The notes below the pieces were generated by a model. It saw only the letters and a list, made by a program, of their open reading frames with translations, was not told the DNA's origin and searched no databases. DNA of 64,000 nucleotides, taken from Gemmatimonadota bacterium. GTDB lineage: Bacteria > Gemmatimonadota > Gemmatimonadetes > Gemmatimonadales > Gemmatimonadaceae. Each line of letters starts with the position of its first letter. The first letter of the stretch is position 1. The DNA lies in the NCBI GenBank assembly GCA_026387935.1, contig JAPLKU010000018.1, forward strand, positions 1 to 64,000, read 5' to 3'. Positions 1 to 64,000 of the stretch are shown piece by piece. A program made the position numbers and the translations under genes.

Positions 1-36
1 GAGAACAAACCGAGTTTCGCGGAGAACTGCACAACA

Positions 37-453
37 ATGGGAACGACGGCGCACCACCTCAGGCTCATGCATGGCGAGCTGAGCCATGAAATCCTCGGTG
101 CATTCTTTCATGTGCACACGGCACTTGGACACGGATTTCTCGAGGCAGCCTACCAGCACGCGATGGTATCTGAGCTCAAAGCGCGCCGGCTAGCCGTTGC
201 AACCGAGGTACCCTTCACGATCAGGTACAAGGGCGGCGTGGTAGGTGAGTACCGCGCCGACCTCGTCGTCGCCCGCACGGTAATCGTTGAGTGCAAGGTC
301 GCGGAGTTCCTCACCGCAGTCCATGAGGCCCAACTCTTGAACTACCTCCGGGCGTCAGGTCTCGAACTCGGCCTTCTGCTGAATTTCGGCCCCCGCGCAA
401 CATTCAAACGCCTGGTGTGCAGTTCCAAAGAAAAGCAGTTGTCGTCTCCGTGA
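37..453 (+). CDS. GxxExxY family protein (PD-(D/E)xK-like fold)
   Basis: A 138-residue protein of the GxxExxY family, small proteins with a nuclease-like PD-(D/E)xK core whose biological role is not settled. Visible marks are the name-giving GHGFLEAAY (residues 31-39), YRADLVV with the core Asp (72-78), the ECK of the active-site-like motif (85-87), HEAQLLNYLR (96-105) and LLLNFG (113-118). The length is usual for the family. The ATG has GGAG 12 bases upstream. It converges on the GH109-like gene, with a tandem hairpin-forming repeat between the two. The last dozen residues are not family-like. Family assignment is firm; function is unknown. Confidence 0.85.
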   Translation: MGTTAHHLRLMHGELSHEILGAFFHVHTALGHGFLEAAYQHAMVSELKARRLAVATEVPFTIRYKGGVVGEYRADLVVARTVIVECKVAEFLTAVHEAQLLNYLRASGLELGLLLNFGPRATFKRLVCSSKEKQLSSP

Positions 454-483
454 CACTCAGCCCCGTCCTCAGCGGATCTCCGC

Positions 484-513
484 GGTTCCGCCGTTGGCGG
501 TTCCGCCGTTGGC
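484..513. repeat. Two tandem 15-bp units in a convergent intergenic region
   Basis: The unit GGTTCCGCCGTTGGC occurs twice without a gap, and a third unit starts (GGTTTCA). Each unit contains the self-complementary CCGCC-GTT-GGCGG, so the pair can form two small hairpins directly downstream of the GH109-like stop codon. It may act as a transcript end for one or both convergent genes, but there is no T-tract. The repeat is seen directly; the role is inferred. Confidence 0.6.
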
Positions 514-517
514 GGTT

Positions 518-1918
518 TCAACGCGCCGATCCAAATGCCCCGCGCGTAAAGTCCGGGAATTTCATCGGAGCCGAACCCTTCGCCACGGACATCTCTGACA
601 GCGGCATCGGTGCACTCCATGTGGCCGCGTCATACACATCGTAGTCCGGCGCGAGGCCCTCACGCATCGTCTGCACCAGACGGTACGTCATGATGAAGTC
701 CATTCCGCCATGGCCGCCGTTCTTGCGAGCCAGGTCGCCATTTTGTGCCCAGAGCGGATGCGTGAACTTCGCCTTCCACTCGTCTATGGCACCCCACCGT
801 TCGCCGCCCGCCTGCCCTTCGACGTAGATGCGCGGCGGATAATCCTCAAACGCGCCCTTCGTGCCCTGCACGCGGTTGTGCCGCGTGTACGGCCGCGGAT
901 TCGACACGTCGTGCTGCAGCATCACCGTCTTCCCCTTGATCGTACGGAGGATGGAGGTGTTGTGGTCGCCCGTGACGTACTGCTCCTGCCACTTCGGGTT
1001 CGACTTGTCCGGCACCGTGGCCTCGCGGTGCAGTTCCAGCCCGCGATGCTGGCCGCCAGCCGAGACCATGTAGTCGTAGCGGTCACCCGCATTGATGTCG
1101 AGGTACCACGACACCGGACCGAGCCCGTGCGTCGGGTAGAGATTCGAGTTCGAGCGGGTGTGCCAGGCGCGGCGCCAGAGGCCCTCGTCGCGATCTTCGA
1201 AGAGAATCTTCCGCAGGTCATGCAGGTACGCCGCCTCTGCGTGAATCACTTCGCCGAAGATTCCCTCGTGCACGAGGCGGTTCACCAACATCTCCGTCTC
1301 GCCGTAATTGCAGTTTTCGAGCTGCAGGCAGTGGCGGCGGGCCTTCTCACTCGCGTCCACAAGCGCCCACAGGTCCTTGAGCGTCGTGCCAATCGGGCAC
1401 TCGCTGCCGCAGTGCTTGCCGTTCTTCAATGCCGCAAGCATGACCGGCACATGCCATTCCCAGGGCGTCGCCGTGTACACAAAGTCGATGTCGTCGCGCG
1501 CCACGAGTTTCTCGAAGGCGTGGTCGCCGTCGGTGTATACGGCTGGTGCCGGTTGCCCGCGATCCGTGCACATCTTCACCGCGCGCGCCGCCTTCTCGGG
1601 CACCACGTCGCACACCGCGACGATCTTCACGCCTTCAATCGCCAGCAAATCCCCGAGCACCTCGCCCCGCCCGCGCAGCCCCGTGCCAACGATGCCAAAG
1701 CGCACCTGCTCATGACGATTGAACCGCACGCCTTTCATCGTTTCGCGCCGAGCCGGCGCCGGCGGCGCGAGGTCCGGGTTCGCGGCAGCCGTTACGTTCT
1801 CGGCGATCGCCGGTGTGAATGCACCCCCCGCCGCAAGCGCGGCACCGGTCAGCGCAGCACCCTTGAGGAGATCGCGCCGCGTCAGTGCGGAGCCAGAGTC
1901 GTCTTGTTCTCGCACCAT
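518..1918 (-). CDS. TAT-exported Gfo/Idh/MocA oxidoreductase, GH109-like
   Basis: A 466-residue protein that resembles glycoside hydrolase family 109, NAD-dependent enzymes that cleave glycosides by an oxidation-elimination route on a Gfo/Idh/MocA scaffold. It starts with a twin-arginine signal (RRDLLKG at residues 14-20, then an Ala/Gly-rich h-region), so a folded, cofactor-loaded export to the periplasm is expected. The Rossmann motif GIVGTGLRGRG lies at about 75-85. YPTHGLGPV at about 261-269, with its conserved His, is typical of GH109, as is GGMDF near residue 402. The ATG at 1918 has GAGGG about six bases upstream; a TTG three bases earlier is less likely. The sugar substrate cannot be read from sequence. 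Confidence 0.85.
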   Translation of the reverse strand: MVREQDDSGSALTRRDLLKGAALTGAALAAGGAFTPAIAENVTAAANPDLAPPAPARRETMKGVRFNRHEQVRFGIVGTGLRGRGEVLGDLLAIEGVKIVAVCDVVPEKAARAVKMCTDRGQPAPAVYTDGDHAFEKLVARDDIDFVYTATPWEWHVPVMLAALKNGKHCGSECPIGTTLKDLWALVDASEKARRHCLQLENCNYGETEMLVNRLVHEGIFGEVIHAEAAYLHDLRKILFEDRDEGLWRRAWHTRSNSNLYPTHGLGPVSWYLDINAGDRYDYMVSAGGQHRGLELHREATVPDKSNPKWQEQYVTGDHNTSILRTIKGKTVMLQHDVSNPRPYTRHNRVQGTKGAFEDYPPRIYVEGQAGGERWGAIDEWKAKFTHPLWAQNGDLARKNGGHGGMDFIMTYRLVQTMREGLAPDYDVYDAATWSAPMPLSEMSVAKGSAPMKFPDFTRGAFGSAR

Positions 1919-1943
1919 CAATCCCTCGCCAAAGTCGTGAGTG

Positions 1944-2429
1944 CTACGGCTTCTTCATTCCCTTCATCTCGCCCATCGCGCCGGCCATGCACGGTTCCGC
2001 GATTGCCTCGAAGTCCGCGTGCGTGCGCCGCAGCGTTTCCGTCACGGCATCGTCAGAGGCATCACGCTTCACCGCGTCGGCATACGACCGCGCATCGGCG
2101 ATGAACTCCGCCATCCCCGCACGAAGCGCGGCATTGTCGCACTTGGCCGGTCCGCGCGACTTCCGCCAGACCAGCGCGGCCGCGAGCAGCTGCGCGGCAC
2201 TCGCGCGAGCGGGCGTCAGGTCGCCGTTGGCCACCGGGTGCCACGCGGCCTGCAGCACATCGTGAAAGGCATTCAGCTCGGCCCACGTATTCGGATCGCC
2301 TGACTTCGCCGGTGCGGACAGCGGGACAGCCATCGTCGACATGTCATGCGCCGGTGCCGCAGCCGTCGTGGACGAAGCCAGCAGAGTGAGCGCCAGGAGT
2401 CCCGATGCGGCGCGAATCATCTTTTGCAT
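1944..2429 (-). CDS. Small secreted Ala-rich protein of unknown function
   Basis: A 161-residue protein with a clear Sec signal peptide (KMIRAA followed by a Leu/Ala core, cleavage near AAAPA at about residues 25-30). The mature part is predicted helical. It has a Met/His-containing stretch (HDMSTM) just after the signal, a Trp in WHPV, one Cys in AKCDN, another near the C-terminus (EPCMAG), and it ends in a Met/Lys-rich tail (MGEMKGMKK). The His/Met content and two cysteines could suggest metal binding, but no family was recognised. I chose the ATG at 2429 because it has CTGGAG 8-10 bases upstream and starts the signal peptide; the longer frame would run into the next gene. Confidence 0.7.
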   Translation of the reverse strand: MQKMIRAASGLLALTLLASSTTAAAPAHDMSTMAVPLSAPAKSGDPNTWAELNAFHDVLQAAWHPVANGDLTPARASAAQLLAAALVWRKSRGPAKCDNAALRAGMAEFIADARSYADAVKRDASDDAVTETLRRTHADFEAIAEPCMAGAMGEMKGMKKP

Positions 2430-2472
2430 TGTCAGTTCTCCAGAACACAACGGTGTCACCCTGCTTTCCTGA

Positions 2473-3462
2473 CTACGCCGTCCCGCGAACCTCACTATGG
2501 TCGCCTACGGAAACTTCGCCCTGCAGGCCCTCGACCACAACGTGGTCGCCCAGCATGGAGTTCGCCAATGCGCAACCGGTGATCGTGGTGCCGGCACCGA
2601 CCACCGTATCGCGAAGGCTCGAGTTCCGGATGACCGAACCGGTGCCAATGGACACATTCGGCCCGATCGTCGCGCCGTCGCACGACACGCCATCCTCGAT
2701 GTACACCGGCTCGATGATCGTCGCACCGGTCAGGCCGGCCGGCTTCCGCGCCCGGCCGCGCTCAAGCACCACGCGATTCGTGTCGAGGAGCGTGTCGAGT
2801 TTGCCGGCATCGTACCACCCTGCCACGTCAATCACTTTCAGCTTGGCGCCGTGGTCAATCATGTACTGGAACGCGTCGGTGAGATAGTACTCACCCTTGT
2901 TCTTTGGCTGCGTGAGCACGTACTCGATGCCCTCGTAGAGCAGCTTCCAATTGCGGATGTAGTAGAGCCCGATGTTCGCGCGCTTGGAAATGGGCGTCGT
3001 CGGCTTTTCGACGATTTTCGTCATGTGGCCGTTGGCGTCGGTCACCACCACGCCGAAGCGCTGGTAGTCCTCGACGTCCTTCGTCCAGATGATGCCGTCG
3101 TCAGTGCTCGTCTTGATCACCGAGAGATCGGTGTCGAAGATCGTGTCCACGAAAATAATCAGCACCGGCGCGTCCACTCGCGATTTCGCGAGGGCGACTG
3201 CGCCGGCCGTGCCATCCTGCACGACTTGCTCGATAAATGTCGCCTTCATGTCCGCGTACTTCTCGCGCACATGCTGCTCCACCGTGCCCTTCAGGTGCCC
3301 GGTGATGTACACAACTTCGTCGACATTCCCGAGCTTGCGCACGTCGTCGAGCACGTAATCCATCACCGGCTTACCGGCCACCTTCAGCATCGGCTTGGGC
3401 ACGGTGTGCGTGTGCGGGCGAAGGCGCGTGCCTTTGCCGGCGAGGGGGATGATCACTTTCAT
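2473..3462 (-). CDS. Sugar-nucleotide (NDP-hexose) nucleotidyltransferase
   Basis: A 329-residue nucleotidyltransferase of the glucose-1-phosphate thymidylyl/uridylyltransferase type, which activates a sugar phosphate with NTP for cell-surface sugar synthesis. The N-terminal signature GKGTRLRP...PKPM is at about residues 9-25, with the metal-site Asp in FVDTIFDTD near 104-112. The C-terminal third has the hexapeptide repeats of a left-handed beta helix (GATIGPNVSIGTGSVI). The start overlaps the cupin stop by four bases (ATGA), so the two are translationally coupled. Exact nucleotide and sugar are not determined by the motifs seen. Confidence 0.85.
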   Translation of the reverse strand: MKVIIPLAGKGTRLRPHTHTVPKPMLKVAGKPVMDYVLDDVRKLGNVDEVVYITGHLKGTVEQHVREKYADMKATFIEQVVQDGTAGAVALAKSRVDAPVLIIFVDTIFDTDLSVIKTSTDDGIIWTKDVEDYQRFGVVVTDANGHMTKIVEKPTTPISKRANIGLYYIRNWKLLYEGIEYVLTQPKNKGEYYLTDAFQYMIDHGAKLKVIDVAGWYDAGKLDTLLDTNRVVLERGRARKPAGLTGATIIEPVYIEDGVSCDGATIGPNVSIGTGSVIRNSSLRDTVVGAGTTITGCALANSMLGDHVVVEGLQGEVSVGDHSEVRGTA

Positions 3463-3833
3463 GGCGCGCTGGTGCCTTCGCGGCCGTAGCGATCGTTGAG
3501 CCGCACCACGTCATCCAGGTGCGGAGTACTGGCCTCGAGCACGGCGCAGTCGGTCACAGCTTCCATCTGGTGCACCGTGCCCGGTTCATTGCGATAGCTG
3601 TCGCCCACCTTGAGCACCACATCCTTCAGCTCGCCTTCCGCGTTCTTCACGCGATAGATCATCTGCCCCGAGAGGAGATGAATCGTTTCGTCCTTCTTGT
3701 TGTGGTACTGCAGCGAGAGCGCGTGGCCCGCCTTGATGTGCAGCACCTTGCCGACATACAGCACAGTGTCGGCCCAGATGACTTCGTGGCCCCAGGGCTT
3801 CTGCACGATGCGTACTTCGAGTCGTCCGCTCAC
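3459..3833 (-). CDS. Cupin-domain protein, mannose-6-phosphate isomerase type II-like
   Basis: A 124-residue single cupin domain. It starts with KPWGHEVIW and carries the cupin metal residues in GHALSLQYHNKKDE (His, His and Glu at about residues 45-55) and in the second motif around GTVHQMEA (His near 96). It resembles the C-terminal isomerase domain of bifunctional mannose-1-phosphate guanylyltransferase/phosphomannose isomerase. With the overlapping nucleotidyltransferase it may form a split version of that pathway. The start is GTG at 3833, with AAAGGGAAA upstream. Specific substrate is inferred only. Confidence 0.75.
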   Translation of the reverse strand: MSGRLEVRIVQKPWGHEVIWADTVLYVGKVLHIKAGHALSLQYHNKKDETIHLLSGQMIYRVKNAEGELKDVVLKVGDSYRNEPGTVHQMEAVTDCAVLEASTPHLDDVVRLNDRYGREGTSAP

Positions 3834-3845
3834 AATCGTTTCCCT

Positions 3846-4418
3846 TTAGTAGGAGCCAACCGCCGATACCGAAATACTCTTCGGCGTGGTCACACACGCA
3901 ATGAGGCAGGTGCCGCACCCAGTGCAGGCGTCGCCGAGCACGGGACGACCCAACTCATCAAGGTGAAGCGCCTCATAGCCCGCCGGACAGACCTGCGCGC
4001 AGACACCGCACTCGGTGTCGTTGAAGGCGAGGCAGCGATTTTCATCAATCTCGATTGTCGCCATGCGCACGCCGCGCCACTTGGTCTCCGGCACGGCGAG
4101 CGCGTCCGTCGGACAGGCCGCGGCGCAGGGCATCTCGAGGCACATTACACAGGCATTCGAGTCGGGGTAAAGTGCCGGTGTGCCCGATGCCAAACCGGTC
4201 TCAGGACCAAGCGGCTTGAGCGCGTACACCGGACAAGCGGTCATGCACGAGCCGCAGCGCGTGCAGGCGCCCAGAAAGGCCGCCTCTGGGAGCGCGCCCG
4301 GCGGCCGGATGTGCCGGCTGGGCCCCACCTTGTGCTCAATGACCTCGACCGCCTTTCCAAAAAAGCGCTTGAGACCCTGCTGGAAAAAGGCGCGGCGGTC
4401 TACGGGGGCGTCGGACAT
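3846..4418 (-). CDS. Four-cluster 4Fe-4S ferredoxin-type protein (NapG/MauM-like)
   Basis: A 190-residue polyferredoxin. Four cysteine groups are visible: CTRCGSCMTACP (about 52-63), CVMCLEMPCAAACP (about 89-102), CLAFNDTECGVCAQVCP (about 128-144) and CTGCGTCLIACV (about 163-174). This pattern matches the NapG/MauM-type electron-transfer proteins that pass electrons between quinol systems and periplasmic reductases. The N-terminus (DRRAFFQQGLKRFF) has an RRxFF pattern reminiscent of a TAT motif but no clear hydrophobic core after it. It leads a minus-strand run with the cupin and nucleotidyltransferase (12-base gap), though a functional link to sugar metabolism is not obvious. Confidence 0.8.
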   Translation of the reverse strand: MSDAPVDRRAFFQQGLKRFFGKAVEVIEHKVGPSRHIRPPGALPEAAFLGACTRCGSCMTACPVYALKPLGPETGLASGTPALYPDSNACVMCLEMPCAAACPTDALAVPETKWRGVRMATIEIDENRCLAFNDTECGVCAQVCPAGYEALHLDELGRPVLGDACTGCGTCLIACVTTPKSISVSAVGSY

Positions 4419-4497
4419 CTGTTAAGTGTGTCCCGTCGCGCGGCATATGGGTATGGGACGCGCCGAGCCCGTTCGCCGGGATAAGTTCCATGCTCCC

Positions 4498-5502
4498 ATG
4501 CCGCCTCTCACACCGCCCCTCGCCCTGCCCCTCGCCCTGCCCTTCGCCCTGCCCTTCGCACCCCGCCGCCTCGTCATTGGCGCCAACGCCCACGCCGAGC
4601 TCAAGGCGTTCATCTCCGGGCGCCGGCCGGAGGTTGAAATCCGTGGCGCAAAGTTTGCCGAAGTGCCCGCCGCCGACCTCGAATGGGCCGACTCATACAT
4701 GGGATTCAAGCGGCCCCCGTCATCCGCGTCGGCTGGCAAGATGGGCGCGGTACGCTGGGTGCACTGCACCGGCGCCGGCGTCGATTCCTGGGTGGCGGCA
4801 CCCGAGCTCGACCGGTCGGTGCTGCTCACGCGCACGCCCGAGTCATTCGGCCCGATGATCGCCGAGTGGACCGTGTCGCGGATGCTGGCGTTTCAGCAGG
4901 GGCTGCTCGAGGTCGCTCGCGCGCAATCCGAGAAGCGCTGGGCCCATCGTGAGGTGAAGCCGGTTGCCGGCACGCGTGCGCTCCTTGTTGGCACCGGCGA
5001 CGTTGGTACGGCCGTGGCCACGCAGCTCACGGCCCTCGGCGTGGTCGTCACCGGCGTGTCGCGCAGCGGCAAATCCTCGTCGCCCGCCTTTCGCGCCGTG
5101 CATACGGTGGACAAGCTGGCCGACCTCGTGGGTGACGCCGATTGGATGGTCGTCACCCTCCCGATCACCGCGGCGACCACAGGACTGATCAACCGCGCGA
5201 TTCTCTCGCGCTGCAAGGGCGCGGTGCTGCTCAATGCGGGGCGCGGGCAGGTGATAGAGGAGGCCGCACTCCCCGAGGCACTCGACAAGGGTTGGCTCCG
5301 TGGCGCGGCACTCGACGTGTTCGATGTCGAGCCGCTGCCGGAATCGTCGCCGCTCTGGAGCGACCCGCGCGTGATGGTCTCACCGCACATCTCGGGGCCA
5401 ACAACAATTGCCGGAGCTGGAGAGGGATTCCTGGAGTGCCTCGCCGAGCTCGAGGCAGGACGCACGCCGAAGTGGGTCGTGGATCGGGAACGCGGGTACT
5501 GA
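4498..5502 (+). CDS. D-2-hydroxyacid dehydrogenase family protein
   Basis: An NAD-dependent D-isomer 2-hydroxyacid dehydrogenase of 334 residues. The Rossmann motif is LLVGTGDVGTAVA. The catalytic triad is seen as Arg in LLNAGRGQ, Glu in DVFDVEPLP and His in VSPHISGP. The frame is open back to an ATG at 4426, but that leaves seven bases to the divergent ferredoxin start; I prefer 4498, just before the conserved part. The first ~20 residues are an LALP/FALP repeat encoded by 12-bp tandem units and are not family-like. An even later start is possible. The substrate (glyoxylate, hydroxypyruvate or another 2-oxoacid) is not known. Confidence 0.8.
   Translation: MPPLTPPLALPLALPFALPFAPRRLVIGANAHAELKAFISGRRPEVEIRGAKFAEVPAADLEWADSYMGFKRPPSSASAGKMGAVRWVHCTGAGVDSWVAAPELDRSVLLTRTPESFGPMIAEWTVSRMLAFQQGLLEVARAQSEKRWAHREVKPVAGTRALLVGTGDVGTAVATQLTALGVVVTGVSRSGKSSSPAFRAVHTVDKLADLVGDADWMVVTLPITAATTGLINRAILSRCKGAVLLNAGRGQVIEEAALPEALDKGWLRGAALDVFDVEPLPESSPLWSDPRVMVSPHISGPTTIAGAGEGFLECLAELEAGRTPKWVVDRERGY
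4519..4560. repeat. 12-bp in-frame tandem repeat in the dehydrogenase N-terminus
   Basis: The unit CTCGCCCTGCCC occurs twice exactly, a third time with one change (TTCGCCCTGCCC), and then partially. Because the unit is a multiple of three, it adds LALP/FALP blocks without shifting frame. It is the only simple-sequence tract in this part of the window and may vary in length between strains. Confidence 0.75.
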
Positions 5503-5532
5503 CGCCCGGCGCGCCAGCAGACTCCCGCTGGA

Positions 5533-8001
5533 CTACGGCTTTTTGAGCGGCTTTCCCATGATGTCGGCCGCCCGCAGAAACTGCTTCGTCCACACCAGCA
5601 CTACGCCGCAGGTCCCGTCGTTCGAGCCACCATTGCTCATCGTTCCAGAGCCCGTGTACTTGAGTGGAGCATTCGCGGCACGCGAGTAGAGCTCGACGAG
5701 CGCGAGATTCTGCTTGTTCATGCCGTTGAGCTTGTCGAAATCGCTCGGCGCATCATCAATGAACACCTGCGCCGTGCACCATCGGACGCCCTGAAATCCC
5801 TTGCTGAATGTTGCGCGCGGCACTTCAACGGTCCACGACGTACCCACGGTGCGAACGCGTACGCCCGGCGCCTCGAATGCGCGCGAGATGAACGGCAGCT
5901 TCTCAATCTTCAGCGAGTCCGTCAGATAGCCGTTGCCAGCGAGCACGCGTTCGTCAATGTCTTTCCGAATCGCCGTCACACGCGCACGCTCACTGATGTT
6001 GACGGCCCCAAGCGCCGCCAACCGCCCGAGCCGAACCTCGACATGCGCGGAGTCACCGGCGCCGACATTCACCACCCGCCGCACGCGCTCAAATCCAATC
6101 GCTTCAATCGACACGACGTGTTGCCCCGGCGGCACCCCGCGGTAGGCAAACTCGCCATTCGTTCCGGTGACGCGCGCCTCGCCAACCAGATCGAGCAACC
6201 GCACGCGCGCGGCGCTGATTCGGCGCCCGCTAGGGTCCTTCACCGAGCCGTCCACCACACCGCCGACATCGACCGGAACAGCCTCAACGATCTGTGTCGA
6301 GTCCACGCGTACCGCGGCGGCCTGCTCATCGGTGGCGATCACCAGATCGCGCTTCGCCACGCGCGCCGGCACGAACGAGAACGTCACGGGCACGGACGAG
6401 AGCGAGTCCACCATCGCCCGCACCGTGACGCCCGACCCATTCCCCACGCACATCATGTATTTCCCGGCGCTATCGGCCACCAACTGCAGCCGACGCGTCG
6501 AATCGCGCGGCGGCTCTTTCCAGCTAAACTCCACGGCGGCGCTCGAAACCGGCGTGCCATCCGGCGCACGCGCCTGACCCATGACAAATCCGCCGCTCCC
6601 GCTCGGTAGCGGCTGGCCGGCGCACTCTCGTTTCCAGAGCGTCGCGAACGATGGAACCGCCAGCGGAATGTCCGCCCGCTGCGTTTCGACGATGTCCGCA
6701 ACGCCGTGCATCTGTACCATCCCGGTACCCGCCAGCGGCGGATAGTTAGCCACGACATCCCAGATGCCGACGGCCACGCTGTCGAACCGATAGCGCCCCA
6801 GGAAGTCCGTCGTCGTCTCACGCCCGAGCGCAGGAATCTTCACCACAGCACCTGGCATATCGCGGGTCGAAAGCGAGTCAAACACATTGCCGGTCACCGA
6901 GCGGATCTGTGACGTCGGCAACGCCGCCACCTCGCGCAACGCCGATGCCACGCCGCCGACTTCGGCGTACCCCGCGAGCGCCACTCCACCCCCACCTACC
7001 GTCGACGGACGCCAGCGCGGCATGCGAATGGTCCAGCCCGACACGTACCACGCGCCACTCCGGTGCCGCTGAAAATCGACGACGCCGCCAAGCCCGTTCA
7101 CCGGGAATGGAAGTGGTGCGCGCACGTAGGTGTATTCCAGGCGGCGCAGCTCGCTCGTGGCACTATCCACCCAGACCGTACCGCGAATTTCCGAGAGCTG
7201 GTTGTCGGTGCGCGGCTCAAAGGCGAGACCGATGAGCGTCGTGTCACCGCTGCGCCGCGTTGCCGACACCATCGAGAGGCAATGCCGACGGCTGAAACCG
7301 TCGGAGAGCAGGACTTGCTCGTCCGGCGCATTGAAGGTCAGTGACGACTGATAGCTCCCCTGCACGTAACCGCCGCGTGCGAGCAGCGCAGGATCCACCG
7401 CCGAAAAGGGGCGCGCACCCGCCGTTCCCTTCGCCGTCGTGTCTTCGTTGATCAACTTGCCATCGGTAGCGAGCATGCGGCGGTAGCTCATACCCGTCGT
7501 CACGATGAACGAGGTGCCTCGCGAGAGCACACTCGCCTCGAGCGCCTTCCGCACTTCCTCCCAGAGCGGCGCCGCTTCCGACGAAACGTTCATTGAGTCG
7601 CCGTCGCAGGCACGGCTCGCCGTCACGCGAACCGTTGCCAATGCGATGCGCGTGGCCGGCACCTTGATCGTGATCGCCACACTGGACGTGCCACTTACCC
7701 GCACCGTGTCCGATGTAAACGGCGCATAGCCAATCCGCCGAATGAGAATCCGGTAGACGCCCGTTGCCGGAACTCGCAGCGTTGCTGTCCCGTCGCCGCC
7801 GACGAGCGTGGCCGCTGTTCCAGCAGTCGACGTTGGCCCATCAACCGCAGACATCAGCGCACCACTGAGCGGGCGATCCGACTCGGCGTCCACGACGCGA
7901 ACCCGCAGAGGGAACTGCGCAAGCGCCGTTGACACGCAGAAAAACAGGCCCGCGACGATCATCGCGGACGGTGCTGCTACCCCAGGCAGAGCTCGGACCA
8001 T
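5533..8001 (-). CDS. Secreted carboxypeptidase-regulatory-like / plug-like surface protein
   Basis: An 822-residue exported protein. It has a Sec signal peptide (about residues 1-28, ending STALAQ) and a first carboxypeptidase-regulatory-like beta-sandwich (about 30-110). A long middle region follows, with further regulatory-like modules (FDSLSTRDMPGAVVKIPALG near 365; GQARAPDGTPVSSAAV near 470; GVVDGSVKDPSGRRISAARV near 595). A C-terminal part resembles the plug domain of TonB-dependent receptors (APGVRV..., CTAQVFIDD, ending CGVVLVWTK). No outer-membrane beta-barrel follows. Proteins of this build are common in Gemmatimonadota and are of unknown function. It stands alone, with divergent transcription from the small gene at 8138. 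Confidence 0.75.
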   Translation of the reverse strand: MVRALPGVAAPSAMIVAGLFFCVSTALAQFPLRVRVVDAESDRPLSGALMSAVDGPTSTAGTAATLVGGDGTATLRVPATGVYRILIRRIGYAPFTSDTVRVSGTSSVAITIKVPATRIALATVRVTASRACDGDSMNVSSEAAPLWEEVRKALEASVLSRGTSFIVTTGMSYRRMLATDGKLINEDTTAKGTAGARPFSAVDPALLARGGYVQGSYQSSLTFNAPDEQVLLSDGFSRRHCLSMVSATRRSGDTTLIGLAFEPRTDNQLSEIRGTVWVDSATSELRRLEYTYVRAPLPFPVNGLGGVVDFQRHRSGAWYVSGWTIRMPRWRPSTVGGGGVALAGYAEVGGVASALREVAALPTSQIRSVTGNVFDSLSTRDMPGAVVKIPALGRETTTDFLGRYRFDSVAVGIWDVVANYPPLAGTGMVQMHGVADIVETQRADIPLAVPSFATLWKRECAGQPLPSGSGGFVMGQARAPDGTPVSSAAVEFSWKEPPRDSTRRLQLVADSAGKYMMCVGNGSGVTVRAMVDSLSSVPVTFSFVPARVAKRDLVIATDEQAAAVRVDSTQIVEAVPVDVGGVVDGSVKDPSGRRISAARVRLLDLVGEARVTGTNGEFAYRGVPPGQHVVSIEAIGFERVRRVVNVGAGDSAHVEVRLGRLAALGAVNISERARVTAIRKDIDERVLAGNGYLTDSLKIEKLPFISRAFEAPGVRVRTVGTSWTVEVPRATFSKGFQGVRWCTAQVFIDDAPSDFDKLNGMNKQNLALVELYSRAANAPLKYTGSGTMSNGGSNDGTCGVVLVWTKQFLRAADIMGKPLKKP

Positions 8002-8137
8002 CGGTCTAATCTAAGAAGGGGTAGGTGGCGGGCCGCCAGATGCTTCCCCTGCTCCTGATGCGGTGGTCCGGCATATCCCGCTGCCGGCCTGTGCCTTCCA
8101 CTCGACTCAGACCCCCTGCGTCTCGTACCTTTGGCGC

Positions 8138-8299
8138 GTGACCGAACCCACGCTGCCCAAGCCCGACCAGGAATCCGACTCCGCCGACAACGCGCAGAAG
8201 TATCGCGCACTCGACAAGCTCTACTTCGGCCTGACGTTAATGACCGTGATGCTGGCTTCGTTGACCGGGACCATCGGTCTCGACACAGTTCTGAATTAA
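8138..8299 (+). CDS. Small single-pass membrane protein, hypothetical
   Basis: A 53-codon frame from a GTG. It has a polar, acidic N-terminus (TEPTLPKPDQESDSADNAQKY), then a hydrophobic C-terminal half (LYFGLTLMTVMLASLTGTIG) that would make one membrane segment. An in-frame ATG at 8063 is possible but adds a stretch without coding character. It lies 65 bases before the amidohydrolase on the same strand. No family is recognised; it may be real because the hydrophobic pattern is well formed, but small frames are common in GC-rich DNA. Confidence 0.4.
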   Translation: MTEPTLPKPDQESDSADNAQKYRALDKLYFGLTLMTVMLASLTGTIGLDTVLN

Positions 8300-8364
8300 C
8301 CTCCCGCGCCCGCGTTGGAATACAGTTCAGTCGCCCCAACTCCCACCACACCAAGGACTGCCCG

Positions 8365-9720
8365 ATGAATCCGAATCGTCGCGCCGCATTCGTAGCGGCA
8401 CTGCTCTGTGTCATATGCGCTCCGGCGTTCCTCGCCGCCCAAGCCTCCGCTCAACAATCGGCCGCGCCGCCGGCCCCGATCACTGCGATCCGCGCCGGCC
8501 GGCTCATTGACCCGGAAACCGGCACGAGCGCCGCGAACCAGGTGATTCTCATCCAGAATGGTCGCTTCACGGCTATCGGCGCGAACGTCGCGATTCCGGC
8601 CGGGGCAAGCGTCATCGATCTCTCGCAACTCACCGTGGTCCCGGGGCTGGTCGAGGCGCACAACCACCTCGCGCTCACGTACAAGGAAGTCCCCGAACGC
8701 AACAGCTACTACCTCACGCAGATCCTCGAGGACACGCCGTTCCGCGCCATTCAAGCGGCATCCAACGGCATTCAGATGCTCGCGTCGGGATTCACCATTG
8801 TGCGCGACATGGGCAACAACGGCAACTACGCCGACATCGCGCTCCGGAAGGCCATCGAGCAGGGCTGGCTTCCCGGCCCCACCATCATTCCCTCAGGCCT
8901 CATCATTGGCGGACTCGGCGGGCAGTTCTCACCCACGCCCGAGATGGCGTTTGACAAAAAGATCGTCTACCCCGAATACCTCGAAGCCGATACGCGCGAC
9001 GAGATGATCAAGGCCGTGCGGCAGAACGCACTCGTTGGCGCTCGCGTCATCAAGATCTGTGTGGACTGCAAGCCCTGGGGGTACACGACTGACGAAATTC
9101 GCCTGTTCATCAGCGAGGCGGCGAAGGCCGGACTCAAGGTCGAGGGCCACGTCCAGACGGTCGAGGGCGCGCGCCGCGCCGTGGACGCCGGCATCTGGTC
9201 CATCGCGCACGACCGCGGAATGACCGATTCGATTCACAAGGTGATGGCGCAAAAGCACATCTTCCGCGCCGGCACCGAGACGCCGATCTCGCTCGTCGGC
9301 CACACCACGCCGGAAGGGTACAAGTTCACCGTCGAGATGCTGCGCAACGCCTGGCAGAACAAGGTGCCGCTCACCTTCTCCACCGATGCCGACTACTACG
9401 TGCCGGGCAAAACCCGCGGCGAAGTGGCCATCTCGTTCATTGAAACGTGGAAGGCCGCCGGCATCCCCGCACCCGATATCCTGCGCGCCATGACCGTCAC
9501 CGGCTACGAGGTCAGCGAGACGGAGCGTACGCGCGGGCCGATCAAGGTCGGGATGGCGGCCGACCTGATTGCCGTGCGTGGCAATCCGCTCGACAACATC
9601 GACGTGCTTCGGGACGTGCAGTTCGTCCTCAAGAACGGGATGGTGTTCAAGCAGGGCGGCATCATGACGCCGGGAGCGTTCTTCAACGGCGGGCCGGTGA
9701 ACGGGACCAACCGGCGGTAA
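8365..9720 (+). CDS. Secreted amidohydrolase (imidazolonepropionase-like)
   Basis: A 451-residue metal-dependent amidohydrolase with a signal peptide (NRRAAFVAALLCVI... ending ASAQQ at about residue 32). The metal-binding HxH is in VEAHNHLAL (about 97-105). Later ligands are the His of EGHVQT and of IAHDRGM, and the Asp of FSTDADYY. The C-terminal IKVGMAADLIAVRGNPL is the usual end of the composite beta domain. These secreted enzymes act on cyclic amides or prolyl dipeptides; the substrate here is not known. The ATG at 8365 begins the signal peptide. It converges on the SDR gene with 18 bases between the stops. Confidence 0.85.
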   Translation: MNPNRRAAFVAALLCVICAPAFLAAQASAQQSAAPPAPITAIRAGRLIDPETGTSAANQVILIQNGRFTAIGANVAIPAGASVIDLSQLTVVPGLVEAHNHLALTYKEVPERNSYYLTQILEDTPFRAIQAASNGIQMLASGFTIVRDMGNNGNYADIALRKAIEQGWLPGPTIIPSGLIIGGLGGQFSPTPEMAFDKKIVYPEYLEADTRDEMIKAVRQNALVGARVIKICVDCKPWGYTTDEIRLFISEAAKAGLKVEGHVQTVEGARRAVDAGIWSIAHDRGMTDSIHKVMAQKHIFRAGTETPISLVGHTTPEGYKFTVEMLRNAWQNKVPLTFSTDADYYVPGKTRGEVAISFIETWKAAGIPAPDILRAMTVTGYEVSETERTRGPIKVGMAADLIAVRGNPLDNIDVLRDVQFVLKNGMVFKQGGIMTPGAFFNGGPVNGTNRR

Positions 9721-9738
9721 CGCGCGACTACACCACGC

Positions 9739-11313
9739 CTACCAGTCGATCGACCGATAGTCCTTGAGAAACTGCCCCCAAACGTGCTTGCCCGTGTTGA
9801 GGCCATCAATGATGGGATCCACGATGCGGGCAGCGCCGTCAACAATGTCGAGCGGCGGATGGAACCGATGATCGGCCACCTTCTTCGCCGCGATTTCGGC
9901 GGGGTCCTCGTCGGTGACCCAGCCGGTGTCGACGGCGTTCATGTGAATGCCGTCGCCGAAGTAGTCCGTAGCCGAGGTGCGCGTCATCATGTTGAGCGCG
10001 GCCTTCGCCATGTTCGTGTGCGGATGGCGCGTCGTCTTCTGCTTTCGGTAGAACTGGCCTTCCACCGCTGACACGTTGACGATGTGCTTGTCGCGATTCG
10101 GCGACCGCAGCATGAGCGGCTTGAGTCGCGCATTGAGCAGAAATGGCGCCACGGCATTCACCAGGTGCACTTCGAGCAACTCGACACTCGGCACATCGGC
10201 CATCAGCATGCGCCACGAGTTGCGGTCGCGCAGGTCCACCTGCTGCATGTCCTGGTCGAGCTTGCCTTCCGGAAAGAGATGGGCCTGCGGGCCAGCATCG
10301 TCGGGGAGGCTCACCACCTGCGATAACTCAGCGGCGTGCGTGAGGCCAGCGAGTTCGCTGAAGCGTTTGGCCTCGACACTGACTCCATCGGAACCCGATG
10401 CCGTGCTGCCGGGCAGCATGTTGTACGCGCGAACCCCTTCGTACGCACCGAGCAGTTTCTGCACATGCTCGGGCATATGGCCAAAAGCCGCCGTCTCGCG
10501 CTCCATCATGTGCCGGTAGAACTCCGGCGGCCGCCGCACGGTCTGGCAGGCGTTGTTGATGATGAAGTCGAGCCGGCTATGCGTTGCATTCAGCTGGTGG
10601 CAAAACGCCTCGACACTCGGCGTGTGCCGGAGGTCGAGTCCGAAGATCTCCAGCCGTTGGCCCCATTCGGCGAAGTCCGGCTCCGCGGCATAGCGCGCCG
10701 CTGAATCGCGTGGGAATCGAGTGGTCACTATCAGGTGCGCGCCCGCGCGCAGCAGCTTGATGCCGGCCTGGTAGCCAATCTTCACGCGCCCGCCCGTCAG
10801 CAGCGCAACTCGACCACTCAGGTCCGCCAGCTCGGAGCGCTTCGCGTAGTTGAACTCCGCGCACGCGGGGCAGAGCTGGTCGTAGAAATGGTGCAGCACG
10901 TTGAAGTTCAGCTTGCACACATAGCAGTTGTGCTCTTCGAGCGCCTCGCGGAAATCAGGATCGTCCACCGTCTCCTGCTCCCCACTCCCAATCCGCTTGA
11001 TGTTCGGCGTCGTAAACACCGTCTGTCGGCGCAACGCGCGGATACCCGTGCTATGCAGCTGGGACTCCGACTTCCGGACAACTTCCTTTCGCTCTGCCGA
11101 TTTCTTGCGCTTGACGGCCTTGATCACCTGCCGGCGGCTGATCGCATCGGGACGCGACACCTGGCCGGCAGCCGTAAGAAAGCGCATCCGCTCGTCGTCG
11201 TTGACCGTGAGTAAATGGTGGCGCTCAGCGGCGAGCCGTTCGAGCAGTTCGGTGGCCGCGCGAATCTGGTCGGCGATATCGTCGCGCCGCGACGTCACTG
11301 CATCTGCTCCCAT
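9739..11313 (-). CDS. Two-domain SDR oxidoreductase with N-terminal zinc-ribbon-like region
   Basis: A 524-residue protein, about twice the size of a classical short-chain dehydrogenase. The first ~150 residues are a basic helical region followed by a cysteine pair pattern (CYVC near 129-132 and CPAC near 148-151) that looks like a four-Cys zinc site. The SDR domain follows: LLTGGRVKIGYQ as nucleotide-binding loop, FIINNACQT as the NNAG-like motif, and a Ser in NVSAVEGQFYRK with the YRK in place of the usual YxxxK spacing. A second candidate is HTNMAKAALN. The family occurs in bacteria, fungi and plants, but its substrate is unknown to me. It overlaps the ABC-F stop by 19 bases. Confidence 0.75.
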   Translation of the reverse strand: MGADAVTSRRDDIADQIRAATELLERLAAERHHLLTVNDDERMRFLTAAGQVSRPDAISRRQVIKAVKRKKSAERKEVVRKSESQLHSTGIRALRRQTVFTTPNIKRIGSGEQETVDDPDFREALEEHNCYVCKLNFNVLHHFYDQLCPACAEFNYAKRSELADLSGRVALLTGGRVKIGYQAGIKLLRAGAHLIVTTRFPRDSAARYAAEPDFAEWGQRLEIFGLDLRHTPSVEAFCHQLNATHSRLDFIINNACQTVRRPPEFYRHMMERETAAFGHMPEHVQKLLGAYEGVRAYNMLPGSTASGSDGVSVEAKRFSELAGLTHAAELSQVVSLPDDAGPQAHLFPEGKLDQDMQQVDLRDRNSWRMLMADVPSVELLEVHLVNAVAPFLLNARLKPLMLRSPNRDKHIVNVSAVEGQFYRKQKTTRHPHTNMAKAALNMMTRTSATDYFGDGIHMNAVDTGWVTDEDPAEIAAKKVADHRFHPPLDIVDGAARIVDPIIDGLNTGKHVWGQFLKDYRSIDW

Positions 11314-13220
11314 TTCAACATGGCCGCGTCGAGCGTTCGTTCCGCCGCCGCGAGCTGCTTGCTCAGATCGGCCGCGCGTTTCGCGTTCTTCCCCGAGCCG
11401 TCATACAGCGCGGGATCCGCGATCTGCGCCTTGAGATCAGCCACCGCACGCTCACCCTGCTGCACCGCGCGCTCGGCCGCTTCGGCTTCTTTCCTCTTTG
11501 CCTTCCGCGCAGCCTGACCATCGGCTTCGGCAGCGGAGTTGGCCTTCGACTTGGCTTTGTCGCGCCCACGACGCTCGTCAGATGCAAGCGCATTGGCCGC
11601 GCGCTGCGCGAGCAGCGCATCCTTCTTGGCCTGCTCCCACTCGACGAAGGTGCCACCGAAGTCCACAATCTTGTCGCCTTCAATCGACCACACACGCGTC
11701 GCCAACTCACGCAGCAGCGCGCGATCGTGGCTCACCAGCAGCACCGTGCCTTCGTATTCCTCGATTCCGTCTTCGAGCGCCTCGATCGATTCAACGTCGA
11801 GGTGATTCGTCGGCTCGTCGAGGATGAGCAGGTTGGCCCGCTTCAATACGATGAGCGCCATGGCGAGCCGTGCGCGCTCGCCGCCCGAAAGCGTGCGGGT
11901 GCTGCGAAACACTTCGTCGCCTGTGAAACCAAACGCGCCGAGGTGATTCTGCACAGCGCCGCGGGTCCAAAGCGGGCGCTGGTCATTGATGACATCGTAA
12001 ATCGACTTGTCGAGCGGGAGTTGGTCGAGGTTTTGCCGGAAATATGCCGGCGTGACGGAGCCGCCGAGCCGAAGTTCTCCGGCTTGCGGTTCGCGTTCGC
12101 CTATCAGCGTCGTGATGAGCGTCGTTTTACCGGCGCCATTGGGGCCAACGAGCGCGACCGTGTCGCCGCGATTGACCGTCGCGCTGAAATCGCGCACCAG
12201 CGTACGCCCCGCCACGCCTACGTCGAGTCGGTCGGCGGTGATCACGCGGTCGCCGCCCCGCTCGGCGATTTCGAGGCGCAGCTCCATCGCGCCTTCGGAC
12301 CCCGGGGGCGGAGTAAGGCGCGGGAGCCGTTCGAGACGTTTGCGGCGCCCCTTGGCCTGCGCCGAGTTCTGCCCCGCGAGGTTGCGGCGGATGTAGTCCT
12401 CTTCCTTCGCAATCATCGTTTGCTGTTTGGCGTGCTGCCGTTCGAGCGTCAGGCGCGCTTCCGTGCGCTGCTGCACGAAACTCGAATAGCCGCCGCGGTA
12501 CGCCGTGCCGGTGCCAGCCTCGAGGTGCAGCACATGATCCGCGATTTCGTCGAGAAACGAACGATCGTGACTGATCACAATCACCGTTTCGTCGAGTTCG
12601 CGGAGGTAATTCTGCAACCACTCCGTAGTCTCGAGATCGAGGTGATTCGTCGGTTCGTCGAGGAGCAGCACGTCTGCGGGAGCGGCAATCTGGCCGGCGA
12701 GCCCGACGCGCCCGCGCTCTCCGCCGCTGAGTGTCGAGAGCTGCTGCGATTTCGCCTTCTCCGCGTCGAATCCGAGTCCTTGCAAGACGGAATCAACGCG
12801 CGCATGAAAGGTGTACCCACCCCCGTGCGCGAACTGCTCCATGTCGTGCCCGTATTTGTCGAGCACGGCCATGGGCACGTGATCGCCGTACGACGCGAGC
12901 GCATGCGCCTGCTCCGCGAGCGAACGCTCGAGTTCCATCAATCCGGCCCACGGCTGTGCAGCGGCTTCCCACACGGTCTTGGCGGCGCCGAAATCGCGGT
13001 GCTGGTCGAGCAGGGAGACGCGCAGTCCGGGGTCGCGGGCCACAGCGCCAGCGGTCGGCTTGATCTGGCCCGTCATCACCTTGAACAGGGACGTCTTCCC
13101 CGAGCCATTCCGGCCCACGATGCCCCACCGCTCCCCGGCCGCGACAGTGAATGTCACGCCTTCGAGGAGTATGGTGGCACCGAATTCGATGCCGATGCCG
13201 GAGAGGGAGAGTTGGGTCAC
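11295..13220 (-). CDS. ABC-F family ATPase
   Basis: A 641-residue soluble protein with two ABC ATPase domains and no membrane part, as in the ABC-F translation factors (Uup/EttA type) that act at the ribosome. Walker A motifs are GRNGSGKTS and GPNGAGKTT. Signature motifs are LSGGERGR and LSGGERAR. Walker B regions end LLLDEPTNHLD and LILDEPTNHLD. The linker between the domains carries the charged helical hairpin, and the C-terminal ~100 residues are a Lys/Ala/Arg-rich coiled coil like that of Uup. I chose the GTG at 13220 (VTQLSL) because upstream codons would overlap the next gene's stop and show no homology. Exact subfamily is uncertain. Confidence 0.88.
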   Translation of the reverse strand: MTQLSLSGIGIEFGATILLEGVTFTVAAGERWGIVGRNGSGKTSLFKVMTGQIKPTAGAVARDPGLRVSLLDQHRDFGAAKTVWEAAAQPWAGLMELERSLAEQAHALASYGDHVPMAVLDKYGHDMEQFAHGGGYTFHARVDSVLQGLGFDAEKAKSQQLSTLSGGERGRVGLAGQIAAPADVLLLDEPTNHLDLETTEWLQNYLRELDETVIVISHDRSFLDEIADHVLHLEAGTGTAYRGGYSSFVQQRTEARLTLERQHAKQQTMIAKEEDYIRRNLAGQNSAQAKGRRKRLERLPRLTPPPGSEGAMELRLEIAERGGDRVITADRLDVGVAGRTLVRDFSATVNRGDTVALVGPNGAGKTTLITTLIGEREPQAGELRLGGSVTPAYFRQNLDQLPLDKSIYDVINDQRPLWTRGAVQNHLGAFGFTGDEVFRSTRTLSGGERARLAMALIVLKRANLLILDEPTNHLDVESIEALEDGIEEYEGTVLLVSHDRALLRELATRVWSIEGDKIVDFGGTFVEWEQAKKDALLAQRAANALASDERRGRDKAKSKANSAAEADGQAARKAKRKEAEAAERAVQQGERAVADLKAQIADPALYDGSGKNAKRAADLSKQLAAAERTLDAAMLKWEQMQ

Positions 13221-13281
13221 CCCTGAAAGATCGCCCGGGGGCGTATTCTGCGCCTCCCCGGAAAGGACGCAGAAGCTTGGT

Positions 13282-15183
13282 TTAGGGCACCCGCAGCGCC
13301 ACCAACTCCGCCGGCATCCCCTGCTTGCCCACCCAGAACGCGATGTACTGCGTGCCATCTACCATGTAGCTCATGGGAGAACCGCCAACCGAGCCCGGCA
13401 GCGGAATGTCCGCCACACGCTCGCCGGTCTTCTTGTCGAACACATGCAGCACCGGGCGACTGCCGAACCCTTCCGTCGCAAAGACAAGCGTCTTCGTCGC
13501 CATGACGGCCGGCCGCGTGCGCGCGCCGGTGTTCGGAATCGTCAGTCCCTTCAGCGCCGGATTGTTCTTGATCTGGTCCGGCGTGTCGCCACCCGGAACA
13601 GTCCAAAGCAGCTCGCCACGATTCATATCAATCGCCGTGATGCGATTGTACGGCGGCTTGAGCAACGGAAGTCCATCCACGTTCGGCAGACGGCCAGCGC
13701 CGCCCGACCAGCGCATGTCGGAGCGCACCGTGTCATGCTCCAGCGCAAAGTTCGCCGGGTTCGTGAACGAGCCCACATACAGCACGCCGGCTTCGGGATC
13801 GTACGAGCCATGCTCCCAATTGGCTCCACCCACCGAACCCGGAACGGAAATGGTGCCGTTCGTGCCATCGGCCGCGCGAAGCGTTGACGGCGGCGTCCAG
13901 AGCTGGCCAAGCCGGAAGGGCTTCACCGCTTCAATCGCCTTTGCACGAAGCTCAGGCGTGAAGTCGATCAGGTCGTTCACGGTCACGCCCTGCAAATCGA
14001 ACGGTGGCGGCTTGGTGGGATAGGGCTGCGTTGGCGAGGTGCGTTCGCCCGGCACATCGGTCTGCGGAACCGCGCGTTCTTCAATCGGCCAGACCGGCTT
14101 CCCTGTGACGCGATCGAAGGTGTACACAAACGCCTGCTTCGTGATCTGCATGACCGCTTCGATTTTGCGACCTCCGACGTTCAGGTCAGCAAGAATCGGT
14201 GCCGTCGGGTTGTCGCGGTCCCACACGTCATGATGCACAATCTGGTAGTGCCAGATGCGCTTACCAGTGCGGATATCGAGACACACAAGCGTCGACGAAA
14301 ACAGATCGTCGCCCGGACGGTGGCCGCCGTAATAGTCGCCCGTCGCGCCTTCGACGGGCAGATAGAGGTAGCCACGCTTCGTGTCGAGACTCATCGGCGC
14401 CCACACGCCAGTGTTGCCGGTGAAGTCGGCCGAGCCGTCGAGCCAGGTGTCGTAGCCGAACTCGCCCTTCACCGGAATCGTATTGAAGCGCCACTTGAGC
14501 GCGCCGGTCTTCGCGTCGAATGCGAGCACTCGGCCAGGCACGTTCTTCCTGGATACCGGGCGCGAGCCTTCACGAAGCGCGGGACCTATCACGACGACGT
14601 TGTCAAAGACCAGCGGCGGTGAACTCGCGCCTATTTCGGCGCTGTCGAGATTGATGGTAACACCGAGTTGCGCCTTGAGGTCGATGAATCCGTTTTTGCC
14701 GAACGATTCGACAGGCTTCCCGGTCTTTGCGTCGAGCGCGACGAGATGGAATCCCGGCAGCGTCACGAAGATTCGCGGATTGCGACCGTCAGTCCAGTAC
14801 GCCACGCCGCGGCCAGCGCCGGGGCGCGGCGCAAAGCCGAATCGCACCGGGGTGTCGTCCCAGCGCCAACGCCACTTCTCGGCCCCCGTCGCAGCGTCGG
14901 CTGCCACGACCGCCCGGTGCGTTCCCGTAGTGAAATAGAGCACCCCGCCAATCATCAGCGGCGTATTCTCGTTTTTGACTTCAGCCGGTGTATCGGTCGG
15001 ATCCGACTTCCAGCTCCACGCGATACTCAGCTTCGAAACGTTCTCCTTCGTGATCTGGCCAAGCGGCGAGAATCGGGTAGCCGCGAGATCGTTGTGGTAC
15101 GACGGCCATTCACCGGCGGCAGACTGCGCAGCGGCGAGTGCCGGAACGAATGCGAAGGCAAGGACGAGTCGGCGCAGGTGCAT
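13282..15183 (-). CDS. PQQ-dependent dehydrogenase-like secreted beta-propeller
   Basis: A 633-residue exported enzyme resembling quinoprotein glucose/alcohol dehydrogenases. It has a signal peptide (LRRLVLAFAFVPALAAAQ), then EWPSYHNDLAATRFSPL, the usual entry into the eight-bladed propeller. Repeated tryptophan-docking-type blades follow (for example WKWRFNTIPVKGEFGYDTW, GERVADIPLPGSVGG). It lacks the N-terminal membrane anchor of glucose dehydrogenase and any C-terminal cytochrome c domain, so it should be periplasmic and pass electrons to a separate acceptor. No PQQ biosynthesis gene is in the window. The start at 15183 opens the signal peptide; no strong ribosome site precedes it. Confidence 0.82.
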   Translation of the reverse strand: MHLRRLVLAFAFVPALAAAQSAAGEWPSYHNDLAATRFSPLGQITKENVSKLSIAWSWKSDPTDTPAEVKNENTPLMIGGVLYFTTGTHRAVVAADAATGAEKWRWRWDDTPVRFGFAPRPGAGRGVAYWTDGRNPRIFVTLPGFHLVALDAKTGKPVESFGKNGFIDLKAQLGVTINLDSAEIGASSPPLVFDNVVVIGPALREGSRPVSRKNVPGRVLAFDAKTGALKWRFNTIPVKGEFGYDTWLDGSADFTGNTGVWAPMSLDTKRGYLYLPVEGATGDYYGGHRPGDDLFSSTLVCLDIRTGKRIWHYQIVHHDVWDRDNPTAPILADLNVGGRKIEAVMQITKQAFVYTFDRVTGKPVWPIEERAVPQTDVPGERTSPTQPYPTKPPPFDLQGVTVNDLIDFTPELRAKAIEAVKPFRLGQLWTPPSTLRAADGTNGTISVPGSVGGANWEHGSYDPEAGVLYVGSFTNPANFALEHDTVRSDMRWSGGAGRLPNVDGLPLLKPPYNRITAIDMNRGELLWTVPGGDTPDQIKNNPALKGLTIPNTGARTRPAVMATKTLVFATEGFGSRPVLHVFDKKTGERVADIPLPGSVGGSPMSYMVDGTQYIAFWVGKQGMPAELVALRVP

Positions 15184-15224
15184 GTGCGATGAAATGAGGT
15201 CAGGGACGAAAGTGAGGGCGTAAG

Positions 15225-15980
15225 CTACTGACGAATCTTGTCGAACGTGACGTTTCCGATGGCGTAGCGCTTCCAATCCTTGTAGTCGAAGTGCCACCAC
15301 TCCGTGGGATTCACCACAAACCCTTCGGCTTCCATCGCCGAGCGCAGTAGCCCGCGGAGTCGGTTCTGCTCTGCCGTGCCGGCGGCGTAGTTCGAGTACG
15401 CTCGGCTCGTCATCTCGTCATACACACTCGGCATTTCCACGGGTTTCCCGGTGCGCAAGTCGTAGATCGACATGTCCATCGCGCAACCGCGGTTGTGCTT
15501 CGATCCCTCGGCCGGATTCGCCACGAACTCGTGCTTGTCGGGCGGCGTCGCGTCCCAGAAAATCTTCGTCACGTACCAAGGGCGGTAGCCGTCGTGCAGC
15601 AGCACGCCATATCCCTGCTTCATGAGCATGTGGTGTGCACGAATGAGCGCCTCTGCGGCCGGCCGCTGCAGGAAGGCTCGCGGCGCGTCGTACACTTTCG
15701 TGCTCAGAAAATTGTTCGTCGTTGCATACCGAATGTCGAGATGCACGGCCGAATCGAGCGGCGCGATCTCCACGAGATCGGCTGGGAGGAACGTCGTGGT
15801 CTCCACCGGCGGCTTGAGTGCGAGCGCCTCGAGCCGCAGTGCGTCGACGGCACGAACTGGCGTGATGCGGAAGACGGCCGGCTGATCCGGCTGCTGTGGT
15901 GCGGGCTCAGCCCCGCGGCAGGCGCCGAGTACGGCGAGACTCGCAAACCAAGTGACGAACCATCGGAGGCGTGGGGTCAT
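15225..15980 (-). CDS. VanX-like D-Ala-D-Ala dipeptidase, lipoprotein
   Basis: A 251-residue M15 metallopeptidase of the VanX/DdpX group, which hydrolyses D-alanyl-D-alanine. A lipobox (LAVLGAC near residue 21) predicts a lipoprotein. Family motifs are DIRYATTNNF, DGYRPW, the zinc site SKHNRGCAMD (His and Asp) and the EWWHFDY with the catalytic Glu and third zinc His. The length fits secreted DdpX-type enzymes that recycle peptidoglycan dipeptides rather than the cytosolic resistance enzyme; no VanH/VanA or VanRS genes are nearby. It precedes the PQQ-type gene by 41 bases on the same strand. Confidence 0.88.
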   Translation of the reverse strand: MTPRLRWFVTWFASLAVLGACRGAEPAPQQPDQPAVFRITPVRAVDALRLEALALKPPVETTTFLPADLVEIAPLDSAVHLDIRYATTNNFLSTKVYDAPRAFLQRPAAEALIRAHHMLMKQGYGVLLHDGYRPWYVTKIFWDATPPDKHEFVANPAEGSKHNRGCAMDMSIYDLRTGKPVEMPSVYDEMTSRAYSNYAAGTAEQNRLRGLLRSAMEAEGFVVNPTEWWHFDYKDWKRYAIGNVTFDKIRQ

Positions 15981-16283
15981 ATACGCAGTAGAATCGCTCA
16001 GTCTGCCCCGTCGTCGCTAGTGGAAAACGGTGTGACATCCTCCCTCCCCCTTCTCGACCGCCCCCAGGTGAGTTACTCCCGTTACTTCCCAAGCTTGCCC
16101 CTGACAAATGCAATTGCCTTCGGCCACGCCGGACTTCGCGACGGCATCAATGATCGTACCACCACTCACCGCTGCGCGCACGATCGGCGCCACCTTGGTC
16201 CCGAACGTGCATCACCTGATCGTGCGTCATCGTGCCAACACTCAGCTGCAACACGAATCCTGCCGCACACTACCATTCCCCCC
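15981..16283. other. 303-base intergenic region without a convincing gene
   Basis: This lies between the divergent VanX-like and YaeQ genes and should hold promoters for both. Short open stretches exist on both strands (for example 16108-16293 plus, and a minus reading around 16075-16215 that begins without a good start codon), but none has a ribosome site or a family match. No clear hairpin, repeat or tRNA is seen. Confidence 0.6.
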
Positions 16284-16823
16284 ATGGCACTGACCTCCAC
16301 CGTCTACACGTTCGACATTGCGCTCAGCGACGTCGACCGCGGCGTTTATGAACAGCTGAACCTCAAGGCCGCCTGCCATCCGTCGGAAACACCCGAGTAC
16401 TTCCTCACGCGCGTACTCGCCTACTGCCTCGAGTACCGCGAAGGCATCGCTTTTTCCAAGGGGCTCAGCGAAGCCGATGAACCACCAATCACGATCCGCG
16501 ACCTCACTGGCACGATCACGCACTGGATCGAGATCGGCAGCCCCGACGCCGCGCGCCTGCACATCGCCAGCAAGGCCTGCCCTCGCGTGGCCATCTACAC
16601 GCACAAGGAACCTCGCCTCGTGCTGCGCGCCTACGAAGGCCAGAAAATCCACCGCGCCGAACGCGTCGAGTTCTACGCTGTCGACCGCGCACTGCTCGCT
16701 GAGTTAGTCGGGCATCTCGACCGCCGCGTGACCATGACCTTGAGCGTCACCGACCGCATCCTCTTCATTGATATCGCCGGCACAAGCGTGAGCGGCGCCG
16801 TGGAGCGGCACGCAATCCAGTAG
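16284..16823 (+). CDS. YaeQ family protein
   Basis: A 179-residue protein of the YaeQ family, which has a PD-(D/E)xK nuclease-like fold and unknown cellular role; the E. coli member was first linked to RfaH-independent haemolysin expression. Family marks seen are STVYTFDIALSDVDRGVYE at the N-terminus, ETPEYFLTRVLAYCLEY (about 32-48), FSKGLSEADEPP (about 54-65), WIEIGSPD (about 80-87) and the C-terminal DRILFIDIAG. The length matches the family. A long open frame runs upstream but it is antisense to the VanX-like gene; the ATG at 16284 is where homology starts. Confidence 0.9.
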   Translation: MALTSTVYTFDIALSDVDRGVYEQLNLKAACHPSETPEYFLTRVLAYCLEYREGIAFSKGLSEADEPPITIRDLTGTITHWIEIGSPDAARLHIASKACPRVAIYTHKEPRLVLRAYEGQKIHRAERVEFYAVDRALLAELVGHLDRRVTMTLSVTDRILFIDIAGTSVSGAVERHAIQ

Positions 16824-16892
16824 CCGTCGGGCGCCAGACCATCCCCAGAACCCCGGAGATGACGTTGCGGTTGACCTTATGGTTGGCGGAAA

Positions 16893-18527
16893 TCAGGGAG
16901 CCGACTCGTGGTAGGTGAGACTCGTTTCCCGTTCCACGGCGTACCGTAGCGACCACGCATCGTCGAACAGCAGCAGCGGATGCCCCTTGGCGTCAAACAG
17001 CAACGTGGTGCCGCGCTGCCGACTGATACGTTCAATTTCCGCCGCTGGACCGACCACCCAACGCGGGTTCCCACCGGAGAACCGCTCGAGCCGGCAGGGT
17101 GCACCATACTCGTGTTCGAGGCGGTGCAACATCACGTCGAACTGCAGCATTCCCACCGCGCCGACAATCGGCACAGGTCCGGCAACGTCGGTTGCCGACG
17201 TGAAGAATACCTGAGCGGCACCTTCTTCGGTGAGCTGCCGGAGTCCGGCGTCCATTTGTTTGCGGCGCATGGGGTCGGCCAGCACAACACGTGCGAAGTG
17301 CTCCGGCGCAAAGCGCGGAATGTCAGCGAAGACGATGTCGGGATTCGTGGCAATCGTATCGCCGATGCGCAGCGTGCCGCGATCGAGCAGGCCAATCACG
17401 TCACCCGGCCACGCTTCCATGACCGCCGTGCGTTCGCGAGCCATGAAAGTCTGCGGCGAGGCAAGCCGAATGGACTTGCCGGTCCGTGTGTGCGTGGCCG
17501 ACATCCCGGCTTCAAACCGCCCCGACACGACGCGGACGAAGGCGACGCGGTCGCGGTGCCGCGCATCCATGTTCGCCTGAATCTTGAACACGAATCCGCT
17601 GAAGTCCGCATCGTCCGGCGCAATCCGACGGGTGGTCGTCTCGCGTGGCGTTGGGGGCGGCGCGAGTTCCAGAAACTCGCGCAGGAACGGCGCGACGCCA
17701 AAGTTGGTCAGTGCACTGCCGAAAAACACCGGAGTTTGTGTTCCCGCGAGCACGGCGGCGTGGTCGAACGGATGGCCCGCCTCGTCGAGCAGCGCGATGT
17801 CGTGCACCAGCCGGTCATGCGTTGCGTTGCCAAGCGCGCGCCGAATCGAATCGTCGTGGAGCGCGCCGATGCTGACGCCAGCCTGCCGTGAGCCATGGTC
17901 CGAATCCGTGCCAAAGAGATGGACCAGCTGCTCACGCCGGTCGTACACCCCGGCAAACCCGTGCTCCCGAAAAATCGGCCAGGTCACCGGGCAGCACTCG
18001 ATTTCCAGCTCGGCCTCGACGTCGCTGATCACCTTCAACGAATCCTCGCCCCAGCGATCGCATTTATTGACGAAGGTGAAAATCGGGGTGCGGCGCCGCT
18101 TGCACACCGCGAAGAGCTGCCGCGTGCGCTCTTCGACGCCCTTGCGGTTGTCGAGCAACATGACCGCGCTGTCGGCGGCAACCAGCGTGCGGTACGTGTC
18201 TTCCGAAAAATCCTCGTGACCTGGCGTGTCGAGCAGATTCACCACGTAGCCGTCGTATTCGAACTGCATCACGCTCGAGGTGACCGAAATCCCGCGTTCC
18301 TGCTCGAGCGCCATCCAGTCGGACGTGGCATGCCGCTGCGCGCGCCGCGCCTTGACCGAACCGGCGAGGTGAATCGCGCCGCCGTACAGCAGGAGCTTTT
18401 CGGTGAGCGTGGTTTTGCCGGCGTCGGGATGGCTGATGATCGCGAACGATCGCCGGCGCGCAATTTCGCGCGCCATTTCCCGCTCGAAAGTTCCCTGCGG
18501 TGCGGCAGCGGTGGACGGCACGGTCAT
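16893..18527 (-). CDS. prfC: Peptide chain release factor 3
   Basis: A 544-residue translational GTPase that recycles class I release factors from the ribosome. G1 is SHPDAGKTTLTEKLL (about 33-47), the switch region follows with the family-typical AGSVKARR, G3 is DTPGHEDFSEDTYR and G4 is VNKCDR. FVFKIQANMD and the late GAVGMLQFDV are usual for RF3 and separate it from EF-G. Length is standard (about 530). It lies 60 bases downstream of atpH on the same strand, so it may be read from the ATP synthase transcript. Confidence 0.95.
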   Translation of the reverse strand: MTVPSTAAAPQGTFEREMAREIARRRSFAIISHPDAGKTTLTEKLLLYGGAIHLAGSVKARRAQRHATSDWMALEQERGISVTSSVMQFEYDGYVVNLLDTPGHEDFSEDTYRTLVAADSAVMLLDNRKGVEERTRQLFAVCKRRRTPIFTFVNKCDRWGEDSLKVISDVEAELEIECCPVTWPIFREHGFAGVYDRREQLVHLFGTDSDHGSRQAGVSIGALHDDSIRRALGNATHDRLVHDIALLDEAGHPFDHAAVLAGTQTPVFFGSALTNFGVAPFLREFLELAPPPTPRETTTRRIAPDDADFSGFVFKIQANMDARHRDRVAFVRVVSGRFEAGMSATHTRTGKSIRLASPQTFMARERTAVMEAWPGDVIGLLDRGTLRIGDTIATNPDIVFADIPRFAPEHFARVVLADPMRRKQMDAGLRQLTEEGAAQVFFTSATDVAGPVPIVGAVGMLQFDVMLHRLEHEYGAPCRLERFSGGNPRWVVGPAAEIERISRQRGTTLLFDAKGHPLLLFDDAWSLRYAVERETSLTYHESAP

Positions 18528-18587
18528 TCGGGAAGCTACCCTGCTCAGTGCTGGGCCGCCGTGAGCGGCTGAGCCTGCTGGGCCTCG

Positions 18588-19130
18588 CTACACCCCACCC
18601 AGCATCTTCGCCTTCACCGCGCCAAGCCGGCGACGGACACTGCCATCCATCACGGTGTCGCCAACCCGAACGATGACGCCGCCGAGGATCTGCGGATTCA
18701 CGGTCACGTGCGGCACGACGGTCTTCTTCAGTACGCGGCCAATCTGCTCGGCGATCGCGGCCGTATCGGCTTCACTCATGGCGCGCGAAACGGTCACGCG
18801 CGCATGCACGCGGCCGGCGGCCGCGTCGAGGAGGTCGGTGTACGCCGTGGCGATATCAGGAATGAGCAGCTGGCGGCGATTCGTGACGAGCTTCTGCAGG
18901 AACTTGATGAACATCTCGGGCGCCTTGCCCTCGAGTCCCTTGCCGAGGATCGCGCGCTTCTGGCCGGCGCTCACCTGCGGTGCGGCGAGAAAGCGCTGCA
19001 GCGTGATGTCGCTTTCGAACGCGCCGGCAACGGCGTGCATGAGGCCGCCCCACGCTTCTGTCTCATTGGCCTTGCCCGCCAGCGCCAGCAGTGCTTCAGC
19101 GTAGTTCTTCGCGATCGATTCGTTGCGCAT
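18588..19130 (-). CDS. atpH: F1F0 ATP synthase subunit delta
   Basis: A 180-residue delta (OSCP) subunit that ties the F1 crown to the peripheral stalk. It begins with the family-typical RNESIAKNYAEALLALA, has the helical N-domain, and ends with the conserved VNPQILGGVIVRVGDTVMDGSVRRRL region (the Gly-rich GGxxxRxGD motif near residue 150). Length is normal. It is the last ATP synthase gene of this operon; the usual next gene, atpA, is missing here and prfC follows instead. Confidence 0.93.
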   Translation of the reverse strand: MRNESIAKNYAEALLALAGKANETEAWGGLMHAVAGAFESDITLQRFLAAPQVSAGQKRAILGKGLEGKAPEMFIKFLQKLVTNRRQLLIPDIATAYTDLLDAAAGRVHARVTVSRAMSEADTAAIAEQIGRVLKKTVVPHVTVNPQILGGVIVRVGDTVMDGSVRRRLGAVKAKMLGGV

Positions 19131-19157
19131 CTGTCGTTACGGTGTCTGGTACTCGGC

Positions 19158-19745
19158 TTACTGCATGCCGGCGAGGTAACCCTCGACCAGCTTCTTGTTC
19201 TGCGCGTCATCGAGGTTCTTCTCGATGACTTTTCCGGCTGCGGCAATCGCGAGCCCAACCGCTTCGCGACGGAGTTCTGCAATCGCAGCGACCTTCTCGC
19301 TCTCGATATCGCGGCGGGCGCGTTCGAGCAGCTCCTGCTGCTGTTTGCGCGTCTCTTCCAGCATGTCGGCCTTCATCGACTCGGCCGTCGCACGGCCTTC
19401 AGCGATGAACTTCTGCGCTTCGCCACGGGCTGCTTCAATCTTGGCCTGATGCTCAGCGAGGAGCTTGGCCGCCGCGTCGCGATCGGCCTTGGCTTCTTCG
19501 ATGGCCTTCAGCAGCGCCGCTTCACGGGCCTGCACCGCACCGAGAATCTGCGGAAAGACGAACTTCGCGAGAACACCGAAGATCAGAGCGAAGACGATCA
19601 GCGTCCAGAACATCAGGCCGCCATCCACCGTCAATAGCCCCGGCTTCGCTGTTTCTGAAACAGCGGCGTGCTCCTGTGCGAGGAGCGGCGACGCGGCAAG
19701 AGCGAGAGAACCGAGAGCAGGAACTGCGAGCTTCAGCAAGCGCAT
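19158..19745 (-). CDS. atpF: F1F0 ATP synthase subunit b
   Basis: A 195-residue b subunit of the peripheral stalk. A membrane helix (FWTLIVFALIFGVLAKFVF, about residues 47-65) is followed by the long, charged coiled coil rich in Ala/Glu/Lys/Arg that dimerises and binds delta. The first ~24 residues form an additional signal-peptide-like segment (LLKLAVPALGSLALAASPLLAQ), which would be unusual in proteobacterial b subunits. Whether it is cleaved cannot be told. A strong hairpin separates it from atpE. Confidence 0.92.
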   Translation of the reverse strand: MRLLKLAVPALGSLALAASPLLAQEHAAVSETAKPGLLTVDGGLMFWTLIVFALIFGVLAKFVFPQILGAVQAREAALLKAIEEAKADRDAAAKLLAEHQAKIEAARGEAQKFIAEGRATAESMKADMLEETRKQQQELLERARRDIESEKVAAIAELRREAVGLAIAAAGKVIEKNLDDAQNKKLVEGYLAGMQ

Positions 19746-19766
19746 TGATTGAATCCGTGTGATCCG

Positions 19767-19807
19767 TCCCGCTGCAGTTCGCTCCCCGGGAGCAAACTGC
19801 AGCGGGA
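19767..19807 (-). promoter_or_regulatory. Long perfect hairpin between atpE and atpF
   Basis: Bases 19767-19786 pair with 19788-19807 around a centre at 19787: about 20 complementary positions with a single mismatch (19780/19794). The arm reads CCCGCTGCAGTT...GCTCC. It lies 12 bases after the atpE stop in the transcript and before the atpF ribosome site, with no T-tract. By analogy with other atp operons it could stabilise the atpE part of the message or damp downstream reading to suit the many c subunits needed. Structure is seen; role is inferred. Confidence 0.75.
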
Positions 19808-19819
19808 GAATCCGTGAAA

Positions 19820-20092
19820 TTAGAATTTACCGACGACGAGGAACGCGACGACAATGGCGATCAGCGCAGCGCCTTCAACGAGCGCGGCGAAGATCAGGCC
19901 CTGCGTGCCAACGCGGCCCGCCATTTCCGGCTGACGCGCCATCGCTTCGACGGCCTTGCCACCAACGCCTGCGATGCCGATGCCGGCGCCAACAACGGCG
20001 AGTCCGGCGCCAATCGCGGCGCCCATCATGGCCCAGGCGCCCGTGTAGTCCTTCGTGTACGCCGCGGCCTGGAGAAGCATGGGGATCATCAT
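19820..20092 (-). CDS. atpE: F1F0 ATP synthase subunit c
   Basis: A 90-residue c subunit that forms the rotor ring. Two membrane helices are visible: a Gly/Ala-rich first helix (GAAIGAGLAVVGAGIGIAGVGG) and a second with the ion-carrying Glu in FAALVEGAALIAIV. The loop RQPEMAGRV matches the conserved Arg-Gln-Pro. The Glu is followed by Gly, not Ser/Thr, which points to proton rather than sodium coupling. Two ATG codons in tandem (20092 and 20089) follow GGAG at a good distance. Confidence 0.95.
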   Translation of the reverse strand: MMIPMLLQAAAYTKDYTGAWAMMGAAIGAGLAVVGAGIGIAGVGGKAVEAMARQPEMAGRVGTQGLIFAALVEGAALIAIVVAFLVVGKF

Positions 20093-20196
20093 GTGAATCA
20101 CTCCGATTGGTTCAGTTGACCTGCTGTTTTCCTCGAGCTGATCACTGCAGCCGATCAACCCTTCCCGTCCTCGGACCCCGGGGCCCAACGGGTTTC

Positions 20197-20250
20197 ACCA
20201 GGCACTCACCTGGTTACCGGGAGTTGGCCGAGGCACCAGCCCAGCTCCCG
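20197..20250 (-). promoter_or_regulatory. Two adjacent hairpins between atpB and atpE
   Basis: The 174-base gap between the atpB stop and the atpE start holds two stem-loops: ACCAGG/CCTGGT at 20197-20202 and 20209-20214, and a ten-pair stem with one G-T pair, 20218-20227 with 20241-20250 (CGGGAGTTGG with CCAGCTCCCG). Such a long structured leader directly before atpE is compatible with enhanced c-subunit translation or RNA processing. No T-tract is present, so simple termination is unlikely. Confidence 0.55.
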
Positions 20251-20266
20251 TCCTGCATGCGTAGTC

Positions 20267-21265
20267 CTAGTGGTGCGACTCCCGAATCTGCCCAATGAAC
20301 ACGGCAGTCAGGAGCATGAAAATGAATGATTGGAGGAACGCCACGAACACTTCCAGCGCCATGATCGCCGTGCTCATTGCCACCGGAATCAGCGCGGCGA
20401 TGTACGACGCCGGCGAGTAGCTCAGCAGCTGCGCGAACGTGAACACCATGCCGATCAGGGCGAGCACGGCAATGTGTCCCGCCGTCATGTTCGCGAAGAG
20501 TCGCATCGCGAGCGCGAACGGCTTGGTGAACTTCCCGAGCAGTTCCACCGGCGTCATGATCAACGTGACGGGCAGCTTTACCGCGAGCGGCAGGTCGTGC
20601 GGCCACCACACGATCGTGTTGATGTAGCCCGCGCCAAGTGCTCGCATGCCGGCGATTTCAATCATCAGGAACGAAAGAATCGCGAGCGTGGCCGTTACGG
20701 AGATGTTGCCCGTGGCCGTCGCCATATACGGGAAGAGACCGAGCAGATTGCAGAAGAGAATCATGAAGAACGCGGAGAGGCAGTACGGCACGTACCGCTC
20801 GCCGTGGTGCCCGACGTTCGGCAGGATGACGTCGTTGCGGAGGTAGAGCACCGTCGCTTCGATCGCGGCGGCCAGGCCCGTTGTGGGGCGGCCGGCGTCG
20901 TGCGCCGCCTTCGCACCGCGACCGGCGATGAGCATCACGAGCAGGCAGAGCCCGCCGGCGATCCAGAGCATCACCACATGCTTCGTGGGCGAGAGGTCGA
21001 TTGTGTATTTGCCGATGTGAATCGGCGCCCACTGCGGCAGCTCGATTTCCCGCTCAAGTCCATGCCCAAAACTCGGCAGCAGCAGCTCACGCCCATTGAG
21101 CACGTGGGGCATGATGTAGTCCTTCTTGGCTTCCGCCTCGGCCGGCTTGGCTGCTTCCTGCTTGGCTTCGGCCTTTTGATCCTGCGCGCCAAGTGATCCG
21201 CCCGCGGTGAACGCGATGGCGAAAACGAGACCGGCGAGCAGCGTATGAATGCGAATCTTCTTCAT
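20267..21265 (-). CDS. atpB: F1F0 ATP synthase subunit a
   Basis: A 332-residue a subunit forming the proton half-channels. It has a long N-terminal extension: a signal-like segment ending SLGAQ, a Lys/Glu/Ala-rich linker, and HVLNGRELLLPSFG, before the membrane part. The essential Arg is in ALAMRLFANMTAGH (about residue 250), and the following helices match the conserved core. An N-terminal extension of this kind is seen in Bacteroidota and relatives. Its start overlaps the stop of the upstream membrane protein by four bases. Confidence 0.94.
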   Translation of the reverse strand: MKKIRIHTLLAGLVFAIAFTAGGSLGAQDQKAEAKQEAAKPAEAEAKKDYIMPHVLNGRELLLPSFGHGLEREIELPQWAPIHIGKYTIDLSPTKHVVMLWIAGGLCLLVMLIAGRGAKAAHDAGRPTTGLAAAIEATVLYLRNDVILPNVGHHGERYVPYCLSAFFMILFCNLLGLFPYMATATGNISVTATLAILSFLMIEIAGMRALGAGYINTIVWWPHDLPLAVKLPVTLIMTPVELLGKFTKPFALAMRLFANMTAGHIAVLALIGMVFTFAQLLSYSPASYIAALIPVAMSTAIMALEVFVAFLQSFIFMLLTAVFIGQIRESHH

Positions 21266-21627
21266 GCGTTGAGAAAGAGCGGTTCCGCGACCGAAGTCAG
21301 GAGCAGGAATGTCGCGAACGAAATGAGCGTTGGCGCCGGCACGAGCGAATCACCGAACACCTTGAACACCAGCAGGGCGTATACCGCGAGCGACACGAAT
21401 CGAACACTGAGCGCCGCCGCCCAGGCCAAAAAGATTCCCTTTTCTTTCGCCATCAGAAGTTTGGCGAATCCAAACCCAACCAGCTGCACTCCAGCCGCGA
21501 CCGCAGCGCTCGTCCAGATGGCGCGCGAAATCAGCGGGTCCTTCGCGACGAGGGCCACCAGAAAAGCGCCCCCGCCATTTGCCACCAGCAGCGTGGCCAA
21601 AAATCCTGCCCATCCGCGCCGGTTCAC
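21262..21627 (-). CDS. Four-helix membrane protein in atpI position
   Basis: A 121-residue protein with about four hydrophobic segments (AGFLATLLVANGGGAFLVALV; AIWTSAAVAAGVQLVGFGFA; IFLAWAAALSVRFVSLAVYALLVF; LISFATFLLLTSVAEPLFL). It lies between the AtpZ-like gene and atpB with 4-base overlaps on both sides, which is the place of atpI. AtpI-type proteins help to assemble the c ring or act in magnesium or calcium uptake; the sequence itself is too divergent for me to assign with certainty, so the call rests largely on context. Confidence 0.7.
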   Translation of the reverse strand: MNRRGWAGFLATLLVANGGGAFLVALVAKDPLISRAIWTSAAVAAGVQLVGFGFAKLLMAKEKGIFLAWAAALSVRFVSLAVYALLVFKVFGDSLVPAPTLISFATFLLLTSVAEPLFLNA

Positions 21628-21926
21628 TTGCGATTCCTTTTGCTATCCTTTTTTTCAGCCTCTTTCGCCACCCGGAGCATCATCCAGAACCCCAGCGCAG
21701 CGCCCAACAGCACCCCAGTCAGCAGCATCCAAGGGGTTGTTCCCAGCTTTCGGTCCAGCCACTGCCCGATGAACAGGAAAATCAGGATGGTGACCACGAA
21801 CTGGACGCCCAACCCAGCCATCGCACTGCCGCCCTCGTCCTTCCGCTCCCCGCGGGCCTCTGCCAAGAGCTCTTCCTTGCGCCGTTCGACCTCTGCCGGG
21901 TCCGGTTTCGAGCTGTCGTCGGCCAT
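21624..21926 (-). CDS. AtpZ/AtpI-like ATP synthase accessory protein
   Basis: A 100-residue protein with a charged N-terminus and two membrane helices (GLGVQFVVTILIFLFIGQWLD and TPWMLLTGVLLGAALGFWMMLR), matching the AtpZ/AtpI family (GxGxxF...G.WLDxxxGTxP pattern). It is the first gene of the F0 operon. The ATG at 21926 has the strong ribosome site GGAGGG 4-9 bases upstream, which decides the start over the longer frame. Its last four bases overlap the next start. Confidence 0.85.
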   Translation of the reverse strand: MADDSSKPDPAEVERRKEELLAEARGERKDEGGSAMAGLGVQFVVTILIFLFIGQWLDRKLGTTPWMLLTGVLLGAALGFWMMLRVAKEAEKKDSKRNRK

Positions 21927-21995
21927 CTGCCCTCCGGACCGCGGGTAGGGCAACGGGGATCGCCGTTGACCCCTGATTACAGAGTGAAATTAGGA

Positions 21996-22017
21996 GCTTG
22001 TGAAATATTTCGCAAGC
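21996..22017. promoter_or_regulatory. 22-bp near-perfect palindrome upstream of the atp operon
   Basis: GCTTGTGAAAT followed by ATTTCGCAAGC is an inverted repeat without spacer and with one mismatched pair. It sits about 70 bases before the first atp start codon and overlaps the putative -35/-10 spacer on the minus strand. This is the size and symmetry of a dimeric regulator site. No cognate regulator is evident in the window. Confidence 0.5.
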
Positions 22018-22178
22018 AAAAATCCCACTCTGAATTCGGGCCCCCAGCGCAGTGTACCGAACCACCGCGAGGCGCTCGATTTCCCACATTCGGCCACCCA
22101 CCGGGGCGATTCGACACATGGACGGCCGCGCCGACCCACAACCGGGCCACCCTGCTTGACTTAGCTGTGACATTCCGT

Positions 22179-22207
22179 TTGACGAATCGTCCAGATGTCA
22201 ATAAGTT
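22179..22207 (+). promoter_or_regulatory. Candidate sigma-70-type promoter for the BsuPI-like gene
   Basis: TTGACG at 22179-22184 and TAAGTT at 22202-22207 are separated by 17 bases. The -35 matches five of six consensus positions, the -10 only about half. Position and direction fit expression of the lipoprotein gene starting near 22329. Confidence 0.35.
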
Positions 22208-22328
22208 GTACGGGTCCTGATTGTCGCTCGCGAGATTTGTGATATCGCATTTTTCGCCCGCACGTCAGGCACGATCGGTTCTCTTGTCGCTCGTCAACTT
22301 CGCCCCAGCTTTTTCTACCACACACTTC

Positions 22329-22814
22329 GTGAAAGCTCCAGTCGCTTTCGGCCTCGTCTCCCTTGGCGTTCTCGCATTCGCATGCGCGCCACGGCCTCGT
22401 GGGCCTGATCAAGCGGCAGCGAAGAGTGGAACGCGCACCCCGCGTGAACCAGCGGCCGCTGCGAAAGACACCACCCCTCGAATCGAAAGCGCACTCGCCG
22501 TGGCGAACAACGCCGGCGCGGTGCGTTTTGATTTCCGCGTCACCAATGCCGGCGGCGCGAAAGTCGAAATGAACTTCCCCTCCGGCCAGACGCACGAAGT
22601 CGTCGTGCTCGACACACTCGGCCGCGAAGTGTGGCGCTGGAGCAAGGGCCGGATGTTCACCAAGCTCCTGCAGAACAAGATCCTCCGCACTCACGACGCC
22701 CTCGAGTTCGGCGAGCGTTGGAGCAATGCGCCGCGCGGCCAGTACGTCGCTGTCGCGCGCCTCGCGAGCACCAACTACCCCATCGAACAGCGCACGAACT
22801 TCGTCGTTCGGTAG
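22329..22814 (+). CDS. BsuPI-like proteinase-inhibitor-domain lipoprotein
   Basis: A protein of about 161 residues with a lipoprotein-type N-terminus (FGLVSLGVLAFAC, Cys near residue 19) and one BsuPI domain, named after an intracellular proteinase inhibitor of Bacillus. Domain marks are FRVTNAGGAKVEMNFPSGQ, VVVLDTLGREVWRWSKG and FTKLLQNK, in the order and spacing of the family. Export as a lipoprotein means it is not an intracellular inhibitor here; the real partner is unknown. The start is uncertain: GTG at 22329 opens the lipid signal, while TTG codons at 22221 and 22284 are also in frame and none has a good ribosome site. Confidence 0.75.
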   Translation: MKAPVAFGLVSLGVLAFACAPRPRGPDQAAAKSGTRTPREPAAAAKDTTPRIESALAVANNAGAVRFDFRVTNAGGAKVEMNFPSGQTHEVVVLDTLGREVWRWSKGRMFTKLLQNKILRTHDALEFGERWSNAPRGQYVAVARLASTNYPIEQRTNFVVR

Positions 22815-22829
22815 TTGTCGTCACGATGC

Positions 22830-22864
22830 AAAAAGGGCCAGCGATTTCTCGCCGGCCCTTTTTT
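22830..22864. terminator. Bidirectional intrinsic terminator
   Basis: AAAAAGGGCC (22830-22839) and GCGA (22841-22844) pair with TCGC (22849-22852) and GGCCCTTTTT (22854-22863), leaving one mismatch and a four-base loop. A-tract and T-tract flank the stem, so it can stop transcripts in both directions between the convergent BsuPI-like and DUF1080-like genes. Confidence 0.9.
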
Positions 22865-22881
22865 CATTCAGCCGAACTCAG

Positions 22882-23616
22882 TTACGGCTTGCCCACGGCA
22901 AATCCGCCTACGTGTGCATCGGTGTTGTGCGCGAACCGCACGCCAGCCACGCCGTCCAGCGACGTCAGCTTGCCGTCGCCGATCACGTCGGCCTTTGGGT
23001 AGCTCGCCACTTCCGTGCCGTTGATCGTGCAGCCCACCTTGTCGCCCTTCACCCACATGGCGATCTCCTGCTTCACCGGCTTGCCCTTCGCCTCGGCCTT
23101 GTTCACCGCGGCGTTCACCGTGCCTGCCCGTCCGTCCATCTGGAACGTGCCGCGCGGCGCGCTCGACGAGAAGCCACGGAAAATGAAGTGGCCATCGCCG
23201 TAGGCGGTGCAGTACAGGAACTCCGGCTTGGCGCTGTCCATGTTCTTGCCCGCGATCATGACGCCGTACGGATGGGGATGGTCGTTCAGCCCCATGTACT
23301 CCGCTTCATTGAACGTGGCGCTTACCTTGTAGTCGCCAGAGCCCATGTTCTTCGGGTTCCAGTAGGTCGAGGCCGGGCCGGTCGTCACGTGCATGCCCGG
23401 ACCCATGCCCACGAGCTTCGCATCCGTGATCTTGAGGCCCTTTCCGGCCTCCGACGCGTCCACCACACCCATCCAGCCGGCGAGCGTGATGCCGCCGCCC
23501 GAAACCTTGTTCGACGTTTCCTGATTCACCGCCGCGCCACCCTGCGCAATGGCAACACTTGCCAGCGCTGGTGCTGCGACGAGAACAAACCCTGCAAGAC
23601 TGAGAATTCGACGCAT
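22882..23616 (-). CDS. Secreted DUF1080/laminin-G-like jelly-roll protein
   Basis: A 244-residue exported protein with a signal peptide (RRILSLAGFVLVAAPALASVAIAQ). The mature part reads like a beta-sandwich of the 3-keto-disaccharide hydrolase (DUF1080) or concanavalin-like kind: GSGDYKVSATFNEAEY, HPHPYGVMIAG, GDGHFIFRGF, and the final GVAGVRFAHNTDAHVGGFAV. Such proteins bind or cleave sugars at the cell surface, but no catalytic residues could be assigned. The ATG at 23616 follows a G-rich ribosome site (GGGGGAA). Confidence 0.65.
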   Translation of the reverse strand: MRRILSLAGFVLVAAPALASVAIAQGGAAVNQETSNKVSGGGITLAGWMGVVDASEAGKGLKITDAKLVGMGPGMHVTTGPASTYWNPKNMGSGDYKVSATFNEAEYMGLNDHPHPYGVMIAGKNMDSAKPEFLYCTAYGDGHFIFRGFSSSAPRGTFQMDGRAGTVNAAVNKAEAKGKPVKQEIAMWVKGDKVGCTINGTEVASYPKADVIGDGKLTSLDGVAGVRFAHNTDAHVGGFAVGKP

Positions 23617-23747
23617 GTGTTCCCCCCCCACGGGGTCGTTGAGTTGTCCAATAGGATACACCCGAACTGGCCCTCTAGCCACCGGGGACCACTGAAGAAG
23701 ACCCCTGGCCAACGGGTATGTGATCCGCGCCGTATCTTAAATGCGAC

Positions 23748-23787
23748 AGGGCGCCGTTCCTGGAGTGTCGAGGTGGCGCCCTTTTGT
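23748..23787 (+). promoter_or_regulatory. Terminator-like hairpin in the moxR leader
   Basis: AGGGCGCC (23748-23755) pairs perfectly with GGCGCCCT (23775-23782) around a 19-base loop that contains GGAG and GAGG, and CTTTTGTT follows. It lies 55 bases before the MoxR start codon on the same strand. It could be an attenuator in the leader, or close off a short upstream transcript. Confidence 0.5.
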
Positions 23788-23841
23788 TATCTTCTCCCGT
23801 CGCTTTACCCCCCCAGCATCCAAATAGGACGAGGACAGCGA

Positions 23842-24846
23842 GTGGCAACAGCTACAGCCAGTCAGGGGACCAATCCTGCAACAGACGCCCACGATCTCGA
23901 GCTGCTCGACAAGCTCGCGCAGGCGCGCAAGGACCTCAGACACCAGATCGCGCAGCGCATCGTTGGCCAGACGGACGTCGTCGAAAGTCTCGTCGCGGCC
24001 ATTCTCGCAGGCGGCCACGTGCTGCTTATCGGCGTGCCGGGCCTCGCCAAGACCCTCATGATCCAGACGCTCGCCCAGGCGCTGGATATGAGCTACTCCC
24101 GCGTGCAGTTCACCCCCGACCTCATGCCGAGTGATATCACGGGCACGGAGTTCCTCGAGGATGACGGCAGCGGCAAGAAGAGTTTTCGCTTCACCAAGGG
24201 ACCGGTGTTCGCGAACATCATTCTCGCCGACGAAATCAATCGAGCCCCACCAAAAACACAGGCCGCGCTCCTCGAGGCCATGCAGGAACACAAGGTGACC
24301 ACGGGCGGCAAGACGTACACGCTGCCCGAGCCGTTCTTCGTGCTCGCCACGCAGAACCCCATCGAACACGAAGGCACGTATCACCTGCCTGAAGCGCAGC
24401 TCGACCGTTTCATGTTCGAGCTCACGGTGGGTTATCCGAGCAAGGTGGAAGAAGAACTCATCGTCTCGCAGACGACGAGCGCGTACAAGGCCGTCGTCAA
24501 GCCGGTGCTCAACGCGGCGGAAATCAGCGAACTGCAGCAGCTCGTGCGCCGCATGCCCGCGCCGCCGAGTGTGGTGGAGTATTCGGTGAAGCTCGCGCGC
24601 AGCACGCGACCGAGTGAACCGGGTGCGTCGCCGGAAATAAAGAAGTACGTCAGCTACGGCGCCGGTCCTCGCGCCGGCCAGAACCTCGTGCTCGGCGCCA
24701 AGGCGCGCGCGGCGATGGACGGCCGCAGTGTGCCGGATCTTGACGATGTGAAGGCCGTCGTGAAGCAGGTGCTCAAGCACCGCGTGGTCATGAACTTCCA
24801 GGCCGAAGCCGAAGGCGTGACGGTGGACAAGCTGATTCAGCTGTAA
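23842..24846 (+). CDS. MoxR-family AAA+ ATPase
   Basis: A 334-residue AAA+ ATPase of the MoxR group, chaperone-like enzymes that help metal-cofactor insertion or complex assembly, usually with a von Willebrand A partner. Walker A is GVPGLAKT (about 60-67). Walker B is ILADEINRAPPKTQAALLEAMQE (Asp-Glu near 132). FFVLATQNPIEHEGTY is the sensor region. The start is GTG at 23842 with GAGG at seven bases. Unlike most moxR genes, no DUF58 or vWA gene follows: a terminator closes the unit directly, so partners must be elsewhere. Confidence 0.93.
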   Translation: MATATASQGTNPATDAHDLELLDKLAQARKDLRHQIAQRIVGQTDVVESLVAAILAGGHVLLIGVPGLAKTLMIQTLAQALDMSYSRVQFTPDLMPSDITGTEFLEDDGSGKKSFRFTKGPVFANIILADEINRAPPKTQAALLEAMQEHKVTTGGKTYTLPEPFFVLATQNPIEHEGTYHLPEAQLDRFMFELTVGYPSKVEEELIVSQTTSAYKAVVKPVLNAAEISELQQLVRRMPAPPSVVEYSVKLARSTRPSEPGASPEIKKYVSYGAGPRAGQNLVLGAKARAAMDGRSVPDLDDVKAVVKQVLKHRVVMNFQAEAEGVTVDKLIQL

Positions 24847-24867
24847 GAAATCAGAAGCAGGCACGAA

Positions 24868-24907
24868 GAAGGCCCCGGCTCAGAGTGAGCCGGGGCCTTC
24901 TTTTTTT
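24868..24907 (+). terminator. Intrinsic terminator after moxR
   Basis: A perfect 15-pair stem (24868-24882 with 24886-24900, arm GAAGGCCCCGGCTCA), a three-base loop and seven T residues. It ends the monocistronic MoxR transcript and isolates the following toxin-antitoxin operon. Confidence 0.95.
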
Positions 24908-24964
24908 CGTTCGGCACGCGGGCTGCGGCACTACTGGGCACCGTGATGGAGACCTGCATTGCGT

Positions 24965-24994
24965 TACATGTAGTTTTTCTCCATACTACATGTA
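24965..24994. promoter_or_regulatory. Inverted-repeat operator over the vapB start
   Basis: TACATGTAGT (24965-24974) and ACTACATGTA (24985-24994) are perfect 10-base inverted arms with a 10-base spacer. Each arm holds the palindrome TACATGTA, and the two palindromes are 22 bases apart, about two helical turns. The right arm ends on the A of the vapB ATG. This is the layout expected for two dimers of a ribbon-helix-helix antitoxin repressing its own operon. Confidence 0.75.
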
Positions 24995-25299
24995 TGTCGA
25001 AGCGCCCACCTAAACCCTCGCGTCCCAGCGCCGTCCGCGAGCCGGTGCAGGTGTACCTCGCCCCGGAAGACAGCGCGCTGCTCGCGCGCCTGGCCCTGGA
25101 ATCTGGCCTCGCCAAAGCCGAGATCATCCGGCGCAGCGTGCGCAGCTACGGACGCACCCATCAGCGTGAAAGCCCCATGATGCAGTTCATGAAGGAATCC
25201 CTTACGGCGAAGTGGTCCGGCCCGCCGATCACCGATATCGATGCTGAGCTGGCCGAGGCGTACATGGACACGCACCAGAAGCCAGCCCGCCGCAAGTGA
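24994..25299 (+). CDS. VapB-like ribbon-helix-helix antitoxin
   Basis: A 101-residue protein with a basic N-terminus and a ribbon-helix-helix-like core: EPVQVYLAPEDSALLARLALESG, then LAKAEIIRRSVRSY. The C-terminal half (PMMQFMKESL, DIDAELAEAYMDTH) would wrap the toxin. It directly precedes a PIN-domain toxin with a 4-base overlap, which makes the antitoxin role likely. The ATG at 24994 is preferred over 24943 because homology begins here and the operator overlaps it. Confidence 0.85.
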   Translation: MSKRPPKPSRPSAVREPVQVYLAPEDSALLARLALESGLAKAEIIRRSVRSYGRTHQRESPMMQFMKESLTAKWSGPPITDIDAELAEAYMDTHQKPARRK

Positions 25300-25709
25300 A
25301 CGCCGCTTTCCTCGATACCGCTGGCTGGATTGCGGCGATCAAGCCCGATCAGGCGTACCATCGCGAGTCGCAGGCTGCGTACCAGAACTGGATCTCCGGC
25401 GGCGTCCCGATGGTCACAACCAACCTCGTCATGGCCGAGATGCAGACCATGCTCATGCGAAGGCGCGGCAGCGTTACTGCACTGCAATTCCTCGACCAGG
25501 TGTACGCCGACCCCAATCATGAAGTCGTGTTCGTCGATCGCGACATCGAACGCGCCGCCATCGACCGGTGGCTTCGCAAATTCGCCGAGCACGACATCAG
25601 CCTCACCGACGCCGTGAGCTTCGAAGTCATGCGCACGCGCCGCATTAGCAATGTCCTCACGCTCAACGTGCACTTCACCACGGCAGGCTTCACCGCTATC
25701 CCGGCATGA
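25296..25709 (+). CDS. VapC-like PIN-domain ribonuclease toxin
   Basis: A 137-residue PIN domain. The acidic metal-binding residues are seen as Asp in AAFLDTAGWIA (about residue 7), Glu in VMAEMQT (about 48), and Asp in ISLTDAVSFEVM (about 104), with DRDIERAAIDRW before it. VapC toxins cut tRNA or rRNA when released from VapB. The start is GTG overlapping the vapB stop. Its own stop overlaps the start of an aminotransferase gene by four bases, which is unusual for a self-contained toxin-antitoxin pair. Confidence 0.88.
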   Translation: MNAAFLDTAGWIAAIKPDQAYHRESQAAYQNWISGGVPMVTTNLVMAEMQTMLMRRRGSVTALQFLDQVYADPNHEVVFVDRDIERAAIDRWLRKFAEHDISLTDAVSFEVMRTRRISNVLTLNVHFTTAGFTAIPA

Positions 25710-26833
25710 CTGAACAGATTGAGACGGGACCCATCGACTTCGGGAACGGGCAGCCGTCCCTCTCGCTGTTGCCGTTGGCGGCACTGCGAGTCGCGTCTGA
25801 ACACGCCATGCGCCGCGCCGATTCCGCGTCGCTGCAGTACGGCCCAGATCAGGGAGACCCCGGGTTCCGCGAATCCCTCGCGCAATTCCTGACCCGCCGC
25901 TACGCGACACCGGTCGATGCCCGTCAACTCATGGTTTCGGCAAGCGCATCGCAGGCGCTTGACCTCGTCTGCACGCTGTTCACCAAGCGCGGCGACACGA
26001 TCTTCGTCGAAGAGCCCACCTATTTTCTGGCGCTCCAGATTTTCCGCGATCATGGCCTGCACGTGGTTGGCATTCCCGTTGATAATAAAGGGATTCGCCT
26101 CGATGCCCTGCGCGCAGCGCTCACGCATCATCGCCCCGCGCTCCTGTACACGATTCCGTCATTCCAGAATCCATCGGGCACGACGATGTCGCCCGCACGC
26201 CGCCAGCAGCTCGTATCAATCAGCCGGGAGTCGGGCCTGCTCGTGGTCGCCGATGAGGTCTATCAGTTGCTCGACTTCGGCACCGCTCCGCCACTTCCGC
26301 TGGCCGCGCACGTGCAATCAGCGCGCATCCTGTCGCTCGGCTCGTTTTCCAAGATCTGCGCCCCGGGACTGCGACTGGGATGGATCCACGGTGCCGCACC
26401 GCTGCTCGACACGTTGATGAAGTCCGGGCTGGTGCAAAGCGGCGGGGGACTCAATCCGTTCGTGTCCGGCGTCATGCGGAGCATGATCGACCTGGGGCTC
26501 GCGGATGAATGCCTGGACCATCTTCGACGCGCGTACGCTGAACGGTCATCGTCCCTGTGCCGCGCGCTGCGCGAGGCGTTCCCCGAAGTGGTGATTGACG
26601 AACCGCTAGGCGGCTATTTCGTCTGGCTGCAGTGGCCGCGCGGGATCGAGGCCGCGCGCTTGCAGACGATCGCCGCCGAGGAACGCGTCACCTTCCATTC
26701 GGGCGAGCCATTTGTCACCCGTGATGGGTTCGGGCATTTCGCACGCCTGAGTTTTGCCCACTACGACACGCCGACGCTCCTGGAAGGTGTGCGGCGGCTA
26801 CAACAAGCGGCTTCGAGGCTGCCAACACAATGA
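25706..26833 (+). CDS. PLP-dependent aminotransferase (2-aminoadipate/MocR-like fold type I)
   Basis: A 375-residue fold-type-I aminotransferase. It resembles the catalytic part of MocR regulators and 2-aminoadipate transaminases but lacks a DNA-binding domain. Seen are LQYGPDQGDPGFRESLA near 45, SASASQALDLV, the NPSG in FQNPSGTTMS, DEVYQLLDF (Asp and Tyr contacting PLP), and the Schiff-base Lys in LGSFSKICAPGLRLGW (about residue 216). FVWLQWP and a late GEPF follow the usual order. The amino donor and acceptor are unknown. It is coupled by ATGA overlaps to vapC before and the amidase after. Confidence 0.88.
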   Translation: MTEQIETGPIDFGNGQPSLSLLPLAALRVASEHAMRRADSASLQYGPDQGDPGFRESLAQFLTRRYATPVDARQLMVSASASQALDLVCTLFTKRGDTIFVEEPTYFLALQIFRDHGLHVVGIPVDNKGIRLDALRAALTHHRPALLYTIPSFQNPSGTTMSPARRQQLVSISRESGLLVVADEVYQLLDFGTAPPLPLAAHVQSARILSLGSFSKICAPGLRLGWIHGAAPLLDTLMKSGLVQSGGGLNPFVSGVMRSMIDLGLADECLDHLRRAYAERSSSLCRALREAFPEVVIDEPLGGYFVWLQWPRGIEAARLQTIAAEERVTFHSGEPFVTRDGFGHFARLSFAHYDTPTLLEGVRRLQQAASRLPTQ

Positions 26834-28269
26834 AACGCATCGCAAAAGACAAACAGCCGCTCCCGCCGCGCAATCCGCGATCGAGCCCCGCCGACCCCGC
26901 CGACCTCTCCGCCACGGAGGTCGCGCGCCTGGTGCGCAATCAAAAGCTCTCTCCCGTCGCGGTGCTCGAGGCCTGCCTCGCGCGCGTCGAGGCGCGCAAC
27001 AAAGAGATCAACGCCGTTGTCACGCTGAATCCGCGTGCGATGGACGAGGCAAAAGCACTCGAACGCTCGATTAAACGCGGCACCAAGCAGGGGCCCCTCG
27101 CGGGCGTCGTCGTCGGCATCAAAGACCTCACGCCCGTGAAGGGCGTCCGCACCACCTACGGCTCCCTGCTCTACGCCGACAACATCCCCACGGAAGACGC
27201 CCTCGTCGTGCAGCGCCTCCGCAAAGCCGGGGCCATCATACTCGGCAAGACCAACACGCCCGAGTTCGGCGCGGGCGCCAACACCTACAATGAAGTGTTC
27301 GGCCGCACGCGGAACCCGCATGATCTCACCAAGACGTCCGGCGGCTCCACCGGCGGCGGCGCGGCCGGTCTCGCCACTGGCATGTTCGCCCTCGCCGAAG
27401 GCACCGACCTCGGCGGCTCGCTGCGCATTCCCGCGTCGTTCTGCGGTGTAGTGGGCCTCCGGCCTTCCGTGGGCCTCGTGCCCACTTCGCCGAGCGAGTT
27501 CGCGTGGGACACGCTCAACGTGTCGGGCCCCATGGCGCGCACCGCCGCGGATGTGGCGCTCATGCTCCAGTCCATCGCGGGGCCGAGCACGTTCTCGCCG
27601 CTCACGCAGCCCATGGACGGGCGCGATTTTATCGCGGCCGTGCGAAAGGGTCCCCAAAAGGGCGTGCGTGTCGCCTATTGCGCCGACATCGCCGGAATCG
27701 GCGTCGATCCCTCCATAGAAAAGGCGTGCCGCACCGCGGCGTTCGCGCTCCGCAAAGCCGGCGCACGCGTGGATGAAATCGACTTCGACCTCTCGTTCGC
27801 GCGCGCGTCATTTATGGCGATTCGCAGCGAGTGGTATGTGAACTGGACGTACACGCGCATGGACCGCGCGGACAAGTTCGGCGCCAACGTCGCGGGCAAT
27901 GTGAAATCGGGGCTCGCGATGAACATGCATACGCTGGCGGGCGCCGAAGTGGCACGCGGACAGATCTGGCACAAGTTCAGGCAGTTCTTCGAGAAGTACG
28001 ACCATCTCGTCACGCCATGCGTGGCCGTATCGCCGTTCCCGGTGGAGCAGAATTATCCAGAGACTGTTGCCGGGAAAAAGATGGAGACCTACTTCGACTG
28101 GTTCGCGCCGACGTACGTGCTCAGCGTCACTGGGCTGCCGGCGGGCTCGGTGCCGTGCGGGCTCGACGCCCACGGGATGCCCGTTGGACTGCAAATCGTC
28201 GGCCGTCAGTTCGGTGAGGAGGAAGTCCTCGCGCTCGCGCGCGGCGTCGAAATCGTGACGGCGCGGTAA
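26830..28269 (+). CDS. Amidase signature enzyme
   Basis: A 479-residue amidase with the Ser-cisSer-Lys triad: Lys in VVGIKDLTPVKG (about residue 98) and the Gly/Ser-rich signature TSGGSTGGGAAGLA followed by GTDLGGSLRIP (about 174-201). Members hydrolyse carboxamides, and GatA is a relative, but no GatB/GatC genes are nearby and the C-terminal half is of the free-standing kind. It overlaps the aminotransferase by four bases, so the pair may convert one nitrogen compound in two steps. The reaction order is not known. Confidence 0.9.
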   Translation: MKRIAKDKQPLPPRNPRSSPADPADLSATEVARLVRNQKLSPVAVLEACLARVEARNKEINAVVTLNPRAMDEAKALERSIKRGTKQGPLAGVVVGIKDLTPVKGVRTTYGSLLYADNIPTEDALVVQRLRKAGAIILGKTNTPEFGAGANTYNEVFGRTRNPHDLTKTSGGSTGGGAAGLATGMFALAEGTDLGGSLRIPASFCGVVGLRPSVGLVPTSPSEFAWDTLNVSGPMARTAADVALMLQSIAGPSTFSPLTQPMDGRDFIAAVRKGPQKGVRVAYCADIAGIGVDPSIEKACRTAAFALRKAGARVDEIDFDLSFARASFMAIRSEWYVNWTYTRMDRADKFGANVAGNVKSGLAMNMHTLAGAEVARGQIWHKFRQFFEKYDHLVTPCVAVSPFPVEQNYPETVAGKKMETYFDWFAPTYVLSVTGLPAGSVPCGLDAHGMPVGLQIVGRQFGEEEVLALARGVEIVTAR

Positions 28270-28318
28270 GCCCGGTCGACGATGGGCTCCGCGCTAGCGC
28301 CGAGACCCTTCACCGCGG

Positions 28319-28531
28319 CTACGTAGCTGCGAGGATCACCTTGAGCGCATCGAACCGAGCAGCCCAGGCGTCTTTCACCTGCGCAGCCGCTTCCTTGCTC
28401 GGCAGCCTCAATTCCTCAACAGCCACTGAACTCTTTCCCGCGCCCTTCGCCACGGAAGCAGAGATGCCGATGATCGCGAGCGCGACAGTGGCAATCGCAG
28501 TGACGAAAATCTTCGTCCGGCCAGCCTTCAT
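28319..28531 (-). CDS. Small membrane-anchored hypothetical protein
   Basis: A 70-residue frame. It has a basic start (KAGRTK), one membrane or uncleaved signal helix (IFVTAIATVALAIIGISASV), and a short outside part predicted helical (PSKEAAAQVKDAWAARFDALKVILAA). A TTG five codons earlier is also possible. It lies 40 bases after a 17-codon micro-ORF on the same strand, and both may belong to one transcript. No family is recognised; the pattern of a regular membrane helix plus an amphipathic helix favours a real gene. Confidence 0.5.
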   Translation of the reverse strand: MKAGRTKIFVTAIATVALAIIGISASVAKGAGKSSVAVEELRLPSKEAAAQVKDAWAARFDALKVILAAT

Positions 28532-28571
28532 ACCTGAGTCAATCAAGAGTTGAAGAGCCCCCGACTTCGGC

Positions 28572-28625
28572 TTACCAAATCAGCGTATCCCTCAGCGCCG
28601 AAAGGATGGCTTCAATAAATGCCAT
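28572..28625 (-). CDS. 17-residue micro-ORF with near-ideal ribosome site
   Basis: ATG at 28625 is preceded by AAAGGGAGGTGA, an almost complete match to the 16S rRNA tail, ending six bases from the start. The frame encodes MAFIEAILSALRDTLIW and stops at TAA (28572-28574). The peptide would form an amphipathic, largely hydrophobic helix ending in Trp. It is too short for usual gene finders. It could be a leader peptide controlling the next gene, or a membrane-active micropeptide. The ribosome site is the best in its neighbourhood; there is no homology evidence. Confidence 0.45.
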   Translation of the reverse strand: MAFIEAILSALRDTLIW

Positions 28626-28792
28626 AATGCGTCACCTCCCTTTGACAAAAAGTCGCACGCATCATCCGCCACGTGCGCTACAAAGTTCGGCTCAGCTCTG
28701 GTGCCTTGGTCTTGCCCGCTCGGCTCTTCTCTGCCGGAGTCGGGGGTCTTATCTCCTCCAATCAATCCTGCGTTTCGCGCGCCCCCCCCTGA
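28626..28792 (-). other. Structured untranslated leader before the micro-ORF
   Basis: No coding frame is visible. On the minus strand the DNA can form a hairpin CGCACG/CGTGCG near 28645-28670 and a weaker CTTT/AAAG pairing right at the ribosome site of the micro-ORF. Related GAGCCGA segments are repeated further upstream. I could not match it to a known riboswitch. It could be the 5' leader of the micro-ORF/small-protein pair, or the 3' end of the preceding gene's transcript. Confidence 0.35.
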
Positions 28793-29524
28793 CTACCCGT
28801 TCGGCATCACCGCGCCGCGCCCAGCTTCTATCCATCGGTTGGTGGCATCCAGTACCGCGAGCACACCAGCTGTTTCTAGACTGTCTCGCACCGAGCAGCT
28901 GCCCGTAAGCAGCGCACCCTGCCGGCCCTGGCGCACCGTCACGCCTGCCAAAACCACCTCACAATCAAACGCCTGCACGACCTTCACGCCCTCGAGCAAA
29001 AACTGACGGCCCGTCTTGTCGCTCAGCGCCACAGCGCTCAGTGCGGCCTTCGCCGCCAACTCCACACGGCCACGATCGCCTTCCATTCCCTCCGCTTCGC
29101 CCACGAACTGCTCCTCACCCCGGCGCAACGTCACCCGGCAGAGCATGCCCTTCGTGCGGCTTCCGCGAACTTCCACATCTTCGAAGTACAACGAACGGCC
29201 GAGCTTTGCTGCCCGCGCGATGGACTTCTCTTCTATAGGCGCTTCGGCCGGTGCCGGCTTTCTTACCGTAGCCGCCACTGAAATCTTCCGGTGGTCCACC
29301 CGCATGCTGAGATGCGCCATCAGCGCGCTCTCCACATTCCGCACCACCTGCTTGGGCGTCAACTCGCCCGTCACCAGCACATGAATGGCATCAACGCCGC
29401 CACTCTCGTCCGCCACGATCTTCGCGCTGACTACGCTCGCCAACGTCCCCAACAGCTCTTCGGCCTTCACCAACGGGAGCAGCTGACCTGCAATCAGCCC
29501 CGGATTATTTTGGTGGGAAGTCAC
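28793..29524 (-). CDS. Conserved-looking protein of unknown function, two-part
   Basis: A 243-residue soluble protein. The N-terminal half holds a sequence I have seen in other phyla without a function: AKIVADESGGVDAIHVLVTG, then PKQVVRNVESALMAH, then MRVDHRKISVA (about residues 34-85). After a Pro/Ala/Glu linker, a C-terminal domain of alternating strands follows (YFEDVEVRGSRTKGMLCRVTLRRG, ... LEGVKVVQAFDCEVVLAGVTVR). No signal or membrane segment is visible. The GTG at 29524 is preferred for its GAGGAG ribosome site, which sits in a hairpin. It lies 150 bases after the sigma-54 activator on the same strand. Confidence 0.65.
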   Translation of the reverse strand: MTSHQNNPGLIAGQLLPLVKAEELLGTLASVVSAKIVADESGGVDAIHVLVTGELTPKQVVRNVESALMAHLSMRVDHRKISVAATVRKPAPAEAPIEEKSIARAAKLGRSLYFEDVEVRGSRTKGMLCRVTLRRGEEQFVGEAEGMEGDRGRVELAAKAALSAVALSDKTGRQFLLEGVKVVQAFDCEVVLAGVTVRQGRQGALLTGSCSVRDSLETAGVLAVLDATNRWIEAGRGAVMPNG

Positions 29525-29526
29525 GA

Positions 29527-29542
29527 CGAGAGGCTCCTCTCG
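29527..29542 (-). promoter_or_regulatory. Hairpin masking the ribosome site of the unknown gene at 29524
   Basis: CGAGAGG (29527-29533) and CCTCTCG (29536-29542) are perfectly complementary. In the minus-strand transcript the second arm contains GAGAGGAG, the Shine-Dalgarno of the GTG at 29524. Folding would hide it. This suggests translation control, though the stem is short. Confidence 0.45.
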
Positions 29543-29674
29543 GTTCCTGTATGGGCAAACGCTAAAATTGAAGTGTCGAATAACTCTACAGTCGTAGCTT
29601 GGTTGTGACACCACATATTCTGCAGCTCCAAACCGCATAACGACTAAGCGTTCAGAAACATTGTCTGGTAGGAC

Positions 29675-31234
29675 TTACTCTTCGGCGCCGATCGGAATTC
29701 CGTACTCCTTCAGCTTCCGGTACAAGGTGCGTTCGCCGATGTCCAAGAGATCTGCGGCTTTACGACGATTATTCCGCGTTTCACGCAACGCCGCTTCAAT
29801 AGATGCGCGCTCAATCTGGGCCATCGTCATTCCCGGGGTCACCGTTACCACGTTGCCGGAGACCGCCGGACCGGGGGGTTCGAGACCACCCACGAGCCGG
29901 CCAACGCCGAGGGAGCCGGCCGAGCCGCCTGCATTCACACCCAGACTAACCTGACTCAAAAGGTCACGGTCGTCGTCCACTTTGCGGCGCAGCTCTTCCA
30001 CCTGAAGCTTGAGTTCCACGAGCGACCGCACAATGAACTCCAACTCGCGGCCGCCAGCCCGTTCCCCTTCGCGCAACACGGGCCCGATATGCACGGGCAG
30101 CATGCGCTGCGGCCCCTGGTCGCGAATGGCCTGAGGAATGTCGTCGAGTCCAATCGCGCGCCCGTGGCTGAGCACCACCATGCTCTCCACAAGATTGCGC
30201 AGCTCGCGCACATTGCCCGGCCAGGAGTATTCCACCAGCGCCTGCATCGCATCTGGCGTAATGCCGCGGAACTCGCGCCCGTGCTGCTGGCTGAACTCCT
30301 GCACGAAGCGCCGCACGAGCAGCACGATGTCTTCGCGCCGCTCGCGGAGCGGCGGCAGGTACATGGCCAGCACGTTAAGCCGGTAGTACAAATCGCTGCG
30401 GAAGTGCCCGCGCTCGACGCCTTCTTTCAGCGGACGGTTCGTCGCCGCAATCACGCGCACATCCACGGGAATCGCCTGCGACCCACCCACGCGCGTCACT
30501 TCGCGCTCTTCGAGCACGCGGAGCAGCTTCACCTGCGTGCTCTGCGGCACATCGCCAATCTCATCGAGAAAAATCGTGCCACCATGTGCGAGCTCGAAGC
30601 GCCCGATGCGCCGCTCCGCAGCGCCGGTGAACGATCCCTTCTCATGACCGAAGAGTTCGCTCTCCAACAGAGTTTCCGGCAGCGCGCCCACGTTCACGGC
30701 AATGAACGGCTTGGCCCTGCGAGGGCTCAGTTGATGAATCGCGCGCGCGACAAGTTCCTTGCCCGTGCCGCTCTCGCCCTCGATGAGCACCGTGCTCGTG
30801 ACCGGCGCGATCTGCTCGATTTTCACGAGCACTTCGCGCACGGGCTCGCTCTCGCCGTACAGGCCGGTGCGCTCCGCCATCGTGCGGCGGTCGAGCAGCG
30901 CCATCACGCGAGTGAACACTTCCTCAGTGGTGACCGGCTTGGTGAGCACTTCGCTGAAGCCGCTCGCGCGCAGCCGGTGCTCCACGTCGCGATCACCAAC
31001 GTCGGCAAGACCAACAACCGCCGCGCCATCCCACAACTGCTGCCGCACGAGCGATTGCGTCGGCGGATCGAGCAAATTTCCCGTCACCACGATCACGTCG
31101 GGCTTCTCGCGCTTCACCGCACTCGGCAGGTCGTCGAGCGGCGACGCCATGGCCGTTTTGATGCCGGCCCCCTCGAGGGCGGCGTTGAGCCGAACGGCGG
31201 GCTCGACGTCGGTGAGGGTAATAAGAACTTTCAC
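29675..31234 (-). CDS. Sigma-54-dependent activator with degenerate receiver domain
   Basis: A 519-residue NtrC-type activator. Residues 1-115 are receiver-like, but the phospho-acceptor place reads PDVIVVTGN, with no Asp at the strand end, while the late Lys-Pro (LTKPV) is kept. The AAA+ domain has Walker A GESGTGKE, Walker B GGTIFLDEIGD, and the sigma-54 contact loop reads GSFTGA rather than GAFTGA. The C-terminus has a Fis-type helix-turn-helix (NNRRKAADLLDIGERTLYRKLKEYG). Activation therefore probably does not depend on phosphorylation of the usual Asp. Its targets are unknown; I could not find a clear -24/-12 promoter next to it. Start is GTG. Confidence 0.9.
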   Translation of the reverse strand: MKVLITLTDVEPAVRLNAALEGAGIKTAMASPLDDLPSAVKREKPDVIVVTGNLLDPPTQSLVRQQLWDGAAVVGLADVGDRDVEHRLRASGFSEVLTKPVTTEEVFTRVMALLDRRTMAERTGLYGESEPVREVLVKIEQIAPVTSTVLIEGESGTGKELVARAIHQLSPRRAKPFIAVNVGALPETLLESELFGHEKGSFTGAAERRIGRFELAHGGTIFLDEIGDVPQSTQVKLLRVLEEREVTRVGGSQAIPVDVRVIAATNRPLKEGVERGHFRSDLYYRLNVLAMYLPPLRERREDIVLLVRRFVQEFSQQHGREFRGITPDAMQALVEYSWPGNVRELRNLVESMVVLSHGRAIGLDDIPQAIRDQGPQRMLPVHIGPVLREGERAGGRELEFIVRSLVELKLQVEELRRKVDDDRDLLSQVSLGVNAGGSAGSLGVGRLVGGLEPPGPAVSGNVVTVTPGMTMAQIERASIEAALRETRNNRRKAADLLDIGERTLYRKLKEYGIPIGAEE

Positions 31235-31328
31235 GGCGAGCTAACCGCGTAGCGGGCAGTGGGTAACGACAACGGCGAGTACCGAGTACCCCGTACCGCC
31301 TCCCGCGTGAGCGCGAGCGTGAGCCGAA

Positions 31329-32435
31329 CTACTTGTGCGTGGCATTCTTGTAAAACGGCGTCTCAACAATCGTACCGACGACGCGCTTGCCGCGAATATC
31401 GATCTCAATCGTGTTGCCGGGTTTCGCGTGCGCGGTGGGTACGTAGGCCGTTCCGATACCAGTGCCGCAGCTCGGGCTCATCGTGCCGCTGCGTACTTCA
31501 CCGCTCGGCACACCATTCACGAACACGGGATAGTGTGCGCGCGGAAAGGTGCGCTCGGGCGTGGTGAATCCGACAAGTTTTCTGGGAATACCCGCCGTCT
31601 TCTGCGCGTCGAGCGCAGGGCGCCCGACGAACTCGCCCTTCTTCATTTTCACGAGCCACTGCAGGTTCGCTTCGAGCGGGGTCGTGGTGTCGTCAATGTC
31701 GTTGCCATAGAGCGCCATGCCCATCTCGAGGCGCAGTGAATCGCGGCAGCCAAGCCCGGAGGGAGTCACGTCACCATGGGCCGTGAGCAGGTTCCACATG
31801 GCCACGGCGTGAGCGGGATCGAAATACAATTCGAAACCGTCTTCACCCGTGTAGCCCGTGCGCGCGACGATGATGTTTTTGAATCCACCCACCGTACCGC
31901 GCGTGAACCAGTAGTACTTAATCGCGTCGAGGTCCACGTCGGTGTGGCGCTTGAGAATCTCCTGCGCCTTGGGGCCCTGCAGCGCGAGCAGCGCGACATT
32001 GTCGCTGATGTCTTCGAGCTTGCAGTCGAACTTTGCCACTTCTTTCGAGATGTGCGCGAAATCCTTGTCCTTGTTCGACGCGTTCACCACCATCATCACA
32101 TGGTCGGCCGAGCGATAGACAAGACAGTCGTCTTCAAAGGTGCCGCGATCGTTCAGGATGCCGGAGTAGTGCACCTGGCCGATTTCGAGGGCCGCCACGT
32201 TGTTGGTCGTGACGTGGTTCACGAAGTCCACGGCCTGCGGGCCCGTGATGATGAACTCACCCATGTGGCTCACATCGAACAGACCGCACGCCTTGCGCAC
32301 CGCATTGTGCTCGGCGGTAATACCGGCGGGGTACTGCACCGGCATTTCGTAGCCGGCGAAGGGAACGATCTTACCGCCGAGTGCGACGTGGACGTCGTAG
32401 AGGGGGGTGCGCAAGAGGTTGGTCTGGTCTGTCAT
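31329..32435 (-). CDS. gcvT: Aminomethyltransferase, glycine cleavage T protein
   Basis: A 368-residue T protein that releases ammonia from the aminomethyl-lipoyl H protein and gives 5,10-methylene-tetrahydrofolate. Seen are TPLYDVHVALGGKIVPFAGYEMPVQY at the N-terminus, GLFDVSHMGE (about 47-56), the folate-site RTGYTGEDGFELY (about 190-202), and CGLGCRDSLRLE-like GLGCRDSLRLEMGMALYGND. The ATG at 32435 is where homology starts. The H and P genes are not next to it. The gene also feeds the folate pool used by TrmFO elsewhere in the window. Confidence 0.94.
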   Translation of the reverse strand: MTDQTNLLRTPLYDVHVALGGKIVPFAGYEMPVQYPAGITAEHNAVRKACGLFDVSHMGEFIITGPQAVDFVNHVTTNNVAALEIGQVHYSGILNDRGTFEDDCLVYRSADHVMMVVNASNKDKDFAHISKEVAKFDCKLEDISDNVALLALQGPKAQEILKRHTDVDLDAIKYYWFTRGTVGGFKNIIVARTGYTGEDGFELYFDPAHAVAMWNLLTAHGDVTPSGLGCRDSLRLEMGMALYGNDIDDTTTPLEANLQWLVKMKKGEFVGRPALDAQKTAGIPRKLVGFTTPERTFPRAHYPVFVNGVPSGEVRSGTMSPSCGTGIGTAYVPTAHAKPGNTIEIDIRGKRVVGTIVETPFYKNATHK

Positions 32436-32605
32436 TTTGGACGGCTCGAGAACGGCCTGTGGAGGTGCTTGGCCGAGAGCGGAATATGCCGAAGTGGCAG
32501 TGGTAGGGGGTAGGGGACGCACGGGTGTGCTCCGCGAACCGCCGGGCATCGGGACGCCACGGAACCCAGCTCTGGTTCGGTACCGTTTTGAAGTAGTTTT
32601 GACGC

Positions 32606-35600
32606 ATGACCACCTGCATCTTTAGAAGCGCTGCGCTGGCCCTGCTGCTCCCCTTCGCCACGATCGCAAGCGCCCAACGCCCTGCCCGCCCCGCGCCGGC
32701 CGCGGCCGTCGCCACAAACCCGGCGTACGACCCGAAACTCTTCTCCGATCCCAACGCCACCTCGAGCCGCCTGAAGGCGCTCAAGTGGCGCAACGTCGGA
32801 CCCTTCCGCGGCGGACGCGTCGTCGCCGTTGCCGGCGATCCCGTCAAGCAGTTCACCGCCTACTTCGGCGCAGTGAACGGCGGCGTCTGGCGCACCGCCA
32901 ACGGCGGACAGACCTGGACCAACCTCACCGACGGCAAGACCGACATTTCGTCCGTCGGCGCGATTGCCGTCGCCCCATCGGACCCGAACGTGATCTACGT
33001 CGGCACCGGTGAGGCCCAGCTCCGCGAAGATCTCACCTATGGCACCGGGATGTACCGCTCCACCGATGCCGGCAAATCGTGGCAGTCCATCGGACTCGGC
33101 GACACGCACCAGATCGCAACCGTTCGTGTCGATCCCAAGGATCCGGACCGCGTCTTCGTTGCCGCGATGGGCCATGCCTTTGGGCCCAACGCCGAACGCG
33201 GCGTGTTTCGCACGACGGACGGCGGCAAGAACTGGAAGAAGGTGCTGTTCCTGAACGACAGCACCGGCGCGATCGATCTCACGATGGATCCGTCGAACCC
33301 GCGTATTCTCTACGCGGCCATGTGGAAGTTCCAGCGCACGCCCTGGGGCATGAACTCCGGCGGCGGACGCTCGGGTCTCTGGAAAACGCTCGATGGCGGC
33401 GATACCTGGACGGAGCTCACGTTCAATCCCGGCATCCCCCGCAAGCTGCTCGGCAAGATCGGCGTCTCGGTTTCGCCTGCGAATCCGCAGCGCCTCTACG
33501 CCAGCATCGAGGCCACGGACTCACTCGGCGGCATGTACCGTTCCGATAACGGCGGCGATTCATGGACCGCCACGAGCCTCGACCAGCAGTGGTCCGTGCG
33601 GCCGTACTACTACTCGTCGGTCACGGCGGATCCCAACAACGAGAACGTCGTCTACCTGATGAACCTCCAGGTGTGGCGCTCGGTGGACGCCGGAAGGAAC
33701 TTCACGCGCGTGCGCGTGCCGCACGGCGACACGCATATCATGTGGGTCGATCCGAAAGATTCGAAGCACCTGATCAATGGCAACGATGGCGGCGCCACGA
33801 TTTCGTACGACAATGGCGCGACGTGGAGCAGCATCCTCAACCAGCCCACGGCGCAGTTCTATCACGTGATGACCGACAATGCGTGGCCGTACCGCCTGTA
33901 CGGCGCGCAGCAGGACAACTCCGCGATCAGCGTGGCCAGCCGCTCCGACGACGGCGCCATCGGCGAGCGCGACTACTACAACATCGCCGGCTGCGAGAAC
34001 GCGACGATCGCCGTGGACCCGCGCAATCCGAACATCACGTACGGCGGCTGTTATATGGGCGAGTTCACGCGCAGCGACCGCGGCAACCGCCAGAGCCGCG
34101 ACATCTCGGTGCGGCTCAAGAACTATGACGGCATGGCCGCAGCCGATGTGCCGGATCGCTTTCAGTGGACCTTTCCGGTGCTCATCTCACCGCACGATCC
34201 GACCGTGCTGTACGCCGCGTCGCAGCAGGTGTGGCGCTCGAAGACCGAAGGCGCGAGCTGGGAGAAGATTTCGCCCGATCTCACCGTGCACGATCCGGCC
34301 ACGCTGGTGCGCTCCGGCGGCCCGATTCATGGCGACATGACAGGCACGGAGTGGTACGCGACGATCTACGCCTTCAACGAATCGCCCGTCACCAAGGGCG
34401 TGCTCTGGGCTGGATCGGACGATGGACTGATTCATGTCACCCGCGACGGTGGTGGCGCGTGGACCAACGTCACTCCCGTGGCGTACGGCACATTCACGCG
34501 CACGGCCGGTATCGATCCCTCGCACTTTGACGCGGGCACCGCGTACGTGGCGGCCAATCGCTATCAACAGGATGACTTCAAGCCGTATCTCTGGAAGACC
34601 AACGATTTCGGCAAAACGTGGACGGCGATCACGAATGGCATTCCCGTCGGCGCATACACGCGCACGATTCGCGAAGACCCGGTGCGCCGTGGCCTGCTCT
34701 ATGCCGGAACTGAAGCCGGCGTGTATGTGTCGTTCAACGACGGCGCGAACTGGGAACCGCTCCAGCTGAACCTGCCGCGCACGAGTGTCCGTGATCTGCG
34801 CGTGCACGACAACGATCTGGTCGCGGCCACGCATGGTCGCGCGTTCTGGGTTCTGGACGATGTGTCGCTGCTGCGCGCGATGGCCGATTCGATTGCATCG
34901 AAACCCGCGCATCTCTTTGCGCCGACGAAAGCCATCCGCTGGGCGGCCGGGCGCGCGCGCGGTGCGCAGGCCGGCGAGAATCCGGCCAGCGGCGCGTACG
35001 TGGATTACTTCTTCAAGGACGCACCGGCCGGCAAGGTGACGATCGCTTTCCTCGATGCCGGTGGGCGGGTGATTCGTTCGTACGAATCGAAGCAGGAGAA
35101 GAAAGACTCGGCCGCCTACGCCAATGATTCACTGGCAAGGAAGGCTGACCTCGCGCAGCGCGACACATCGGCGTTCGAACCGGCCGACTCGATCGTGAGT
35201 GCACGCGCGGGTTCCAATCGGTTCATCTGGAACCTGCAATACCCCGGTGCGAAGGGGCTCAAGAACACCGTGCTCGACGAAGGCAACCTGGATGGCCCGA
35301 CCGCGCCGCCGGGGCGGTACGCGGTGCGGCTGATCGCGGGCAAGGACACGCTTTCGCGTCCGTTCGATGTCGTCGCGGATCCTCGCGTCACGACGCCGAC
35401 GGCTGATCTCGTGGCACAGTTTCAGGCGGCGCTGCGCGTGCGTGAACGCATCAACGACGTGGTGGAGAGCGCGCAACGCATCGAGGACATCCAGGCGCAG
35501 GTGGACGCGCGTGTGAGGATGGCCTCCGACTCCGCGTCGAAGAAGCGGGTGGGCGACATGGGCAAGGCGCTGCGCGCCAAGCTTGAGGCGATTCGCGCCG

Positions 35601-35884
35601 AGTTGTACGAGGTGGGCTGTCATGTCGACCAGTGCACACTCGATCAGCCGGTGAAACTCTACAACATGCTCATCTCGTTGAACGATCAGGTTCAGGTAGG
35701 CGACTATGCGCCAACGAAGCAGCACGGTGAGGTCTACACGGACCTCAGCAACAAGACCGAGCTGCAACTCCAGACGTTGCAGAAGGTCGAGGACATCGAC
35801 CTGAACGCCTTCAATAAGTTGTTGGAAGAGCTCAAGTTGCCCGGCGTACACGTGCCGCCGCCGGTGAAGAAAGTGGCGTCGTAA
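32606..35884 (+). CDS. Secreted sortilin/VPS10- and BNR-repeat protein ('glycosyl hydrolase')
   Basis: A 1092-residue exported protein with a signal peptide (ending TIASAQ, about residue 23). The first ~750 residues contain many BNR/sortilin-type repeats: WRTANGGQTWTNLT, YRSTDAGKSWQSIG, FRTTDGGKNWKKV, WKTLDGGDTWTEL, YRSDNGGDSWTA, WRSKTEGASWEKI, WKTNDFGKTWTAI. These form beta-propellers. The last ~300 residues are a separate beta and coiled-coil region (NRFIWNLQYPGAKGL..., then helical to the end). Such proteins are abundant in Gemmatimonadota and Bacteroidota; some are annotated as glycosyl hydrolases without proof. No enzyme residues can be assigned. Confidence 0.9.
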   Translation: MTTCIFRSAALALLLPFATIASAQRPARPAPAAAVATNPAYDPKLFSDPNATSSRLKALKWRNVGPFRGGRVVAVAGDPVKQFTAYFGAVNGGVWRTANGGQTWTNLTDGKTDISSVGAIAVAPSDPNVIYVGTGEAQLREDLTYGTGMYRSTDAGKSWQSIGLGDTHQIATVRVDPKDPDRVFVAAMGHAFGPNAERGVFRTTDGGKNWKKVLFLNDSTGAIDLTMDPSNPRILYAAMWKFQRTPWGMNSGGGRSGLWKTLDGGDTWTELTFNPGIPRKLLGKIGVSVSPANPQRLYASIEATDSLGGMYRSDNGGDSWTATSLDQQWSVRPYYYSSVTADPNNENVVYLMNLQVWRSVDAGRNFTRVRVPHGDTHIMWVDPKDSKHLINGNDGGATISYDNGATWSSILNQPTAQFYHVMTDNAWPYRLYGAQQDNSAISVASRSDDGAIGERDYYNIAGCENATIAVDPRNPNITYGGCYMGEFTRSDRGNRQSRDISVRLKNYDGMAAADVPDRFQWTFPVLISPHDPTVLYAASQQVWRSKTEGASWEKISPDLTVHDPATLVRSGGPIHGDMTGTEWYATIYAFNESPVTKGVLWAGSDDGLIHVTRDGGGAWTNVTPVAYGTFTRTAGIDPSHFDAGTAYVAANRYQQDDFKPYLWKTNDFGKTWTAITNGIPVGAYTRTIREDPVRRGLLYAGTEAGVYVSFNDGANWEPLQLNLPRTSVRDLRVHDNDLVAATHGRAFWVLDDVSLLRAMADSIASKPAHLFAPTKAIRWAAGRARGAQAGENPASGAYVDYFFKDAPAGKVTIAFLDAGGRVIRSYESKQEKKDSAAYANDSLARKADLAQRDTSAFEPADSIVSARAGSNRFIWNLQYPGAKGLKNTVLDEGNLDGPTAPPGRYAVRLIAGKDTLSRPFDVVADPRVTTPTADLVAQFQAALRVRERINDVVESAQRIEDIQAQVDARVRMASDSASKKRVGDMGKALRAKLEAIRAELYEVGCHVDQCTLDQPVKLYNMLISLNDQVQVGDYAPTKQHGEVYTDLSNKTELQLQTLQKVEDIDLNAFNKLLEELKLPGVHVPPPVKKVAS

Positions 35885-36027
35885 CGCGGGAGTGAGCGCG
35901 GTGGGGCCTGCGGCGGGCGGCGGCCCCGTGCTGGAGATCGACGTGTCGCAGATCGACTTCGTGTCGAATGTGCCGTACCTGATTGCCGTGTACGAGGGGA
36001 CCGAGACGCTGCTCGTGCCCGAGGAGT

Positions 36028-36855
36028 TCAGGGCGTGGCGGCTTGTGTCTCACGCGATGCCCGCGACGACGACAGCGCGTCGCCGACGACATTCAGGCAG
36101 AGCACCGTCACGAAAATGAATGCGCCCGGAAAGATCGCGAGCCAGGGCTCAGTACTCATCGTCGTCTGCCCCTGATAGAGCATGTTGCCCCAGCTCGGCG
36201 TAGGCGGCTGAACGCCAACACCGAAGAAGCTCAGCGCGCTTTCGAGGAGAATGCCGCGCGCGACGGCGAGCGTGGTCGCCACGCCGGCGACAGGGATTGC
36301 AGCAGGAATCACATGGCGGAGAGCGACGCGCCAGGGTGATGCGCCAACGGCGTGCGCCGCCGACACAAAGTCGCGCGCTTTGAGCGACAGCACCTCGGCC
36401 CGAACAACCCGGGCCGTTTCCATCCAGCCCGCCGCGCCCACGAGCAGCACCAGAAATGGCACACTGGGGTTGAGCACCACCGCCGCAATCATGAGCAGCG
36501 GGAGTCGCGGAATGGAGAGCATCGCATCGGTGACTCTCATGAGCAGGTCATCGATCCAGCGGCCGGCGTAGCCTGCACAGCCGCCGAGTAGCACGCCGAT
36601 GGCCACACTCAGCGCGCCAGAGATGAAGCCGACAGAGAGCGACACTCGCGCGCCGAACAGGACTCGCGTGAACAGATCGCGCCCAAGCTCGTCGGTGCCA
36701 CACCAATGCGCGAGCGACGGCGCTGCGCGGCGGTTGGCGAGGTCCACTGCGTCGAAGGCATACGGCGCGATGAGACTCGCGAGCACCGCGCCAACGGCGA
36801 GTGCTATCAGTGCGCCTGCAGCGATCTTGGCGCCCCGGCTCATACCGATGTTCAT
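36028..36855 (-). CDS. Peptide ABC transporter permease, DppC/OppC type
   Basis: A 275-residue inner-membrane permease. The N-terminal helix (KIAAGALIALAVGAVLASLIAPYAF) precedes HWCGTDELGRDLFTRVLFGARVSL, the hallmark of DppC/OppC. The EAA loop is ARDFVSAAHAVGASPWRVALRHVIP. ESALSFFGVGVQPPTPSWG near the end is also typical. Its ATG overlaps the upstream permease stop by four bases. No ATP-binding subunits follow; transcription meets the convergent sortilin-like gene. Confidence 0.93.
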   Translation of the reverse strand: MNIGMSRGAKIAAGALIALAVGAVLASLIAPYAFDAVDLANRRAAPSLAHWCGTDELGRDLFTRVLFGARVSLSVGFISGALSVAIGVLLGGCAGYAGRWIDDLLMRVTDAMLSIPRLPLLMIAAVVLNPSVPFLVLLVGAAGWMETARVVRAEVLSLKARDFVSAAHAVGASPWRVALRHVIPAAIPVAGVATTLAVARGILLESALSFFGVGVQPPTPSWGNMLYQGQTTMSTEPWLAIFPGAFIFVTVLCLNVVGDALSSSRASRETQAATP

Positions 36856-37796
36856 GCCGAGGCCTTCGCCCGCGGGTCGATCGCGTGCACGGCGATGTCC
36901 GCAATCAGGTTGAGCACCACGACGGCCACCGACGCGCACATGAGAAACGCCATCAGCACGGTGTAGTCGCGCTTGGCGAGCGACTCCGTAAAGAGCGAGC
37001 CGATGCCCGGCCAGGCGAACACGCTCTCGGTGACCACCGCGCCCGACGCCATGATCGACGCGTCGAGGAGCACCACCGTAATGAAAGGCACCGCCGCGTT
37101 CCGCAGCGCATGCTTGATAACCACGCCAGCCTCGCGCACCCCACGGGCCCGCGCCGCGCGCACGAACGGCAATGCAAGCGTCTCCCGCATACTGCTGCGC
37201 AGATAGCGGCTCCACACAGCTGCATGCACCGCCGAGAGCACGAACGCGGGCAGCATTAGATGCGCGAGACGGTCACCGAAGCCCCCCACACCGAACGATG
37301 CACGCCCCGACGACGGCAGCCAGCCAAGCCAGTTTGCAAACACGAGTTGCAGCAACAGACCGAACCAGAAAACGGGCAGCGAGATCGCACCTACGGCACC
37401 AATCGTCGTGAGCCGGTCGAATCCGCGCCGGGTGGCCGCGAGCACGCCGAGCGGCAGGGCGACGATGAACGCGATGACCGACGACGCGCCGACGAGTTCG
37501 AGCGTGGCCGGGATCCGCTCCAGCAGGCGCGTCGCCACGGGACGGCCGTCCGCGTAGCTGTAGCCCCAGTCACCTCGCACAAAGGCCCAGAGCCAGCTCA
37601 GGTACTGCTCCGTGAGCGAACGGTCGAGCCCGAGCGACTTGCGCAACCGCTCGATGTCTGCCGGCCGGACATTTGGATTGTCGAGATAGAGCGCGAGCGG
37701 ACCGCCGGGCGCTGCGTGGATCAACAGGAACACGATCAGCGAAATGACGAGGACGAGCGGCACGCCCTGGGCCACGCGGCGCACGACAAATCGCAT
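36852..37796 (-). CDS. Peptide ABC transporter permease, DppB/OppB type
   Basis: A 314-residue permease with the usual first helix (QGVPLVLVISLIVFLLIHAAPGGP) and GLDRSLTEQYLSWLWAFVRGDWGYS, as in DppB/OppB. The EAA loop is RAARARGVREAGVVIKHALRNAAVP. The ATG at 37796 shares one base with the stop of the binding-protein gene. It pairs with the DppC-type permease to form the channel; substrates are probably small peptides. Confidence 0.93.
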   Translation of the reverse strand: MRFVVRRVAQGVPLVLVISLIVFLLIHAAPGGPLALYLDNPNVRPADIERLRKSLGLDRSLTEQYLSWLWAFVRGDWGYSYADGRPVATRLLERIPATLELVGASSVIAFIVALPLGVLAATRRGFDRLTTIGAVGAISLPVFWFGLLLQLVFANWLGWLPSSGRASFGVGGFGDRLAHLMLPAFVLSAVHAAVWSRYLRSSMRETLALPFVRAARARGVREAGVVIKHALRNAAVPFITVVLLDASIMASGAVVTESVFAWPGIGSLFTESLAKRDYTVLMAFLMCASVAVVVLNLIADIAVHAIDPRAKASA

Positions 37797-39403
37797 CACT
37801 TCTTCACGATCTCCCACTGGTACACGTTCCAGAACGGGCCCGTGTTCGTCGGATTGCCGGTGAAGCCCTGCAACGTCGCGGGCACCGCGTCCACCTTCTC
37901 GGTGTTGTAGAGCACGATTTCGGGGACGAGATCGGCGATCCGCTTCTGCGCGCGCTTGAGGATTTCTGCGCGCTTCGTCTGATCCACCGTGCGGTCGGAC
38001 TCGTACAGCATCTTTGTGAGTTCGGCGTCGCTGAAATAATTGATATTGCGCCCCGCAGGGGGCGTGCGATCAGCGGCGAAGAACAGCGTGATTTCCGGAT
38101 CGGCCGGTTGCTGCCACCAATGCAGCATGGCGTCGAAGTCGCCGGTGAACCAGGTGGTGCTGATCGACGTGCCATCCATGAGCTTGATGGCCATCTCGAC
38201 GCCGATGTCCTTGTAGTGCTTCTGCACCGCCTGCGCGATGTTCTCGCGAATGGCGAACCCCGCCTGCGTGATGAGCGTGAAGGTGAGGCGCTTGCCGTCT
38301 TTCACCCGGATGCCGTCGGCTCCTGGCTTCCAGCCGGCTTCATCGAGCAACGCGCGCGACTTCGCGAGGCTGAACTCGTATTTCGTCACGTTCGGCTCGT
38401 AGGCCCACGACAGCGGCTGAATGGGCCCGTTCACCACGGTCACCAGCGAGTCGAGAATCGTATTGACGATGAGCTCGCGGTCAATCGCATGCGCGAGGGC
38501 CTTGCGCACCTTCACGTCAGAGAACGGCGTGTACCGCTTCTCATTCAGCGTGATGTGCTCATAGCCGTTGCCCACCACCTTGTTGAGCCGCAGCGATGGC
38601 ACCGTGCGCAGCTCGCGCACCTTGTCCCAAGGTACGAGCGCCACGAGATGCACCTCGCCGGCCGCGAGCTGATTGATGCGCGTGGTCGTGTTCGTGAGAA
38701 ACCGGAACAACAGCTTCTTGATCTTCGGATACTCCGCGCCACGCCAGTAATTGGGCACGGCCTCCAGCGCGATGTATTCCCCCGTCTTCCACTCGGCGAC
38801 CTTGTACGGCCCCGTGCCGAGCGGCGATCGGTTGTAGTCCACGGCCTTGTCGATGTCGCGCCCTTCGAGCAGGTGCTTGGGGATCGTGCCCCGAAAAAAC
38901 TGCAGCGCGTAGGGCGCGTACACTTCCTTGTAGTGAATCACGGCCGTGAGCGAATCCGGCGTGTCAACGCCGCTGATGCGGTCAAAGCCGTCGGTGCTCT
39001 CCGGCTTCCAGTCGCCCTTGTTGATGGCGTCGACGGTGAACTTCACATCCGCCGAGGTGTGCGCCACGCCGTCGTGCCACTTCACGTTCGGGCGGAGCTT
39101 CCAGATGACATCCATGCCCGCCTTCGTGACCTTGACGCCACCATTCGCCAGCGTCGGGATCTCGGACGCGAGCAGCGGAATGAGGTTCATCTTCTCGTCG
39201 GTCGTGACGAGCCCCTCGATCACGCAGGAGTGAATGTCCTCGAGAATGTGCGACGCGAACCGGTTGAGCGTGTCGGGCTCACGGTCGTAGCCGATGATCA
39301 ACAGTTCATTCGACGGCCCGCGAGCGCCGCCTGAACAATCAGAGCACGCAGCAAGAAAGCCGAGCACAAGAAGTGCCCTGGCCGCCGAGAACTTCCGGTT
39401 CAT
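37796..39403 (-). CDS. Peptide-binding lipoprotein (SBP family 5)
   Basis: A 535-residue extracytoplasmic solute-binding protein of the peptide/nickel group. A lipobox is visible (LVLGFLAAC), so it is membrane-tethered. Family marks are YDREPDTLNRFASHI, PNVKWHDGVAHTSADVKFTVDA, GTGPYKVAEWKTGEYI and VRKALAHAIDRELIV. The ATG at 39403 starts the signal. A GTG at 39457 overlaps the DUF885 stop by four bases and is an alternative that would lengthen the n-region by 18 residues. With the two permeases it makes three of the five parts of a Dpp-type importer. Confidence 0.9.
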   Translation of the reverse strand: MNRKFSAARALLVLGFLAACSDCSGGARGPSNELLIIGYDREPDTLNRFASHILEDIHSCVIEGLVTTDEKMNLIPLLASEIPTLANGGVKVTKAGMDVIWKLRPNVKWHDGVAHTSADVKFTVDAINKGDWKPESTDGFDRISGVDTPDSLTAVIHYKEVYAPYALQFFRGTIPKHLLEGRDIDKAVDYNRSPLGTGPYKVAEWKTGEYIALEAVPNYWRGAEYPKIKKLLFRFLTNTTTRINQLAAGEVHLVALVPWDKVRELRTVPSLRLNKVVGNGYEHITLNEKRYTPFSDVKVRKALAHAIDRELIVNTILDSLVTVVNGPIQPLSWAYEPNVTKYEFSLAKSRALLDEAGWKPGADGIRVKDGKRLTFTLITQAGFAIRENIAQAVQKHYKDIGVEMAIKLMDGTSISTTWFTGDFDAMLHWWQQPADPEITLFFAADRTPPAGRNINYFSDAELTKMLYESDRTVDQTKRAEILKRAQKRIADLVPEIVLYNTEKVDAVPATLQGFTGNPTNTGPFWNVYQWEIVKK

Positions 39404-39453
39404 CCGGCGGTTGTCCGCCATCCGCGCTAGCGCCGAGACCTCCGCCAACCGGG

Positions 39454-41118
39454 TCACGACGCCAGCTCCAGCATCCGCCGCGCGACGAGCGGCACGGGAA
39501 TCGATCCATGCTCAAGGAACTCATCGTGGAACTGCCGCAGAGAGAACGTCTCGCCCTGGCGCCGCTTCAACTCTTCGCGCAAGTCGATAATGCCCTGCAT
39601 TCCGAGCCAGTACATGAGCCCTGTTCCGGGGAACATCGAGTTCTTGGTGGCTTCGTTTTTCGCAGCGGCCTCAGGCATTCCCACCTGCTCCTGGTAGAAG
39701 CGCGCCGCTTCATCGAGCGTCATCGTCCGCTGGTGCAGCGAGATGTCCACGATCGCGCGCGCGAGAAAGCGCACCCGCGAATGCTGCTCCGAGAGCTTCT
39801 CCAGCGGAGTGAGGAAGCCAAGCTCTTCCATGAGCTCCGTGGCATAGCAGGCCCAGCCTTCGGCCATTGACCCGCCGCAGAACATCGCGATACGGCTCGC
39901 GCAGTCCACCGCCGCGAAGTTGCCGATGCGCGACATCGCCCGGTTGTAGGCATGCCAGTTCTGCACATGGTGCCCAATGGCGCCATGGTGCACGACATGA
40001 TTCAACTTGATGACGGCGTGGTTCCACGTCTTGAAGTACTTCTCCGGGTCGGCAGCATCCACCGGCGGCACGAAGTACTGGTGCGCAATCGCCAGGTCAT
40101 ATGGCGCCGGCGAACGATAGTGCAGGAAATAGAGAAAAGGCGCCGCCCGCTGCGCCCACACGGGCTGGTGCACATAGTGCACGGGCCAATGCGGCCAGTC
40201 CACGACGTCCGCGCGCTGGGCCTTCTGGAAGCACTGCAGCCACGTCTTGTCGAATGACGCGAGGTAGCTGTCCGCCGCCGGATGCGCGGCCGCGAGCCGC
40301 TCCTCAACGGCCGCCCAACTCCCATACTCCTCGGTCGCCGTCCGTTCCAGTGTCGCCTTCGCATCGACGAAGCGCGCCTGGGCATCTGCCAGAAGATCGG
40401 CGCGCGCCCGTGTGCTCTGATGACCGCGCGCGAGCAGCAGGTCGAAGAACTCCGGACCGCTCGCCACCGAACTCTCGCTCGCCGGCGAGCGCCTCTTGAG
40501 CCACGAGGCGAACTCGGCGAACGCATCCGTAGCGGCCGGAATCGCTGCCATCACACGCTCGGCGACTTCGTCGCTCACCTTCTCGGATTTCAGCCAGAGC
40601 GGCATGTCCTCGAGCAACAGCTTCGCCCCTTCGCACTCGCGAATCGCACGCGCCGACCAGCTCGCGGGCGTCGTATTGCCAAGCGTGGACTCAGCCGTGG
40701 CCAGGAAACCCGGAATCGCCCCGATCCGCCGCATGAGATGCTCGGCCCTCGTGTCAGCGGCCGCAAAGCGGCGCAGCATCAGCGATACCATGCCGAACAC
40801 GGCCTCGCCGCTCCAGAGCGCGGGATTGCCGCGCACCCCATGCGAACCCGCGTCCTCTGCGATACGAATCTCGAGGGTGGCACGCGCCAGATCGATGTCC
40901 ATCGCCTCCCACGGATCGGTGGTCGCGAAGGCGCCGAGTTCCTCGTGGAGCGTTAGCATTTCGCGAGCATTGGTCTTGAGATTGCTCGCCGACCAGTCGG
41001 GCAGGACGCTGTCATAGCTGTGCAACCCGGCGAAGGTCGCGCTGACCGGATTGCGCCGCCAGAAGTGCGCGAAGAAGGCGTCGAGCCCCAGCAGAGGCTC
41101 GCTCAGTGGCTCACTCAC
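39454..41118 (-). CDS. DUF885 family protein, peptidase-like, motif-altered
   Basis: A 554-residue protein of DUF885, a group thought to be zinc metallopeptidases. It has no signal peptide. The usual HExxPGHH site is replaced by HHGAIGHHVQ (near residue 385), where the Glu is a His and the Pro an Ile; EGWACYATELMEELGF and the late FPGTGLMYWLGM are kept. It may be a changed-activity member. It sits between a Gfo/Idh/MocA gene and the peptide-binding protein, so peptide or amino-acid-conjugate breakdown is likely. The start is GTG. Confidence 0.8.
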   Translation of the reverse strand: MSEPLSEPLLGLDAFFAHFWRRNPVSATFAGLHSYDSVLPDWSASNLKTNAREMLTLHEELGAFATTDPWEAMDIDLARATLEIRIAEDAGSHGVRGNPALWSGEAVFGMVSLMLRRFAAADTRAEHLMRRIGAIPGFLATAESTLGNTTPASWSARAIRECEGAKLLLEDMPLWLKSEKVSDEVAERVMAAIPAATDAFAEFASWLKRRSPASESSVASGPEFFDLLLARGHQSTRARADLLADAQARFVDAKATLERTATEEYGSWAAVEERLAAAHPAADSYLASFDKTWLQCFQKAQRADVVDWPHWPVHYVHQPVWAQRAAPFLYFLHYRSPAPYDLAIAHQYFVPPVDAADPEKYFKTWNHAVIKLNHVVHHGAIGHHVQNWHAYNRAMSRIGNFAAVDCASRIAMFCGGSMAEGWACYATELMEELGFLTPLEKLSEQHSRVRFLARAIVDISLHQRTMTLDEAARFYQEQVGMPEAAAKNEATKNSMFPGTGLMYWLGMQGIIDLREELKRRQGETFSLRQFHDEFLEHGSIPVPLVARRMLELAS

Positions 41119-41136
41119 GCGTTGGTCACGCGTTGC

Positions 41137-42282
41137 TCACGCTTCGAGCGGAATCGAGATCCAGCGACGCTCGCGGAACGATTGCTCCACGGCGTTGATC
41201 AGCTCCTGCACATGCGCGCCATCTTCGAAATTCCCTTCGTTTTCCGGGCCGTCACTCAAGATCTCCGTGATGAACGAGCTCACGAGGTTCGCATAGAAGA
41301 GCGAGCGCCACGATTCGCGCGCGCTCCCACCGGGCGGATAGAACTCCTGCGGAATCGCAATGTCACGGAACTCCACCTGGTCGGCCTTGGCACCCTTCAG
41401 CGTTTCGGCGACGCCATTCTCTTCCACGAGGCGGCAGATGAGCGCGCCCTCGCTGCCATACACACGCGCTTCGAGGCCGGGATAGTTCCCCACGGTCACG
41501 AAGCTGGTCTGGATCGACCCAATCGCGCCGCTGGCGAACTCGCCAATGAAGATGTCGCCGTCATCAATGTTCATGCGCATCATTTTCCCGGTCGCGCGCA
41601 CCACGCGATCGGGAATGAAGTTCTTCATCGTCCCCACCACCTGTTCGAACCGGCTGCCCATGAAGAGGTGGCCGAGGTCCATGATCGGCGCGCCATACCC
41701 TTCGAGCGACGACACCTGGATCACTGACTGGTCGGCGGTGTGATCCACCTGGCGCAGCGGGTTCTGCGGGTCGAGCCACTGTGAGTTCTGCTCGTAGCCA
41801 TTGAAGATGAACGGCTTGCCCACATAGCCCTGATCAATGAGCGCCTTCATGTACTGCATGGCCGGGCTGTATCGAAAGGTGAAGCCGAGCTTTGTCTTGA
41901 GCCCCTGCGCGCGCGCGAACGCCGCCGCGCGGAGCGTTTCCTTGTAGTCGTAGGCGACGGGCTTTTCGCAGAGCACATGCTTCCCCGCCTTCAGCGCCGC
42001 CCAGCTCAGTTCCGTGTGCGTCGCGCTCGGCGTGCACACGTCTATGAGATCGATATCGGCTCGCGCAATCAGTTCCTCATGCGAACCGTACACATTCGGG
42101 ATGTTGAACTCGGCCGCGAACTCCTGCGCCTTTTCGATCAGCGGATCGGCAATTGCCACGAGCTCGCAGCGATCATCGCGCTTGAAGCCGGGGATGTGCG
42201 CGAACTTGGCCCACGCACCGGCGCCGAGGACTCCGACGCGCACCTTGCGCCCGCGCACGGTTTTGAACGGAACGGTTGGCAT
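41137..42282 (-). CDS. Gfo/Idh/MocA family oxidoreductase
   Basis: A 381-residue NAD(P)-dependent oxidoreductase without signal peptide. The Rossmann motif is GVLGAGAWAKFAHIPGF (about 17-33), and the catalytic CEKPVAYDYKET has the Glu-Lys-Pro of the family (about 101-112). The C-terminal domain has the beta-sheet dimer face (GNYPGLEARVYGSEGALICRL). Substrates are usually sugars or inositols. Its place between two DUF885 genes, with 18- and 8-base gaps, suggests a joint role in handling an imported glycosylated or amino-sugar peptide, which is inference. Confidence 0.88.
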   Translation of the reverse strand: MPTVPFKTVRGRKVRVGVLGAGAWAKFAHIPGFKRDDRCELVAIADPLIEKAQEFAAEFNIPNVYGSHEELIARADIDLIDVCTPSATHTELSWAALKAGKHVLCEKPVAYDYKETLRAAAFARAQGLKTKLGFTFRYSPAMQYMKALIDQGYVGKPFIFNGYEQNSQWLDPQNPLRQVDHTADQSVIQVSSLEGYGAPIMDLGHLFMGSRFEQVVGTMKNFIPDRVVRATGKMMRMNIDDGDIFIGEFASGAIGSIQTSFVTVGNYPGLEARVYGSEGALICRLVEENGVAETLKGAKADQVEFRDIAIPQEFYPPGGSARESWRSLFYANLVSSFITEILSDGPENEGNFEDGAHVQELINAVEQSFRERRWISIPLEA

Positions 42283-42290
42283 CAGTTAGG

Positions 42291-44057
42291 TCAGTCGATG
42301 ATCGCGGACTTGTCGCCCGGAAGGAGAAGTGCGCGATGCGCCCAGATGGGGGCAATGCCGTTGAACATCACGCGTTCGTGAAAGGCCTTGAGGTCGAACG
42401 CACTCCCCTGCTTGGCCATGACGTCCTTGCGCAACTTGAGAAAGCCGCGCTTGCCGAGGAAATAACCGCCGTAGGTGGGATCGTAGGCGCTGCGATCGGC
42501 CTCGCGTTTGGCGCTGGTCGCATTGAGAAAGGCTTCCTTCTCAAAGCATTCCTGCGCCTGCTCGAGCGTCCACTGTTTGGTGTGCACCTTGATGCCGGAG
42601 AGGAGCCGGCAGATGCGCATCAGCGCGTCGCTCTGCTGCGCCATCACGTAACGGGGATTCTCCGCGCCGCCGTAGCCCCGGTCGGCGACCAGTTGCTCGG
42701 CATAGTGTGCCCAACCGTCCTGGCCCGACGACGGCTGCGGAAAGGGATTCAGCCCGATCCAGATGCGGCGCACCTTTCCCGGCGTCTTGCGCATGTAGAT
42801 GGAGTGCAGCCAGTGCCCCGGCATCGCCTCGTGCGACGACGTGATCGCAACGCCGTACTTGCTCACGCGCGAGAGCATCGCCTCGTCGCCTTCGGGCGTG
42901 CCCGTCGTCTTCGGCTCGTTCACGTAGTAGTAGCTCTTCACGGGCACCGCTTCGAGCGGCGGTGATGCGTGCATGGATGCCGCGCCGATGTCGAAGGGCT
43001 GCGACTGCGCGACAATCACGTGCTCGTCGGTTGGCACCGTGGCCAGATTCTTCGCGCGCACGAACGCCGTGAGTGAATCAACGATGCGCTGCGTGAACGC
43101 GATCACGCCGCCAAGTGGCGGATGAGGGTCGCCGCTGCGATCGCGAAATACTTCGACGGCATCGCGCTTCGGATCGACTTTCGCTGCGGCGGCGCGGAAC
43201 GCGGCCTGACTCGCCTTCAGCTCCCGTTCTCCTATACGCACCATCTCATCAAGCGGCGTATCAATCAGCTCCTCGGCCAGGAAGCGCCGCGAGAGGGCCA
43301 TCGCGCCGACGGTGAAATCGCCATTTGCCTTGGGAAGGACTTCCTTCTCGAGGTAGGTGGCGTACGCGTCTATCAATGGTCGGGCCGCATCGGCGGCCTT
43401 GAAGAGCGAATCGCGCAGCGCCGGAGTACCTCCATCGGCAAAGGCGAGGCGCAGGTCGCCACCGAGCACGCCTGACGCGCCGCGGAACATCGTGATTCCG
43501 CGCTGCGCAAAGAGCTTCGGCGGGTTCGCAATGTTCGTTTTCGCCGCTGCGAGCAGCTTGGGCAAATCGCGTAGCTTCGCGATCACGCGACGCATGCGAA
43601 CCGGCGCCGGCGAACTCTCCATCACCATCAGGTTATGTACGCCGTCAGCGAGCGACGACGCGTACAGCATCGGGTTCCGCTTCCAGTTTTCCAGCGTTTC
43701 CTGCTCGAGCAGCCAGCCGTCAATGATGCCGTCCAGGATCCGTTGGTCCACGCGCTCGTCGGGCGTGAGCTTGCCGGCGTCGAAGGCGCGCAGCTCCGAA
43801 CGGGCGCGCTTGAGATTGTCGATCTCCTTCTTGATGCCGGCCGTGGAAAAGTCTTCCAGCAGGTCGTCGTGCGAGTGAATGCCATTGCCGCCGGCGATGG
43901 ACGGATGGTGCCGCGCAAAGCCGTCGAGGTACTTGTCCACGAAGGCCGCGAACTCGGGCGAGGGCTTGGCCTGTGTCGCGGGCGAAGTGAACCCGCCAAA
44001 CGGAATGACGAAAAGCAGCGACGCGAATAGCGCTGGTGCGGTGCGCAGGGATTTCAC
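42291..44057 (-). CDS. Secreted DUF885 family protein, canonical motif
   Basis: A 588-residue exported member of DUF885 with a signal peptide (LRTAPALFASLLFVIPFGGF). The metallopeptidase-like site is SSHEAMPGHWLH (near residue 405), with the Glu intact, and GWAHYAEQLVADRGYG follows. It is the first gene of a six-gene minus-strand unit ending with the permeases. Together with the intracellular, motif-altered relative, it could give two successive cleavage steps, outside and inside. The start is GTG. Confidence 0.85.
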   Translation of the reverse strand: MKSLRTAPALFASLLFVIPFGGFTSPATQAKPSPEFAAFVDKYLDGFARHHPSIAGGNGIHSHDDLLEDFSTAGIKKEIDNLKRARSELRAFDAGKLTPDERVDQRILDGIIDGWLLEQETLENWKRNPMLYASSLADGVHNLMVMESSPAPVRMRRVIAKLRDLPKLLAAAKTNIANPPKLFAQRGITMFRGASGVLGGDLRLAFADGGTPALRDSLFKAADAARPLIDAYATYLEKEVLPKANGDFTVGAMALSRRFLAEELIDTPLDEMVRIGERELKASQAAFRAAAAKVDPKRDAVEVFRDRSGDPHPPLGGVIAFTQRIVDSLTAFVRAKNLATVPTDEHVIVAQSQPFDIGAASMHASPPLEAVPVKSYYYVNEPKTTGTPEGDEAMLSRVSKYGVAITSSHEAMPGHWLHSIYMRKTPGKVRRIWIGLNPFPQPSSGQDGWAHYAEQLVADRGYGGAENPRYVMAQQSDALMRICRLLSGIKVHTKQWTLEQAQECFEKEAFLNATSAKREADRSAYDPTYGGYFLGKRGFLKLRKDVMAKQGSAFDLKAFHERVMFNGIAPIWAHRALLLPGDKSAIID

Positions 44058-44205
44058 GATTTCGAAGGTCAGGGAGCGGTCTGGTATTCTTTTTTACGGC
44101 GCACGTACAGCGTCTTTAAGCTGCCCCCCGGTGGAAGCCACCGCAACCAAATAGAAGGGAAACCCGTCGACATTGACCCTCCGTGCGGCTGACAGGGCTA
44201 ATTTT

Positions 44206-45591
44206 ATGGGAACCGTGCACACACTCCGCGTCGTTTTCGCGCTGGGCCCGCTGGCCCTTTCGCTCCTCCGCGACCACCGCCGGTGGTTGTTTTGGGGCAC
44301 CGGTGTGGGGCGATCGCCCGAGTTCCACGCGCGGCGCGCGAAGCGGCTCGTGGACGCAATCAGCGGACTTGGCCCGAGCTTCGTGAAAATCGCGCAGGTG
44401 TTCGCGTCCCGGTCCGATCTCATTCCCGAGCCCTACCTCGGGCGGCTGTGCACACTCGTCGATCAGGTGCCGTTCCTCCCCTTCGAGACCATCGAGCGCG
44501 CGATCGTGGAATCGTACGGCCGGGGCGCAGACGAGCTTTTTGATTCATTCGAACGTGAGCCAGTCGCCGCCGCGTCGCTCGCGCAGGTGCACCGCGCGCG
44601 GCTGCGCGGCGAGACCGTCGCGGTAAAGGTGCTCCGCCCCGGCGTTGAGGCGCAGGTGGCCGCCGACATCCACGCGGCACGGCAGATCCTCCATTTCCTC
44701 GACCGCTGGTGGGGCCACCCGCACATCAAGAGCGAACTCATCGCCCTTGCTGCGTTCGAGACCCGCGTGCGCGAAGAGGTCGACTTCCGCCTCGAGGCTG
44801 GCTACGCGATGGCCATTCGCGAGAACTTCGCCGAGAGCGACCGGGTAGTGATTCCGCGCGTGTACGAAGACATGACGCGACAGCGCGTGCTCGTCATGGA
44901 GTTCATGCTCGGCACCCGCATCGACAAGCTCGACCCTGCGGTCGTGGATGTGAAGCGCGTCGTGCAGACGCTGGTGGAGCTCTACATCCAGATGGAGTTG
45001 ATTGACGGGCTGTTCCATGCCGATCCGCATCCGGGCAACCTGATGCTCGACGCCGAGGGGCGGATTGTGCTGCTTGACTTCGGCGCCGTGGTGCGCGTGC
45101 CGCTCTCGCAGCGGCGGGCGCTAGTGCATACGTCCATCGCGGCCATTCGGCGCGATGCCGAAGGCGTAGCTCGCGGCTTTGCCGACATGGGCCTGCTCGC
45201 GCCGGACACCGACCCGCGCGACATCAAGTGGATTGCCGACCTGCTGATCACGAACGCCTACGCCAAGACCACTGCGCGCGAGCGCATTGACACCCTGCTC
45301 GCCGATCGTGTCCTCAAGACGCTCTTCGATTCGCCTATCACGCTGACCGAAGAGGCGGTGTACTTCGCCCGCACCGCGGCGCTGATCGAAGGGATCGGTA
45401 CGCGCTATGATCCGTACTTTCAGGTCGTGCCCATCGCGAGCCCGGTGGTGCTTCGCATGCGCACGAAGATTCTCCGCTCACTCGGCGAAAACGTGCAACC
45501 CAACCTCCAGGAAGTCGCCACCGTTGCGGGCTACGCGCTTGGGCGAGCGGCGCGCTGGATGAAGGATCGCGTGAAGGGCCGTCGCAACTAG
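44206..45591 (+). CDS. ABC1/UbiB-type atypical kinase
   Basis: A 461-residue ABC1 (UbiB/AarF) family protein, atypical kinase-like ATPases that support isoprenoid quinone synthesis or lipid handling. The KxGQ motif reads VKIAQVFASRSDLIP (about 66-80), with Ala for Gly. The Ala-rich nucleotide loop is PVAAASLAQVHRA. VAVKVLRPGV has the catalytic-site Lys, HADPHPGNLML the catalytic loop, and VLLDFGAV the DFG. No clear C-terminal membrane helices are present. ATG at 44206 has AGGG at about nine bases; a TTG 11 codons upstream is less likely. Confidence 0.9.
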   Translation: MGTVHTLRVVFALGPLALSLLRDHRRWLFWGTGVGRSPEFHARRAKRLVDAISGLGPSFVKIAQVFASRSDLIPEPYLGRLCTLVDQVPFLPFETIERAIVESYGRGADELFDSFEREPVAAASLAQVHRARLRGETVAVKVLRPGVEAQVAADIHAARQILHFLDRWWGHPHIKSELIALAAFETRVREEVDFRLEAGYAMAIRENFAESDRVVIPRVYEDMTRQRVLVMEFMLGTRIDKLDPAVVDVKRVVQTLVELYIQMELIDGLFHADPHPGNLMLDAEGRIVLLDFGAVVRVPLSQRRALVHTSIAAIRRDAEGVARGFADMGLLAPDTDPRDIKWIADLLITNAYAKTTARERIDTLLADRVLKTLFDSPITLTEEAVYFARTAALIEGIGTRYDPYFQVVPIASPVVLRMRTKILRSLGENVQPNLQEVATVAGYALGRAARWMKDRVKGRRN

Positions 45592-45624
45592 TCGAAACAC
45601 TCCCCTACCGTTCGGAGCTATTCA

Positions 45625-46215
45625 ATGCGTGTTCGTGCTGCTCGCCTGATTGTCGCCTCATTGATCGCCGCCACACCGTCGTTTGCACAGACTGGCGCGA
45701 TCCCGCCAGTCGCCGAGCAGATAGCCGCGGCCGTGCTGCCGCTTCCGGCAGAAATGCGCGCCGGCGCGATGATCATGGGCTACAAAACGAAGGACAAGCT
45801 CGAAACACTGCGCCCTGGCACGAACGGGATGATCTGCCTCGCGCTCTATGTGTCGCGCCCTGACTTTCACGTCGCCTGCTACCACAAGGGGCTCGAGCCG
45901 TTCATGGCGCGTGGCCGTGACATCCGTGCGACGATGGGTGCCAAGGCGAACGTAGATTCCATCCGCTTCAAGGAAATCGCCGACGGCAAGCTGAAGATGC
46001 CGAAGCAGGGCGCGCTCTATTCGCTCACCGGCAAAAAGGAGCAGTGGGATCCGAAGGCAGGCACCGCGACTGGCATCGCCCCGCTCGCCGTGGTCTACAT
46101 GCCCTTCGCAACGACGGAAGAGACGGGGCTTTCATCCGCGCCGCAGAAGAGCGGGCCATGGATGATGTTCCCCGGCACTGCCAAGGCACACTTGATGCTG
46201 ATGGGAGCGATGTAG
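45625..46215 (+). CDS. Secreted protein of unknown function
   Basis: A 196-residue exported protein with signal peptide (RAARLIVASLIAATPSFAQ). The mature part has two cysteines close together (MICLALYVSRPDFHVACYHKG, near 72-92), so a disulphide is likely, then a helical GRDIRATMGAKANVDSIRF and a basic stretch. It ends in a Met-rich hydrophobic tail (MMFPGTAKAHLMLMGAM). No family is recognised. It lies 33 bases after the ABC1 kinase on the same strand. Confidence 0.7.
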   Translation: MRVRAARLIVASLIAATPSFAQTGAIPPVAEQIAAAVLPLPAEMRAGAMIMGYKTKDKLETLRPGTNGMICLALYVSRPDFHVACYHKGLEPFMARGRDIRATMGAKANVDSIRFKEIADGKLKMPKQGALYSLTGKKEQWDPKAGTATGIAPLAVVYMPFATTEETGLSSAPQKSGPWMMFPGTAKAHLMLMGAM

Positions 46216-46233
46216 GCAGCATCGCTGGCCGCG

Positions 46234-46647
46234 TCACTCGGCTTTTGCGAGGCTGCCGTGGATCCACGCACCAGCGAACATGCCGGCCATCGCCCAAAGC
46301 ACGGGCCAGTTGCCTACACCGATGCTGGCCACTGCAGGACCTGGGCACACACCGCTCAGCCCCCAGCCGATACCGAAGATCGCCGCACCAATCACGGTAT
46401 CGCGGCTCATGACTGAGACGTGCGTGTTGAACTGACCGCCCGCCAGCGGGCGCGCGAGCAAACGCGGGGCGAATCGGTAGGTGAGCAACGTCACGCCCGC
46501 CGCGCCACCGAGGACGAGCAACAGGCCAAAGTTGTTCCACTGCAGGAAGGCCAGGATCACCTCCGGCTGCACCATCGTCGAGAGCGCGAGTCCGAATCCG
46601 AATAGCGCTCCGCCTACGAACACGGAGGCCAGCCTGATGGCGTTCAT
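46234..46647 (-). CDS. YeeE/YedE-type transporter, C-terminal half (DUF6691-like)
   Basis: A 137-residue membrane protein with about four helices. It carries the second repeat of YeeE/YedE sulfur-compound transporters, with the channel Cys in GLSGVCPGPAVASIG (near residue 105). Single-chain YeeE has both repeats; here they are two proteins whose genes overlap by four bases, as in the PmpA/PmpB type. It likely imports thiosulfate or another sulfur species together with its partner. Confidence 0.85.
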   Translation of the reverse strand: MNAIRLASVFVGGALFGFGLALSTMVQPEVILAFLQWNNFGLLLVLGGAAGVTLLTYRFAPRLLARPLAGGQFNTHVSVMSRDTVIGAAIFGIGWGLSGVCPGPAVASIGVGNWPVLWAMAGMFAGAWIHGSLAKAE

Positions 46648-47117
46648 CGGGCCAGCATCCTGGCCGCGACCTGCGCGATCAACATCGCCGTTGCGAGAAA
46701 GGTGAGCACGGCGATGAGCGACGGCAGCTGCAGCGATGCGAGACCGCAAATACCGTGGCCCGAGGTACAGCCGCCCGCGCGGCGCGCGCCATACCCGATG
46801 CAGACGCCACCGGCCAGGAGCCGCCACCATGGCACTGTCGTGACGATCCCGTCAGCAGGTGCCGCCCAGATTCGCCACGCGAATGCGCCGGCAATCAATC
46901 CCGCCGCGAGGACCAGCCGCCAACTTCGGGCGTTGACGAACTTCTGCTGCTGGAAATGCGGCGCGCGCGTGACGTACGACAGGGTCGTCGTAAACACCGA
47001 ACTCATGCCACCGATGATCCCCGCCATCACGAACAGGAGCGAAACTCCCGTTCCCATGATCAGGCCACCGGCAAGGAACTGCGTCCATCCATCAGGAAAC
47101 AGCGTGGCCATGTTCAT
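46644..47117 (-). CDS. YeeE/YedE-type transporter, N-terminal half
   Basis: A 157-residue membrane protein with the other half-channel Cys motif GCTSGHGICGLA (near residues 117-128) and about four to five helices (LAGGLIMGTGVSLLFVMAGIIGG; LVLAAGLIAGAFAWRIW; RLLAGGVCIGYGARRAGG). It is translated first and coupled to the C-terminal half by ATGA. It lies 13 bases downstream of the peroxiredoxin gene, which suggests a link between sulfur import and peroxide or persulfide handling. Confidence 0.88.
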   Translation of the reverse strand: MNMATLFPDGWTQFLAGGLIMGTGVSLLFVMAGIIGGMSSVFTTTLSYVTRAPHFQQQKFVNARSWRLVLAAGLIAGAFAWRIWAAPADGIVTTVPWWRLLAGGVCIGYGARRAGGCTSGHGICGLASLQLPSLIAVLTFLATAMLIAQVAARMLAR

Positions 47118-47130
47118 TTGGCCCGATTGG

Positions 47131-47610
47131 TCATGAAAGTCCGAGCTCCTTCACCGCCGCCGCAACATCTTCGGCGTGCCCATCGATCTTCACCTTCGAG
47201 AAGATCATCCGCACCACACCATCAGGGCCGACGATGTACGTAGTGCGCTCGACGGCCATGTACTTGTGGCCATACAACATCTTCTGCACCCAGATGCCAT
47301 ACCGCTCGGCGACCTTGTGCTCGGCGTCGACGAGCAGCGTGAACGGCAGGTCGTTCTTCTTCTTGAAGTTGACGTGCTTGCGTGCCGTGTCGGGTGAGAT
47401 CCCCAGCACCACGGCATTCATCTTCTTGAAGCGCGGCAGGCGGTCGCGGAACTCGCACGCTTGCTGCGTGCAGCCGGTGGAGCTGTCCTTGGGGTAGAAG
47501 AAGAGCACCACCGTCTCACCCAGATAGCTCTCGAGCGACACGTGTTCGCCGCGATCGTCAAACAGCGTAAAGGCCGGGAGCTTGCTCCCGACGCGAATCG
47601 TGCGCGGCAT
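47131..47610 (-). CDS. BCP/PrxQ-type peroxiredoxin
   Basis: A 159-residue thiol peroxidase that reduces hydroperoxides using thioredoxin. The active site reads FFYPKDSSTGCTQQACEFRD: peroxidatic Cys and, five residues on, the resolving Cys of the BCP type (about residues 48 and 53). The usual Thr-Pro before the Cys is Ser-Thr here, keeping a hydroxyl. YGIWVQKMLYGHKYMAVERTTYIV is typical of the family. The ATG at 47610 is 14 bases after the preceding stop. Confidence 0.9.
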   Translation of the reverse strand: MPRTIRVGSKLPAFTLFDDRGEHVSLESYLGETVVLFFYPKDSSTGCTQQACEFRDRLPRFKKMNAVVLGISPDTARKHVNFKKKNDLPFTLLVDAEHKVAERYGIWVQKMLYGHKYMAVERTTYIVGPDGVVRMIFSKVKIDGHAEDVAAAVKELGLS

Positions 47611-47624
47611 CAGTCGGCCAGCTG

Positions 47625-48197
47625 CTAGCGGGGCGAGCCGGAGCTCACGGCCGGAGGAATCGGCTCCTGCGGAGTGGAGCGGAACATCACGCGAAGGAGG
47701 AATCCGTACAAGACCATGCAACCCACCGTGCCCAACGTCGCACCGCCCAACACGGCGCGTCCAACGGCCTGGTCCGCCGATAGCTGCGGCGCCAAGGCGC
47801 AGCAGATCAGGGCGAACGAGATCACGACGCCGCTGGCGAGGAGTGCGGTCCAGAACGATTTGCGCAGCGCCCGGTCGTGGTCCAGCTCCCACATCAGCGT
47901 CGAGAAGTGCACGAGCCCTTCGGAGCTCGTTGCGCTGCTCGCACCCGGCTGAAGCAGATCGCCATAGTGTTTGGCCAGGTCGCGAAAGCTTCGGCGCGCG
48001 TAGAGATGGTTGATGTAGAGCGGGCTCATCGTCTCGTGCGGCACTTCCGTGAGCTTCTTTGCCGCGCGCTCGGTGCTCCGCGCCGTTTCCTGCAGCGCAA
48101 ACAGGACGATGGCGCCGAGCAATCCCATCGCCGCAGAGAGCGTCTGGGCGATGGTGCTCATGGTATAGAAGAGCGCGGACTGAAGACTGGAGTCCAT
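47625..48197 (-). CDS. Membrane protein of unknown function
   Basis: A 190-residue protein with three hydrophobic segments: TLSAAMGLLGAIVLFALQ near the N-terminus, and FWTALLASGVVISFALICCAL and AVLGGATLGTVGCMVLYGFLL near the C-terminus. A central soluble part of about 75 residues holds YINHLYARRSFRDLAKHYGD and ends in a helix. A family such as DUF2721 came to mind but is not supported by a clear motif. It lies between argF and the peroxiredoxin with very short gaps. Confidence 0.65.
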   Translation of the reverse strand: MDSSLQSALFYTMSTIAQTLSAAMGLLGAIVLFALQETARSTERAAKKLTEVPHETMSPLYINHLYARRSFRDLAKHYGDLLQPGASSATSSEGLVHFSTLMWELDHDRALRKSFWTALLASGVVISFALICCALAPQLSADQAVGRAVLGGATLGTVGCMVLYGFLLRVMFRSTPQEPIPPAVSSGSPR

Positions 48198-48208
48198 GGC
48201 GATTTGCG

Positions 48209-49201
48209 CTAGCGGCTGCGGGGCGAACGCTTGCGGACGGGCGCCGACTTGGCCTTCGGCTTGGATCCGCTGCGCTGCGGCGACGCCACCAGCGGCTCAC
48301 CACCCATGAGCGCGGCCATGAGCGCCTTCTGGACGTGCAACCGGTTCTCGGCTTCGTCCCAGACGCGGCTATGCCGGCCATCGATCACCGACGCCGCGAC
48401 TTCCTGACCACGATGCGCCGGAAGGCAGTGCAGAAAGATCGAGCCTTTGGCCGTGCGCGCCATCAGCCGGTCGTCAACGATGTACCCTGCGAACGCGATC
48501 TCGCGCATTTTCTGTTCTTCTTCGTGCCCCATCGAGGCCCACACATCCGTATTCACCACGTGCGCACCCTCGGCGGCTTCGCGCGGGTCGCGCGTGAGTA
48601 TCACGGTGGTGTGCTTCTGCGCGCGCTTGAGCAGCAGCGGATCGGGGTCGAATCCCTCAGGGCACGCGATGCGCAACTCGAACCCGAGCCGCGCGGCAGC
48701 GTCGAGCCAGGAGTTGGCCATGTTGTTGCCGTCGCCAATCCAGGCGATGCGCTTGCCTTCGTATGTGCCGAGGGACTCGTTGACTGTGAGCAGGTCAGCC
48801 ATGATCTGGCAGGGGTGCTGCACGTCGGTGAGCCCGTTGATCACCGGGATGTCGGCGGCGCGTGCGAACTCCTCGACGTCGGCGTGATCGAAGGTGCGGA
48901 TCATGATCCCGTCGCACATGCGCGAGAGCACGCGCGCGGTGTCGGCGATGGGCTCGCCGCGGCCAAGCTGCACGTCGCGCGGGGAGAGGAACAGTGAGTG
49001 CGCGCCGAGCTGCCAGGCGCCAACCTCAAACGACACGCGGGTGCGCGTGGACGATTTCGTGAAGATCATCGCCAGCGCCTTGCCGGCGAGGGGCTTCTTT
49101 TTGTATTTGCCCGCCTTCATCCTCGCCGCGAGCGCAAAGAGCGCGTCAAGCTCGGGCTTGTTAAAGTCGTGGATCGTGAGAAAGTCGCGGTGCGGGCGCA
49201 T
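48209..49201 (-). CDS. argF: Ornithine carbamoyltransferase
   Basis: A 330-residue transcarbamylase that makes citrulline from ornithine and carbamoyl phosphate in arginine synthesis. The carbamoyl-phosphate loop is KSSTRTRVSFE (about 50-60). DVQHPCQIMADLLT is the HPxQ motif. HCLPAHRGQEV has the Cys-Leu-Pro of the ornithine site. The usual Leu-Gly-based HSLFLSPRDVQLGRGEP loop follows. The C-terminus has an extra basic tail (SGSKPKAKSAPVRKRSPRSR) not usual for the family. No other arg gene is in the window. Acetyl- or succinyl-ornithine as substrate cannot be excluded. Confidence 0.88.
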   Translation of the reverse strand: MRPHRDFLTIHDFNKPELDALFALAARMKAGKYKKKPLAGKALAMIFTKSSTRTRVSFEVGAWQLGAHSLFLSPRDVQLGRGEPIADTARVLSRMCDGIMIRTFDHADVEEFARAADIPVINGLTDVQHPCQIMADLLTVNESLGTYEGKRIAWIGDGNNMANSWLDAAARLGFELRIACPEGFDPDPLLLKRAQKHTTVILTRDPREAAEGAHVVNTDVWASMGHEEEQKMREIAFAGYIVDDRLMARTAKGSIFLHCLPAHRGQEVAASVIDGRHSRVWDEAENRLHVQKALMAALMGGEPLVASPQRSGSKPKAKSAPVRKRSPRSR

Positions 49202-49290
49202 CGGAGACCAAATCTACCGCGAATTGCGGGTATTTGGACTGTGTGGCGGGGGATTGATACCTCGGCCCGCCGAGCGTACGGTTAGGGTAG

Positions 49291-49310
49291 CCTCAGGTCC
49301 CAAACTGAGG
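49291..49310 (+). promoter_or_regulatory. Small inverted repeat holding the ribosome site of the coiled-coil gene
   Basis: CCTCAG and CTGAGG form six pairs around an eight-base loop. GAGG in the second arm is the Shine-Dalgarno, seven bases before the ATG at 49318. Folding could reduce translation; the stem is short. Confidence 0.35.
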
Positions 49311-49317
49311 ACGGTTG

Positions 49318-49677
49318 ATGCCCGTTGCCATTCGTCTGTCCAAGAACTTCTATGACCGGTTTGGCGATGAGGCCGCCGGCGAACTCGTCACCGCGCTGAA
49401 TACCGTGGACCTCGCGTACCGCACCGAGTTGAAGGACGTGTATGCCCAGAAATTCGCGTTGTTCGACGCGAAGCTGGAGCAGCGGTTTGCGGAGCAGGAT
49501 GCAAAATGGGAGAGGCGCTTTGCCGAGATGGACACGAAGTGGGAGCGACGGTTCGCGCGGCTCGAGGCCAATCTCGCCGAGCGCGAAACGCGAATCATGC
49601 GGTGGGTACTGGGCTTCTGTGCCGCCAACACGCTGACGCTGATCGGTCTGATTTTCGCAGTCCTCCGCGCCCGCTAG
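49318..49677 (+). CDS. Coiled-coil protein with C-terminal membrane anchor
   Basis: A 119-residue protein. The N-terminal part (AIRLSKNFYDRFGDEAAGELVTALN) resembles small proteins of the LA_3696/CCDC90 kind. It is followed by a heptad-rich helix with WERRFAEMDTKWERRFARLE repeats and one C-terminal membrane helix (WVLGFCAANTLTLIGLIFAVL). Proteins of this build are tail-anchored; function is unknown, though the mitochondrial relative supports a calcium channel. The ATG at 49318 is chosen for its ribosome site. Confidence 0.65.
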   Translation: MPVAIRLSKNFYDRFGDEAAGELVTALNTVDLAYRTELKDVYAQKFALFDAKLEQRFAEQDAKWERRFAEMDTKWERRFARLEANLAERETRIMRWVLGFCAANTLTLIGLIFAVLRAR

Positions 49678-49684
49678 CCCGCGC

Positions 49685-50956
49685 CTACTTCACCCCCGCC
49701 AGCGCCTCCCGCAGCCGGGGCATCAACGCCTTGATGTCCGCCGGCGACACCGCGCCCGCCGAGAGCCGGAACCACCCCGTCTCCTCACGAGCGCCGAACG
49801 CCTGGAACTGCACCGCCGCGAGCCCCGCCGAGTGCAGCAGGTAGCGGCGAATGTCCTCGTTGGTCTGGAGCACTGTGCCATCCGGCGCGCGCTTGCCGTT
49901 CAGTGCGAACTGCGCGCTCAGGTAGATCGCCCCCTGCGGTGGCGTCGAGTCCACTGGGAACCCTTCCCGCTTGAGCGCGGCGATTCCGTCGGCGAGCAGA
50001 TTGAGTCGCTCCTCGAGCGCCGGCAGCATCGTCTTGTGGAACTCGCGAATCGCAGCTGAATCGGCCAGCATCTCCGCGGTTGCGAGCTGTTCCGCGCGCG
50101 GAGCCCATGCGCCAATGTGCGCGAGCAGGTCGCCCATGGCCTTGATCACGTCGGCGGGGCCGACTGCCCAACCCACCCGAACGCCGGTGGCCGCGAACGA
50201 CTTGGAAATGCCGTCCACATACACGGTGTACTTCGCCATCTCCGGCCGCAGTCCCGTGGGCGTGAAGTGCTTCGCGCCGCCGAACGTGAGCATCCAGTAC
50301 ATCTGGTCGAAGAGCACAAAGAGCGGACGTTCCCGCGAACCACCTGCCTCTCGCCGCGCATTCTCTGCGAGGACTGCGTCGCAGATGCCGCCGAGCTGCT
50401 CCTCGGTGAACATCGTGCCGGCGGGATTCATCGGGGAGTTCACAATGAGGAGCCGCGCACCACGCAGCGAATCGCCGAGCGACGCCGCAGTTGGCAGAAA
50501 TCCCGACTCTCGCCCACACGGCACTTCGACGGGCGTCGCGAGCAACATCGGCGTGTAATACTCGTTGCTCCAGCTCGGCGTGGGATACACCACGCGGTCG
50601 CCGGCATTCACCAAGGCGTGATACGCGCCGTAGATGACTGGACGGCCGCCGGCGCAGATGAGCACACCGTCGAGCGGGACGTCGAAGCCGAGCCATTCCT
50701 TGTAGAAGGCGACGACGGCGTTGCGGAGCTCGGGCAAGCCGGTGGACGGCGGATAGTTGGTCTGGCCGGCCTGCAGCTGCTTCGTGATGCCAGCCGAGAG
50801 CTTGGCGGGCACCGGAAACTGCGGCGGCGCAAAATCACCGACGGTGAGATTGCACACGGGTTTCCCCGATGCGATGAGCTCGCCTACTTCCGCGGCGATC
50901 CGCAGGATCTGCGACCCCTGCATGCTCCGCGCCAACGCTGACAGCCGTTCACTCAC
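49685..50956 (-). CDS. Class I/II PLP aminotransferase (aspartate-type)
   Basis: A 423-residue fold-type-I aminotransferase. Seen are NYPPSTGLPELRNAV (substrate-side), NSPMNPAGTMFTEEQL (PLP-binding Asn), FDQMYWMLTF (Asp and Tyr), the Schiff-base Lys in YVDGISKSFAATGVRVGWAVG (about residue 250), and WFRLSAG (Arg for the carboxylate). Aspartate or a related amino acid is probable. Its GTG start overlaps the hslU stop by four bases, so it is the last gene of an hslV-hslU-aminotransferase unit. Confidence 0.88.
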   Translation of the reverse strand: MSERLSALARSMQGSQILRIAAEVGELIASGKPVCNLTVGDFAPPQFPVPAKLSAGITKQLQAGQTNYPPSTGLPELRNAVVAFYKEWLGFDVPLDGVLICAGGRPVIYGAYHALVNAGDRVVYPTPSWSNEYYTPMLLATPVEVPCGRESGFLPTAASLGDSLRGARLLIVNSPMNPAGTMFTEEQLGGICDAVLAENARREAGGSRERPLFVLFDQMYWMLTFGGAKHFTPTGLRPEMAKYTVYVDGISKSFAATGVRVGWAVGPADVIKAMGDLLAHIGAWAPRAEQLATAEMLADSAAIREFHKTMLPALEERLNLLADGIAALKREGFPVDSTPPQGAIYLSAQFALNGKRAPDGTVLQTNEDIRRYLLHSAGLAAVQFQAFGAREETGWFRLSAGAVSPADIKALMPRLREALAGVK

Positions 50957-52392
50957 AGGATGTACCTCCGAAGATCCTCGTCTTCCGCGATGGCCTTGAG
51001 GCGCTCGCGCACCACCTTCCCGTCCACCTTGATTGGCGCCGTGCCCCGGTCGGGCAGCTCGTACATCACATCTTCGAGCAGCGTCGTCATCACGGTGTGC
51101 AACCGGCGCGCACCGATATTTTCCATTTTCGAATTCACGTGCGCTGCCATGCGCGCGATCTCCGTGATCGCGTCGTCCGTAAACTCCAGCGACGCACCCT
51201 CGGCCGCCACCAGCGCCGCGTACTGCTTGGTGAGCGCGTTCTCCGGCTCCGTCATGATGCGCACGAAGTCCGCTTCGGTGAGCGGCTTGAGCTCGACACG
51301 AATCGGAAACCGGCCTTGCAACTCAGGAATCAGGTCGCTGGGCTTCGACACATGAAATGCGCCGGCCGCCACGAAGAGCACATGGTCTGTTTTCACCATG
51401 CCGTACTTCGTCGGCACGTTTGAGCCTTCGACAATCGGGAGCAGGTCGCGCTGCACGCCTTCGCGTGAGACATCGGGGCCGCCCATCTCGCCCTTGGCAC
51501 CGGCGATCTTGTCGATTTCGTCGAGGAAGATGATCCCAAGTTTTTCGACGCGTTCCATGGCGTCGGCAATCACGTCGTCGTGATTGATCAGCTTGTCGTA
51601 TTCCTCGTCGAGCAGCACGCGCCGCGCTTCGGCCACTGTCGTCGTCCGCTTCTTCTTGCGCTTGGGCATCAGCTCGGAGAGCATCTCGCCGAGGTTGCTC
51701 ATGGCGTCTGGCGCGCCGGGCTGGGTGCCCATGTCCATCATGGGCGGGCCATGCTGCGTGACTTCGATTTCCACTTCGCGCTGCTCGAGCTGCCCGTCGA
51801 GGAGCAACTGCTTCAGCTTGTCGCGCGTACGCTTGTGGCGCTCCTTTGCGGCGTCCTGCTCGGCGGTGACGTTCCCCTCACTCGACGCAACGAACACGCG
51901 TTCGGTGCCACCGGTATCGGACTTCGCGGGAACCTCAGCGGGCGCGGGCAGCAGTAAATCCAGCAAGCGGTCGTCCACCTTGTCGTGCGCGAGATCTTCG
52001 ACTTCTTGCTCGCGCTCAGTGCGGATGAGATCAATCGCGCTCTCAACCAGGTCGCGCACCATGCCTTCGACGTCGCGGCCCACGTAGCCAACCTCGGTGA
52101 ACTTCGACGCTTCAACCTTGATGAACGGCGCGCCGGTGAGCTTCGCGAGACGGCGCGCGATTTCTGTCTTGCCCACACCGGTGGGCCCGATGAGGATGAT
52201 GTTGTTCGGCGCAATCTCTTCCCGGATGCCCTCGGGCGCGCGCTGGCGGCGCCACCGATTGCGCAGCGCGATGGCCACGGCCTTCTTGGCGTCGGCCTGA
52301 CCAATGATGTAGCGGTCGAGCTCCGCCACGATCTTCTTCGGCGTGAGGTCGGCGAGGCGCGCGAGCGCCTGTTCAGTGCGGTTCGTCGCCAT
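50953..52392 (-). CDS. hslU: ATP-dependent protease ATPase subunit HslU
   Basis: A 479-residue AAA+ unfoldase (ClpY) that feeds substrates to HslV. It begins with LTPKKIVAELDRYIIGQADAKKAVAIALRNR, standard for HslU. Walker A is GPTGVGKTE, the pore GYVGRDV is intact, Walker B is IIFLDEIDKIA, and the C-terminus is LRRYIL, as needed to dock into HslV. The I domain is longer than in E. coli, with an acidic/basic insert (residues ~140-260). It follows hslV by five bases. Confidence 0.97.
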   Translation of the reverse strand: MATNRTEQALARLADLTPKKIVAELDRYIIGQADAKKAVAIALRNRWRRQRAPEGIREEIAPNNIILIGPTGVGKTEIARRLAKLTGAPFIKVEASKFTEVGYVGRDVEGMVRDLVESAIDLIRTEREQEVEDLAHDKVDDRLLDLLLPAPAEVPAKSDTGGTERVFVASSEGNVTAEQDAAKERHKRTRDKLKQLLLDGQLEQREVEIEVTQHGPPMMDMGTQPGAPDAMSNLGEMLSELMPKRKKKRTTTVAEARRVLLDEEYDKLINHDDVIADAMERVEKLGIIFLDEIDKIAGAKGEMGGPDVSREGVQRDLLPIVEGSNVPTKYGMVKTDHVLFVAAGAFHVSKPSDLIPELQGRFPIRVELKPLTEADFVRIMTEPENALTKQYAALVAAEGASLEFTDDAITEIARMAAHVNSKMENIGARRLHTVMTTLLEDVMYELPDRGTAPIKVDGKVVRERLKAIAEDEDLRRYIL

Positions 52393-52397
52393 CCTGC

Positions 52398-52937
52398 CTA
52401 CTGCTCCGGCTCGAGGACGGTGATGTTGGTGTTCGAGAAGATGCAGATCTCGCCGGCAATCGTGAGCGCCTTCTGCACGATTTCCTTCGGCGAGAGCTTC
52501 GTCTCACGGAGCAACGCGCGCGCGGCTGACTGCGCATACGGGCCGCCTGAGCCAATTGCGATCACGCCATCTTCGGGCTCGATCACTTCGCCGCTGCCGG
52601 AGAGCACGAAGCCGTGCTTCGTGTCCGCCGCGATCAGCTGCGCTTCCAGGCGCCGCAGCACGCGATCCGAGCGCCATTCCTTGGCGAGTTCGACGGCCGC
52701 GCGCGGCAGGTTGTCGGGAAAGCGGTCGATCTTTTCCTCGAACTTGTCGAAGAGCGTGAACGCGTCGGCGACGGCACCGGCAAAACCCGCGATCACCTTG
52801 CCGCCCTTGAGCACGCGCACCTTCACAGCGTTGGACTTTACGACTGTGTCACCGAGCGTGACCTGACCGTCGCCGCCGATGGCAACGAGGCCGTCGCGGC
52901 GAACACAGAGAATGGTGGTGGCGTGAAACTGTTCCAT
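52398..52937 (-). CDS. hslV: ATP-dependent protease peptidase subunit HslV
   Basis: A 179-residue proteasome-like Ntn hydrolase. A six-residue propeptide (MEQFHA) precedes the catalytic Thr of [19 protein letters not shown] is the family mark, with the Lys/Arg cluster of [33 protein letters not shown] completes the core. It forms the double-ring protease with HslU. In Bacillus and relatives it follows xerC/codV directly; here two plus-strand genes lie between. Confidence 0.96.
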
Positions 52938-53040
52938 GAGGGAAAGCTAACGGGAGTTGGCAGCTGGCAGCTGGCCGTCCGCAGTCCATGACCCGGCGGC
53001 GTGGGTTGACGGTCGAGCGCCGCCGCGCGAACATGCCTCT

Positions 53041-54012
53041 ATGCCATCCCCAATCAGTTACGCCGACGTGCTCGCCGCCAGCGAGCGCATTCGCCCCTAC
53101 CTGCCCCCCACGCCGCTGCGTGAATACCCGCAGCTCAATGCGTTAGTGGGACACGACATCCGGGTCTGGGTCAAGCACGAGAATCACCACCCGACCCAGA
53201 GCTTCAAGATCCGGAACGGCCTCTCCGTCGTTACCGCCCTCACGGCGGAAGAACGCGCCCGTGGCGCAATTGGGGCCAGCACAGGCAACCATGGCCAGGG
53301 CGTTGCCTACGCCGGCAAGCTGCTCGGCGTGCCGGTGGCTATCTGCGTGCCAGAGCGGAATAACCCGGAAAAGAACGCGGCGATTCGCGCCTACGGCGCC
53401 GAACTCATTGAAGCGGGTGCGAACTACGACGAAACGATGGTGGTCTGCGCCCGCATCCAGGCCGAACGTGGCATGACGCTGGTGCATTCGACGAATAACC
53501 GGAATGTGATCGCCGGCGCTGGCACGATGACGCTGGAGATTCTCGAACAGGAACCGTCCGTCGACGCAATCATCATCGCGCTCGGCGGCGGATCGCAGGC
53601 GGTTGGCGCGTTGACCGTGGTCGCCGAACGCGCGCCGCACGTAAAGGTGTACGCCGTAGGCGCGGAAGGCGCACCGGCCCAGTACGAGTCATGGCGCCAG
53701 GGCAAGCGACTCACCGGTCAGAAGATCGGAACGTTTGCCGAAGGCATCGCCACCGGCTCGGCCTATGAGCTGACGTTCGATGCGCTCAAGGCCGGCCTCG
53801 CCGACTTCATCACGGTCAGCGAAGATGCGATCTACGATTCACTCCGCGACCTGATCCGTATCACGCACAACGTGCCCGAAGGGGCCGGTGCGGCCGGGCT
53901 CACCGGGCTGCGCGTGCTCGCGCCGCAGCTCGCCGGGAAGCGGGTGGCCATCATTCTGTGCGGCGGCAACCTCTCGATGGCGTCGCTGAAGGTAGCGTTG
54001 CAGGGTGCATAG
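53041..54012 (+). CDS. PLP-dependent threonine/serine ammonia-lyase-like enzyme
   Basis: A 323-residue fold-type-II PLP enzyme similar to threonine ammonia-lyase (catabolic) or threo-3-hydroxyaspartate ammonia-lyase. The Lys is in PTQSFKIRNG (about residue 61), with ASTGNHGQGVAYAG for the cofactor phosphate-side Asn and a Gly loop ALGGGSQAVGAL. The C-terminal regulatory ACT domain of biosynthetic IlvA is absent. The ATG at 53041 starts the conserved part; upstream in-frame codons are not homologous. It is divergent from hslV. Confidence 0.85.
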   Translation: MPSPISYADVLAASERIRPYLPPTPLREYPQLNALVGHDIRVWVKHENHHPTQSFKIRNGLSVVTALTAEERARGAIGASTGNHGQGVAYAGKLLGVPVAICVPERNNPEKNAAIRAYGAELIEAGANYDETMVVCARIQAERGMTLVHSTNNRNVIAGAGTMTLEILEQEPSVDAIIIALGGGSQAVGALTVVAERAPHVKVYAVGAEGAPAQYESWRQGKRLTGQKIGTFAEGIATGSAYELTFDALKAGLADFITVSEDAIYDSLRDLIRITHNVPEGAGAAGLTGLRVLAPQLAGKRVAIILCGGNLSMASLKVALQGA

Positions 54013-54039
54013 GCCCCGCCGACAGGGGATTTCTTTTAC

Positions 54040-54068
54040 TTGACAAAAGCAACGAACTGATTGATTTT
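54040..54068 (+). promoter_or_regulatory. Candidate promoter of the MarR/GNAT gene
   Basis: TTGACA (54040-54045) is a perfect -35. Seventeen bases on, GATTTT (54063-54068) matches the -10 at three of six positions and lies in the left arm of the palindrome at 54061. A regulator bound there would block the promoter. Confidence 0.5.
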
Positions 54069-54091
54069 CCCTGCGACGGAGGGAAAATCAA
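54061..54091. promoter_or_regulatory. Perfect 12-bp-arm palindrome over the MarR/GNAT ribosome site
   Basis: TTGATTTTCCCT (54061-54072) and AGGGAAAATCAA (54080-54091) are perfectly complementary around the seven bases GCGACGG. The second arm includes the ribosome site GGAGGG (54078-54083) and ends on the A of the ATG at 54091; the first arm overlaps the likely -10. It reads as an operator for the MarR domain encoded right after it; as RNA it would also hide the ribosome site. Confidence 0.8.
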
Positions 54092-55137
54092 TGCTGAATT
54101 TCGTCCCGGTCGCCCGCGTGGCGGCCGTGCGCCGGTTCAATCACTTCTATATCGCCCGCGCCGACCTGCTCGGTGATCGCCATCAGGGCAGCGCGTTCTC
54201 GCTCGGCGAAGGGCGACTGTTGTTCGAGCTCGCGCACGGTGACGCGCCCACGGCAACGCAACTCTGTTCCGTCCTGCGGCTCGACGCCGGCTACGTAAGC
54301 CGCGTGCTGCGGGACTTCCGGCGGCGAGGGCTGGTGTCGCGCACGACATCGCCGACCGACAAGCGCGAAAGCCTGCTCTCGCTCACGGCCAAAGGGCGTG
54401 CGGCCTTTGCCCCGCTCGAGGCCGGCGCTGCCGCCCGGATGAAGAAAATGCTCGGCGTGCTCGCACCATCGGCGCAGCAGGAAGTGATCACGGCGATGCA
54501 GACGATCGAAGCGGCGCTCACGCAGCCGGTGGCGGGCGATACGATTGCCAACCCTCGGGCCGGTGCCGGGGGCCCTGCCGCTGCCCGCCGACGCGCCAGC
54601 GAAGTCGCCACGCCGCGCCTCCGCGCGTCCATCACCCTCCGCCGCCACCGCCCCGGAGACCTCGGCTGGGTCGCGAGCCGCCATGGCGCGCTCTATGCCA
54701 AGGAATACGGTTACGACCACCGCTTCGAAGGCCTCGTCGCCAGCGTGATTGGCGAGTTCGTCGCGAACTTCGACCACACGCGCGAGCGGTGCTGGATTGC
54801 CGAGCTCGACGGCACGCCGGTGGGTTCAGTGTTTCTCGTGAAGAAGTCAGAAGCCGTCGCGAAGCTGCGCCTCTTGCTCATCGAACCATCCGCGCGCGGC
54901 TACGGAATCGGGAAGAAACTCGTGCGCACCTGCACGACGTTCGCCCGCTCACGTGGCTACGAGGCGATCGAGTTGTGGACGCAGAGTGATCTGTACGCGG
55001 CGCGCGTGATCTACACGCGCGAGGGCTACCAGCTCGTCGGCTCCGAAGCCCACTCGATGTTCGGGCCTGTCGGCGTGGCGGAGACCTGGCGGTTGGAACT
55101 CACGCCCGCGGATGCGCCTTCTTGTAGACCTGCTTGA
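54091..55137 (+). CDS. Fused MarR regulator - GNAT acetyltransferase
   Basis: A 348-residue two-domain protein. Residues 1-150 form a MarR winged helix (FNHFYIARADLLGDRHQGSAFSLGEGRLLFEL, ATQLCSVLRLDAGYVSRVLRDFRRRGLVSR as recognition region, then SPTDKRESLLSLTAKG as wing). After a Pro/Ala linker, residues 185-340 are a GNAT domain (LRLLLIEPSARGYGIGKKLVRTC is the acetyl-CoA loop, ARVIYTREGYQLVG the end). Such fusions are known; the acetylated substrate is usually unknown. It lies inside the topA-hslU cluster on the opposite strand, and its 3' end overlaps the xerC 3' end by 38 bases. Confidence 0.9.
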   Translation: MLNFVPVARVAAVRRFNHFYIARADLLGDRHQGSAFSLGEGRLLFELAHGDAPTATQLCSVLRLDAGYVSRVLRDFRRRGLVSRTTSPTDKRESLLSLTAKGRAAFAPLEAGAAARMKKMLGVLAPSAQQEVITAMQTIEAALTQPVAGDTIANPRAGAGGPAAARRRASEVATPRLRASITLRRHRPGDLGWVASRHGALYAKEYGYDHRFEGLVASVIGEFVANFDHTRERCWIAELDGTPVGSVFLVKKSEAVAKLRLLLIEPSARGYGIGKKLVRTCTTFARSRGYEAIELWTQSDLYAARVIYTREGYQLVGSEAHSMFGPVGVAETWRLELTPADAPSCRPA

Positions 55138-55853
55138 GCCGCTCCACGCTCGTGTGCGTGTAGATCTGCGTCGTTGATATTGACGCATGGCCGAGCAGCT
55201 CCTGCACGGCACGCAAATCGGCCCCAGCGTCCAGCAGGTGCGTGGCGAACGAGTGCCGCAACGAGTGCGTCGAGAGCCCTGCCCCTTCGTCCACCTGATG
55301 CAGCCACTTCGACACTTCCTGCTGAATTCCGCGCACACTGATTCGCTTGCCGCGGAGGTTCAGGAACACCGCGGTGCGATCGGCCTTGGGGCCGAGCTTG
55401 GCGCAGAGCATGTCGCGCACGCGCTCGTACTCGCGCAGCGCCAGCTGCGCATGGTCACCAACAGGAACAATGCGTTCTTTCCTGGCCTTGCCGCGAACTT
55501 TCACGAGCCCGGCGAGCAGATCGAGGTCCTGCCGGTTCACGCCGCGGAGTTCTGAAAGGCGCAGGCCTGCGGAATAGAACAGTTCAAGGATCGCGAGGTT
55601 TCGCACGTCCTGAAACTTCCCTTCACTCGCCCGCGTCTGCAGCGCCTTGAAGAAGGTGTGCAAGAAACGCACGCATCGCGAGGCGATCCACCTTTTCCCA
55701 TCCCCACTCACCCTCGCCAAAGTACGGGCCCACAAACCCCGCGAACTCGGACAAGTCGCGTGCGTATGCCTTGACCGTATTCGGCGAAACATCGCGCTCC
55801 TTGGCGAGATGCTCGAGGAACTGCGCGACCAGGTCTGGCGCTGCGTCTACCAC
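55100..55853 (-). pseudogene. xerC: Tyrosine recombinase XerC, broken by internal deletion/frameshift
   Basis: The N-terminal core-binding domain (GTG at 55853; FLEHLAKERDVSPNTVKAYARDLSEF, ..., LAMRAFLAHL) is in one frame and stops at 55623. The catalytic domain is in the next frame, from about 55660 to 55100, and has all catalytic residues: Arg in GLRLSEL, Lys in GKARKER, HSLRH, LGHAS and the Tyr of QIYTH. The stretch that normally joins them, the third and fourth core helices and the linker (about 50-70 residues), is absent. FLAHL runs directly into FKALQTRASEG with a frame change near 55650-55660. Whole length is 251 codons against about 300-330. Either a true pseudogene or an assembly error. 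Confidence 0.8.
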
Positions 55854-55857
55854 CCGA

Positions 55858-56421
55858 TCACCAGAAGTAGCGCCGCCACCCCGTCGCCTGATGGCGCCGC
55901 ATCATGTGCAGGTACATGAGAAATCCACTGATCGACATGATCGCGAGCGCGAGCCCCCACCCCATCGCGAACACCAGTCCACCATCGCCGAACCACTCGC
56001 CGCTGTGCAACCGGTAGAGCAACGGCTTGTCGGCGTATGATTCCTCGGAGAGCAGTGCGCCGGTTTTCGCATCGAACTGCAGCTGACGGTCTTCACCACC
56101 GCCGGGCTTGCCGAGGAAGATGTTCACGACCGGCTTGTCGCCCTTGAGCTTGAGCTCGACCTTGTCCACCGGGGCGCCCGGAGCCTTGGCAATCGCACCC
56201 GCGATGGCGACTCCAACGGCCGTCGCAATCGCCGGATCACTCGGAACCAGCGTGACCGCACTGGTCACGTCGCGAAGCCGTTCACGCTCGGACTCTTCTG
56301 CGCCGAAAAACTCGGTGAACGCCACGAGGAAGCCCGTGATCGATACCCAAGCGAGGAAGAGCGCCGCGATCGTGCCGATCCAACGGTGCCACTTGCGGTA
56401 GAAACGCATGTCTAGGTCCAT
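55858..56421 (-). CDS. PepSY-associated membrane protein
   Basis: A 187-residue protein with an N-terminal membrane helix after RFYRKWHRWIG (WHRWIGTIAALFLAWVSITGFLVAF), a periplasmic PepSY-like domain (VELKLKGDKPVVNIFLG, RQLQFDAKTGALLSEE, LLYRLHSGEWFGDGG), and two final helices around FAMGWGLALAIMSISGFLMYL. PepSY/TM proteins are often linked to iron-siderophore reduction. ATG 56421 and 56409 are both possible. Its stop is five bases before the xerC GTG, so they form a unit. Confidence 0.82.
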   Translation of the reverse strand: MDLDMRFYRKWHRWIGTIAALFLAWVSITGFLVAFTEFFGAEESERERLRDVTSAVTLVPSDPAIATAVGVAIAGAIAKAPGAPVDKVELKLKGDKPVVNIFLGKPGGGEDRQLQFDAKTGALLSEESYADKPLLYRLHSGEWFGDGGLVFAMGWGLALAIMSISGFLMYLHMMRRHQATGWRRYFW

Positions 56422-56481
56422 GATGCAAACATTAACGCCAAACGGGGTGCGCCTGCTGGACTGGGCGCATAGAATTGGGTC

Positions 56482-57207
56482 ATGATCCTCGGCGTTGCGG
56501 GAATGATCGGGTGTGGCAAGACCACCCTTTCGCGCGCCCTTGCCCAGCGCTTCGGGCTGCAACTCGCGCTTGAGAGCGTGGACGACGACAACCCGTGGCT
56601 CGGCCAGTTCTACTCAGGCACCGAGGGCATGCGGAGCTACGGCCTGCACCTGCAGCTCCACTTTCTGGCCACTCGCTTCAAAGCCATGCGCCGTATGCGC
56701 GCGATGGGTGGCAGCTGGGTGCTCGACCGCACCTGGTACGAAGACGCCGAGATTTTTGCGCGCGGCTTGTTTGAAGAGGGACTGATGGGCGAGGCGGACT
56801 GGACGCTCTACGAGCAGCTCTACGCCGAGTTGCTCCATGCTCCAGCGGCGCGCCCGCCCCGGCTGTTGCTGTACCTCGAAGGCCCGCTCGATACGATCCT
56901 GGGCCGCATTGCCACGCGCGGGCGCCCGGGTGAACGCGACGCCGATCCCGAGTACTTCACGGCGCTGCACGACCGGTACTCGAAGTGGATCAGCACCTTC
57001 ACGCGCTGTCCTGTGCTACGCCTCAACGTACGCGAATACGATGTGGTCAGCGATCCCAATGCCGCGGACCGCATCGTGGCGGAGGTGCGCCGGCAACTCG
57101 AGGGCGAGCTGCCTCAGACCGAGCTCTGGCCCGCCCCACCGGCCGCGAGCGGCACGCCGCTCGACTCGGCCCAGCCGCGCAGGTCGCGCAACGCACGCTC
57201 CGCGTAG
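56482..57207 (+). CDS. Deoxynucleoside kinase (dGK/dCK family)
   Basis: A 241-residue kinase that phosphorylates deoxynucleosides for salvage. The P-loop is GMIGCGKTTLS (about 7-17). ESVDDDNPWL (about 31-40) holds the catalytic Glu, and the DRT motif is in VLDRTWYEDAEIFA (about 80-93). The lid has RIATRGRPGERD. The last ~30 residues (ELWPAPPAASGTPLDSAQ...) are not family-like and lie antisense over the end of trmFO, giving a 94-base convergent overlap. The start at 56482 is 60 bases from the divergent PepSY gene. Confidence 0.88.
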   Translation: MILGVAGMIGCGKTTLSRALAQRFGLQLALESVDDDNPWLGQFYSGTEGMRSYGLHLQLHFLATRFKAMRRMRAMGGSWVLDRTWYEDAEIFARGLFEEGLMGEADWTLYEQLYAELLHAPAARPPRLLLYLEGPLDTILGRIATRGRPGERDADPEYFTALHDRYSKWISTFTRCPVLRLNVREYDVVSDPNAADRIVAEVRRQLEGELPQTELWPAPPAASGTPLDSAQPRRSRNARSA

Positions 57208-58532
57208 AGCGCCTTCTTCTTCGCCTTGTCGCGCGGCGGATCGGGGATTTCTTCAACCAGCCCAAAATTCGCATTCATCGGCTGGAAGTGTTTCGGATCA
57301 GCCTCGCGCAAATATCGGTAGAGCGCGCCGAGCATCGTGGTTGGCGGAGGAATCACGGGCGCTTCGCCGCGGAGCAGCCGGTCGAGATTGATCGCGGCGA
57401 GCAAACCGGTCGCCGTGCTCTCGGTGTAGCCCTCGACGCCCGTCACCTGCCCCGCGAATAACACCTGCGGATCGTCGCGCAGCGAGAGATGCGGCGTCAG
57501 CGACGCCGGCGAGTTAACATAGGCGTTGCGATGAATGGACCCAAAGCGCAGGAACTCCGCGTTCTCGAGTCCGGGAATCATCCGGAACACCCGCTGCTGC
57601 TCAGGAATCCGGAGTCGCGTTTGAAACCCAACCAGATTTCGCATGCGGCCCGCGCGGTCCTCAGCGCGGAGCTGCACCACCGCCCACGGACGCCACCCAG
57701 TATGCGGGTCTTGGAGGCCCACCGGCTTCATCGGCCCGAACCGCAGCGATTCGGCGCCACGTCGTGCGATCTCTTCCACGGGCATGCATCCGTCGAAGTA
57801 CGGCACCTTGTCGAACTCATGCGCCGTGAACTGGTCGGCCTCGGCGAGCGCGGCAATGAACGCGTCGTACTGCGCGCGATCCATTGGGCAGTTGATGTAC
57901 GCGTCCGACTCCCCTTCCATTGTCTCCTTTCCGTACCGCGAGGCACGAAACACGACCGACTCATCGAGTGACTCGGCCGCGACGATTGGTGCGATCGCGT
58001 CGTAGAAGGCGAGCGACTCCACGCCGAGCCGCGCCCCAATGCACGCAGCCAGTGCATCGCTGGTGAGCGGGCCAGTCGCGATGATCCCCGGCGACGGGAG
58101 CTCCGTGACTTCGCCACGCTCCACGCGAATGCGCGGGTGGGCCATGACGCGATCGTGCACGCCCATTGAGAACAGATCCCTGTCCACGGCAAGAGCAGTA
58201 CCCGCGGGAATCCGCGCTGCGTCTGCCGCCTCAAGCACGATGGACCCGAGCAACCGCATTTCGGCCTTCAGCAGGCCGTGCGCGTTGGTGACTTCCGTGC
58301 TCTTGAAAGTGTTGGAGCAAACCAGCTCCGCGAGCTTATCTGTCTTATGCGCGGCAGTGCCCATTACACCGCGCATCTCGTGCAGCACCACATCGTGGCC
58401 GCGCTCCGCGAGCTGCCAGGCCGCTTCGGACCCCGCGAGCCCGCCGCCGATGATGTGGATCAGGTCAGAAATACGCCTGCCACCGCAGCTGCACGTATCG
58501 CTCGGTGCGCCGGTTTCCGACCTTTGCGCCAC
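57114..58532 (-). CDS. trmFO: Folate-dependent tRNA U54 methyltransferase TrmFO
   Basis: An FAD enzyme that makes ribothymidine-54 in tRNA with methylene-tetrahydrofolate as methyl donor. The FAD motif is HIIGGGLAGSEAAWQLAERG. Catalytic cysteines are in LVCSNTFKS and FDGCMPVEE. VQLRAEDRAGRMRNLVGFQT is typical. Length from the motif is about 449, normal. The start is a puzzle: homology begins at about 58463, yet the only canonical codon upstream is GTG at 58532, with its GAGG too close to work. CTG at 58463 or ATT at 58472, right after the porin stop and behind GGCG, could be used. So residues 1-23 of the listed frame may not exist. Confidence 0.93.
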   Translation of the reverse strand: MAQRSETGAPSDTCSCGGRRISDLIHIIGGGLAGSEAAWQLAERGHDVVLHEMRGVMGTAAHKTDKLAELVCSNTFKSTEVTNAHGLLKAEMRLLGSIVLEAADAARIPAGTALAVDRDLFSMGVHDRVMAHPRIRVERGEVTELPSPGIIATGPLTSDALAACIGARLGVESLAFYDAIAPIVAAESLDESVVFRASRYGKETMEGESDAYINCPMDRAQYDAFIAALAEADQFTAHEFDKVPYFDGCMPVEEIARRGAESLRFGPMKPVGLQDPHTGWRPWAVVQLRAEDRAGRMRNLVGFQTRLRIPEQQRVFRMIPGLENAEFLRFGSIHRNAYVNSPASLTPHLSLRDDPQVLFAGQVTGVEGYTESTATGLLAAINLDRLLRGEAPVIPPPTTMLGALYRYLREADPKHFQPMNANFGLVEEIPDPPRDKAKKKALYAERALRDLRGWAESSGVPLAAGGAGQSSV

Positions 58533-59757
58533 CCTCGAACGTGGTATGCTCGTAGGCGAGCTGCACCTTCGTTTGCCGCGTCATAAACCAGTTGATCGAC
58601 GCGCCGAGCTCGAGCGCCCGGCGCGGCGCAACAGTGGAATCAGCGTAGAGGGGGAACGCTTCGTCGCCGACATGAACTTGTGCTGCGCGCACACCGACCT
58701 GCCATGCGCCCCAGTTGCCTTTTTCGTAATCAAACACGGTCTTGGGAACGATTCCCTCCTGCTGCGACGGCTCGCCAGTGAGGGTGTACTGCAACGTGCC
58801 CACCCACGCGCCGGTGTTCACCGTCGTAGTATTCACACCCTTCGACACGACCTGCGTATTGCCGAACCACTCGGCCATCGTGCCAAACGCGCCGTCGTGG
58901 AAATGCGCGAACACGTTGTTCTGGGAGTGACGCCCTGTCGCCTTCACGCCGGACCCTTCCGCGTAGCTGAAGAAACTGATTTGCGCCGGAGTCTTGTAGG
59001 TCGGCAACTTCGCGCCGGTTGCGCCCGAACTCCGCTCAATGCCGGTCGATCCGTCGTACGCGAGCCCGAACCCCTGCTCCGCACCATTCACCTTCTTCCT
59101 GACCGGCTTCCACCAGACGCGGTAGGTGATGTCTTTGTCGTCGTTCGCGTCGGTGTCTTGCGTCGCGCCGCCGTCCGCCGCGCCGTTGAACACGCCGAGC
59201 GACAGTTCGAGGTGCTCCTCTGCCACGGAGCCGGTGAGCAGGAACCCGAGATCGCGGCCGCCTTCCATGTTCGATGCGAGCGAGCGCTCGGGCAGGATCT
59301 GCGACGAAATCGACATGTAGCGCTCAAGCCCAACGGGCGTCTTCTGCTTGCCGCCGCGCAACCACCAGGTGCCGCCGAGCCCAATGTCCACGTACGCATC
59401 CTGGATTGGCGACGGCCCCGACGCGGCGGCGACGTCGTACATCACCCGCATGGCGACGCGCGAATTCAGGTTGGCGTCGAAGATGACGCGGGCCCGGCGC
59501 ATCGCAATCCCGTTGCTCGATGCGTCATTGGTGTCGTTCAGCACCGTCCGGACGTCGGCCGTCAGATAGCCCCTGATCTTGATCTGCTTGGTGCCGTCTG
59601 CCGAATGGATCCGCAGGCCGTCGTCATCATACACGACCTGGGCGCTGTCCTTCGTCGGCGCCGGCGTGCGGGCCTGCGCAAGGAGCGGCGGCGCGGCAAA
59701 AACGACAGCGCAGGCCGCGGCCAGCGCGAGGTGGAGGACTCGCGGGGGGTTTCTCAT
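58465..59757 (-). CDS. Outer-membrane porin, OprO/OprP (phosphate-selective) type
   Basis: A 430-residue outer-membrane protein with signal peptide (LHLALAAACAVVFAAPPLLAQ). It has DGLRIHSADGTKQIKIRGYL, then RRARVIFDANLNSRVAMRVMYD, repeated amphipathic beta strands, and the C-terminal aromatic ending LRWQAYF that BAM recognises. Members of this group form trimeric channels for phosphate or polyphosphate, but anion choice is not visible here. It lies between topA and trmFO. Its stop is one base from the candidate CTG start of trmFO. Confidence 0.85.
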   Translation of the reverse strand: MRNPPRVLHLALAAACAVVFAAPPLLAQARTPAPTKDSAQVVYDDDGLRIHSADGTKQIKIRGYLTADVRTVLNDTNDASSNGIAMRRARVIFDANLNSRVAMRVMYDVAAASGPSPIQDAYVDIGLGGTWWLRGGKQKTPVGLERYMSISSQILPERSLASNMEGGRDLGFLLTGSVAEEHLELSLGVFNGAADGGATQDTDANDDKDITYRVWWKPVRKKVNGAEQGFGLAYDGSTGIERSSGATGAKLPTYKTPAQISFFSYAEGSGVKATGRHSQNNVFAHFHDGAFGTMAEWFGNTQVVSKGVNTTTVNTGAWVGTLQYTLTGEPSQQEGIVPKTVFDYEKGNWGAWQVGVRAAQVHVGDEAFPLYADSTVAPRRALELGASINWFMTRQTKVQLAYEHTTFEGGAKVGNRRTERYVQLRWQAYF

Positions 59758-59780
59758 TTCCGTATTTACGCCGGTTGAGG

Positions 59781-62414
<2,634 letters not shown>

Positions 62415-62434
62415 GTTCCTAGCTGTTCCTAGCT
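62415..62434 (-). repeat. Duplicated ribosome-site element before topA
   Basis: GTTCCTAGCT occurs twice in tandem (62415-62424 and 62425-62434). On the minus strand this gives AGGAAC twice before the topA ATG, one touching the start and one at a better distance (about ten bases). Only the distal copy is well placed for translation. Confidence 0.5.
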
Positions 62435-62526
62435 GAAAAGCACAATACGGGGATGCGCGCCTTAACTGACGCCACCACCAGCGGGCTGGTCACTCTATAG
62501 ATAGCGTGCCTTATAGAAGGCCTATC

Positions 62527-63093
62527 CTAGCCCGCGCTCTTCCCCCTCGCAAGCGCAACTATAATTGCAATGACCTCTTTTTCGCGCAAGAAGTCGACCT
62601 TAACCGTATAATCTGCAAGGAGATACAGATCCTTGCGGTCGGCCAGAAGCTTTTCGAGTTCTGCGAGGGGGTTTTGGCGCCGAAGGAGCGGGCGCGCCGT
62701 AGCCTGATCGGCCATCCGTTTCATCGCCCGGGCGGGCTCAACCTGCAGATAAATGACGGTGCCAGGGGGCCTCAGCGCCTCAAGGCAGCCCGGATTGGCG
62801 ATCCAACCCCCACCGGGGGCCACGACGAAGTTTCCGGCGCTGCGGAGTTCGTCGGTGATCGTGCGTTCCATTGTGCGAAAGCTCTCCTCGCCGCGCTCAA
62901 CAAAGATCTGCGCGACCGAGGCACCTTCGCGGCGCTCAATCTCGACGTCAAAATCGAGGAAATTGCGACCGAGCGCTTCGGCCACGGCCTTCCCCACGGT
63001 CGACTTGCCCGATCCCGGAATCCCCACGAGGACGAGGTTTGGAGTCGTGAGGTCAGCTGCTAAAACGGGTCGAGATGTGCGAAATGTAGGCAT
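62527..63093 (-). CDS. aroK: Shikimate kinase
   Basis: A 188-residue kinase of the fifth shikimate-pathway step. After a ~20-residue leader comes Walker A GIPGSGKSTV, then FLDFDVEIERREG (Asp pair for shikimate and magnesium), SFRTMERTI (shikimate Arg, Glu), VVAPGGGWI (Gly-Gly-Gly) and RPLLRRQNPL for the lid. The ATG at 63093 overlaps the aroC 3' end by 41 bases; there is no other ATG, GTG or TTG before the conserved start. The overlap with aroC supports joint translation of two enzymes of the same pathway. Confidence 0.93.
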   Translation of the reverse strand: MPTFRTSRPVLAADLTTPNLVLVGIPGSGKSTVGKAVAEALGRNFLDFDVEIERREGASVAQIFVERGEESFRTMERTITDELRSAGNFVVAPGGGWIANPGCLEALRPPGTVIYLQVEPARAMKRMADQATARPLLRRQNPLAELEKLLADRKDLYLLADYTVKVDFLREKEVIAIIVALARGKSAG

Positions 63094-64000
63094 CGAAATT
63101 TCGGCGCAGTTCGTCAAGTGAGTCGCCGCCGAACTTCTCCGTGAACGCGTCGGCAAGGACCAGCGCCGTCATGGCTTCGGCAATCACACCCATGGCGGGA
63201 ACAGCGGTCACGTCTGAGCGTTCCGCGGCGGCAGCGGCCGCCTCACCGGTCTTGGCATCGATGGTCGCCAAGGGGCGCATCAACGTGGAGATCGGCTTCA
63301 TGGCGACGTGCAACACCAGCGGCTCGCCCGTGGTGATACCCCCCTCGAGCCCGCCTGCCATGTTGGTGCGCCGGCGAACATGGCCGGTGCGCGCAAACTC
63401 ACCGCCCGGCGCCGGCTCGATTTCGTCGTGCACTTCGGCGCCGCTCTTTCGCGCGGCGCTGAACCCCGCGCCGATCTCCATCGCTTTCACGGCGGGAATC
63501 GATACAATCGCGCGCGCGAGACGGCCATCGAGTTTTCGGTCCCAGCTCACGTGGCTGCCCAACCCCACCGGCAACCCGCGCACAACCACTTCGCAGATGC
63601 CGCCGGCGGTGTTGCCGTCCTTCTTGAGCTTGTCGATGAGCTCGATCATCTGTGCTTCGGCGTTCTTGTCGAGCGTGCGCAGCGGCGATGGATCAGCGGC
63701 GGCGTTGATATCCGCCGGGAGGACCTCCGGCGCGGCGGCGTCAATGCCGCCCAAGTGCACGACGTGCGAACCGATCGTGATGCCGAACTCGGCGAGCAGG
63801 CGGCGAGCGACCGCCCCCGCCGCCACGCGCGCGGTGGTCTCGCGAGCTGACGCGCGTTCGAGAATATCGCGCGCATCCGCGCGGTCGTACTTGAAGACGC
63901 CGCTCAGGTCGGCGTGGCCGGGCCGGACGCGTGTCAGCTGGCGCTTTCGCCCTTCAGTGGCGTCTTCCTCGCGGGGCGCCGGATCCATGATCTCGGACCA
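63053..64000 (-). CDS. aroC: Chorismate synthase (3' part; 5' end beyond window)
   Basis: The last 315 codons of chorismate synthase, which makes chorismate from EPSP using reduced flavin. The frame is open to the window edge, where SEIMDP marks the end of the N-terminal part. Seen are VRPGHADLSGVFKY (the conserved RPGHAD), RASARETTARVAAGAVAR, GGICEVVVRGLPVGLGSHVSWDRKLDGRLARAI, GGLEGGITTGEP and RSDVTAVPAMGVIAEAM. All are in family order, so the gene should be intact. It is upstream of aroK in one unit. Confidence 0.97.
   Translation of the reverse strand, partial: WSEIMDPAPREEDATEGRKRQLTRVRPGHADLSGVFKYDRADARDILERASARETTARVAAGAVARRLLAEFGITIGSHVVHLGGIDAAAPEVLPADINAAADPSPLRTLDKNAEAQMIELIDKLKKDGNTAGGICEVVVRGLPVGLGSHVSWDRKLDGRLARAIVSIPAVKAMEIGAGFSAARKSGAEVHDEIEPAPGGEFARTGHVRRRTNMAGGLEGGITTGEPLVLHVAMKPISTLMRPLATIDAKTGEAAAAAAERSDVTAVPAMGVIAEAMTALVLADAFTEKFGGDSLDELRRNFDAYISHISTRFSS

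What the first reader, a model, noticed from the sequence alone, without database searches (positions are those of the whole stretch)
28572..28625. 17-residue micro-ORF with almost ideal Shine-Dalgarno
AAAGGGAGGTGA at six bases from an ATG is a much better ribosome site than those of the neighbouring genes, yet it serves only 17 codons (MAFIEAILSALRDTLIW). The product would be an amphipathic hydrophobic helix. It precedes a 70-residue membrane-anchored protein. Such a pair could be a leader-controlled gene or an undescribed micropeptide system.
Basis: partly seen in the sequence, partly recalled or inferred. Interest (0 to 1): 0.6.

Follow-up and report, generated by a model that had tools for sequence, protein, structure and literature searches.

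The report
Conserved micropeptide inside structured RNA
The tiny gene is real: across much of the bacterial phylum Gemmatimonadota the same folded RNA carries a 14-39 residue, oily peptide ending in tryptophan, just ahead of a membrane enzyme of the cyclic-di-GMP signalling family, which points to an undescribed peptide- or RNA-controlled signalling unit.

Summary
The micro-ORF is real, on the minus strand (ATG 28625, stop 28572). It belongs to a family found in 122 of 395 searched Gemmatimonadota genomes. In 104 distinct copies the frame is under coding constraint (pN/pS 0.40, against 0.99 and 1.47 out of frame), the peptide is hydrophobic, and 98 of 101 distinct peptides carry Trp within the last three residues. 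The micro-ORF is enclosed by an unreported RNA domain: a closing helix P1 of about 14 predicted pairs joins sequence ~110 nt upstream of the Shine-Dalgarno to sequence just after the stop and covaries strongly, and hairpin P4 covaries. No Rfam family matches. The operon is conserved: NtrC-type regulator, a protein without Pfam match ("UP"), RNA plus micro-ORF, then a MASE9-HD-GYP protein in 63 of 67 testable loci. In this window that last gene is lost; the "70-residue membrane protein" is a deletion scar fusing its start to the tail of an AHSA1-like protein. Most likely mechanism (inferred): the peptide is a functional hydrophobic product of the HD-GYP pathway, and P1 couples HD-GYP translation to micro-ORF translation. 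A purely cis-acting leader is the main rival.

The parts
28553..28750 (-). Structured RNA domain enclosing the micro-ORF, closed by helix P1
   Evidence: Conserved block in relatives; covariance model R1 on its first 121 positions finds it in 122/395 phylum genomes; P1 and P4 covary; no Rfam match
28733..28750 (-). P1 5' strand (AAGACCCCCGACTCCGGC)
   Evidence: Duplex with the 3' strand -31.4 kcal/mol in the window; across loci cognate pairs -28.4 against permuted -20.1, sd 0.39, n=105
28553..28571 (-). P1 3' strand (GCCGAAGTCGGGGGCTCTT), directly after the micro-ORF stop and before the former HD-GYP start
   Evidence: overlaps the ribosome-loading region of the next gene
28671..28677 (-). P4 hairpin, 5' arm (CGCACGT)
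   Evidence: 93% of cells paired in 72 distinct sequences, 6 of 7 pairs with changes on both sides
28654..28660 (-). P4 hairpin, 3' arm (GCGTGCG)
28632..28639 (-). Near-invariant Shine-Dalgarno GGAGGTGA of the micro-ORF
   Evidence: Median anti-SD duplex -16.2 kcal/mol across 63 loci, against -6.3 for the following gene
28572..28625 (-). Micro-ORF, MAFIEAILSALRDTLIW
   Evidence: Coding constraint pN/pS 0.40; Trp near the C-terminus in 98/101 distinct homologous peptides
28319..28531 (-). 70-aa chimeric ORF: residues 1-25 resemble the N-terminus of the lost MASE9-HD-GYP, residues 26-70 the C-terminus of an AHSA1-like protein; deletion scar
   Evidence: 47-50% identity of residues 26-68 to the C-terminal ends of larger proteins, E 5e-7; N-terminus similar to HD-GYP starts, weak
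28793..29638 (-). UP: 281-aa family without Pfam or NCBIfam match, next to the RNA in nearly all loci; predicted C-terminal domain resembles the LeuA/citramalate synthase regulatory domain
29675..31234 (-). NtrC-family sigma-54-dependent regulator, first gene of the conserved operon
   Evidence: Pfam Sigma54_activat, HTH_8; homologue directly upstream of UP in 77/80 named loci

Best explanation
The micro-ORF makes a functional hydrophobic micropeptide, in large amount because of its near-perfect ribosome site. It is part of an operon encoding an NtrC-type regulator, the UP protein and a membrane-bound MASE9-HD-GYP protein (a predicted c-di-GMP phosphodiesterase). The peptide, or a short C-terminal fragment of it ([D/G]-x-x-x-W-x), acts at or across the membrane as a ligand or partner in that pathway. 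The RNA domain around it sets expression: helix P1 holds the start region of the HD-GYP gene closed, and a ribosome finishing the micro-ORF right at P1 opens it, so HD-GYP is translated in step with the peptide. Shown: coding selection, hydrophobicity, the Trp signature, P1 and P4, operon order. Inferred: peptide function, its target, translational coupling.
For: Coding constraint in frame only, hydrophobicity in frame only (GRAVY 0.97 against about 0), Trp near the end in 98/101 distinct peptides. Signal-like profile: hydrophobic from W-14 to W-6, G/A/S at W-5 in 75%, D/E at W-4 in 57% or Gly in 28%. A cis-acting ORF that is only a landing site for ribosomes would not need these residues. SD near invariant and strong; HD-GYP start a median 34 nt after the micro-ORF stop with a weak SD inside or next to P1. 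P1 is the dominant predicted element, about 14 pairs, and covaries. MASE9-HD-GYP follows in 63 of 67 loci with room downstream. In L059 the micro-ORF frame and HD-GYP are both broken.
Against: No expression data. In this window HD-GYP is gone, yet RNA and micro-ORF look intact, so HD-GYP may not be the only target, or the loss is recent. No receptor or exporter was identified. The gap between stop and P1 varies (0 to 26 nt), and in a few loci (L064, L069, L074, L087, L100) the assigned HD-GYP start lies 87-160 nt downstream, so the coupling step cannot be the same everywhere. C-terminal conservation would also fit a nascent-chain sensor.
Confidence: 0.45

Rival explanations
1. Purely cis-acting leader. 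The peptide has no life of its own; translating it, or stalling at its C-terminal Trp/stop codon in response to a metabolite (TnaC/SpeFL style), opens or closes P1 and so switches HD-GYP translation.
For: The micro-ORF always sits inside the RNA; conservation is strongest at the C-terminus, near the stop; P1 begins right after the stop in most loci; HD-GYP lacks a good SD.
Against: The whole N-terminal part is kept hydrophobic while its exact residues drift, which stalling does not require. P1 starts 15-26 nt past the stop in some loci (L049, L051, L084, L085), beyond a stalled ribosome's usual footprint. RNA and ORF persist here without HD-GYP.
Confidence: 0.3
2. Secreted pheromone precursor like ComS/SHP: a hydrophobic leader is cut off and the last 5-7 residues (D-x-x-x-W-x) signal between cells to MASE9-HD-GYP or UP. 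A special form of the best explanation.
For: Same size and layout as S. mutans ComS, 17 residues whose C-terminal 7 (GLDWWSL) are the signal XIP (PMC6211226): hydrophobic stretch, small residue, acidic residue, Trp near the end.
Against: No RRNPP-type receptor among the operon proteins; no processing or export shown; Gemmatimonadota are diderm.
Confidence: 0.15
3. Type I toxin-like membrane peptide under RNA control.
For: Very short hydrophobic peptide inside an mRNA whose 5' and 3' parts pair over a long distance.
Against: Usually one copy per genome in one fixed operon across a class; coding constraint reaches the polar C-terminus. Antisense RNA not looked for.
Confidence: 0.05
4. Classical amino-acid attenuator (trpL/ilvB type).
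For: A Trp codon near the end in nearly all copies; many Leu/Val/Ile codons; UP has a LeuA-regulatory-like fold.
Against: A single Trp, no codon runs; no constant U-run after P1; the downstream gene is not biosynthetic.
Confidence: 0.05

Closest known systems
ComS/XIP and SHP short hydrophobic pheromone precursors (streptococci)
   Same: 14-30 residue hydrophobic precursor with an acidic residue and Trp close to the C-terminus
   Different: No RRNPP receptor in the operon; embedded in a covarying RNA domain; linked to an HD-GYP protein; different phylum and envelope
uORF/leader-peptide regulated mRNAs (e.g. ilvB-II motif in Corynebacterium, PMC10272879; trpL)
   Same: Conserved short ORF with start and stop inside a conserved RNA motif upstream of a gene
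   Different: No runs of the regulated codon, not a biosynthetic gene; peptide hydrophobicity selected over the whole length; closing helix surrounds the ORF rather than forming a terminator
Type I toxin mRNAs with hydrophobic micropeptides (Ibs, AapA, Hok; from general knowledge)
   Same: Small hydrophobic peptide, long-range 5'-3' pairing of the mRNA
   Different: Single copy, fixed operon, vertical inheritance, no antisense RNA known
MASE9-HD-GYP proteins
   Same: Downstream protein has MASE9 (PF20972) and HD_5 (PF13487) and the HHExxDGxGYP signature
   Different: I know of no micropeptide or structured leader described for them; the literature search found none

Membership tests
Protein-coding gene (micro-ORF) | Reading frame under purifying selection | tested here: met
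   pN/pS 0.40 in frame, 0.99 and 1.47 off frame, 136 pairs; substitutions by codon position 672/378/1029
Known RNA family (Rfam 15) | Match to a curated covariance model | tested here: not met
   No match up to E=1 in ten loci; in the window region the only match was a chance hit far below its cut-off
Structured cis-regulatory RNA | Covarying helices | tested here: met
   P2 and P4 together: 0 of 500 shuffles reach the observed covariation; P1: cognate -28.4 against permuted -20.1, sd 0.39
Amino-acid attenuator leader peptide | Run of codons for the regulated amino acid | tested here: not met
   Only one Trp position is constant; no runs
Amino-acid attenuator leader peptide | Intrinsic terminator with U-run before the structural gene | tested here: not met
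   P1 is followed by a variable pyrimidine-rich stretch, with a U-run only in a few loci
ComS/SHP pheromone | Short hydrophobic precursor with Trp-containing C-terminus | tested here: met
   compared with ComS/XIP in PMC6211226
ComS/SHP pheromone | Adjacent Rgg/ComR-type (RRNPP) receptor | tested here: not met
   Operon proteins are NtrC-type, UP and MASE9-HD-GYP
ComS/SHP pheromone | Processed extracellular peptide that signals | not testable with these tools
   Needs mass spectrometry and synthetic peptide
Type I toxin-antitoxin | Antisense RNA antitoxin | not tested
   No transcriptome available here
Type I toxin-antitoxin | Toxicity on expression | not testable with these tools
   Needs an expression experiment in a laboratory strain
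MASE9-HD-GYP (downstream gene in relatives) | MASE9 and HD-GYP domains | tested here: met
   HD_5 E 1e-31 and MASE9 E 5e-9 in L005, both over the curated cut-off
MASE9-HD-GYP (the 70-aa ORF of the window) | HD-GYP domain present | tested here: not met
   No Pfam match; only about 25 N-terminal residues resemble it
LeuA/citramalate synthase regulatory domain (UP C-terminus) | Same fold | tested here: inconclusive
   VIA-align Z 9.5-10.1, rmsd 3.4-3.5 over 120 residues; no sequence-profile match

The most novel reading that the evidence does not exclude
A diderm phylum uses a ribosomally made, Trp-tipped micropeptide as a direct signal to a membrane c-di-GMP phosphodiesterase, with the peptide gene embedded in a dedicated RNA domain that ties enzyme synthesis to peptide synthesis: a new kind of peptide-to-second-messenger signalling.
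Probability: 0.2. Interest if true: 0.9.

Novelty: new variant of a known kind. Interest (0 to 1): 0.72.

Why it matters
It is a class-wide, vertically inherited RNA plus micropeptide unit that gene finders miss because the ORF is 14-39 codons, in a common soil and freshwater phylum with very little molecular biology. It links three fields (structured RNA, micropeptides, c-di-GMP) and offers concrete tests. If the peptide acts in trans, it would be a peptide input to c-di-GMP signalling of a kind I know of no precedent for; if it acts in cis, it is a new leader class.

Tried and rejected
(1) A third helix P3 (CAAGG/CUUUG around GAGCGGAGCC), proposed by eye from ten sequences, was rejected: cognate and permuted pairings have equal energy (-6.08 and -6.08). 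(2) Sigma-54 promoter directly upstream of the RNA: no excess over shuffles, so the element is probably read from the operon mRNA. (3) Rfam: nothing. (4) P1 as an intrinsic terminator: no constant U-run. (5) The 70-aa protein as partner of the peptide: rejected as a deletion chimera. (6) A full-length MASE9-HD-GYP gene elsewhere in the genome: none found; only one other HD_5 protein. (7) An apparent tandem copy in L179 runs through an assembly gap of N and is ignored. (8) L092 matched the RNA model weakly but has no SD, UP or HD-GYP and is taken as a chance match. (9) An RNA-model control search in another phylum could not be run.

Full report
Observation. The micro-ORF lies on the minus strand of the window: GGAGGTGA at 28639-28632, ATG at 28625-28623, 17 codons (MAFIEAILSALRDTLIW), stop at 28574-28572. 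A GGAGGTGA 4-7 bases before an ATG occurs only four times in the 2.8 Mb genome, against two for the reversed pattern.

Comparison with relatives. A DNA search with the whole region in 60 relatives hit only the stretch 28759-28547, that is the ~110-nt leader, the micro-ORF and the bases just after its stop; the 70-aa ORF was not conserved. A covariance model (R1) of the leader, built from ten loci, then found the element in 99 of 201 genomes of the order and 122 of 395 genomes of the phylum, including other families of the class outside the order, usually once per genome. Named relatives of the neighbouring UP gene are Gemmatimonadota apart from two odd or unassigned bins.

The ORF is a gene. 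From 73 + 56 model matches I took a start codon shortly after the SD. In 104 distinct copies, 136 comparable pairs give pN/pS 0.40 in frame against 0.99 and 1.47 in the other frames; frame-0 peptides are hydrophobic (GRAVY 0.97, others about 0); 98 of 101 distinct peptides have Trp at -1, -2 or -3. Neither property was used to pick the ORFs. Lengths run from 14 to 39 residues, most often 23. Aligned on the Trp, the peptides are hydrophobic from W-14 to W-6, have G/A/S at W-5 (75%), D/E (57%) or Gly (28%) at W-4, often Thr at W-3, and mostly one residue after Trp. The most distant copies, outside the order (L182-L187), keep the layout, e.g. MLWAFALALLAGKLDW and MWLLSLLFGGTLKW.

The RNA domain. 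Helix P1 pairs ACCCCCGACTCCGGC-like sequence at the 5' end with sequence starting 0-26 nt after the micro-ORF stop. Cognate strands pair at -28.4 kcal/mol on average, permuted strands at -20.1 (sd 0.39, 400 permutations, n=105; first seen). Hairpin P4 has 6 of 7 pairs with changes on both sides and 93% of cells paired; for P2 and P4 together no shuffle reaches the covariation score. The three-pair helix P2 is weaker and overlaps the inner end of P1, so the two may be alternatives. A short motif AGCGR (mostly GAGCGGAGC) occurs 3.4 times per RNA against 0.74 in shuffles; it may be a protein-binding site (inference). Single-sequence folding also predicts P1 (median 14.5 expected pairs). No Rfam family matches.

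The operon. UP is directly upstream of the RNA in 71 of 73 loci, and MASE9-HD-GYP directly downstream in 63 of 67 loci with enough sequence (domains). An NtrC-family regulator precedes UP in 77 of 80 named loci. Of 25 genomes searched with the UP profile, mostly ones without an RNA hit, 16 had no UP match, so RNA and UP tend to be lost together. UP has no Pfam or NCBIfam match; its predicted C-terminal domain resembles the regulatory domain of LeuA and citramalate synthase (Z 9.5-10.1), a fold lead only.

The window's special state. Here the HD-GYP gene is missing. The 70-aa ORF starts like HD-GYP (GRTKIFVTAIATVALA; weak similarity) and continues as the last ~45 residues of an AHSA1-like protein (47-50% identity): a deletion apparently joined the two. 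The RNA, SD, frame and P1 are nevertheless intact. In L059, by contrast, the micro-ORF frame is shifted and the HD-GYP frame ends after about 40 codons, which looks like joint decay.

Mechanism. The micro-ORF has a near-optimal SD (median -16.2 kcal/mol) while the HD-GYP start, a median 34 nt after the micro-ORF stop, has a weak one (-6.3) in or next to P1. This suggests that a ribosome finishing the micro-ORF opens P1 and lets HD-GYP be translated. Because the amino-acid character of the peptide is selected over its whole length, I favour a functional peptide on top of this coupling: a membrane ligand or a pheromone-like signal of the HD-GYP pathway. The layout resembles ComS/XIP (PMC6211226), but this is analogy, not membership: there is no RRNPP receptor in the operon. 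A purely cis-acting leader remains the main rival. No expression data were available, so peptide production, target and coupling are inferences.

Novelty. I found no description of the RNA, the peptide or UP in Rfam, Pfam, NCBIfam or the open-access literature searched; most subscription journals are not covered. Short ORFs in structured leaders and short hydrophobic signal peptides are known kinds, so I call this a new variant of a known kind.

Noticed in passing
window 28289-28314: A ~25-nt sequence (GAAGGGTCTCGGCGCTA[G/T]CGCGGGTG-like) just after the 70-aa ORF recurs about ten times in the genome, often followed by CGGA...CCGGA sequence; possibly a dispersed repeat or another RNA element.
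   Followed up: partly
window 28793-29638: UP protein: no Pfam/NCBIfam family; predicted N-terminal ring-building/ACT-like domain plus a LeuA-regulatory-like domain; proteins matching only its C-terminal domain exist elsewhere (G071, G037, G083).
   Followed up: partly
L059: A sequence that looks like a transposase on the other strand lies ~40 codons into the HD-GYP gene, next to a frameshifted micro-ORF; recognised by eye only.
   Followed up: partly
L174: A record labelled Chthoniobacterales carries the element and gives the same match values (46%, 9e-63) as the Gemmatimonadaceae locus L175; probably a mis-binned contig.
   Followed up: no
window 25296-25709 and 24943-25299: A ribbon-helix-helix-like small protein followed by a PIN-like protein (VapBC-type arrangement), judged by eye from the translations.
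   Followed up: no
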